From a virus, in IMG/VR virus record IMGVR_UViG_3300027844_002060, positions 1 to 32,951 of that record: a stretch of DNA of 32,951 nucleotides; one strand, given 5' to 3'. Position numbers and translations under genes: made by a program. The number at the start of each line of letters is the position of its first letter. Position 1 is the stretch's first letter. This document shows positions 1 through 32,951 of the stretch, piece by piece. The notes under the pieces were generated by a model, which saw only the letters and a program-made list of their open reading frames with translations, made no database searches and was not told where the DNA came from.

Positions 1-81
1 AGCATCGAAGAGGTACTGGCGAGTACCCGCTCGTACCAAGTGAAGCCCGGTGGGTTCTACCTTTCCGGTGACAAGCTTTGA
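1..81 (+). CDS. 3' end of an unidentified gene (partial)
   Basis: Only the last 26 codons are present; the reading frame is open from the first base and stops at TGA 79-81. The peptide ends with a Gly-Gly-Phe-Tyr stretch followed by a Ser-Gly-Asp-Lys-Leu tail. No function can be assigned. The stop codon overlaps the TTG start of the next gene (TTGA, 78-81), which is the same coupling style seen across this genome and supports the frame as real. It belongs to the same + strand early operon as the methyltransferase-like gene that follows. Confidence 0.5.
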   Translation, partial: SIEEVLASTRSYQVKPGGFYLSGDKL

Positions 82-686
82 GCGCTCGCATTCTCATCGC
101 GTGTGAGCGGAGCGGCGTTGTCCGCTCTGCTTTCCGCGCGCGCGGCTACGATGCTTGGAGCTGTGACCTCGAACCCGATGACAACGGTAGCCCGTACCAC
201 ATTCAAGCGGATGTGCTCGATCACCTTGACGACGGGTGGTCTTTGATGGTCGCGCATCCACCGTGCACGCATCTGTGTTCAAGCGGTGCACGATGGTGGC
301 CCGCAAAAAAGGCAGACGGTAGGCAAGCGCGCGCGTTGGATTTCGTGCGTGCTCTCCTAGCTGCACCTATCCACCGGATTGCACTAGAGAATCCTGTCGG
401 CTGTATCTCTACCCGTATCCGTCGGCCGGATTGCATTGTACAGCCCTATATGTTTGGCGACCAAGCGACCAAGACGACGTGTTGGTGGCTCAAGAACCTG
501 CCGGTCCTCGTGCCTACCAACGTCGTAGGCAAGGGTGCACGCCATGTCACCCGGTCCGGTCGTAGCCTTCCGGCTTGGTACAACCTCCCGCCGGGCAACC
601 CCAACCGTGCGCGCATAAGATCCCGCACATTCCCCGGCATGGCTTCGGCTATCGCCTCACTCTGGAGCATCGACCTTGAACCCTGA
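78..686 (+). CDS. Minimal cytosine-C5 DNA methyltransferase-like protein
   Basis: A 202-residue protein with a Rossmann-like start (ILIACERSG, residues 5-13, then a conserved-looking CDLEP at 29-33) as expected for S-adenosylmethionine binding. It has the Pro-Cys motif HPPCTHL with candidate nucleophile Cys63, and an ENP motif at 104-106 corresponding to motif VI of m5C methyltransferases. It is much shorter than a typical m5C enzyme (300-400 residues) and I see no separate target-recognition domain and no clear QRR (motif VIII) or GNA (motif X) element. Proteins of this short type are common in phages and are usually annotated as cytosine methyltransferases; real activity and target are unknown. 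The start is TTG at 78, overlapping the previous stop by four bases. A second, full-length methyltransferase lies at 5573-6493. Confidence 0.75.
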   Translation: MSARILIACERSGVVRSAFRARGYDAWSCDLEPDDNGSPYHIQADVLDHLDDGWSLMVAHPPCTHLCSSGARWWPAKKADGRQARALDFVRALLAAPIHRIALENPVGCISTRIRRPDCIVQPYMFGDQATKTTCWWLKNLPVLVPTNVVGKGARHVTRSGRSLPAWYNLPPGNPNRARIRSRTFPGMASAIASLWSIDLEP

Positions 687-753
687 ACACGTAGGTGACC
701 TGCTGGCCCTCGCCGCTATCCTGTCCATCATCGGTCTATTCATGGCCATTTGA
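676..753 (+). CDS. Possible 25-residue membrane peptide
   Basis: A TTG-started frame overlaps the end of the methyltransferase-like gene by 11 bases and encodes a short polar N-terminus (MNPEHVGD) followed by about 17 hydrophobic residues (LLALAAILSIIGLFMAI), a convincing single membrane span that runs to the C-terminus. The unusual TTG start and the overlap match the way the preceding gene starts. It is followed directly by a terminator-like hairpin, so it would be the last gene of its transcript. No family is recognised and no clear ribosome-binding site was found, so it could still be a chance frame. Confidence 0.35.
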   Translation: MNPEHVGDLLALAAILSIIGLFMAI

Positions 754-770
754 CTACACCCCTCGAACCG

Positions 771-800
771 AGCGCCACCCCTTCCGGGTGGCGTTCCTAC
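771..800 (+). terminator. Terminator-like hairpin after the methyltransferase gene
   Basis: Perfect 8-bp GC-rich stem CGCCACCC (773-780) and GGGTGGCG (786-793) with a 5-base loop, followed by a weak pyrimidine tract (TTCCTACTTC). It sits 18 bases after the stop of the possible membrane peptide. The T-run is poor, so termination may be partial. Confidence 0.55.
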
Positions 801-820
801 TTCTGGCGAGGGCGCTCGAG

Positions 821-922
821 CCCGACCCGCTTGCAGTTGCGATCCGCTTGCAATAGCGAGCGCCTGGCTATAGCGACCCGCTTGCTATAGCGACCCGCTT
901 GCTATAGCGAGCTGCTTGCTCG
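821..922 (+). repeat. Six tandem 17-bp imperfect repeats (iteron-like)
   Basis: Six head-to-tail units of 17 bp at 821-837, 838-854, 855-871, 872-888, 889-905 and 906-922. The core unit is AGCGACCCGCTTGCTAT; units four and five are identical and the others differ at a few positions. Neighbouring units create GCTATAGC palindromes at the junctions. The array lies in a non-coding stretch upstream of the ribbon-helix-helix and primase-helicase genes, the position expected of a replication origin or of an array of regulator sites. Function is inferred from position only. Confidence 0.8.
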
Positions 923-970
923 AGCCGCCGCGCGAGCTCGCCCCGAGCCCGCCGCGCCCCGCGCCCAGCC

Positions 971-1002
971 CAAGGACAGGACGTTCAAAGGACAGGACGT
1001 TC
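971..1002 (+). repeat. Tandem 16-bp duplication carrying GGACAGGAC
   Basis: Two adjacent 16-bp units, 971-986 and 987-1002, differ only at the first base (cAAGGACAGGACGTTC and aAAGGACAGGACGTTC). The core GGACAGGAC recurs five more times between 1176 and 2027, once with a single mismatch, partly inside coding sequence. Confidence 0.8.
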
Positions 1003-1011
1003 AACTGTAGT

Positions 1012-1062
1012 CCACTGGTACCGGTGGCACACCTGGGCCCAACGGGCTACACTGTACCAGTG
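1012..1062. promoter_or_regulatory. Two related palindromes, candidate operator pair
   Basis: CCACTGGTACCGGTGG (1012-1027) is a near-perfect palindrome, and CACTG-TAC-CAGTG (1050-1062) is a perfect one with a 3-base centre. The two share the CACTG(G)TAC core and are about 37 bases apart, 80-130 bases upstream of the gene for a small ribbon-helix-helix-like protein. Such paired symmetric sites are typical of autoregulated DNA-binding proteins. Binding is inferred, not shown. Confidence 0.4.
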
Positions 1063-1142
1063 CAAGGGGCTAAGCCCGGTAGCCAAGCCCCGCGGCCCAG
1101 CTACCGAGCACCTTAACCACACCTCACCAACCGGAGTGTAAC

Positions 1143-1382
1143 ATGAACCGACCCGCCCAAGAACTGGATGTCCAAGGACAGGATGTCCAAGGACAGGACG
1201 TTGTAAAAGACCCGAGCTTCCGCCCGAGATTCACCCGAGGCCTGGCCTCTGCAATCAAGCGTGCTTCAGCGCTGGCAGGGATGAGTGTCCCCCAATATCT
1301 CGAGACAGTAGTGGGCCCCCTTGTGCATGAAGACCTGCGCAAGCGAGTCACCCGAGCCGCCCACGAATACGACTCCCTCTAA
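1143..1382 (+). CDS. Small ribbon-helix-helix-like DNA-binding protein
   Basis: A 79-residue protein started by ATG with a good ribosome-binding site (CCGGAG, 7 bases upstream). The N-terminal 22 residues contain a 5-residue duplication (DVQGQ twice, then DVV) that comes from the GGACAGGA nucleotide repeat. The rest looks like two helices joined by a turn (ALAGMSVPQYLETVV, about residues 43-57), a pattern typical of ribbon-helix-helix proteins. Family members act as repressors or partition and copy-control factors. It lies between the iteron region and the primase-helicase gene, so a role in control of replication or of its own operon is plausible. The fold call rests on pattern recognition only. 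Confidence 0.55.
   Translation: MNRPAQELDVQGQDVQGQDVVKDPSFRPRFTRGLASAIKRASALAGMSVPQYLETVVGPLVHEDLRKRVTRAAHEYDSL
1167..1199 (+). repeat. In-frame 15-bp tandem repeat inside the RHH-like gene
   Basis: Two exact 15-bp units (GATGTCCAAGGACAG at 1167-1181 and 1182-1196) followed by the start of a third. The period is a multiple of three, so the reading frame is kept. Each unit carries the GGACAGGA core also found upstream (974, 990) and downstream (1389, 1606, 2019). Confidence 0.8.
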
Positions 1383-1388
1383 GTCCAA

Positions 1389-1397
1389 GGACAGGAC
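1389..1397 (+). promoter_or_regulatory. Repeat-borne ribosome-binding site of the primase-helicase gene
   Basis: The fifth GGACAGGAC copy lies just before the ATG at 1399, with AAGGA (1387-1391) 7 bases upstream of the start. The repeat therefore supplies the Shine-Dalgarno sequence, and this decides for the ATG at 1399 over an upstream in-frame start at 1321. Confidence 0.5.
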
Positions 1398-1398
1398 G

Positions 1399-3633
1399 AT
1401 GCTCCCCTACCCATCTCCCCCCGCAGGCTACAGCTACGTCCGGCAGCGACTACCCGGCGGCGAGTACATCTCCACCGGCTGGTTTCGTGACGGCGTAGTG
1501 GATGCCTCCGGCCGAGGGCGCAGCTCGAAAAACTGTGCGGGCGTGGCTACGCTACTGTTCGACTGCGATGTCGTGTCGGTCCTGACCGAGACACGCCGCG
1601 CCGTAGGACAGGACGTGGAGTCCGACGCCAAGGGACAGAAGCTGCATATGTACCGACTGCCCGATGACCTGGTCAGGCGGTGGAAGGGATGGATGAGGGA
1701 TGAGATTGTCCCCACCATCGAGCGTGCTATCGGTGCGCCCGCTACCTGCCTGGTGGATACCGGGTGGGGATACCACGCCCACTTCCGGGTGGCATCGGAT
1801 GTGTGCGGCGACATCCCCTACCTCAAGCGTATCGCTGAGCTCGCTATCGCCAACGCCAACGAGCAGTGCATAGCACTGGGCAAGGAGATGGAAAAGCCGC
1901 TGCTCAACCTGTCACCCTGGGATGCTACATGGGATGTAGGCTCCCGTCTTTGCCGGGTGCCGGGTACCAACAACACCAAAGCTCGAGCGAAACCACGGGA
2001 GTGCGTGGTCATCGGAGGGGACAGGACATCCATCCTCACCCGCCCGATGTGTGCAGCCGTACAGAACAGGCTGGCCCCTGCCGATATGTTCTCGCCGCCC
2101 ACCCGCAAGCTGCCCGTGCGACAGCAGACAGCGGAGCTGGACTTCCGGCGGCAGCAGCTCAGTGATGGACGGACGTGGCAGGGCGTAGTCGATGGGCTTG
2201 GCCCCGGCGAGAAGCTGAATGTCATATGCGTATACGGTGGCACGAGCGTGGGCTCTGCGTTCATCGCCAAGGAGAAGGACGGAAGGCGCGCGCGGTACTA
2301 CTCCAACGCCCAGAAGACCACGTACTGGAATAGCTACAAGGCAACCCCGAAGAAGAAGGGACGCGCCGAGCTTGCGCCTGACCCGCGGCAACCTCATACC
2401 CCAGAGAAAAGTCTGCTCAACCTGCAGCTCATGCTCCAAGAGGATGGGGCGTTCGAGCTGTGGTACAACGGCTTCACCCATCAGCTAATGAACGGGAGTG
2501 AGGTAATCGAGGAAACCTTTGCGACCCACGTAGCCCTGCATATGGAGGCCACCTATGCGTGGCGATGGGGCATAGGGGAAGCTCGGCTGTGGTCTATGGT
2601 GGAGTATGTGGGCAAGCAGACCACAAGGAATCCACTGGCAGAATATCTCGAGGCTATCAAGTGGGACGGGCAGGCCCGCTGCGACCGACTGTTCATCGAG
2701 GGCTGCGGGGTGGAAGACACAATGCTCCACCGTGCCTACGGACTGAAGTTCCTCGTCGGCATGGTCGCTCGAGCTCTTGCCCCTGGGTGCAAGCAGGACT
2801 GTATGCCTGTCCTCACCGGCATACAAGGATGGGGAAAGAGCACATTCTTCAAGCTGCTCACCGACATCCCTGGGATCGAAGGGCTGTACTGCGATACCCG
2901 ATTCGATATAGGGAACAAGGATGCCTTCCTCACCCTCTATAAATGCTGGCTGTTTGAAGACGCCGAGCTGACCGGGACCAGGCGTGCCGCCAACGATAAG
3001 CTGAAGAACTTCTTGAGCTCTGCCGAGGACACCTTTCGCACACCCTACGCTCGCAAGGCGCGCACCTACAAGCGACACACCTGCGTCGTGGGGACCACAA
3101 ACAACAAGCAGTTCCTTGGCGACCCCACCGGAAACCGTAGGTACTGGGCCATGCAGGTAGGCCACACCCACCGCAAGGCAGACCGGCTCGACCGTGAGTG
3201 GCTGATCAACCACCGCGGCCAGCTATTCGCAGAGGCAGTCCATCACTTCCGGGCGGGTGTCCAGTGGTGGCTCACCCACCAGGAGGACCGGCTTCGCGGT
3301 ATCGCCAACGGTTCGTACCAATCCCTCGACTGGTTTGCCGAGTGCGCACAGGATGTGTACGCAGCCAACAGCGGTAGCCCGGACAGTGGATTCACCGTGG
3401 GCTCGTTCGCCCGAGCCATCCCCTTCACCGACCGGCAGCCCTGCCCGCAACGAGACGGGAAGAAGCTCCGCGATGCGCTGTTCACCGCCGGCTTCGTCAA
3501 GATCGACACGAACAAATACCGCCGGCTCTACTACCGACAGTCCATCCAAAGCCCCGACGCCGACACAGGACTGACAGTCCTCGATGACAAAGAACTCGGC
3601 GCAGGCCAGACAACAATCCAACTCGCCCGCTAA
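1399..3633 (+). CDS. Primase-helicase fusion (AEP-like primase plus VirE/SF3-type ATPase)
   Basis: A 744-residue bifunctional replication protein. The N-terminal part resembles archaeo-eukaryotic primases: an acidic pair FDCD (residues 54-57), a GWGYHAHF motif (122-129) and an R(V)PGTNN-type motif near 190. The C-terminal part is a VirE/D5-like helicase ATPase with Walker A GIQGWGKST (474-482), Walker B LFEDAE (518-523) and a sensor-like TTNNKQFLGD segment followed by NRRYW. Such fusions prime and unwind DNA at phage and plasmid origins. I chose the ATG at 1399 because it has the AAGGA site; the open frame extends upstream to 1321 but that would overlap the preceding gene. No DNA polymerase gene accompanies it in the window, so host polymerase is probably recruited. 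Two more GGACAGGAC copies lie inside the gene (1606, 2019). Confidence 0.88.
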   Translation: MLPYPSPPAGYSYVRQRLPGGEYISTGWFRDGVVDASGRGRSSKNCAGVATLLFDCDVVSVLTETRRAVGQDVESDAKGQKLHMYRLPDDLVRRWKGWMRDEIVPTIERAIGAPATCLVDTGWGYHAHFRVASDVCGDIPYLKRIAELAIANANEQCIALGKEMEKPLLNLSPWDATWDVGSRLCRVPGTNNTKARAKPRECVVIGGDRTSILTRPMCAAVQNRLAPADMFSPPTRKLPVRQQTAELDFRRQQLSDGRTWQGVVDGLGPGEKLNVICVYGGTSVGSAFIAKEKDGRRARYYSNAQKTTYWNSYKATPKKKGRAELAPDPRQPHTPEKSLLNLQLMLQEDGAFELWYNGFTHQLMNGSEVIEETFATHVALHMEATYAWRWGIGEARLWSMVEYVGKQTTRNPLAEYLEAIKWDGQARCDRLFIEGCGVEDTMLHRAYGLKFLVGMVARALAPGCKQDCMPVLTGIQGWGKSTFFKLLTDIPGIEGLYCDTRFDIGNKDAFLTLYKCWLFEDAELTGTRRAANDKLKNFLSSAEDTFRTPYARKARTYKRHTCVVGTTNNKQFLGDPTGNRRYWAMQVGHTHRKADRLDREWLINHRGQLFAEAVHHFRAGVQWWLTHQEDRLRGIANGSYQSLDWFAECAQDVYAANSGSPDSGFTVGSFARAIPFTDRQPCPQRDGKKLRDALFTAGFVKIDTNKYRRLYYRQSIQSPDADTGLTVLDDKELGAGQTTIQLAR

Positions 3634-3651
3634 CCCCACAAGGACACACCC

Positions 3652-3879
3652 ATGAAAAGCAAACCCCGCACGGCACCCGCCACCTACCGGATGACATTCG
3701 ACATTCGACTGCCCGTCACCGAAGAAGAAGAGCTCGCAACGCTGCTCGAGATAGCAGCCGAGTCCCTCGTGGTCGCGGTTCGATACGTCCACGGCCCAGC
3801 CACCCAATCGGTAGGGCTCGGCGTTGTCGAGGACACCTGCCACATCACCGAACTCTCACCCCTCACCCCCAACCTCTGA
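3652..3879 (+). CDS. Small conserved-looking protein of unknown function
   Basis: A 75-residue protein starting with ATG behind a reasonable ribosome-binding site (AAGGAC, 7 bases upstream). The N-terminus is basic (KSKPRTAP), followed by a likely beta strand (YRMTFDIRLPV), an acidic helix (TEEEELATLLEIAAESL) and further strands (VVAVRYVHG). It sits 18 bases after the primase-helicase stop and 7 bases before the annealing protein start, so it is part of the recombination and replication operon. No family is recognised. Confidence 0.6.
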   Translation: MKSKPRTAPATYRMTFDIRLPVTEEEELATLLEIAAESLVVAVRYVHGPATQSVGLGVVEDTCHITELSPLTPNL

Positions 3880-3886
3880 GTCTCAA

Positions 3887-4573
3887 ATGATTAAACACTC
3901 CGACACCATCACCGCGTTCTCGCTCGCCTTTGTAGCTGCCCAGTCAGAGATGGCCGGCGCCAAGAAGACAAGCAAGAACCCCCACTTTCGCAGCACCTAT
4001 GCCGACCTGGCATCCGTCCTCGAGGCGGTCATCCCACCGCTCAACAAGCACGGCATCGCGGTGCTGCAGTTCCCTTCGTTCGACAAGGACACCGCGCTGG
4101 TCTCGGTCGAGACCCGGTTGCTCCACAAGAGCGGAGAGTGGATGGGCGGAACCTGCAGCGCAGCCCCAAAGGACGCGAGGAACGTTCAAGCCATCGGCTC
4201 GACCATCACGTATCTCAAGCGCTACGGCCTTCAGTCCCTCACGGGCTGTCCATCCGAAGACGACGATGGGAACTCGGCATCCGCAGCTCCCCCTCGGGTT
4301 GCCCGGCGTGATCCCGCACCCGGGGTGCGCCAGATCCACACACCTCCGCCTCCCCCGGCCGGCCCGATGACCACAGACCAGATGAAGGCAGCCGCCGTCG
4401 CCGCGGGTGTCACCCTCGGCCAGTGTACTTATTTCCTGGTGGACCGTGGCCGGCCGAGCCCACAGGACTTGACCCCAAACCAGCAGCGCGACTTCTTCGA
4501 TCACTGGCTCCGGCCCAACGTAAACCAAATAAAAAACCACGTTCGTGCAGACACGGGAGCGCGCGATGACTAA
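3887..4573 (+). CDS. erf: ERF-family single-strand DNA annealing protein
   Basis: A 228-residue protein of the ERF recombinase type. The N-terminal domain shows the family pattern: an initial helix with F-x-x-A-Q-x-E-M, then NPHFRSTYADLASVLEAV, a PLNKHGIAVLQFP segment, and an SxxxYLKRYGLQ motif. The C-terminal third is a Pro-rich linker (a PPPPPAGP stretch) followed by a small helical tail. ERF proteins anneal complementary single strands in phage recombination and genome circularisation. The ATG at 3887 is preferred over an upstream in-frame start because it abuts the previous stop by 7 bases and begins the conserved domain. The next gene, a RuvC-like resolvase, overlaps it by 8 bases, so annealing and branch resolution are translationally linked. 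Confidence 0.88.
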   Translation: MIKHSDTITAFSLAFVAAQSEMAGAKKTSKNPHFRSTYADLASVLEAVIPPLNKHGIAVLQFPSFDKDTALVSVETRLLHKSGEWMGGTCSAAPKDARNVQAIGSTITYLKRYGLQSLTGCPSEDDDGNSASAAPPRVARRDPAPGVRQIHTPPPPPAGPMTTDQMKAAAVAAGVTLGQCTYFLVDRGRPSPQDLTPNQQRDFFDHWLRPNVNQIKNHVRADTGARDD

Positions 4574-5078
4574 ACAACAACTGGTGCTGGGCATCGACCC
4601 CGGCCCGACGAAGTCCGGGATGGTGCTCTACGAGGTCACGGCCCGGCGCGTGCTCCGCGCATGGAAAGCTGCGGACATCCACGAGGTCGAGCAACAGGTT
4701 CGTCGCATGTATGCGCAGTACATCCGCCTCGGCATCCGAGCCTCTGTCGCAGTCGAACAGGTGAGCGCAGGCGGAGTCAGCGCCAACAGCTTGTTCGAGA
4801 CACAGCTTGTAGCCGGTCGCATTGTCGGGTGGTGCGACGTGCTGGGCGTACCTGCCGACACCTACTACCGGCGGGATGTACTGCGTGCGCTGAACTGCAA
4901 CGCCAAGGGTAAGAGCAAGGACAGCCAGGTCCGAGCTGCGCTCATCGAGATACACGGAGGGAGCTCAGCCGTCGGTCGCAAGAGCGCCCCTGGCCCGCTC
5001 TACGGTACGTCGTCCCACGCCTGGCAGGCGTTGGGTGTCGTGTACACCCACGCCTTCCCTTGGGGGCATGGTGAGTAG
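4566..5078 (+). CDS. RuvC-like Holliday junction resolvase (atypical active site)
   Basis: A 170-residue RNase H-fold nuclease. The first acidic residue is in GIDPGPTKSG (Asp11) and the second in VAVEQ (Glu64), both well placed for RuvC. In the last helix the sequence is SSHAWQALGVV: His151 fits the His found at the third position in some RuvC proteins, but Gln154 stands where the final catalytic Asp is expected. This phage family may use a different arrangement or be a structure-specific binding protein. The start at 4566 has a good GGGAG site 6 bases upstream and overlaps the erf stop by 8 bases; an in-frame start at 4545 lies deeper in erf. It acts in branch removal before packaging. Confidence 0.75.
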   Translation: MTKQQLVLGIDPGPTKSGMVLYEVTARRVLRAWKAADIHEVEQQVRRMYAQYIRLGIRASVAVEQVSAGGVSANSLFETQLVAGRIVGWCDVLGVPADTYYRRDVLRALNCNAKGKSKDSQVRAALIEIHGGSSAVGRKSAPGPLYGTSSHAWQALGVVYTHAFPWGHGE

Positions 5079-5586
5079 CGTCTGGCCCCCCCTGGTGGTG
5101 GGAGACCACTCGCCCAAACACTGGGCTTCGGTTGCTGCCGGGCATCTGACCCAGCACGTAGCCCGGCCGGCCACGGGGATATGGCTCAAGGCGGCCATCG
5201 ACCTAGATACCCGCGTGCTCGCGTGGCTACGCGCGTTGACCAACCTCACACAGATAATCCCGCCCGAGACGGATGAGCGGCTGTCGATGTGGCTGCACGG
5301 TAGGCCCGTCCGACATCTACAAGTCCAGCTCGACCAGACCCTGTCGGTGCTGCGCGAACACATAGACCCAGACGGAGAGGACACAACCATGTTCGATAGA
5401 CGACAGATGATGCTCGACACAATGCTGCAGATATGCCGCAGTCTCACGGTGGGGTTGTCGTGGACCGAGGCAGCAAAGACGCTCGAGGATTACCTCCACC
5501 GCCGGCAACGCTCACCCGCCAAGTTTTATCGAGCTGTGCTCACCACGGCACACGAGCGACTGGCGGCGCTGGATGTGGACGCTTGA
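5068..5586 (+). CDS. Unknown protein of the recombination operon
   Basis: A 172-residue protein, mostly alpha-helical by composition, with a Trp-rich N-terminus (SSVWPPLVV) and a C-terminal run of helices containing DRRQMMLDTMLQ and an LEDYLHRRQRSP segment. No known domain is recognised. The ATG at 5068 overlaps the end of the RuvC-like gene by 11 bases; an earlier in-frame start (5035) would overlap more. Its 3' end overlaps the methyltransferase start by 14 bases, so it is expressed with both neighbours. Confidence 0.6.
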   Translation: MVSSVWPPLVVGDHSPKHWASVAAGHLTQHVARPATGIWLKAAIDLDTRVLAWLRALTNLTQIIPPETDERLSMWLHGRPVRHLQVQLDQTLSVLREHIDPDGEDTTMFDRRQMMLDTMLQICRSLTVGLSWTEAAKTLEDYLHRRQRSPAKFYRAVLTTAHERLAALDVDA

Positions 5587-6493
5587 ACTATGCGCAGGTG
5601 CGGGTGGCGCCGCACTTGGCCTGCACCGCGCCGGCTTCTCTCACACCGCTTGCGTCGAGGCAGACCCCGACGCAAGCGCTACCCTTCGAGCGGCAGGGTT
5701 CCCCGCCATCGAACAAGACCTCCGAACCTACACGCCCCCAACCACAGGCGGGCTACTGTGGGCAAGCCCCCCATGCCAGCCCTTCTCCCAAGCCGGCCGG
5801 CGTAAAGCTCAGCACGATAGCCGCAACCTATGGCCGGATGTGCTCCGCTGCATCGATGAAGCGGAGCCGCGGTGGTTTGTCATGGAGAACGTGAGAGGGC
5901 TCACGTATCACAAGACGGGATGCACCCCGCTCTTCCCGGCTCCTTCCTGCGCGGGTTGCTACCTCCAGCGGGTAATCCTGACAGAGCTCAGGTCCAGATA
6001 CGCCCACGTCTGGCACGGTGTGCTCAACGCTGCGGACTACGGCGTACCTCAACACCGTCGACGACTCATCATCGTAGCCGGTCCGGTACCGTTCAATCCG
6101 CCGCCCCCTACCCATGGTCCGACCACAGTTACCCCGTGGCTGAGTTGCGGCGAGGCATTGGGTGTCACCGGCACCCTCGATGGGGGCCGCAACAACCCGC
6201 ACAACCCGAGGCAAGAGCGGGTTGTGGGCTCGGGCGACCCGTGCCCCTCCATCGGTACGGGCGGTAATCAGGTGGTGCGCACACCCGACGGCAAGCGCTG
6301 CCTACAGCCCGATGAGTGTGCCACCTTGCAGGGCTTCCCCTCTACCTACCCATTCACATCCGCTTCAGGCACCCCGACCAAACGCTGCCTCTATAGGCAG
6401 GTCGGGAATGCTGTCCCCCCTCCGTTGGCTGAAGCCATCGGCCGCGCTATCCTCCACCTCGATAAAGAGAAAAGCCCACCAACACAACGCTGA
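5573..6493 (+). CDS. dcm: DNA cytosine-C5 methyltransferase (Dcm/M.HpaII type)
   Basis: A 306-residue enzyme that should methylate cytosine at C5 in a short DNA target. All main motifs are visible in order: I (LELCAGAGGAALGL, 4-17), IV with the nucleophile (SPPCQPFS, Cys68), VI (MENVRGL, Glu105), VIII (QHRRRLIIVA), a variable target-recognition region containing GGRNNPHNPRQERV, IX (an LQGFP element) and X (RQVGNAVPPPLAEAIG). Length is normal for a compact m5C enzyme. It has no partner restriction enzyme in the window, so it is most likely a solitary phage enzyme that protects the genome from host restriction. It is the last + strand gene of the left arm; the terminator of the opposing late operon lies inside its last 30 bases. 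Confidence 0.93.
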   Translation: MWTLELCAGAGGAALGLHRAGFSHTACVEADPDASATLRAAGFPAIEQDLRTYTPPTTGGLLWASPPCQPFSQAGRRKAQHDSRNLWPDVLRCIDEAEPRWFVMENVRGLTYHKTGCTPLFPAPSCAGCYLQRVILTELRSRYAHVWHGVLNAADYGVPQHRRRLIIVAGPVPFNPPPPTHGPTTVTPWLSCGEALGVTGTLDGGRNNPHNPRQERVVGSGDPCPSIGTGGNQVVRTPDGKRCLQPDECATLQGFPSTYPFTSASGTPTKRCLYRQVGNAVPPPLAEAIGRAILHLDKEKSPPTQR

Positions 6494-6498
6494 TGGGC
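6464..6498 (-). terminator. Rho-independent terminator of the late operon
   Basis: Read on the minus strand: GCCCATCA, a 9-base loop, TGGTGGGC, then TTTTCTCTTT. The 8-bp stem has one G-U pair and the T-rich tail follows at once. It sits about 50 bases after the stop of the spanin candidate. The hairpin overlaps the 3' end and stop codon of the convergent dcm gene (stop at 6491-6493). Confidence 0.75.
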
Positions 6499-6546
6499 CA
6501 GGTCTCGAGGCGCTGGATGGTAACATTGCCTCGGTGAGGCTGTAAC

Positions 6547-6939
6547 CTACAGCTTGATGGCTGTCTCGGCCATGCTGTCGACAACCAGCCCCTCGGCCCC
6601 GTCGCAATCCGGGCGCTGGGCTGAGGACTGGCCGTACTGCCAGCACATCTGGAGTAGGCATTGGGCAGACAGCGGGTCTCCCCCGAGCGATACGATACAT
6701 GCCGGGGGAGTCTTACCGAGCTCCGAGCGTAGCTCTGCGTCGAGCACGACGGGCTTGCTGAGCTCTGTGACCATCGTAGCCTGACCTGCCTGCAGCTCGC
6801 GTAGCTGCTCGGTGTGTGCCTCGGCCACATCCCCCTGTCGGTCAGCCGTCATGTACCCGGCGATCCCGCCCGACAGGAACAGTGCAACGCTGGCGATGAG
6901 CATGGCGCTAATAGACACGGAGGCTCCGCTTGCAGGCAT
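6547..6939 (-). CDS. Rz-like inner-membrane spanin candidate
   Basis: About 130 residues: an N-terminal membrane span (MLIASVALFLSGGIAGYM), a polar helical stretch with EAHTEQLRELQAGQ that could form a coiled coil, then a Cys-containing C-terminus with a CWQYGQSSAQRPDCD-like segment that resembles Rz-type proteins of lysis cassettes. Inner-membrane spanins bridge to an outer-membrane lipoprotein and disrupt the outer membrane at lysis. The gene overlaps the end of the amidase gene by about 32 bases if ATG 6939 is used; ATG 6903 is an alternative, and the open frame extends to 7038. I could not find an embedded lipoprotein partner. It is the last gene of the late operon. Confidence 0.6.
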   Translation of the reverse strand: MPASGASVSISAMLIASVALFLSGGIAGYMTADRQGDVAEAHTEQLRELQAGQATMVTELSKPVVLDAELRSELGKTPPACIVSLGGDPLSAQCLLQMCWQYGQSSAQRPDCDGAEGLVVDSMAETAIKL

Positions 6940-7609
6940 AGTTGTGGATCCCATTAGCCAGCGCCGCAGCGATACGCTCCCCGCCCTCGGTGGTGGCGGC
7001 GAAGTTGTGCTCGGGTCTGTCGAGGAAGTATGGCTCAAAGCAGATCCCCGCGAGATTGGAGGGGCCTTCGTAGATACCCTTGATCGTGTTCAGGCCGTTG
7101 GTCCACGCCGTGGGTGTGCCCCGTCGGGTGATGCAGCGCTCGATCCCAGGTATCCCCTCGGTGAGCATGGCTCGAGATACCTCCTTCGCTATGTGTCGAC
7201 CCTGCGTAGACCGGGCGTCAGAGATGACCAGGGAGTAGTTGCCCCCGCCCGCGTTGACGTGACACGCAACGTATACGCAGTGCCTGCCCGGGTAGAGCAT
7301 GGCGAGCTTCCTCGCCTCCCGGTGTCGGGACGAGTACCACCCGCTGTCGAGGACAAACACCTCGTGCCCCATCCCCTCGAGGATGCGCTTTGCGGGGAGG
7401 TAGTAGTCGGGCGTGAGGTTCGCCTCCTTCTCGTGGTCCTCGATAACCCCGTCGTGGTCGAGGTCGTAGGCTGCACCCATGTCCCCACCCACAGCCACGG
7501 GACACGGTGGCCGACAGTCGACGCCCATGTCGCAATCCAGCGCGTGGGGCATAGACCGAGACCCGGGCTTGCCGTAGTGCTGCCGGTCGAAGATGACGAG
7601 ACCGCTCAT
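6908..7609 (-). CDS. Endolysin, N-acetylmuramoyl-L-alanine amidase (Amidase_3-like)
   Basis: A 233-residue peptidoglycan hydrolase. Candidate zinc ligands fit the Amidase_3 pattern: His11 (DRQHYGKPGS), Glu60 in EKEANL and His117 in VACHVNAG; the catalytic Glu192 lies in ICFEPYF. An insertion between the first two ligands contains the sequence DLDHDGVIEDHE (49-60), which matches the EF-hand loop consensus exactly, and a Cys-rich stretch (Cys26, Cys32, Cys36). It would cut the amide between muramic acid and the peptide during lysis. There is no signal peptide; export is expected through the holin encoded just upstream, whose stop codon overlaps this start (ATGA, 7606-7609). The spanin candidate follows. 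Confidence 0.82.
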   Translation of the reverse strand: MSGLVIFDRQHYGKPGSRSMPHALDCDMGVDCRPPCPVAVGGDMGAAYDLDHDGVIEDHEKEANLTPDYYLPAKRILEGMGHEVFVLDSGWYSSRHREARKLAMLYPGRHCVYVACHVNAGGGNYSLVISDARSTQGRHIAKEVSRAMLTEGIPGIERCITRRGTPTAWTNGLNTIKGIYEGPSNLAGICFEPYFLDRPEHNFAATTEGGERIAAALANGIHNYACKRSLRVY

Positions 7610-7902
7610 GCTTCCGTATCCAGCAGCTTATCTACCGCAGTCCTGATATGGTCCAGGTTGGACTCCATCCTGCCCGTGAGCTGGGCGTATCGGCCGTCCT
7701 TCGCTTCGACGATTATGTCGTACCGGTCGCGGACCTTGTCCGTCTGTGCTTCGCTCTTTTCTTGCATGTCCGCTACTTGTTTTGCAAAGTCGCTCTGAAG
7801 CGTCTGTAGCTGCTTTTGCAGTTGTACGAACTGCCAGCCGAGAAAGGCGGCGAAGCAACCCATCGCACCGTAGTCGAGAAGGGCAGTAAGTAGAGTATCC
7901 AT
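7606..7902 (-). CDS. Holin candidate (one membrane span plus coiled coil)
   Basis: A 98-residue protein with one N-terminal membrane segment (LLDYGAMGCFAAFLGWQFV, about residues 8-26) followed by a long charged helix rich in Gln, Lys and Glu (LQKQLQTLQSDFAKQV onward), typical of phage holin-like and haemolysin-XhlA-like lysis proteins. Its ATG has a strong ribosome-binding site (GAGGGA, 4 bases upstream), and its stop overlaps the amidase start by four bases. Location between small virion genes and the endolysin supports a role in forming the membrane lesion that releases or activates the amidase. No direct sequence family is recognised. Confidence 0.65.
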   Translation of the reverse strand: MDTLLTALLDYGAMGCFAAFLGWQFVQLQKQLQTLQSDFAKQVADMQEKSEAQTDKVRDRYDIIVEAKDGRYAQLTGRMESNLDHIRTAVDKLLDTEA

Positions 7903-7918
7903 ACGTTCCCTCGGCAGG

Positions 7919-8170
7919 TCACGGGGCTACATCGCTAAGAGCCACCTTAACCTCGGCACCAAGGACCTCGGGGTCAAGCGCCGAGACATCCGGCGTGGGT
8001 GTACAGGTCACCGCCAACGTGTAGGATGTGCCCTCGACATCTACAGTAGCGATACCCCCGCTGCCGGTGAGCGTCGACTCAGACACGGTGAGCTGCACCA
8101 AGATCCCTGGCCACTCCCGGTCCCCGGACTCGAGGATAACTTCTTGAGTGGATACATCTGACACTGGCAT
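7919..8170 (-). CDS. Small beta-rich virion-like protein
   Basis: An 83-residue protein of unknown function, rich in Thr, Ser and Val and probably all-beta (ILVQLTVSESTLTG, TSYTLAVTCT). The ATG at 8170 has a strong site (AGGGGG, 5 bases upstream) and is preferred over an in-frame start at 8206. Position after the tail genes and before the lysis genes suggests a minor virion or tail component. It follows the 264-residue gene by 8 bases. Confidence 0.55.
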   Translation of the reverse strand: MPVSDVSTQEVILESGDREWPGILVQLTVSESTLTGSGGIATVDVEGTSYTLAVTCTPTPDVSALDPEVLGAEVKVALSDVAP

Positions 8171-8178
8171 ACTGCCCC

Positions 8179-8973
8179 CTATACTACTCGAGCACCGACC
8201 CAGCATTTAACCCCAACAATCCGGGCGGACATATCGTCTGACGCAGGGTTCCAGCCGATCTTGAGGTACTGGAGATTGGGTGGATCCGCATCGAGATTAG
8301 TTTGGCCCCCGGCCCGACTTCGCAACGATCCGCCCGCGGCGTTCTGTGGGACGAGGCCCCGATACGCCGGAGATCCCACCGCTGTGCTCACTGAGGTAGT
8401 CCAGCTATACCCGGACCCATAGAGCATCATGACCAAGCGCGTATCTGTGATCGAGGCCGTGAACGGATTACTGCCGTTGTAGCCGACTGTCCAGCTTGCA
8501 CCTCCTCTATAGGCGTTTCGCACGCGGAATGTGGCGCCCGAAGATTTGCGCAACTGCATAAATAGGTCGTATGGGGCATCTGTATCGCCCGCCAGTGAGC
8601 CCAGTTTGATCGTGAACGTGGCGTTGTTAGCCGCCATCACGAGGAGATCCCACTCGACAGCGACGCACAGGAAGTCGCCACGCAAGACCGTCGGAATCTG
8701 GGTGACGATATAGGAGTCCACGACGGAATCACTCGTAAAGATCGTGCCCTGGGTGTTGGCCTCCGCTACCGTGGCTACGGCCTCCGTCGTTGTCCACGCG
8801 ACACCGTCCACCGTAAAGGTACCGACACTGCTCATGTCCACCGTCGGAGAGGCAGCCATGGCCGTGTCAAGCACGAGCTTCGGTCCCCCGGTATCAGCGG
8901 CAGGCGCAGGCGCAGGCGCAGGCCCCCCGCTCGCCCCGGTGGCGGGATCGAATGCCGGTATAATCCCCCCCAT
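8179..8973 (-). CDS. Tail or fibre-like structural protein with Ala-Pro linker
   Basis: A 264-residue protein. The N-terminus has a short linker of alternating Ala and Pro (GPAPAPAPAADTGG, residues about 17-30), followed by a long beta-rich domain (VGTFTVDGVAWTTTE, then FLCVAVEWDLLVMAANN, and later LVMMLYGSGYSWTTSV) that resembles phage fibre or carbohydrate-recognition jelly-roll domains in composition. No enzymatic motif is seen. ATG 8973 directly follows the stop of the upstream gene (TAG-ATG) and has a GGAG site. It is likely a virion surface protein and could bind host receptors; that role is inferred from context. Confidence 0.6.
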   Translation of the reverse strand: MGGIIPAFDPATGASGGPAPAPAPAADTGGPKLVLDTAMAASPTVDMSSVGTFTVDGVAWTTTEAVATVAEANTQGTIFTSDSVVDSYIVTQIPTVLRGDFLCVAVEWDLLVMAANNATFTIKLGSLAGDTDAPYDLFMQLRKSSGATFRVRNAYRGGASWTVGYNGSNPFTASITDTRLVMMLYGSGYSWTTSVSTAVGSPAYRGLVPQNAAGGSLRSRAGGQTNLDADPPNLQYLKIGWNPASDDMSARIVGVKCWVGARVV

Positions 8974-9414
8974 CTACGACTCCGACCACGTAATGGTGCT
9001 CGAGTCCAGGGTAAACGTCCCGGTGTCACCATGCACGAACAGGTAGAAGTTTCCGAGCTCACCCGCCATAGTCTGGGCGATAGGAACCTTGACCGAGTAG
9101 GCAACAGCCCCGACTGTGGTAGTTGTCAGTCCGACGGCTATGGTCGCGGTGGTGTCGGGGATAACGGTGTTGTCCCCCGCAGCATCCAGACACAAACGCA
9201 TCGTGATTGTAGTCGGAGGCCCAGCCGCCAACGCCGAGACCTGTACGACGATGGCCTCCATGGCGTAGTTAAACGCCCGGCCAGCCATGAAGGCCACGAC
9301 ATCTGCGAGCAGGTTGTGGTTGTGTACGTTCGCCGGCGCGAACGCATCCCCAACAGCGAGTCGAGGGGTTGAGACCTGCGACGAATGAAAGAAAGCTCTG
9401 ATCGGGGCTGCCAT
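8974..9414 (-). CDS. Small virion structural protein
   Basis: A 146-residue, Ala/Thr-rich, beta-rich protein. The likely start is ATG 9414 because a perfect GGAGG site (9420-9424) lies 5 bases upstream; an in-frame GTG at 9426 overlaps that site. The segment GAVAYSVKV matches GAVAYSVRA of the capsid decoration candidate, and the DNA is identical there over 21 bases (9092-9112 and 24303-24323). It lies immediately after the giant internal protein gene and directly precedes the 264-residue protein. A role as a trimeric decoration or fibre protein is possible but not shown. Confidence 0.6.
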   Translation of the reverse strand: MAAPIRAFFHSSQVSTPRLAVGDAFAPANVHNHNLLADVVAFMAGRAFNYAMEAIVVQVSALAAGPPTTITMRLCLDAAGDNTVIPDTTATIAVGLTTTTVGAVAYSVKVPIAQTMAGELGNFYLFVHGDTGTFTLDSSTITWSES

Positions 9415-9419
9415 ACGCA

Positions 9420-9424
9420 CCTCC
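9420..9424 (-). promoter_or_regulatory. Strong Shine-Dalgarno site deciding the start at 9414
   Basis: GGAGG on the minus strand, 5 bases before ATG 9414. It overlaps the alternative GTG start at 9426, which makes the longer form unlikely. Confidence 0.7.
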
Positions 9425-9452
9425 ACGTTGGATCGGCTGCGGCGTTAGTATA

Positions 9453-12400
9453 TCACCTCCGGTCCACGCCTGTCCTCATCTCAGCCTGCGCTCGTTTCAA
9501 CTCGAACATCGTCTGCGACAGAATCTCCTCGGGGTCTTTCGCGCCTATGGGCGTCTGCGCTCCGATGGCGAACGACCACAGCGGGACGTTCCCCCTCCGC
9601 TGCTCTTTGATGTAGTCGCTGTCATGACCCGCCATGATGTTCTTGGTCATATCCTCGGTGGTGCGCTTCATCTGAAAGAGGGTCATCCACATGACATGTG
9701 TCTTGAACCTCTCCATGCCGGCAACTGAACTGAAGTACCACTCGTAATAGGCATCATCAGTGTCCTCACGGAAAGACGGTCGACCGGGGATCCGCTTGCT
9801 GCGGTCCAGAACAGGCCTGATATCATACGCCTCTCGGAACCACGGGAAGATGTCATCAGGTCCGTTGTGAAGCGCCCATGCCAACGCCCAGTCGGGAACC
9901 TTCCAGCCCTTGTCGGTCTGCCGGAGCGACGAGTGGATCCAACCCTCAATCATCTTCGTAAGAACCGGATGCAGGTTCTCCTCCGCAATACCCTTCGTGA
10001 GAAGAGCCTGCGACTCGACCTCCGGCTGGAACCAACCAATGACCCATGCCCCCATCGAGAGCAGGTCGGAGAAGCTGTCCACGCCTGGGTCGCTCGGGCC
10101 GTAGTTCATCGCACCCGCTGTGCCATCAAATACATACTTGGTGGGGTCAACCACGATCCGGGACTTCGTGTAATCGGCACCGTACAGGTACTGCGTAGAC
10201 GCCTGGTGGCTATCCCGCAACGCCAGCATCTTCCTCGAGAACACCCCGCCGTCTCGAGCAATAGACTCTATGAGCTCGAGCATCATCGAGAGCCGGAAGG
10301 TGACGAACAGCATGACTCGGTTCAGCAGCGTGCGAACGATGCCTGGGGCCCGGCCGTAGTCAAGCACCACAGCTTTGGCGAGCTGACCGGCTTGCTGCTC
10401 GGTCATCCCCTCCTTCAAGGCAGACGCGAACGTGTTGTGGCGGAACGCACGGTCTGTTGCGTTCGCTACGTACTGGAAGATGTTCGTGCGCAGGGGATCG
10501 AAGGTCCGCAAGAACTGCGCCCACGGGTTTTTAGCCGAGCCCCCCGACGCAAGATGCGCATCCCTCATCAGGTCTCGCATCCACGCTTCCTGAAACTCGA
10601 TGGAACCTCGAGTTATCTGGATGTTGGCCCGACCCATGGCATCCTGGAGTGCTGCTTGGGTCCAGCGTCGGCCAGTGCGAGAGGTGAACACAACCGCATC
10701 AGGTGGTCTCGGCGTCACCGCATCCACGAGCTTCGGCGGGAGCGCCGCCAAAGCCTTCTTCAAACCCTCCCGGCGGGAGAGCATCCGCGCCTCCTCCGCG
10801 ACCCGGGTGAGGGCGACCGTCGGGACAAGGGTGACCGCCTGCTTTGCTACATCCACTGCCTGGGCAACGTACCCCCCCCCACGCGCAGCTCGAAGCGCCC
10901 CGACTGCCCCCACCGTTGTCAGTGCCAACAGCGGAGCAGTTAGCAGATTCATTCCGATGTACCGCATATTCGGGGCGGGGACCGGCAGGATGATTGGCCA
11001 CCCGTCTTCTGTAACCCCCGCTCCTACCGCATAGAAGCCGCCAGCCAGCAGCCCACCAGCGGCGAGTGTCCGAGAGGAGAAGAACGCCCCCTTGATTAGG
11101 TTTATAGCGAACATAGCGGCATTCTTCCCGCGCTCGACCGGGTCTCCACTTCGCCAGGCTTTGACGAGTCGGTCTCGCTGGGTCAGCATCTCCAAGTTGT
11201 CGATGAGACGCCCGTCCTTGGCTGACGCCACCAGCTTCGCGATGGCATCGGAATACGAGTCACCCATGAGCAAGATGGCAGGTTGGTAGGGGTCTATCTC
11301 CATCACATTCGCGACGATATTCTGGAGGCTTCCCGGCCCGCGGCCCGGGGTGAAGCCCAGTGCCCGCGCATTACTCAAGAACTCCTCTACCGCTGGGACT
11401 ATCAGCGTGTCGAAGGCGTTGCTCATCAGCCCGTCAGCCAAGCGCATAGCAAGGTCGCCCTCGACCACGTTCTCCATGGCTATGATCGCCTCGCGCGAGG
11501 GGGTGGCTCCTGCCGGGAGCCTGTCGAACTTCACTCCCAGCTTCCGGCTGCGGGCAAGCTCCCACAGATCGAGCAACGCAGTGTCACCTGGATTCAGCGT
11601 ATCGCCCTGCGATCTCGCAAGCTGGAGCCCCTTCGCCAACAACTTCGTTGCAAGTAGGGTCGCGTCCTTCTTGTAGGCAAACACAACCTTCTTCAGGCTG
11701 TTGAAGTCTATGTCGACGGTGCCATCTTTAAGTATCTGCGTGAGTACATCGCTGATGATCTCCTGTCGCGCCTTCGGGCTGAACGAGTTGTACATCCGGG
11801 CCGAGGCCTTATCGAGCTCCCGGGTATAGGCGCCTCCACCGATAATAGGCGCCAACCCGTATTCATCGACCCCGGGTCGAGGGGTCATCACATCGAGCTT
11901 CGCCAGCTCGGCAAGCTTCACGTTCACCTGGGAGGCGATCTCCGCTTCGGCCCGGGAGAGTGCTGTGGGCGCGTCGTCCCCCGCCTTAATGTGGGCTGCT
12001 CGAAGGGATTCTACCGTGTCCTCGAGACCGTCCTCGATGAGGGTCCGGTAAACCGACGTGCGGTTCTTGACCGAGAGTAGCTGCTCACTGCGGGCAAGGT
12101 TCGGTCGGCTGCTGAACGCTGAAGGCATGAGCTCGACCCACACCTCGGGGCTCCTAATCCTCATCGCCGCTACACCGCGGTCAATGGTGCGGACCTCATC
12201 CGCCCCCACAGCCCAGGCGGTGAGCACTTGGGAGAGGGCGTCGTCGTTAAAGCCGGTGGGGATGCCCCCGAAGTTCTCACCCTTTCCCCTTTCTTTGAGG
12301 CGAGGGTTTTCTACGCGCGCCTTCTCGATCACAGCCTTCAGGTTGTCCAGGCTGGGCATCAGATACTCACCTGGGAGGCGAGTGGCCCGGTTCGGATCGA

Positions 12401-15400
12401 TGCCGGGTAGTGTGACCCACCGCTCAACCGCGTCCTTAATCGTGTCGTATTCGGCTTTATCGAAGAACAGAGAGAGGATGTTCTCCCACGTATCCTCCAT
12501 GACCTGCGCGGCGATATTGCCCCTCACCGTGCCTGCCCAGTCTGTGGCGTCACGCACATCTTTCTGGATAAGCTCACCCACCGCGGCCCCTCCCTGGTCC
12601 CCGCTGGTCGTATAGGCCACTCGATACCACGCATCGTTGTCGGCTTGCCCGGCCGACATTAACCGCTCGGCTTCTTCCGTTGCGGACTTAATCTTGTCCT
12701 GCACCACCCGGGTGATACGGGTCTTCACAATCCCATTGAGGGCTGCGGCGCCCGGGTTCGGGAACCCGACAGCTCTTGCGGTCGTGGTCGCATCGCGGAG
12801 CTCCCGTTGGAAGTTGTCTCCAATCCCACCGACCCGGCTCTTTAGGTCAGCGAACAACCGCTGGATAGCACCGTGGCTCACCTTCTCGTACAGGAATGGC
12901 GCGTCCTTACCGAACTTGGCTGTTGCCCAGACCTTGGCTCTATGTACTGCCTTGCGCACACCTGACAAGTCGACGGCTATCTTGCTCGGCAGCACAACTC
13001 TCGCCGCTTCGCTGATGAGCAGAGGCACCGTGCGGGTGGCAAGGTTGACGATATTCCGGCGAGCTACGCGAGTCTCGGGGAGCCTGTCGAGCCCTACGTT
13101 GACACGCTCGACCATCGCGCGCTCGGTCTGGGGGCCACCGAAGGCTGTCCGAGCAGCGCTGTAGAGCTTAGCGGGCTCATCGGCTTCCGATATGTCGTCC
13201 ATCAGGTGGAGCCGGAACATGTCTGACTCAATCTGCTCGAGCACGTAGGCCATATCGCCTTCGCTCAAGACGCTTGGTGCGTCGTCTGGGCCCGCGTCTA
13301 TGTGGCGAAGTATCCGTGTGAGGTCTCGGTTGCGCCGGATGTTGCCGGCACCGAAAGCCGTCAAGATAGCATCGCGTAGCCCGAGCTTGTCTCCGGTGAC
13401 CGTCACATCGTTGACTTTCGCCCCGTCTACCTTCCGGCCTTTGTGCTTGACGGTGAACGCCTGCCGGTAGGGCTCCATGTCGCGTTTAACTTTAGCGAAC
13501 AGTGCTCGAGTTACCCGCTTAATAGGGGCAATAACGCTGCGGGTGACGAATACAAAGTCATCGGGGATCTCGTTCTCGATGGTCGCCTCGATGGCTCGAC
13601 CTGCCGATGCCCTGGCCGCCGATGCCACCTGAAAGAGGTGCGTGCGGATCGTGGCTGGGTTCAGCTTGACCTCCCCCATCCGGCGTTGGAAGATGCGCCC
13701 GAGCTCTCCTGTCACCGACACTTCGTCAGCGCTGCGCGATGCCTTCACGAGGTCAGAGCCCAGCTTGTGGATCTGAAGCGGCACAGGCTTACCCGGCTGC
13801 ACCGGGAGCGCCCCCGACATCGAGCTTGGGTTGGGGTAGAGCGTCTTGACCCACTCCTCCAGCGACAGCTTCTGCTTGTTGTCCAGCGCTGGCAGCACCT
13901 TCTTGGTTACGCCTCCCTGTGCAAGCAGGTTGCGGATCCGCGCCTCGGGGTTGGCGACCCCGCTCTCTACAATCTGCATGACCCCCGGGCGGTAGACCTC
14001 TGCCCGCCACTGGTAGATGACCTTGTTCAACCGGGTTCTTTCGGCTTGGGTTAGCACCCGCTCGGGAAACGCCCCCCCGAACCCTGCCTGTTTGCGGAGG
14101 TAAGGGCCTATCGCCGTGCCCTGAACAAGCGTATTGAGATCCCGCCCGTCGACTGCGGCTTCGCTTGCATAGAGGTGCATCTGCATGAGGTAGGGCGTCT
14201 GCATCTCGGAGCCGCCGTACTCCCCCGCTACCCTGCGGACATTGTTCGCACCCACCTGCGCATCAAAGAGGTCGTCAGGTTTGGGTGTCCCAGCTCGACC
14301 CTCGAGCAAGTCACCCACCAGCCGCTGGGCTTTGGCTAACTCAGCAGCTTTGATGGGATGCCCCAGCGTGAACGCTGCCTGGTGGAGCTTGGTCGAGCCT
14401 AACTGCTTGGAAGCCTTGGTAAGGCCCTTTGACCCCAGCCGAGCGAGTTCCTTTGTCAACTTGAACGGGCCGATCCCGTAGGCTACCTCGAGACCAACAC
14501 CGTACCAATACGGAGTCGTAGTGCCCATGTGCTCGTAGATGGTGTTCTTGCCCGCAGCCGAGCTTTCCGTGTAATCTTCCCGAGCCCGGTAATACTCCGC
14601 GGCCCGCTCCTCCCGTAAGGCTGGTGCGCTCATGAACTCGTCGCCCGCGGAGCGACCCCGGGCGAGCGCTGTGGCGTAGTCGATAATGAAGTCGCCCGTA
14701 GCCGAGGCTACCCGCACACCGTAGGGGTCAACGGATGTGGCTTGCGTTCGTTGGGTAGGCTGGAAAGGAACAAGCATCGCCGGGCCAGGTACATCTGCGG
14801 CAAACTGGAGGAGTTCCGACTTCTCCTTCAGCCCCGGGATGGCGGCGAGGAGCGTGTAGAGATTCGGCGGAGTGGGGAGCTCGACCGCACCTGAGAATGT
14901 CTCCCGCGCATCCTCGGGGGTCATGCCCCCCCGCTTCACTGCCTGGTCGATCAGGCCCTCGTGGATCCGATACGCCCAGCTATTGGGATCGACAGGCTCT
15001 CCGGTGGCTGGGTCTTGCTCCCAAACCAACGGGCTGTACCCCATAGCCACGGTGTTGATGAGCGTGCTTACGGTTGCAAACCAAGAACGAAAGGCGGCGC
15101 CTGTAACCGTCTCGATGGTGCGCGCCTCCCCCGGGCGCGTGTACATGAACATCTCATCGAATGACTGAATGACCACGTCTTTGTACTGCTGGTCGAAGAA
15201 ATCCTGCGCCTCGGAGTCTTCGAGGATTTGGTCATAGTTGAGCTGCCGGGTGATATCGGAGAGGTGCTGCCGAAGCTGCCGCATCTGCCGAGCAATCTTC
15301 TCGGGAGACATGAGTTCTTGTTTGGCAAACGCCTCGGTGACATGCTCGGCTCGGGTCGGTTCTCGCCAGTCCCCCTCGGGGTCGTCCGGGTCCAGGTAGA

Positions 15401-15932
15401 AGGCTTTGTTCTCGAGCTCCCCCGTCTCCTCGTTCACCACCCGGCGCCAGTAGATGCGGCTCTCCCGTGTCGGGGGAAACGCGCTCTCTATGTGGCTGGG
15501 CTCTGGCTCCCCTTCGACGTTGAAGCGCATCGAGCGCAGCTTCTCGGTGACCTCCTCTTTCGCCCGCGCCCTCGCTTCTTCAGGGGGGAGTTTCGACATG
15601 AAGATATGGAAGTCGGTAAGGTCTTTCTCGGTTTCCGTTAGCCCCCGGTTGAACTCTGCAATCGCAGCTTGGGTGTCCCGCTCCCGACCGTACCTGGGCT
15701 CGGCACCTTCCGCAGGAGGGACAACGAACCCGGTGTAGGAAAGTGGGGGGAGCGACGGGGGGCGAGCCACCGCGGTCCCGGGAGAGGGAGACACACCCAC
15801 CGCGCCCGCTGACCCTGCCACTCCCCCCGAAAGCTCTGCACCCGTCTGCCTGTAAAGCTCTGCAAGATGAGTCGCACCTCGAGCCTCGGCGGCAACGGCT
15901 TCCTTCTCGTAGTGTTCAGCGGTACGGGCCAT
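9453..15932 (-). CDS. Giant internal virion (DNA-ejection) protein
   Basis: A 2159-residue protein, about one fifth of the window. The N-terminus is helical and charged, the central part is long and mostly alpha-helical, and near residues 1600-1690 there are at least two hydrophobic stretches (LLAGGFYAVGAGV and a later NLLTAPLLALTTVGAVGAL) that could span or insert into a membrane. Position after two other internal-protein-like genes, late in the structural operon, matches the third and largest ejection protein of podoviruses (gp16 position in T7). I searched by eye for a lysozyme or transglycosylase motif and did not find a convincing one. Its start overlaps the previous gene by 17 bases. 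It probably forms part of the channel that carries DNA across the cell envelope. Confidence 0.72.
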   Translation of the reverse strand: MARTAEHYEKEAVAAEARGATHLAELYRQTGAELSGGVAGSAGAVGVSPSPGTAVARPPSLPPLSYTGFVVPPAEGAEPRYGRERDTQAAIAEFNRGLTETEKDLTDFHIFMSKLPPEEARARAKEEVTEKLRSMRFNVEGEPEPSHIESAFPPTRESRIYWRRVVNEETGELENKAFYLDPDDPEGDWREPTRAEHVTEAFAKQELMSPEKIARQMRQLRQHLSDITRQLNYDQILEDSEAQDFFDQQYKDVVIQSFDEMFMYTRPGEARTIETVTGAAFRSWFATVSTLINTVAMGYSPLVWEQDPATGEPVDPNSWAYRIHEGLIDQAVKRGGMTPEDARETFSGAVELPTPPNLYTLLAAIPGLKEKSELLQFAADVPGPAMLVPFQPTQRTQATSVDPYGVRVASATGDFIIDYATALARGRSAGDEFMSAPALREERAAEYYRAREDYTESSAAGKNTIYEHMGTTTPYWYGVGLEVAYGIGPFKLTKELARLGSKGLTKASKQLGSTKLHQAAFTLGHPIKAAELAKAQRLVGDLLEGRAGTPKPDDLFDAQVGANNVRRVAGEYGGSEMQTPYLMQMHLYASEAAVDGRDLNTLVQGTAIGPYLRKQAGFGGAFPERVLTQAERTRLNKVIYQWRAEVYRPGVMQIVESGVANPEARIRNLLAQGGVTKKVLPALDNKQKLSLEEWVKTLYPNPSSMSGALPVQPGKPVPLQIHKLGSDLVKASRSADEVSVTGELGRIFQRRMGEVKLNPATIRTHLFQVASAARASAGRAIEATIENEIPDDFVFVTRSVIAPIKRVTRALFAKVKRDMEPYRQAFTVKHKGRKVDGAKVNDVTVTGDKLGLRDAILTAFGAGNIRRNRDLTRILRHIDAGPDDAPSVLSEGDMAYVLEQIESDMFRLHLMDDISEADEPAKLYSAARTAFGGPQTERAMVERVNVGLDRLPETRVARRNIVNLATRTVPLLISEAARVVLPSKIAVDLSGVRKAVHRAKVWATAKFGKDAPFLYEKVSHGAIQRLFADLKSRVGGIGDNFQRELRDATTTARAVGFPNPGAAALNGIVKTRITRVVQDKIKSATEEAERLMSAGQADNDAWYRVAYTTSGDQGGAAVGELIQKDVRDATDWAGTVRGNIAAQVMEDTWENILSLFFDKAEYDTIKDAVERWVTLPGIDPNRATRLPGEYLMPSLDNLKAVIEKARVENPRLKERGKGENFGGIPTGFNDDALSQVLTAWAVGADEVRTIDRGVAAMRIRSPEVWVELMPSAFSSRPNLARSEQLLSVKNRTSVYRTLIEDGLEDTVESLRAAHIKAGDDAPTALSRAEAEIASQVNVKLAELAKLDVMTPRPGVDEYGLAPIIGGGAYTRELDKASARMYNSFSPKARQEIISDVLTQILKDGTVDIDFNSLKKVVFAYKKDATLLATKLLAKGLQLARSQGDTLNPGDTALLDLWELARSRKLGVKFDRLPAGATPSREAIIAMENVVEGDLAMRLADGLMSNAFDTLIVPAVEEFLSNARALGFTPGRGPGSLQNIVANVMEIDPYQPAILLMGDSYSDAIAKLVASAKDGRLIDNLEMLTQRDRLVKAWRSGDPVERGKNAAMFAINLIKGAFFSSRTLAAGGLLAGGFYAVGAGVTEDGWPIILPVPAPNMRYIGMNLLTAPLLALTTVGAVGALRAARGGGYVAQAVDVAKQAVTLVPTVALTRVAEEARMLSRREGLKKALAALPPKLVDAVTPRPPDAVVFTSRTGRRWTQAALQDAMGRANIQITRGSIEFQEAWMRDLMRDAHLASGGSAKNPWAQFLRTFDPLRTNIFQYVANATDRAFRHNTFASALKEGMTEQQAGQLAKAVVLDYGRAPGIVRTLLNRVMLFVTFRLSMMLELIESIARDGGVFSRKMLALRDSHQASTQYLYGADYTKSRIVVDPTKYVFDGTAGAMNYGPSDPGVDSFSDLLSMGAWVIGWFQPEVESQALLTKGIAEENLHPVLTKMIEGWIHSSLRQTDKGWKVPDWALAWALHNGPDDIFPWFREAYDIRPVLDRSKRIPGRPSFREDTDDAYYEWYFSSVAGMERFKTHVMWMTLFQMKRTTEDMTKNIMAGHDSDYIKEQRRGNVPLWSFAIGAQTPIGAKDPEEILSQTMFELKRAQAEMRTGVDRR

Positions 15933-17694
15933 CAGAGGCTACCCCAACTCCAGGCCCGGCCGTAGGCTTCATCGACCCCGGGAAGTACTGCTTTAGAAGC
16001 TCCAGCTCGGAGAGCTGTGCTGCCGCCGCAAGCTGTGCAACCGCCTCCATGTCGTTTGCATCCAAGGCCTCCATCAGGGCTGCCCTCACAGCGGCATCCT
16101 CCTCAGCAGTAGACATGATCGGCGCAGGCACCCCAACCTCCACCGTCGGCAAAGACGGCTGGAGGGTAACGGGCGCGGGGGAGGCTGCGTGGGTGCGCAC
16201 CTGCTCTGCTTGTTCCTGCGCGGCGATCTCTTGATTGCGATCAGCCATAAACTCCTCGGCCAAAAGCCCGTACTCGGCCTCCGGCCACGCCTCCTGCGCA
16301 ACCGGCGCGGGGACCGGAGCCTCGGCACTGCGAGTGGCTTCGTTGAAGGTCTGAGTCTTCGCGTTCTGGCTGTAGTAGAACGCACCCCAATACGCCGAGG
16401 CTCGCTTCTGGTCCCCCCCATTCTGGTACTCCCTGAAAAGCTCTTGCACAAACTGGCCAAAGTCCTGGGCCGGGTTCGTTTCAATGAAGCTCTGCGTCCA
16501 GGCCTCCACATCATCGGTAGGGGTGACTGTCCCCCCGCCTTGTCGGACCCGGTCAAGCGCAAGACCCAAGGATTCACCGGCGAGTGGGTGTACAGACGTT
16601 GCTGCCGCCAACGCATCGGGGGGCACCTGCCCCTCCCAGCCCAGGGATCGACGAGCAGCGCGGGTCGAGGGGCTGGGCTTACCCCGGAGCCCTGCTATTT
16701 CTACGTCGAGCTGCGCAAGACGGTCCCGGAACAGGGCCTCAGCGTCTCCCGTGGGCGCGGCGGTGGAACCTGCGGTGCCTGCCTGGGCAACACCTGCAGC
16801 ACCCGGCTGGGCAGCTCCGGCGACGGGCTGTGGTACGGCCCCCTGCGCGCGTAGATACAGTTCTTCCGCGGTGAGCCCGCTGGCGGGCGACTTGGAGGTT
16901 GCCTTCCACTGCTTCCGTTCTTCTGCCTCGTGGTACGCCGGGGTGCGCCCATCCGCGACCATCGCCGTTACAAAGCCGCTACCAACTATGTTGTCAATAG
17001 CGGCGGCTACCCCGTCGGGGTCCGACTGCCCGGTGATTGGGTCTATTGCAAACTTGTCTAGTTGCTCAAACCCTTTTCGGGCGCGAAGATCGGTATACAG
17101 CCGGCCGGCCATCAGCCTGCGCTGTGCCTGACTCATCCCGTCTTCGGCGAAGATGTCCAGCCCACTCTTCAGAGAGAGGGACCAAGCGTCAGCGAGCGCC
17201 GTTTTGAGGGCTGATCGATTAATCGCGGGGTGGATGTCGAGTGCTTTCTTTACTTCGTGTATGAACTTTTGAGCGGGGCGGTCGAGGGTGAAGCGGTCCT
17301 CGAAGACTGCGGCTGCCTCTAAGTCATGTGTGCCGACTATCTGCAGCCGGTCGACCTCGAGCTTGGCGAGATCCATCGCCACGTCGTTGACCCCGCCTCC
17401 GCGAGTGCCTCCGCGAGCGCGTCCGCTGTAGTAGGAAGATCCCCGAATCTTGGCGTTCTCGAGCCTGGCGATGTTGTTGAGGATGTGCGCCCTTTCGTTG
17501 GCAAAGATGCGCATCTTCTCCAGGTCTGCCTTCGATTCCCAGGTCTCGGATTCGAGGATGCTTTGGTACATCCGCTGCTGGAAAGCCGCGGGGTGGTACT
17601 TCGCGTAGAGGGCCAGCGCCTGGGTCAGCGTTTGCTGGATATCTTGAAACCCCGAAGGAGTAACGGGCGGGTATGTCGGCTGGGGGAGTGCCAT
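15916..17694 (-). CDS. Internal virion protein (ejection protein B-like)
   Basis: A 592-residue, mainly helical, Ala/Gln/Glu-rich protein. It has a Gly/Arg-rich patch near residues 83-101 (GRARGGTRGGG), a low-complexity Ala/Gly/Pro segment around 285-315 (VAGAAQPGAAGVAQAG), and a Glu/Ala-rich C-terminal third. There is no obvious catalytic motif. It sits between a small membrane-anchored protein and the 2159-residue protein, the order seen for the three core proteins of T7-like virions (gp14, gp15, gp16). Its ATG lies 3 bases after the previous stop. The functional call rests on order, size and composition rather than on recognisable similarity. Confidence 0.6.
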   Translation of the reverse strand: MALPQPTYPPVTPSGFQDIQQTLTQALALYAKYHPAAFQQRMYQSILESETWESKADLEKMRIFANERAHILNNIARLENAKIRGSSYYSGRARGGTRGGGVNDVAMDLAKLEVDRLQIVGTHDLEAAAVFEDRFTLDRPAQKFIHEVKKALDIHPAINRSALKTALADAWSLSLKSGLDIFAEDGMSQAQRRLMAGRLYTDLRARKGFEQLDKFAIDPITGQSDPDGVAAAIDNIVGSGFVTAMVADGRTPAYHEAEERKQWKATSKSPASGLTAEELYLRAQGAVPQPVAGAAQPGAAGVAQAGTAGSTAAPTGDAEALFRDRLAQLDVEIAGLRGKPSPSTRAARRSLGWEGQVPPDALAAATSVHPLAGESLGLALDRVRQGGGTVTPTDDVEAWTQSFIETNPAQDFGQFVQELFREYQNGGDQKRASAYWGAFYYSQNAKTQTFNEATRSAEAPVPAPVAQEAWPEAEYGLLAEEFMADRNQEIAAQEQAEQVRTHAASPAPVTLQPSLPTVEVGVPAPIMSTAEEDAAVRAALMEALDANDMEAVAQLAAAAQLSELELLKQYFPGSMKPTAGPGVGVASDGPYR

Positions 17695-17697
17695 CGT

Positions 17698-18375
17698 CTA
17701 TGGTACCCGGGTGTGTGGATCGTATGGGCTGGATTGGTATTGGTACGGATCTGCCTGGGAGCTGTACGGGCTGCGGTAGCCGTAGGAGGCTGCCATGATC
17801 ATCGCGTCCCGGTTGCGCGCTTGTTCCTCGAGCCACTGCTCGTTGGCCGCCGCTTCTTGCTCCAAAGCAAACTTCGTCATCGCGATCTGCCCGCCGGCCC
17901 CAACCGCCGTTGAACCCGCGTTCCAGAACGCAGCCGTCGCTGCGCCTTGGGAGGATGATTTCGCCATCTCGAGTTCCATCTGCAACGCCTCGGCTTTCTC
18001 CTTGGCGGCTATCTCTGCAGCACGGATGTCCTGAGTCTGCTGCTCCAGCATCTTTGCCTGTACTTGTTGGGTCGCAACTTCACCCTGGAACAGGTCTCGA
18101 GCACCGATAGCCCCCGACCCTGACATCGACTGGGCTTGCTGGAGCTGCCGCTGCTGGGCATCCGTAATGACCCCAGCACGCGCCGCTACACCCTCGGCCT
18201 CCATCGAGGCTCGCTGCTCGGCAGTCAGGGCGCCCCCGCCGGCCTGGAGCTCGGCGAGTTTCTTCTCCCACTCCTCGGGGAACATGGCCTTTGCTTGTGC
18301 GCGCTCCGCGCCGTAGCGAAGCGCTGCGCCGCCGGCCGCGGCTAAACCTGCAACAAGTAGAGCGCTAACGGGCAT
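17698..18375 (-). CDS. Small internal virion protein with N-terminal hydrophobic segment
   Basis: A 225-residue protein with a hydrophobic N-terminus (LLVAGLAAAGGAAL, residues 6-19), then a long Ala/Gln/Glu-rich helical region likely to form a coiled coil (QQVQAKMLEQQTQDI, EIAAKEKAEALQMELEMAK) and a Tyr/Ser/Pro-rich C-terminal tail. This architecture matches the smallest ejection protein of podoviruses (T7 gp14-like). ATG 18375 has a good GAGGTGAT site. It opens the set of three internal-protein genes. Confidence 0.6.
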   Translation of the reverse strand: MPVSALLVAGLAAAGGAALRYGAERAQAKAMFPEEWEKKLAELQAGGGALTAEQRASMEAEGVAARAGVITDAQQRQLQQAQSMSGSGAIGARDLFQGEVATQQVQAKMLEQQTQDIRAAEIAAKEKAEALQMELEMAKSSSQGAATAAFWNAGSTAVGAGGQIAMTKFALEQEAAANEQWLEEQARNRDAMIMAASYGYRSPYSSQADPYQYQSSPYDPHTRVP

Positions 18376-18387
18376 GTATCACCTCGA

Positions 18388-19122
18388 TCAGTAGTAGACT
18401 TCTAGGGCTATGCCCCAGTTAATGATGGCAGAGCGGTCGATGGTAGACCAGTGTACAAGGCCCACCGATATATCCCGGCCCGTCTTATACACCTTCGTCC
18501 CGCTCATATTACCGTACCCGAGCAGGGTGTAGGGGTACCGCGGACCACCCGGGGGGTTGCCTGTTGAGGCGGTCACCCAAGCCTTGTGGTTGTTGACCAC
18601 TTCCTGAGCGTGCGCTGGGACTATGTTCGTAGTGCCAAGGCTCGAGTCTCGGATATTCTCCGTCACCCACATATAGGCACCCGCACCCTGGGTGCGGTCC
18701 CCGTTGTCCGGGCCGTTGTTCGATTCCATCCACCAATGGAAGATGACCGTAGGATGCGGCACGGTCTTCCGTAGACCGATGGTGAATGAGGTCTGCGGAA
18801 TCGCGGCCCAGTTCTCGAGGGTGGTGGGCTCCGTGACGCCATACCGTTTCCCGGTGAGAAACGCCGTGCCGAACTGGCAGCGAACCAAAGCCCCTCCGTC
18901 CCACTGGCTACCCTGGATGCCGGTAACCCCATGCTGAACTCCAGTGATGGGGTCGAGAATCGGAGCCTGGATGTGGCGCGTTTGCACCCACGCTGTATTC
19001 TTGAGGTCTGCGGTGACAACGCCCTCGTGGAGATACACCTTCAGCGCATCATCGTTGGCCTTGAGAGCCCCAGCCGAAAGCACGTTCCCATCAACAAACG
19101 TGTTGGGGGGAGTGTACGCCAT
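18388..19122 (-). CDS. Tail or fibre-like protein, third of three tandem related genes
   Basis: A 244-residue protein. The N-terminus (NTFVDGNVLSAGALKANDDALK) resembles the attachment region of many short fibre or needle proteins, and the rest is beta-rich with a central VIFHWWMES segment. The open frame continues upstream to 19308, but ATG 19122 overlaps the previous stop by one base (TAATG) and begins the conserved-looking N-terminus, so it is chosen. Similar Trp-pair segments occur in the two preceding proteins (WWTWTE, RLWWDL). Likely a virion surface component; receptor binding is an inference. Confidence 0.6.
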   Translation of the reverse strand: MAYTPPNTFVDGNVLSAGALKANDDALKVYLHEGVVTADLKNTAWVQTRHIQAPILDPITGVQHGVTGIQGSQWDGGALVRCQFGTAFLTGKRYGVTEPTTLENWAAIPQTSFTIGLRKTVPHPTVIFHWWMESNNGPDNGDRTQGAGAYMWVTENIRDSSLGTTNIVPAHAQEVVNNHKAWVTASTGNPPGGPRYPYTLLGYGNMSGTKVYKTGRDISVGLVHWSTIDRSAIINWGIALEVYY

Positions 19123-20054
19123 TATGACCCCCGCATATGAACCGCTGAAATACGACCGCTCGAATACGATAATCCCCCAACTGCGTTGATGTCGTACAGC
19201 AGCAGGTTCTCGTTGTTCCCAGCAGCCAAGTGAGAAGGGTGAAGGATGCCGGTGAGCTTCACACGCACCCCGTACACCGTCACGGTCCCCGTGGCTGGAT
19301 ACGCCCACATCCCCGACACAGCATAGTAGCCGTGCTCGTTGTGCCCCTCATAGAGAGTTGGGTTTTCGATCTCCCCAGCGGTGGCGATCCCCTCGCTGTA
19401 CACCGACCACGCACCGACTGTAGAGGTGGCAGCCGTCTGGTGCAGGTAACCACCTTTGTCCGACCCGAAAGTAGACGCAAACCCAGTCTGATTTGGAACC
19501 GTCACCCAGGTGGACAACGCCGCGCTGGTGATATCCCACTCAAGGTACATCACCCAGCAGTGCATACCGTCGGTGATATTCCACACACCACCACTCATAC
19601 CGGGCACTGAGTACAGCCCGGCTGGGGTGGGCACCACGCCTGATCTCCAAGGCGCCCCAACAAAGGTCGGACTCACCGACAAATCCCACCACAACCGGAA
19701 GACATCCCCGCTCACGAGAGACCACGGAGCCGCGCTCAGGTCCAGGAAGGTTGCAAGCGCACCCGCCGTCTGTATCTGGTGGTCGAGCAACGCGGCCAAA
19801 TCTGTAGTGCTCGTCACCGACGTTATAGTCCCGGCCGTGATGTGCATATTGGCGTTGCCGAGCTGAGACTCCTTCGAGTTGAGCACGATGGGCGTATTCG
19901 TGAAGTGCGGGATGTCGAACGCCTGGTCACGAGTGTTGTTCGCGTCCAACGCCGGCCCTGGTGGTGCCTGGGTGTAGTCTGAATAGGTATTGTTCAACTC
20001 TGTAGCAGAGGTGGTATCTCCAGAATCAACCCGGGTTCTCTCTATTCTACTCAT
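19122..20054 (-). CDS. Tail or fibre-like protein, second of three tandem related genes
   Basis: A 310-residue, Thr/Ser-rich, beta-rich protein with an N-terminal TTSATELNN segment, a central FRLWWDLSV, and a C-terminal VYGVRVKLTG strand. ATG 20054 is chosen: it overlaps the previous stop as ATGA and has GGGAG 6 bases upstream, while ATG 20060 has the site too close. It is coupled to the next gene by TAATG. No enzyme motif. A role as a virion fibre or receptor-binding subunit is inferred from composition and order after the tail nozzle. Confidence 0.6.
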   Translation of the reverse strand: MSRIERTRVDSGDTTSATELNNTYSDYTQAPPGPALDANNTRDQAFDIPHFTNTPIVLNSKESQLGNANMHITAGTITSVTSTTDLAALLDHQIQTAGALATFLDLSAAPWSLVSGDVFRLWWDLSVSPTFVGAPWRSGVVPTPAGLYSVPGMSGGVWNITDGMHCWVMYLEWDITSAALSTWVTVPNQTGFASTFGSDKGGYLHQTAATSTVGAWSVYSEGIATAGEIENPTLYEGHNEHGYYAVSGMWAYPATGTVTVYGVRVKLTGILHPSHLAAGNNENLLLYDINAVGGLSYSSGRISAVHMRGS

Positions 20055-20749
20055 CTCCATCTCCCTACACAGACAACCCGGTTTCCCCAGAGGTGAGCCT
20101 GAAGAAGATGAGCCCCAGCGCCCACGTCCGTTATCGCGTCATCCGGCCCGGCGGCCTCTATGCTGAACTGGAGGGTGACCGTCACGTCACCGCTGGGCAC
20201 CTGCGACTCCCCTACGATGCGGAAGCAATCCATCGCTTTCGCCGGTCCCAGCCGCTCGACCACCACCACATTGTTGTAGAGGATGCGAAGACCCACATAG
20301 CGGTCTGCTTGGCGCCCGGGTGGAACGCTGTCCTGCCGGGCGTTCTCGGTCCAGGTCCACCATATCTGTAAGGCGCTGTTGCCAAACCATTCCGTGAGGA
20401 GAGATCCCCCCCGAAACCCGGTGAGGCTTGTCTCAAACGCAGTGGTCCAGCCGGAACCATATAGCTGATAAGTGAGCCCCCGGAACTGGCCGGGGTCAGC
20501 ATTGAGCTGCGACTCCATCACGGCTACTTGCTCGCCTGCCGTCGAGGCCGCCCCGGTTTCCCACGGAACAAACGTCCAGACCTTGTGGCGGGCGCCAGCC
20601 TCGATCATCAGCTCGGTGAGGCAGTCTGCCGGGTATTGAGCTCGGTCTAAGCCGGTCATCTGCCCGCGGAACTCCCGGTGCTGGTCGTTGAACTGGTCGG
20701 CTTCCACGAGCTGGGCCGGTCGTGCCTCGTGTTGGGTCCACTGCTTCAT
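20051..20749 (-). CDS. Tail or fibre-like protein, first of three tandem related genes
   Basis: A 232-residue protein. The N-terminus (LVEADQFNDQHREFRGQMTG) looks like a fibre-attachment helix; the remainder is beta-rich with ALQIWWTWTEN and a DVTVTLQFSIEAAG strand pair. Its ATG overlaps the stop of the nozzle gene as ATGA (20746-20749), indicating coupled translation with a tail component. It is followed with a similar overlap by a second protein of the same style. No homologue is recognised. Confidence 0.6.
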   Translation of the reverse strand: MKQWTQHEARPAQLVEADQFNDQHREFRGQMTGLDRAQYPADCLTELMIEAGARHKVWTFVPWETGAASTAGEQVAVMESQLNADPGQFRGLTYQLYGSGWTTAFETSLTGFRGGSLLTEWFGNSALQIWWTWTENARQDSVPPGRQADRYVGLRILYNNVVVVERLGPAKAMDCFRIVGESQVPSGDVTVTLQFSIEAAGPDDAITDVGAGAHLLQAHLWGNRVVCVGRWR

Positions 20750-22860
20750 GCTCTCTTACCGGCGATGACCATTGTTCCCCGGGAAACGTAGTCCAGTTCG
20801 TATCCGACAAGCAGGATATCATCGGTGGTCTCGATGCGGAACTTGAACCAGCTACAGGACTGCACCGCAACGGGGATCCGAATCGGGACAAGCCGGGGAT
20901 CTTGCCACACCGCAGTACCCACAATGCCCGTGTTGTATACCGGCTGGGAAGCCTGATCGGGCGGCTGGTACAAGAACCGCTCGTCGGTGTTGGCCACCGT
21001 GTACTCGAAGTCCTTGTACGCCTTGAGCTTCACCGTGACACTGCCCGTGGTCTGAACCCACAGGGTGACGTACTGCACCTGCTTCTTTACCTGGGCGTCC
21101 CCGAAGTCATGCCAGCACGATTCGTAGATGGTGGTCGGCGGAGTGCCCACGCTGTAGGCATCCGCAACTATCGTCCCGCCGAGAGCTCGAGTAGCTGTGA
21201 CAGCAAACACCCCTGCCGGGCTATCCGCGCCCGCCTCGACCCCTGTGTGGTGCCCGAAGATGAGCGTGCCGTTGTAGGTCCGGTCGATGCACCCCACCGG
21301 AAACCCGACTCGGATGCTCCATCCCTTCTTCTCGAGGTGGAACACACACCCAAGACCCGGCCGGTCGTCCCCGTCAACAGGAATGTAGAGGTGGTAGGCC
21401 CGCTCCTGGGGCGAGTACCTCCCCACCGCTCGGGCTGCACACTCTTTGGTTAGACGCACCGTCTGCTTTTGGATCGGGGCGCCGAGAGGAACCACCTCGA
21501 AGACTGCGCCACCGTCGAGGCCACCTGTCAGGGCGTAGATGCCGTCCTGGGCGAGGAACACTACACCGAGTCCTGGCACAGCGTCGAGGCTGTGGGGCGA
21601 CCGGCAAGACACCTGCTTGGTAACCGTCTGGACCGTGAAGCTCGGGTACGTGCCGGTGAGCACGTCGATGCTGTTCTCTCGGAAGATGATGAGGTTGTTG
21701 TAGTGCGCGTAGAGCCCGGTGATGGAGCCCCCACCGCCTGTCAAGGTGATGTAGTTGGAGCCTCCGTACTGATCTGGTTGGCCCGGGTTGGAGTAGAACA
21801 GCACATTCCCCGAATCGCGGCCCCCATCGAGGAATAGACAGTCCTTGAAAACAGCGCACACCCGAGCATACGGAACAGGGAAGACGACGCTCTCCACCTG
21901 GGCGGGTGCGGCGACTGAAAAGGAGGCACTCCTGCGAAACGCGTGGAAGAGCTCCTCGACGTTGTTTCGCACGTCCGCGATAAAGTAGAACTGGCTGCCG
22001 TCCTCGAGCGTTCCGTATATGCGCCGGGCCACGGTCCCCTCGGGCCCGATTGGTATCCGCAAGGTCGGGCAGTAGCGGTAACCCTTTCCGCTCGGGATAT
22101 CCCAGTCGATATCGGTCTCCAAGCTCCGGGGGCTAACGCTGCCTGTGTCGGAGATGAAGGCCACTGCGAACTGGAAGTTGACCTCAATGCCATCGTCGCC
22201 GGCGTTATGGCCACCCATGCCAAATATCCCGGGAAAGGAGATAGCCTGGGCATACGCCGGGTACCAGTTGCTGGTACTTGCCCCCGTGTAGGTGTTGGTG
22301 CTTGCGCCGGTAGAAACGGTAGATACCGTTGATACCGCCAGGCCACCGGGAGCTGGGGGCGGGCCACTCCAACCCAACGAGCGGCACACCTGCTGAGCCA
22401 CAACCAAAGGCGGGGTCTTCGGCAGCGGCCAGGGGCGCACCAAAAGAGGGGAGTCCTGCCCGTTGGTGATGATGACGCGGTCTCCAAACTGGGCGTAGAC
22501 CGAAGCACTCTCTGTCGCGGTAGGGACGGCTCGACCCGATACGAGGGTGACAAGCACGCTCTCCTGCCCTACCTCGTAGTACAGGTAGAGAGATCCACCG
22601 CTCTCGAACAGAATGCTCTGCCGGGCCCCACCTGAAGTTTGGTTGAGCACGAACAAGCTGTCGATTCGACCAAGCGACGTGAACGGGGCGAACTTTACAG
22701 CGGCCGAGGGGCGATACTTCTCGAACCCTATCCGCGAGCTGAACGCCTGCGTCCGACGGTCGACCGTCATGTTCTCGATGAGGGTCGCGCTGTGCGGTTG
22801 CTGAGGAAGCGTCTCCTCCATGCCCCCGGCGATCCGAACCTGTAGCGTCTGCCCCTTCAT
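20746..22860 (-). CDS. Tail nozzle / stabilisation protein (T7 gp12 or P22 gp10-like)
   Basis: A 704-residue, beta-rich protein. The start (MKGQTLQVRIAGGMEETLP) and the early ENMTVDRRTQAFSSRIGFEKY segment are typical of podovirus nozzle proteins, whose opening strand is followed by a description of the data being fixed to the virion. The middle contains repeated blade-like strands (DRVIITNGQDSPLLV, VVFLAQDGIYALTGG, NLIIFRENSIDVLTG) as expected of a beta-propeller. It follows the adaptor gene with an ATGA overlap (22857-22860), the order found in many podoviruses. The nozzle closes the tail tip and retains packaged DNA. Confidence 0.75.
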   Translation of the reverse strand: MKGQTLQVRIAGGMEETLPQQPHSATLIENMTVDRRTQAFSSRIGFEKYRPSAAVKFAPFTSLGRIDSLFVLNQTSGGARQSILFESGGSLYLYYEVGQESVLVTLVSGRAVPTATESASVYAQFGDRVIITNGQDSPLLVRPWPLPKTPPLVVAQQVCRSLGWSGPPPAPGGLAVSTVSTVSTGASTNTYTGASTSNWYPAYAQAISFPGIFGMGGHNAGDDGIEVNFQFAVAFISDTGSVSPRSLETDIDWDIPSGKGYRYCPTLRIPIGPEGTVARRIYGTLEDGSQFYFIADVRNNVEELFHAFRRSASFSVAAPAQVESVVFPVPYARVCAVFKDCLFLDGGRDSGNVLFYSNPGQPDQYGGSNYITLTGGGGSITGLYAHYNNLIIFRENSIDVLTGTYPSFTVQTVTKQVSCRSPHSLDAVPGLGVVFLAQDGIYALTGGLDGGAVFEVVPLGAPIQKQTVRLTKECAARAVGRYSPQERAYHLYIPVDGDDRPGLGCVFHLEKKGWSIRVGFPVGCIDRTYNGTLIFGHHTGVEAGADSPAGVFAVTATRALGGTIVADAYSVGTPPTTIYESCWHDFGDAQVKKQVQYVTLWVQTTGSVTVKLKAYKDFEYTVANTDERFLYQPPDQASQPVYNTGIVGTAVWQDPRLVPIRIPVAVQSCSWFKFRIETTDDILLVGYELDYVSRGTMVIAGKRA

Positions 22861-24164
22861 GTGTGAACCAGCGTGCTGAACCTCGAGTAGCTGTTGGCCT
22901 CCATGTTCGACAGCCAGTTGCCCTTCACGATCCGACGGGAGGGCGTGATGAGATAGCGCCGCTCGAGCTTGAGAAGCATCGCGTCGTACCGCCTGCGGTA
23001 GAGCTCGGACTGAACCGGGTTGTCGTGCTTGATGAGAACGTCGGACAGCGCCTTATAAGCGATAATCATCCGCTGGTCGGGAGGGATAGCCGATACGTCG
23101 CTGTTCTCCCGCATCGGCTTGTGCGCCTGCATGTAGCGGATGGTGAAGACGTAGTCCTTGTCCTGGCGCGGATACAAACGTATACGCTGGATAAACCCGT
23201 CGGGGCTCACCAGGCGGGCATCCTTCCACAAGGTCTCGGTTGTCGTGAGCGTCGACTCATACAACCCAAATGTCCGCGCTAATACGTCTGTAGGGCCAAC
23301 CTCAAATGGAGTCCCTGCGGCTGCGGTGGGGTCGTCAAGCAACCGCCAGGCGTTGTAGCCGTGCCCCGCACACCGGAAGTAATACCGCTTGTAAAGCCCG
23401 GTGAGTACGTTTGACGCTATCGGAGTTAAAACAAACTCGTTGGTATCTACCGCCGCCAAACTCACGGTTTGACCGTGGGGACTCTCGCGTCCGCCCCGAA
23501 TAAAGGTGGAGGTGAACTCCACTGTTCGCGTGCCCCCCCCGCCACCGCCTGGTGTTGAGAGCGTAGCGGTGAAGTTGACGCGGGGAGATTCAAGGTACGC
23601 CGGGTCGGCAAAGACCCAGAACGTAGGGAGGTTGATCTCCCCGAGCGGCAGGTTGTTCCACTCGTCTTCGTACCGAGTGAGCGGAGTAAGCATCCCCGGG
23701 CTGTTGGGGGTCCGCGTGTTTGTCCTACGTGCAACGCCGAGTATCGTCGTGCAGTCTGCAGGAATGTCGAGGTACCGGTTGATGACCGTTGCAGTAAGAG
23801 CCCCCCCGGTGGTGGGTTTCCGGTCGATGTGCGCCGTCTGCCCCGTGGCTGCATCCACGCCCAGGATGGTGTAGGTGTCGTCGCCTACCTCTAGTTCCTG
23901 GTTCACCATCCACAGCTCGAAGAACGCTGCGGCTGTGGTGATGGTGCGAGTCAACACGCTGAACGTGACCGTGTCCGACTGGTCCTTGTACGCCGTTACG
24001 TCCGTCGCCTTGTTGATAAAGGTGAACGGCTTCGACGAACAGATCTCCCTGTCCGCCTCGTTGAGGAGGTCGTCGACCTGGCGAGAATACGTCGTGTTCG
24101 ACGGGTCGTAGTCGAGCACATTCGCGACGTACTCTCGCAGCGATTTAAGGTCGGTCGCAGGCAA
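22857..24164 (-). CDS. Tail adaptor (head-to-tail connector; T7 gp11-like)
   Basis: A 435-residue protein. The N-terminal LREYVANVLDYDPSN followed by VDDLLNEADREICS is typical of podovirus adaptor proteins that sit under the portal. A Gly-rich hexaglycine loop (STPGGGGGGTRT) is inserted mid-protein, and the C-terminus is helical with RRRYDAMLLKLERRY. The start is TTG at 24164, supported by a perfect AGGAG site (24171-24175) 6 bases upstream. The stop overlaps the nozzle start as ATGA. A stable hairpin precedes it (24183-24206), which may lower its expression relative to the capsid genes. Confidence 0.7.
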   Translation of the reverse strand: MPATDLKSLREYVANVLDYDPSNTTYSRQVDDLLNEADREICSSKPFTFINKATDVTAYKDQSDTVTFSVLTRTITTAAAFFELWMVNQELEVGDDTYTILGVDAATGQTAHIDRKPTTGGALTATVINRYLDIPADCTTILGVARRTNTRTPNSPGMLTPLTRYEDEWNNLPLGEINLPTFWVFADPAYLESPRVNFTATLSTPGGGGGGTRTVEFTSTFIRGGRESPHGQTVSLAAVDTNEFVLTPIASNVLTGLYKRYYFRCAGHGYNAWRLLDDPTAAAGTPFEVGPTDVLARTFGLYESTLTTTETLWKDARLVSPDGFIQRIRLYPRQDKDYVFTIRYMQAHKPMRENSDVSAIPPDQRMIIAYKALSDVLIKHDNPVQSELYRRRYDAMLLKLERRYLITPSRRIVKGNWLSNMEANSYSRFSTLVHT

Positions 24165-24170
24165 TAGACA

Positions 24171-24175
24171 CTCCT
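24171..24175 (-). promoter_or_regulatory. Shine-Dalgarno site for a TTG start
   Basis: AGGAG on the minus strand, 6 bases before TTG 24164. It decides that the rare TTG is the start of the adaptor gene. Confidence 0.65.
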
Positions 24176-24206
24176 ATACAAGCCCCGCCCCGAAGCCGAG
24201 GCAGGG
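24176..24206 (-). terminator. Hairpin between capsid and tail genes (attenuator candidate)
   Basis: On the minus strand CCCTGCCTCG pairs with CGGGGCGGGG across a 4-base loop: ten consecutive pairs including two G-U. The downstream tail is CTTGTAT, a weak T-run. It lies between the decoration gene stop (24227) and the adaptor ribosome-binding site, so it could reduce transcription or stabilise the capsid messages. Confidence 0.5.
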
Positions 24207-24226
24207 TGTGCTCGAGAGCCTGTTGC

Positions 24227-24718
24227 TCAGAACTTCTTGAAGACCATGACTTCGGCAGTGTTGGCTGCCGCAAGCGTCAAACAGACACCGAAAGTAGCCC
24301 GAACCGAGTAGGCAACAGCCCCGCTTCCATCTGCGATGTACTCTGCGGGACCAAGCCGACCGGCCGTAGTGGTTGGGGTGAGTTCCATCCCCACACCCGT
24401 TCCGGTCACGACGTTGGCCGAAGCGACGTACCCCGCAATACAGACGCGCACGCTCGCAGGAGACACCGCCGTACCGGTTGCCGTCTCGAGAGCGACACCG
24501 ACGACTCGGCCATCGGAATCTGTCGCAAGGGCTTCCGCAGGAGTCTGCACAATGTACAACGCCTTATCGGCCCCGGTCTGGGACACGTCCCAAGAGACCC
24601 AGTCGCCAGACGTGATTACGCCCTCCGCCAGGAAGATTTCGACTTGCCGACGATTCGAGGTCGAGGCCCCGAAGTCAGAGCCCCCGTCGAGCTTCTGAAG
24701 TAGTGTAGAACCAGCCAT
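24227..24718 (-). CDS. Capsid decoration / cement protein candidate
   Basis: A 163-residue, Ala/Thr/Val-rich protein encoded immediately after the major capsid gene (one-base gap; GGAG site 7 bases upstream). Beta-rich throughout, with RVVGVALETATG and VRVCIAGYVASANV strands resembling the DUF2190/cement type. Such proteins bind the outside of the capsid and stabilise it. It shares the GAVAYSV segment and a 21-bp identical DNA stretch with the small virion protein at 8974-9414. Assignment comes from position, size and composition. Confidence 0.6.
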   Translation of the reverse strand: MAGSTLLQKLDGGSDFGASTSNRRQVEIFLAEGVITSGDWVSWDVSQTGADKALYIVQTPAEALATDSDGRVVGVALETATGTAVSPASVRVCIAGYVASANVVTGTGVGMELTPTTTAGRLGPAEYIADGSGAVAYSVRATFGVCLTLAAANTAEVMVFKKF

Positions 24719-24719
24719 C

Positions 24720-25760
24720 TCAGGTCTCCGCGTTTACGAGGCAGCCGTGACCGCTGAGATTCGAGCTGCAAATCTGCATCCGAACAGCAATCTGGGAGGA
24801 TCGGGCAGCGTAGCCGCTGATGCTCTCCATATCGCCGAGCTCGAACTTTGCATCCCGATCAAAGTAGATCTGGAACAGTCGACTGTTTAGGAAGTACATG
24901 GACATCTGGTTCGCGACCCCGCTGCCCCCATTGAACCCGAGGTTGGGCTCGATGAACATAGACGCACCGTTGTACTCGAGAGCCAGGCGACCCGCCATGT
25001 TGCGAACCTCGGTCATCGAGACGTACCGCTCCTGGTTTTGGAGCTGGTCTTTGAACAGACCGTAGCTGATCGGGCTCGCAAGAATCAGGTCGACATCACC
25101 CTCGGGGGCATACATCTGACAGTCGATGAGCAACTGCTGCATCGTATTCAGCCCGGTGAGCGCGAAGGTGCCCGCTCGGGTCTGGTTCTGCCAGCTCGTG
25201 GGGAAGGCTGCCTTGGCAATCCCGCCGACGGTGTTGGTCTGGCTACCGAAGGGGAGCAGAGCTCCACCCTCGAACCAACCGGTATCCCCACCGGCTACTC
25301 CGTCGAGACCGTTGAGAGTCTGAAGGTCGGTGAGAATCGTAGAGTTGCCCCGGATGAGCTGCTTCTCGATCTCCCGCTTGAACATCCCCATGGTCTGCTT
25401 GAGCCGAGCTTCCGCGATGCGGATGATGGCTCGCTCACCCTTGTTGGAAAGTTCTTCTTTCCGGGTGATGACGACAGGAGCCGTGGCATCGCACCAGCTA
25501 TAGCTGGCTGTCCGCATCGGATCTTTTACGGCTAGCGATACGGATTCGTAGCCTGTCGTCAGTTGAGTGATCGAAGAGTGATCAGTTAATATGACCGGAG
25601 AATCTATGTACGACCCGCCGTCTACTACTTCGACATTCCCGAGCGTGTTAACAGCGTCGACCAACGGGATGATTCGGAAGGTATTGTCAACCTCCTTGTC
25701 CCGAAGAATACGCAGTGTAGACGCAAGAATGTCATGCTGTACACCAGTTGTGGTGGGCAT
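24720..25760 (-). CDS. Major capsid protein (HK97-fold type)
   Basis: A 346-residue protein placed after the scaffold candidate and before a decoration candidate, the canonical position. Features fitting an HK97-type shell protein: an N-terminal helical arm, an extended loop-like stretch with Asp/Thr/Ser, a long helix (SNKGERAIIRIAEARLKQTMGM), LILASPISYGLFKDQL and a C-terminal beta segment (SRLFQIYFDRDAKFELGDM). There is no visible prohead protease domain in it or nearby. A 107-base gap precedes its ATG, unusually long for this operon. Confidence 0.8.
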   Translation of the reverse strand: MPTTTGVQHDILASTLRILRDKEVDNTFRIIPLVDAVNTLGNVEVVDGGSYIDSPVILTDHSSITQLTTGYESVSLAVKDPMRTASYSWCDATAPVVITRKEELSNKGERAIIRIAEARLKQTMGMFKREIEKQLIRGNSTILTDLQTLNGLDGVAGGDTGWFEGGALLPFGSQTNTVGGIAKAAFPTSWQNQTRAGTFALTGLNTMQQLLIDCQMYAPEGDVDLILASPISYGLFKDQLQNQERYVSMTEVRNMAGRLALEYNGASMFIEPNLGFNGGSGVANQMSMYFLNSRLFQIYFDRDAKFELGDMESISGYAARSSQIAVRMQICSSNLSGHGCLVNAET

Positions 25761-25867
25761 GAATAATCTCGAACTGTGCTGTGGAACGATAGCCTAGGCG
25801 TGTCCGAGACCGGATGCCGACAATCAAGCGTGTCCCGAAGGGTCTTGACAGTCCCCTCGAATATACC
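25761..25867 (-). other. 107-bp gap upstream of the major capsid gene
   Basis: The longest gap within the structural operon. It contains a small CCC-TT-CGGG hairpin and a direct repeat on the plus strand (GCGTGTCC at 25799 and again near 25829). No clear sigma70 promoter was found, although an internal promoter for high capsid expression would be expected here. Confidence 0.4.
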
Positions 25868-26749
25868 TCAACCACCGCCCGCTTTCAAGGCATTGTAGAT
25901 TTCCCACGCGCTTTTCTTCTTGAGCTCGGGATTCACAATCCGCTGACCCGGACGCCTCCCTTGAGACGGAACACCCGCGGCGCGACGGGCCGCTCGAGCA
26001 CGAACCTGCTTGCGCTCGGACGCCTGGCGCTGCTCCTCGGCTGAAAGCCTGCCCTTTACTGCCCAGTAGGCATCGGAGAGCTTGAGGTTGGGGTTTTCCT
26101 GCAGAGCCTTGTACACACCCTGCTTGACGATGGGGTCTTCGGTGAGGTCGGGGTGGTTCTCCTTGAAGTTTGTGTACTTCGCCGCCGCCTCGTGCTGCTG
26201 GTTCTTCTTGTGAAGCGGCTCGAGAACCTGCTGTAGTCGAGCGGCTACTTTTGAATCGATGAGCTGTTGGATGTGGTCGGCGTTGAAGGGGTCGAAGTCT
26301 TTGGGCGCTTTGCCGGCCTGGTCTCGCAGCGAATCCATAAGCCCGCTGTCGGAGAACGCCTTGTTCTGCGCCTCGATCTTCCGCTTCTCCTGCGCCAGTT
26401 CTTGCGTCTTACGGGTGAACGCTTTGCGGAGCTCCGCCATGGCTCGCTGAGCCTCGGGCGGCTGAGCCTTGTAGACACTGTCCCAACTCTCCCCCTCGAG
26501 CAATCCCTCCGGCTCCGGCTCTGGAGTGTTCCGTTCTACCTCGGCCCGTTCCGTGGCAAGACGCGCCTGCTTCTTCTCGTAGGCGACAAGCAGGTTCTCT
26601 ACTTCTTGCTTGTACTTGTTGGGCATCGGGGAACGGTTGCCCGCATTCTCGGGAGTCGCTGCCGCTACCTCGTCGACCGGGGCAGGTGTACTCTCGACTG
26701 GTGCCGTATCCGCTGGTGTCGCCGCGGGTGCGCCTGTCGTTTTTTCCAT
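25868..26749 (-). CDS. Scaffolding protein candidate
   Basis: A 293-residue, highly charged, helical protein. The N-terminal 40 residues are Ala/Pro/Thr-rich and likely disordered; the middle has long Gln/Lys/Glu helices (RKTQELAQEKRKIEAQNKAF, ARLQQVLEPLHKKNQQ), and the C-terminus is strongly basic (RKQVRARAARRAAG), as in scaffolds that bind the capsid protein by a basic tail. Location directly upstream of the major capsid gene is classic. It would shape the procapsid and then leave. Confidence 0.75.
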   Translation of the reverse strand: MEKTTGAPAATPADTAPVESTPAPVDEVAAATPENAGNRSPMPNKYKQEVENLLVAYEKKQARLATERAEVERNTPEPEPEGLLEGESWDSVYKAQPPEAQRAMAELRKAFTRKTQELAQEKRKIEAQNKAFSDSGLMDSLRDQAGKAPKDFDPFNADHIQQLIDSKVAARLQQVLEPLHKKNQQHEAAAKYTNFKENHPDLTEDPIVKQGVYKALQENPNLKLSDAYWAVKGRLSAEEQRQASERKQVRARAARRAAGVPSQGRRPGQRIVNPELKKKSAWEIYNALKAGGG

Positions 26750-26751
26750 GT

Positions 26752-27240
26752 CTACATTCTCTCCATCATGAGGGCTTCTTCATCGATAGCTCCCGAAGCT
26801 GGGCCCATCGTCTCGTCGACCACAACTTCCTCCTCAAGCGGAGCCGTCATCCCCGACGCATAGGCAGGGTCCGACGCAAGCTGCTGGATCGTCGACGCAA
26901 GCAGCGCGACATCCCGGTCGTCCTCGATCCCCGCGAGGGAGATGTCCACTACGGAGCCCGTTTCCACGGCGGCATCCGAAAGCATCGAGAGCAATCGGAC
27001 AAACTCCATCGGGAACTCGGTGATGTCCCCCTCGAACTCGGGGTAATCCCCGTCGAACCCGCCCGCTGTGAGGGCTGTGTTGGTGGCGTCCACCAGAGCG
27101 TTCATCGCAGTCTGGGAAAACATGCCCACAGGCACCTCGAGCATCGTATCGACTTCTGCCTGGATCTCACCGCCGGCTGCTCGGAGATCGACCTCGGCGG
27201 CTGCAAGATCGTCGGTGTTCTCGTACATAGATTTGGGCAT
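26752..27240 (-). CDS. Acidic protein of the head gene cluster, unknown function
   Basis: A 162-residue, strongly acidic protein with stretches such as GGFDGDYPEFEGDITEFP and LEEEVVVDETMG. ATG 27240 is used because it follows the previous stop by one base; the open frame reaches 27312 inside the upstream gene. Found between the zinc-ribbon gene and the scaffold gene, it may assist head assembly or act as a second scaffold component. No family is recognised. Confidence 0.6.
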   Translation of the reverse strand: MPKSMYENTDDLAAAEVDLRAAGGEIQAEVDTMLEVPVGMFSQTAMNALVDATNTALTAGGFDGDYPEFEGDITEFPMEFVRLLSMLSDAAVETGSVVDISLAGIEDDRDVALLASTIQQLASDPAYASGMTAPLEEEVVVDETMGPASGAIDEEALMMERM

Positions 27241-27241
27241 C

Positions 27242-27649
27242 CTACACCTCGTCGGGATTCGGAAAAGTTTCTGCCATAGCAATCGAAGTGTTGCCCGTAT
27301 CCTCGAGCACACTTTGGTAAGTCTTCATGTTCTGCTCGCACCGGTCGTGCTCGGAGGTCACCCGGCTCTGCTCGGCTTCTACTTCGCCGTCTTCGAGAGG
27401 CCGCAGGCCCCGAGACCGCATGACCGCATCTCGGTGGTTGCGATCTCGCAACGTCACCCCCAGACCTCGGTCATGCTTGCCGTCCCACTGCGTATCTCCC
27501 CACCGAAGCGTTGTCTTCGCCATAAGAGAAGGTACGAGTTTGGCTGCCTGGCCGCAGGCAGAACACACCGCAGGGCGCCGGCAAACCTCGTATCTGCGGA
27601 ACTGCTCGGTTGTATGGGAAGACCTGCATACATATTCGTATATCGGCAC
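27242..27649 (-). CDS. FmdB-type zinc-ribbon protein
   Basis: A 135-residue protein starting MPIYEYVC, the signature of the FmdB/putative regulatory zinc ribbon. Metal ligands are likely Cys8 with His12, and Cys29 with Cys32 (CSACG). The rest is charged and helical. Start is GTG, sharing one base with the portal stop (TAGTG). Zinc ribbons of this kind occur in some phage head gene clusters, but their job there is unknown. Confidence 0.7.
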   Translation of the reverse strand: MPIYEYVCRSSHTTEQFRRYEVCRRPAVCSACGQAAKLVPSLMAKTTLRWGDTQWDGKHDRGLGVTLRDRNHRDAVMRSRGLRPLEDGEVEAEQSRVTSEHDRCEQNMKTYQSVLEDTGNTSIAMAETFPNPDEV

Positions 27650-29367
27650 TACACGACCCCACCGGGAGGCAGAATGGCGGAAACTTGGTTCGGGGAGGGA
27701 AGCTTACCCATGCCCATACCCATTCCCGGCAGACCTTGCTCGGGCGGTGCCATCCCCGCTGGGGGAGAACCCGGTGTGGGAGCAGCCGGGCCGGGGGGTG
27801 GTGTCGCCGGAGCCAGAAAGTCCTCCGGTAAGTCGTAGGCGCGCACGATGGACTTGAGGATCGTCTCGGTCGGCACACCCAAAGCCTGGAGGATGGGTAT
27901 GAGCTGGGTAAGCTCTTGCTTCTTAACCGCCTCGGACATCGGAGTACTGCCCGAGTCTTGGGCAAAGAAGGAAAAGTCTCCCGTGAGGTCGTCCGCCTTG
28001 ACGACTCGAGCACGATTGCCCAGGCGAATGAGCTCGTCTTCGTCCCCCATGAGGGTTGCGAGCATCACCACGTAGGTTTGTGCTACCTGGCTGATGGCGG
28101 CATCCCGCTCTCGTGCCATCCGGCCGATCTCGCTGGCGCTATACGCTGCAAGTGCCGTAATCTCCGTCGCCGTGGCCTTCGTCGCCTCCCCTCGCGTGAA
28201 CGGAGCAAGAATCGAACCGCGGCCGAAGTCATCCTCGACCTGCCGCTCGTATACCTCGAGCTCGGGAGGAACCGGCGTATGCGGGACCGGCACAATCGCT
28301 GACCGCAAGTCCTGACCGGGGGACAGCTCGATCTCGATGAACTCCCCGTCCTGGCCCTGCGCAATCTTCGCCATGCTCTCGGGATCGAGAACTCCCGCCT
28401 CGACCATCCACTGTCGAGCGCAACGACGGATGCCGTTCGCCTGGAACGTGCGGATCGTGTTGATCTCCACAACCTGATCGTACACTCGACGAAGCGCGCT
28501 GTACCCGCGCAAAGGATTGTCCGGCTCCCTGCTCATAAACAGAGGAACAATGGGGACTATGGCGCGGTCGCTCGAGGTGCGGAAAGGAATCCCGTCGAAC
28601 TTCTCTACCTCCTCCCCCTCGACCCCCACCGAAAGCTCTACGCCGTCGTACAGGAACTTCTTCCCGTTGAGGTAATCCGGCGACCACACAAACATCTTCT
28701 CCTCTACCAAATCGTAGAACTCCACGAGCAAGACGTAGTCCGCGATCTCCTCATTCACCGGGTCGTCATCCCGACGATACGCCGCTACCTCATGGTCCTC
28801 GGACTGGTAGTCGATGTACCGCATGAAGCTGCGCTTCGCGTACTGCTTGTTGCCGTACTTCGCCTTCGCCTCCGAAAGAGTCACATAGTAGACGTGACCC
28901 ACATACCGCTGAGTAGCCCAGCTCGAAGCTGCATCGTCTACGACCACATCCCACGGACCTACAGGAGTCACTTCCACCCGACGAAGAACGTCCCGAGAAG
29001 CCGTCGCCGACAACTTCATCGCGGCCCAGGGATAGATGAGCGACAGCCGAAGCGTGTCCTCGATCTCCCGACGGCAGTGCAACAGCCAGTTGTTCGCCAT
29101 CTCCTCCGTCAACTCCGGATCTCCCGATCCCCGAAGGTCCGCCCGGACAACCACAGAAGGGTCGCGGATGAACAACGACGCAAGATAGCTCTCGATGAGC
29201 TCATACGCCCTCGAGGTCTCGATCAACAGATTGGCGTCCAACGTCTGGTTCCGCTGCCAGTACCGCATGAGATACGCATTCCGAAGCCGGCGCATACTGG
29301 GCCGACGCTCATCCCAATACTTCTTGTGGTCCGCGTAGAGTTGTTCCGCAATCTTCGGCGTAATCAT
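27649..29367 (-). CDS. Portal protein
   Basis: A 572-residue portal. Typical podovirus portal features are visible: an N-terminal helix with RLRNAYLMRYW, an ELIESYLASLFIRDP segment, a central beta-rich clip/wing region with WDVVVDD and RYVGHVYYVTLSEAK, a helical crown with TALAAYSASEIGRMARERDA, and a Pro/Gly/Met-rich C-terminus (GLPGMGMGMGK). It forms the 12-mer at the capsid vertex through which DNA enters and leaves. Its ATG overlaps the terL stop as ATGA (29364-29367), and its stop touches the zinc-ribbon gene. Confidence 0.85.
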   Translation of the reverse strand: MITPKIAEQLYADHKKYWDERRPSMRRLRNAYLMRYWQRNQTLDANLLIETSRAYELIESYLASLFIRDPSVVVRADLRGSGDPELTEEMANNWLLHCRREIEDTLRLSLIYPWAAMKLSATASRDVLRRVEVTPVGPWDVVVDDAASSWATQRYVGHVYYVTLSEAKAKYGNKQYAKRSFMRYIDYQSEDHEVAAYRRDDDPVNEEIADYVLLVEFYDLVEEKMFVWSPDYLNGKKFLYDGVELSVGVEGEEVEKFDGIPFRTSSDRAIVPIVPLFMSREPDNPLRGYSALRRVYDQVVEINTIRTFQANGIRRCARQWMVEAGVLDPESMAKIAQGQDGEFIEIELSPGQDLRSAIVPVPHTPVPPELEVYERQVEDDFGRGSILAPFTRGEATKATATEITALAAYSASEIGRMARERDAAISQVAQTYVVMLATLMGDEDELIRLGNRARVVKADDLTGDFSFFAQDSGSTPMSEAVKKQELTQLIPILQALGVPTETILKSIVRAYDLPEDFLAPATPPPGPAAPTPGSPPAGMAPPEQGLPGMGMGMGKLPSPNQVSAILPPGGVV

Positions 29368-31172
29368 TCGGCTCGCCTCCAGGGCAACGCCTGCTCTCTA
29401 ATCCGTAGAACCCGTCTCTGACGAATGAAGTCGTCCATGTGGCCCCGGCTGGAATCTCGGCGTTGGCTTCGAGGTGCGCTACGCACACAACGATACGCAA
29501 GCGCGAGCGCCATCGCAAGGTCGTCGTGCAATCCTGCAGGAGCTTCAGGAGTCACTTTCCGAACCTCCAAACCCCGCAACTCCTGAATCGTAGACTGGTC
29601 GAGAGCAAACAGAATCCCCGCGCGGATGTGCTCCCGCAGACATTCATACGCATCGAGCTTGCTCCGAACCGTCGTCACCCAGTGCTTGCCGTTCGGCTTC
29701 CGCCACAACCGGCGATACCGCAAGAGATGCAGCTCACGCAGAACTACATGCCCGTGGTTGTTGCTCTCGCACAGCACAAGCGCATCGTTGTACCGCTGGG
29801 CAACTGTCGCTACTCGAGCAGCCCACTCGTGAGGCGCAAGCTTGTTGCTCCGCTCTATATACGCCGGCTGAAGCGTACCCAAAGCAACCACAACCAGGGC
29901 CGAGTAATCCCGGCCGACACCACCAGAAACATCGACACCCATGACGTAGCCGCGATTCGGTTCCGGCGCAGCAAACTCCCGCTGGGGAGTCTCGAACCAC
30001 ACAACCTCGATGGAATCCAAATCCTCGGCAGAGAAGTAGGTCGACTCTCGAGACAAAAACGCATCGTCCAAACAGCCGGGGTACTCTCGCCGGAAGCTGT
30101 TTAGCCCCAGGGTGGAGACGAGCTTCCGACGCCAGTACAACTGCGCATCGTCCAACCCGTACCTGTCCGCAAGCTCTGCTTCAGACGCCGTCACACAGAA
30201 GTCATCGGGCAGATTCTCGTCCCGGTAGGGGCCGTGCTGCCACCACCAATAGGTGAACACAGACCACCCGTTCTCCGGTGCATTCTCGATGAGCCTGTGG
30301 AACGCATCCCCCGGCACGTTGGCTGTGCTCTCGATGACAAGTGGACCGTCCCCTACTGTGGAGACCGACTGGGCCAACACCTCATCCGGATCGCTATAGA
30401 ATGCGAACTCGGAAAGGTGGGCACCTGTGAACTCGAAAGAACGGGTACCGCCCCTTCCGCCCGTGGTGAACGAGGAGAAGCCTGCAAGGGTGTCGGCGAA
30501 GACTGTCTCCTCGGCGGAGTCCACATCCAGAGTCCGGTGAAGCAGGTCGGGCAGACCCCGAAGCCAGCGACGGTCCATCCGACGTAGGTTCTTGGCCGAG
30601 CGGTCGTGAAAGCTCTGCACCGCGTAGGTCTCGGGATTCTTAGAAGTGTAGGCGCGGTGAAACTGCCAGGCGCGTACCGCGGTGGAGATCCCCACCTGCC
30701 GTGCCTTGATGACAATCACACGGTTGGTGCGGTCCATTAGATCCCACAATCTCTCCTGAGCCTCGTTGGGCTCGAACGGCACAAACCTGTGAAGCTGCTT
30801 GTGCTTGATATTCAACAGCTTGCAGAAGCTCTTGCGGTCGCGAAGCAAACCCTCGACGCCAGCGCGAAGGGACTTGGGCACCAAACCTGGGATTTGGATG
30901 TCACACTTAAATCTGTCTCTATGGATGTTACCCCCCCTCGGCGACTTTGGGGGTACCCCCGGGGGTTCGGGTGGCGAGGGACAGCTTGTTTGAGGTGAGA
31001 CACAAGGCTCACCGAGGTTTAGCTGCTCTTCACGAGCGACAGTGAGTGCCCCACCTTCTAGTAGCGGGGGACCGATTAGCTGCTCTTCGCGAGCGTAGCG
31101 AGCGCTGCTAGGCTCCGGAGCTCTTGACTTGCCAATGGTACCGACGGTCCCGGCCGAGTCACCCGCCGACAA
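29364..31172 (-). CDS. terL: Terminase large subunit
   Basis: The packaging motor: ATPase with Walker A KARQVGIST (156-164), Walker B AHLSEFAFY (251-259, Glu255), coupling motif ESTAN (281-285), and an RNase H-like nuclease with Asp414 (GVDVSGG), Glu469 (CESNNHG) and Asp550/551 (GLHDDLAMA). The start is uncertain. The frame opens at TTG 31172, overlapping the TerS candidate, but this adds a Pro-rich, low-complexity N-terminus of about 90 residues with a duplicated AREEQL, and Walker A then lies unusually far in. A start at TTG 30884 or GTG 30881 would give a normal spacing. The stop overlaps the portal start. Confidence 0.9.
   Translation of the reverse strand: MSAGDSAGTVGTIGKSRAPEPSSARYAREEQLIGPPLLEGGALTVAREEQLNLGEPCVSPQTSCPSPPEPPGVPPKSPRGGNIHRDRFKCDIQIPGLVPKSLRAGVEGLLRDRKSFCKLLNIKHKQLHRFVPFEPNEAQERLWDLMDRTNRVIVIKARQVGISTAVRAWQFHRAYTSKNPETYAVQSFHDRSAKNLRRMDRRWLRGLPDLLHRTLDVDSAEETVFADTLAGFSSFTTGGRGGTRSFEFTGAHLSEFAFYSDPDEVLAQSVSTVGDGPLVIESTANVPGDAFHRLIENAPENGWSVFTYWWWQHGPYRDENLPDDFCVTASEAELADRYGLDDAQLYWRRKLVSTLGLNSFRREYPGCLDDAFLSRESTYFSAEDLDSIEVVWFETPQREFAAPEPNRGYVMGVDVSGGVGRDYSALVVVALGTLQPAYIERSNKLAPHEWAARVATVAQRYNDALVLCESNNHGHVVLRELHLLRYRRLWRKPNGKHWVTTVRSKLDAYECLREHIRAGILFALDQSTIQELRGLEVRKVTPEAPAGLHDDLAMALALAYRCVRSAPRSQRRDSSRGHMDDFIRQRRVLRIREQALPWRRAE
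30949..30960. repeat. 12-bp perfect palindrome with G/C runs
   Basis: GGGGGTACCCCC at 30949-30960, followed directly by GGGGG and preceded by a CCCCCC run at about 30931. It falls inside the doubtful N-terminal part of the terL frame, and may form a stable RNA or DNA structure. Confidence 0.6.
31019..31096. repeat. 20-bp direct repeat near the terL 5' end
   Basis: TTAGCTGCTCTTC(A/G)CGAGCG occurs at 31019-31038 and 31077-31096, one mismatch, 58 bases apart. In the minus frame this gives the duplicated AREEQL. It may be a regulatory repeat rather than coding sequence. Confidence 0.7.
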
Positions 31173-31419
31173 AGGCCAAGACCTCGGCCAACTGCGCTAC
31201 GTCCCGGTCCACCTTCGGCTCGGCTGTCTCGGCCGATAGCCCGAGGTCCACCAGCCTCCACGCGCAGTCGAGACAAGCGCGCGAAGGTTGACGACCTTGA
31301 CTCGTCCGCATTGAGCGTTCGATCAATCCTAGCGCGTCTGGTACGAGTCGCGATAGCGCGTCGCGGATCTCGAGTGGCGTCATCGTGCGGTCCGGCATCA
31401 TCGACTCATCCATCGTCAT
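31159..31419 (-). CDS. Small terminase subunit candidate
   Basis: An 86-residue helical protein immediately upstream of the large terminase, the usual place for the small subunit. It contains TPLEIRDALSRLVPDALGLIE and an ACLDCAWRLVDLGL segment, a pattern like helical DNA-binding or oligomerisation parts of small terminases. ATG 31419 is chosen (GAGGGG just upstream); ATG 31413 is close and also possible, and the open frame extends to 31467. It is short compared with most small subunits (120-180 residues). Assignment is mainly by position. Confidence 0.5.
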   Translation of the reverse strand: MTMDESMMPDRTMTPLEIRDALSRLVPDALGLIERSMRTSQGRQPSRACLDCAWRLVDLGLSAETAEPKVDRDVAQLAEVLAFVGG

Positions 31420-31496
31420 CACCCCTCGGCACCTTACCAGCCCGACAGGGTGAAATGCAAGCGGCAATCGTAGCCAGGCCGCCGTCTACCCTCGAA

Positions 31497-31512
31497 CCTT
31501 GACGGGTCAAGG
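31497..31512. promoter_or_regulatory. 16-bp palindrome with back-to-back TTGAC boxes (divergent control site)
   Basis: CCTTGAC-GG-GTCAAGG, perfect 7-bp arms. Each arm contains TTGAC, the core of a sigma70 -35 box, facing outwards on opposite strands. On the + strand TTGACG is followed 17 bases later by CATACA; on the minus strand TTGACC is followed 16 bases later by TAGACG. Both -10 boxes are weak. It stands between the late operon (minus) and the right-end small genes (plus), so it may be an operator or promoter pair. Confidence 0.4.
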
Positions 31513-31515
31513 CCA

Positions 31516-31602
31516 TACACCCATACACCCTTTTAGGGGGGTAAAGTGTAATTGTGTTTGGTCACATCTTGCTCACTTGTTAACTCAGTGGTGTAGGGTG
31601 TA
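31516..31602. repeat. TACACCC motif cluster
   Basis: TACACCC occurs at 31516-31522 and 31524-31530 on the + strand and as GGGTGTA at 31596-31602, with a near copy (TGGTGTA) just before it. The inverted arrangement with adjacent copies resembles binding sites for a repressor or activator. Confidence 0.45.
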
Positions 31603-31838
31603 GGCGATAAGGCAGGTAGAACCTCGACTATGGGGCCCACACCCTCTCCGTTTTTGGGTGTGTGGGCGATATTCCAGGTTAAAACTGGCTTATCATCCAC
31701 GTGGCAAATCACCTCAAATACGCCCATGGTACAACTGGTCCCGAATGTACCAACTTGCAAAGCTTCATGGTCCCATTGGTCCCATGCTCTTACTACTTGT
31801 TCAGTAGTCAAGAAAACCCCGCGGAGCCGACACACCAT
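31533..31838 (-). CDS. Possible unknown gene in the divergent region
   Basis: A 101-residue minus-strand frame from ATG 31838, with a fairly normal amino acid composition (TTEQVVRAWDQWDHEALQV, GVFEVICHVDDKPVLTW) and a weak AAGGTCAGGT site upstream. Its codon use is visibly AT-richer at third positions than the rest of the phage. Its start codon shares the sequence CATG with the start of the divergent + gene at 31837, and it covers the palindromes and repeats that look regulatory. It may be a recently acquired small gene or a chance frame. Confidence 0.3.
   Translation of the reverse strand: MVCRLRGVFLTTEQVVRAWDQWDHEALQVGTFGTSCTMGVFEVICHVDDKPVLTWNIAHTPKNGEGVGPIVEVLPALSPTPYTTELTSEQDVTKHNYTLPP
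31728..31783. promoter_or_regulatory. Operator-like cluster of TGGTCCC repeats and GGTACA/TGTACC arms
   Basis: GGTACA (31728-31733) and TGTACC (31746-31751) form an inverted repeat around one TGGTCCC (31736-31742); two more TGGTCCC copies follow at 31768-31774 and 31777-31783. The cluster ends about 50 bases before the + strand start at 31837. Likely a regulator site for the right-end genes. Confidence 0.4.
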
Positions 31839-32109
31839 GATTGACCTGACCTTCACCTTCCGTGCATCTTCCCTCCACTTCTCCACCCGCGCGCGTCTCC
31901 GGTCCATCGGTCAGCTCGGCGTGGTTCCCACTGTTGACGGCTGGACACTTCGGGGCTGTGGTGTCCTGCTTGAAGCCCGAGGCTATCCGCAGTCCACTCG
32001 ACTCGGTGCCCTCGCCCGCGGCGTGGTTGTCGGTGCGCTCGCCGCCTGTGTCTACGGTGCCGGCGTCATTGTCAGCGTGTCCGCGGTATCTGTCGGGATG
32101 TGGGGCTGA
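31837..32109 (+). CDS. Small protein with C-terminal membrane segment
   Basis: A 90-residue protein with a basic N-terminal half (HFSTRARLRSIGQL) and a long hydrophobic C-terminal segment (GVVVGALAACVYGAGVIVSV, about residues 64-83) that should span the membrane. The ATG is preceded by GACACACC, without a strong ribosome-binding site. It is the first gene of the right-end + strand arm and presumably early. No family is recognised. Confidence 0.45.
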   Translation: MIDLTFTFRASSLHFSTRARLRSIGQLGVVPTVDGWTLRGCGVLLEARGYPQSTRLGALARGVVVGALAACVYGAGVIVSVSAVSVGMWG

Positions 32110-32203
32110 TGTTCATCGATGCGCGGCCCGAGCCTTGACCGGTTCGGACCCCATCATCGACGAACAACAACCCCACAACCACAACCACACCGGACCTCAC
32201 ACC

Positions 32204-32371
32204 ATGAAAACCATTCACGCCATGTGCCAAACCCGTCACCGCATCCAGCGGGTTCGGGTCGCAAGGCCCAGCTCCACACCGGAGCCCGAGCCATCCGACC
32301 ACCTCAAACGGCTCTGGGCCCAGACTATCCCCTTCTGGAAACCACCCACAACTACGGACCCCACAGCATGA
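32204..32371 (+). CDS. Small basic protein, unknown function
   Basis: A 55-residue protein with a basic N-terminal half (CQTRHRIQRVRVARP) and a Pro/Thr-rich end. Its ATG is preceded by CTCACACC, as is that of the preceding gene. Its stop codon overlaps the next start as ATGA (32368-32371), which supports expression. No similarity is recognised. Confidence 0.4.
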   Translation: MKTIHAMCQTRHRIQRVRVARPSSTPEPEPSDHLKRLWAQTIPFWKPPTTTDPTA

Positions 32372-32694
32372 GACACCTCACCCACGTCATGGCCGCACAA
32401 GAGCGAACCCGCCTGAGAATGCGCGCCCTATCCGGCTTCCTACTTCTCTTCGTCCAGTCCGAACAAGACGAGCGGAAACTCGGCCGGCCCGGCAACCTGT
32501 TTACCCACCTTCGAGTACCTGAAGCAACGCGCGCCCTCGCCGCGGCCGGTCTCCACTGGGAAGACGATGCGCACAAGGTCATCTCTGCCTTGCAGGATTT
32601 CATCCACCGCTCGGCCGACGAAGCCGGCGCTACGATGCACGATTCCGCGTCGCGTGAGATTGCTACCGCAAGCTATGACCGGTTCGCACCATGA
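32368..32694 (+). CDS. Small early protein, unknown function
   Basis: A 108-residue helical protein (RALSGFLLLFVQSEQDERKLGR, then VPEATRALAAAGLHW, and HKVISALQDFIHR). It overlaps both neighbours by four bases (ATGA), so it lies in a coupled operon of small genes. No domain is recognised; such short early proteins often alter host functions, but nothing here shows which. Confidence 0.55.
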   Translation: MRHLTHVMAAQERTRLRMRALSGFLLLFVQSEQDERKLGRPGNLFTHLRVPEATRALAAAGLHWEDDAHKVISALQDFIHRSADEAGATMHDSASREIATASYDRFAP

Positions 32695-32942
32695 AGCCGA
32701 CCGACGCAACCACCCTTCAGTTCTCCCGGACCCCCGCTGAAGCCGCCGCCAACGCTGTTGATTTGCGGCGTTGGCTGGCCGGCATCGGATGCTATCGCAA
32801 CCATTCCCCCGTGGGTTTGGTCCGCGACCTCGCCATGGCTGACCTTCTCCACTGCGAGGCACTCCTTGCACCTCTCGTTCAACACGCAACCACCGATGAA
32901 TACGAAGCGTGGTTGCTCGACCAGCACCGTGCTTCAAGCTGA
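32691..32942 (+). CDS. Small early protein, unknown function
   Basis: An 83-residue protein with a helical centre (AEAAANAVDLRRWLAGIG, then VRDLAMADLLHCEALLAPLV) and a YEAWLLDQHR C-terminus. Its ATG overlaps the previous stop as ATGA (32691-32694). No domain is recognised. A following gene may begin at GTG 32929, but only 23 bases of it would be in the window. Confidence 0.55.
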   Translation: MKPTDATTLQFSRTPAEAAANAVDLRRWLAGIGCYRNHSPVGLVRDLAMADLLHCEALLAPLVQHATTDEYEAWLLDQHRASS

Positions 32943-32951
32943 ACTCAAGCC

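Follow-up and report, generated by a model that had tools for sequence, protein, structure and literature searches.

PICI and SaPI elements carry a pri-rep-ori module, in which iteron-like repeats lie close to the gene of a VapE/PriRep helicase (PriRep1, PDB 7pds). The PICI origins are found 3' of rep and consist of two iteron sets around an AT-rich region (PMC6092414). In the Sulfolobus plasmid pRN1, a small DNA-binding repressor gene (orf56) is followed by a primase-helicase gene (orf904) in one operon. ORF56 represses this ribbon-helix-helix (RHH)/primase operon, and the origin is a stem-loop of ~100 nt located 3' of orf904, with no iterons (PMC4234260). The pRN1 primase is of the archaeo-eukaryotic type and its helicase belongs to SF3. 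Phage P4 alpha is a primase-helicase that carries a DNA-binding domain at its C-terminus and has ori/crr iterons in two separated repeat sets, while the lambda O iterons sit inside the O gene. The primase of P4 alpha is of the Toprim type (PMC4234260). NrS-1 PrimPol is a phage primase-polymerase fused to a helicase, and it primes at TTTGGTTA/GTGG template sites, not at known iterons (PMC8718748).

Here we describe a replication locus in IMGVR_UViG_3300027844_002060, a linear virus record from IMG/VR with 32,951 bases, which was analyzed over its whole length and is called the window below. Like pRN1, it has a small DNA-binding gene followed by a primase-helicase gene (1143 and 1399), a pair that is conserved in relatives. 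A primase of the archaeo-eukaryotic type, as in pRN1, is predicted in the window from its motif pattern. The window differs from pRN1 in that its repeats are 5' of the helicase gene, that the DNA 3' of this gene, where pRN1 has its stem-loop origin, is coding only, and that the helicase domain is VapE (PF05272) instead of SF3. The helicase is homologous to that of PICI/SaPI, with iteron-like repeats again nearby, but these are located 5' and beside a GC-rich tract; unlike PICI/SaPI, the window is from a tailed phage that encodes a capsid and a terminase of its own. With P4 alpha the window shares a C-terminal DNA-binding domain, predicted here, and repeats in two separated sets, but not the Toprim-type primase. 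NrS-1 PrimPol gives a fold match with the helicase part. As in lambda, some of the repeats lie in the 5' part of a gene of the replication operon, although no O homologue is present.

Organization of the replication region

The order from 5' to 3' is methyltransferase-like gene, 17-bp repeats (array A), C-rich tract, a second repeat family (repeat B), RHH gene and VapE gene. The features are:

78-686, + strand: DNA methyltransferase-like upstream gene (phrog_757; PHROGs E 7.9e-61); the relative L059 has a homologue in the same position
770-796, + strand: terminator-like hairpin that follows the upstream gene and precedes the array (11-nt arms, 91% complementary, 5-nt loop)
803-936, no strand: outer inverted repeat enclosing array A (arms 803-821 and 918-936, 19 nt, 79% complementary)
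823-924, + strand: array A, six 17-bp units with consensus CGACCCGCTTGCTATAG, centered on GCTATAGC or variants
922-971, no strand: C-rich tract with 90% GC, the GC maximum of the contig
972-1004, + strand: repeat B, two tandem 16-bp copies (AAGGACAGGACGTTCA)
1143-1382, + strand: predicted ribbon-helix-helix DNA-binding protein, 79 aa (alignment, AlphaFold2, Foldseek)
1157-1201, + strand: repeat B, three tandem 15-bp copies in the 5' end of the RHH gene, encoding ELDVQGQDVQGQDV
1384-1398, + strand: repeat B, single copy after the RHH stop and before the VapE ATG, over the Shine-Dalgarno position
1399-3633, + strand: predicted fusion of an archaeo-eukaryotic-type primase and a VapE helicase, 744 aa
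1606-1616, + strand: isolated repeat B match in the VapE gene, an exact 11-mer that may be due to chance
2019-2029, + strand: isolated repeat B match in the VapE gene, with one mismatch, that may be due to chance

Positions 687-1142 (456 nt) are the longest intergenic stretch in our gene model. Array A lies in it and is in effect non-coding, as had been stated, because 17 cannot be divided by 3 and 687-1142 is not covered by any family-matched ORF. The hairpin at 770-796 had been called terminator-like in the preliminary description. Its stem is good (CGCCACCC-CTTCC-GGGTGGCG), but the T tail is weak and the terminator scan did not call it. A similar hairpin is found ahead of the corresponding region in one relative (L022). 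No match to a sigma-70-type promoter was found in the region.

A very strong imperfect hairpin was found elsewhere, at 32098-32176 between divergent late and early genes. It is the most stable stretch of the contig (minus strand of 32060-32200, fold z -6.65) and is a possible terminator, regulatory or origin element.

The 17-bp repeats

Tandem Repeats Finder reported array A at 823-920 (period 17, 5.8 copies) as the top tandem repeat of the contig, with a score of 119; the highest score of any tandem repeat in 100 dinucleotide-shuffled versions of the whole contig was 67. The limits were widened by eye to six units at 823-924. This confirms the six head-to-tail units, two of them identical, that had been placed two bases away at 821-922. 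Identity to CGACCCGCTTGCTATAG is 14/17 for the unit at 823-839, 15/17 for 840-856 and 13/17 for 857-873; the units at 874-890 and 891-907 are perfect (17/17) and identical to each other, and the last one (908-924) has 13/17. The consensus does not occur elsewhere in the contig with up to 3 mismatches (0.08 expected).

The units are near-palindromic and an imperfect outer inverted repeat encloses them, both of which had been missed. Their 8-bp centers are in phase and read GCAGTTGC, GCAATAGC, GCTATAGC three times and GCTCGAGC, four of the six being perfect palindromes. In the last unit the symmetry is kept despite two changed inner bases (GCTATAGC to GCTCGAGC). The 17-bp period corresponds to 1.6 helical turns, and therefore adjacent units face different sides of the helix. 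The fold of 800-940 has z = -3.95 as + strand RNA and is less clear as DNA (z = -1.89). We do not take the RNA fold as a sign of a structured RNA, because near-palindromic repeats fold in this way by construction.

The palindrome GCTCGAGC occurs 8 times in the contig (814, 918, 1981, 2767, 10274, 13235, 22961 and 25992) against 1.2 expected, and two of these copies border array A.

The C-rich tract and repeat B

Repeat B and the GC maximum that separates it from array A had also been overlooked. The C-rich tract (922-971) follows array A directly and abuts repeat B. Repeat B (AAGGACAGGACGT) has copies at 972, 988, 1159, 1174, 1189 and 1387 and weaker ones at 1606 and 2019, all on the + strand. 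Allowing one mismatch, GGACAGGACGT has 7 matches in the contig against 1.1 expected, none of them outside 974-2029. The units of array A do not resemble repeat B. Together with the GC tract, repeat B tells at least as much about the region as array A does.

Repeat B was also considered as a CsrA/RsmA site and rejected. Its ACAGGAYGU is one base short of the consensus ACARGGAUGU and contains no ANGGA, which is found in strong sites (PMC7652899). The ACARGGA/ANGGA loop motif is absent, as ACAGGA has neither the R nor the A two bases before GG. Rfam gave sub-threshold matches only.

Genes of the module

The array had been described as lying ahead of a DNA-binding and a primase-helicase gene, and this holds, for the first by predicted structure and for the helicase by Pfam and PDB matches. 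The AlphaFold2 model of the RHH protein has helices at 32-44 and 49-78, and Foldseek matched it to Arc, AtaR and KacA (probability up to 0.98, with weak E-values). The protein alone has no match to Pfam or other families, and it aligns with the small proteins that precede VapE in relatives. Its first ~25 residues are predicted with low confidence; this N-terminal extension, encoded in part by the repeat B copies at 1157-1201, is absent from the RHH proteins of most relatives.

The VapE gene product matches PF05272 (E 9.8e-66). The nearest structure is SaPI PriRep1 (7pds; E 1.3e-52 by sequence and 1.1e-22 by fold), so a PriRep/VapE helicase as in PICI/SaPI replicons is present. Its AlphaFold2 model has a mean pLDDT of 84. 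In the N-terminal part, F54-D55-x-D57, G122-W-G-x-H126 and D175-D179...R183...G189..N192 are invariant in 24 aligned relatives, which presumably fits the motif pattern of archaeo-eukaryotic primases. No Pfam primase model matched this part, and the assignment as an archaeo-eukaryotic-type primase is for this reason a prediction only. At the C-terminus, helices (645-656, 667-673 and 683-697) and strands (700-703 and 709-712) are predicted in an order that would suit a winged-helix element. Genes for an Erf-type annealing protein, a RuvC-like resolvase and a cytosine methylase are located further downstream.

None of the early genes tested was seen to encode a DNA polymerase. The earlier statement that the primase-helicase lacks its own polymerase is doubtful and unproven, because primases with this N-terminal motif pattern can polymerize DNA. 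NrS-1 PrimPol, of the same general build, is a replicative polymerase (PMC8718748).

Relatives and conservation

Neither DNA similarity searches of the phage collection nor a search of viral contigs with VapE alone found relatives. These came from a terminase search (18 loci) and a VapE alignment search (79 viral and 66 genome loci). Most relatives have a terminase 64-84% identical to that of the window, and in one contig (L004) it is 100% identical, while VapE identity in relatives is 32-44%. Between 21182 and its right end, the window is 99.9% identical to L004, which does not cover array A. Exactly at the window end (32951), L004 (1-612) runs on with different sequence, which points to a branch point in the population. 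The window may be an incomplete genome, although the distance from terminase to VapE fits that of relatives. No terminal repeat was found in the window. End-to-end joining of the contig was rejected on this ground and on the divergence of L004 past the right end.

Array A is absent from the ~29 relatives compared (VapE 32-44% identical), including L059, the sole relative that shares the order methyltransferase, repeats, RHH and VapE. A methyltransferase search gave 75 loci, none with the same operon, and a search with the 6812 protein found no relatives. The degenerate 17-bp iteron pattern had six chance matches in viral contigs, in unrelated coding DNA, and the search for the tandem repeat B pattern returned nothing.

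In all relatives that have sequence upstream of VapE, this gene is preceded by an RHH-like ORF. Tandem repeats are also frequent there: in 1.5 kb before VapE, 10 of 27 loci have a best tandem-repeat score of at least 60, against 3 of 83 control stretches (p 1.6e-5, for loci that are related and not independent). In the window, L044, L053 and L059, no more than about 11 bases separate the GC maximum (88-100% GC, C-rich) from tandem 15-18-bp repeats with GGAC or GGACA-like cores; the relatives with this design are distant (VapE about 40-44% identical) and their repeats differ in sequence. The window, L053 and L059 each have their own repeat a second time at the RHH/VapE junction, and one copy is found there in L055, where the upstream part is missing. 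L044 has the GC-tract layout without a junction copy; its GC tract and 15-bp repeats (2685-3149) are part of an upstream ORF and keep its reading frame, which looks like an expansion of the repeat element inside a gene. The L044 ORF resembles the small protein that precedes RHH in many relatives.

The layout is thus recurrent, with a changing repeat sequence. The window, L044, L053, L055 and L059 all fall in the group with an RHH protein that starts with RPR[ILF]; the layout may follow the RHH protein. In two other members of this group (L049 and L061) the layout is absent, and L060 carries GGAC repeats with no GC tract. GGAC counts alone are clearly raised only in the window and L053, and for this reason the case for repeat B in relatives is built on its copies and the layout. 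A search for one conserved long hairpin in the relatives found no common element.

Origin and control of the module

Array A had been read as an iteron origin, in which an initiator bound to the repeats would melt nearby AT-rich DNA and load the primase-helicase. Such an origin is expected to have several direct repeats of ~17-22 bp, in phase and next to a replication gene; the six 17-bp units are of this kind, and they lie in the longest intergenic gap ahead of a PriRep-type helicase gene. The other elements looked for are missing. The best 50-mer at 600-1500 has 54% AT (contig maximum 62%), and array A abuts the tract with 90% GC where an iteron origin would have its AT-rich unwinding element. 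DnaA boxes are not above chance (8 one-mismatch matches in the contig against 8.6 expected; two near the region, none exact), and to our knowledge they are not needed by every iteron origin. The GC-skew check proposed for 0.8 kb showed no turning point in cumulative skew, which in phage is confounded by gene direction. The absence of array A from relatives also weighs against this reading, as weak evidence, because these are distant (VapE about 40%). The data do not support a classical iteron origin, which we consider unlikely. The 3' side of VapE has neither two iteron sets around an AT-rich region, as in PICIs, nor a large stem-loop, as in pRN1. The next ORF follows VapE after only 18 nt, and 3500-4000 contains no comparable repeats, AT-rich stretch or inverted repeat. 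Because of this short spacing and the lack of repeats at 3500-4000, the region upstream of VapE is still the better origin candidate.

The repeats could instead be operators only, with array A, repeat B or both serving as RHH sites for autoregulation of the operon and the origin lying elsewhere, for example at the very strong hairpin near 32.1 kb (about 32098-32176, z -6.65). The RHH gene is directly downstream, repeat B copies flank and enter it, and the RHH/primase operon of pRN1 combines a repressor with a separate stem-loop origin (PMC4234260). Array A is unlike repeat B, though, so that at most one of them is a likely RHH site, and we regard this explanation as rather unlikely. A lineage-specific expansion by slippage would leave array A with little function and the real control of the operon in repeat B or elsewhere. 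Identical units in the middle with divergent units at the edges, as found here, are the usual look of replication slippage; no relative has an array of the same sequence, and other relatives carry their own unrelated short arrays. Phage genomes are compact, however, the exact 17-bp phase is kept, and so is the palindrome of the last unit, changed on both sides. This origin of the array is improbable to a degree similar to that of the classical iteron reading. Control at the RNA level, with array A as a multi-hairpin in the transcript and the GGA-bearing repeat B as CsrA/RsmA-type sites, one of them over the VapE ribosome-binding site, is very unlikely. It would account for the + strand RNA fold (z -3.95), the single orientation of repeat B and the copy at 1387, which overlaps the VapE start region and has GGA in a possible small loop. 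The fold is expected of near-palindromic repeats, however, repeat B falls short of the CsrA consensus and lacks ANGGA (PMC7652899), and no Rfam family reached threshold.

Our preferred reading, to which we give about an even chance, is that 770-1400 is a cis-acting, putatively protein-bound control region of the replication module formed by the RHH protein and the primase-VapE helicase. That the same region also contains the origin is possible, but less probable. As the control region is pictured here, array A would be a lineage-specific set of phased near-palindromic protein-binding sites between the terminator of the upstream gene and the operon, and repeat B, beside the C-rich tract and at the RHH/helicase junction, would be the element whose layout recurs in relatives. 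An RHH dimer or the C-terminal domain of VapE may bind one or both arrays. The bound phage protein would control the operon and would probably aid helicase loading there or nearby, in the manner proposed for PriRep- and pRN1-type initiators. Against this reading stand the absence of array A from the relatives compared (VapE 32-44% identical), the missing AT-rich element and skew switch, DnaA boxes at chance level, the lack of a sigma-70-type promoter match and the 17-bp period, which turns adjacent units to different sides of the helix. A more specific proposal is very unlikely as a whole: that RHH binds the repeats flanking and entering its own gene, beside a C-rich tract that replaces the AT-rich element, and loads a PriRep-type helicase-primase-polymerase there, with repeats that co-vary with RHH and with array A as an addition.

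If the repeats mark the start site, phages of this type would have an initiator that can do without an AT-rich opening zone, and repeats that change while their layout stays constant would offer a ready test of the protein that reads them. If they are operators only, they would represent ordinary phage gene control.

Other observations

The late region of the window encodes a protein of 2159 aa (9453-15932) with no PHROGs match, of which only the C-terminal part has a relative, in L017. L031 carries a leader repeat (CATGAGGCACACCATGA) ahead of several gene starts, and L031 and L049 have an 11-bp array (GCGCACCAGCT, 5.7 copies) at -2782 to -2720 from VapE. In L062, L063 and L111, a 51-bp array (3.4 copies) with the palindromic TTTACAATGTAAA is located at about -1595 to -1426 from VapE and is another lineage-specific repeat ahead of the same operon. 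Paired inverted repeats (TAGTGCAGGG / ACCCTGCACT) with strong folds on both strands are found in L045 and L067, at about -1310 to -1221 from VapE.
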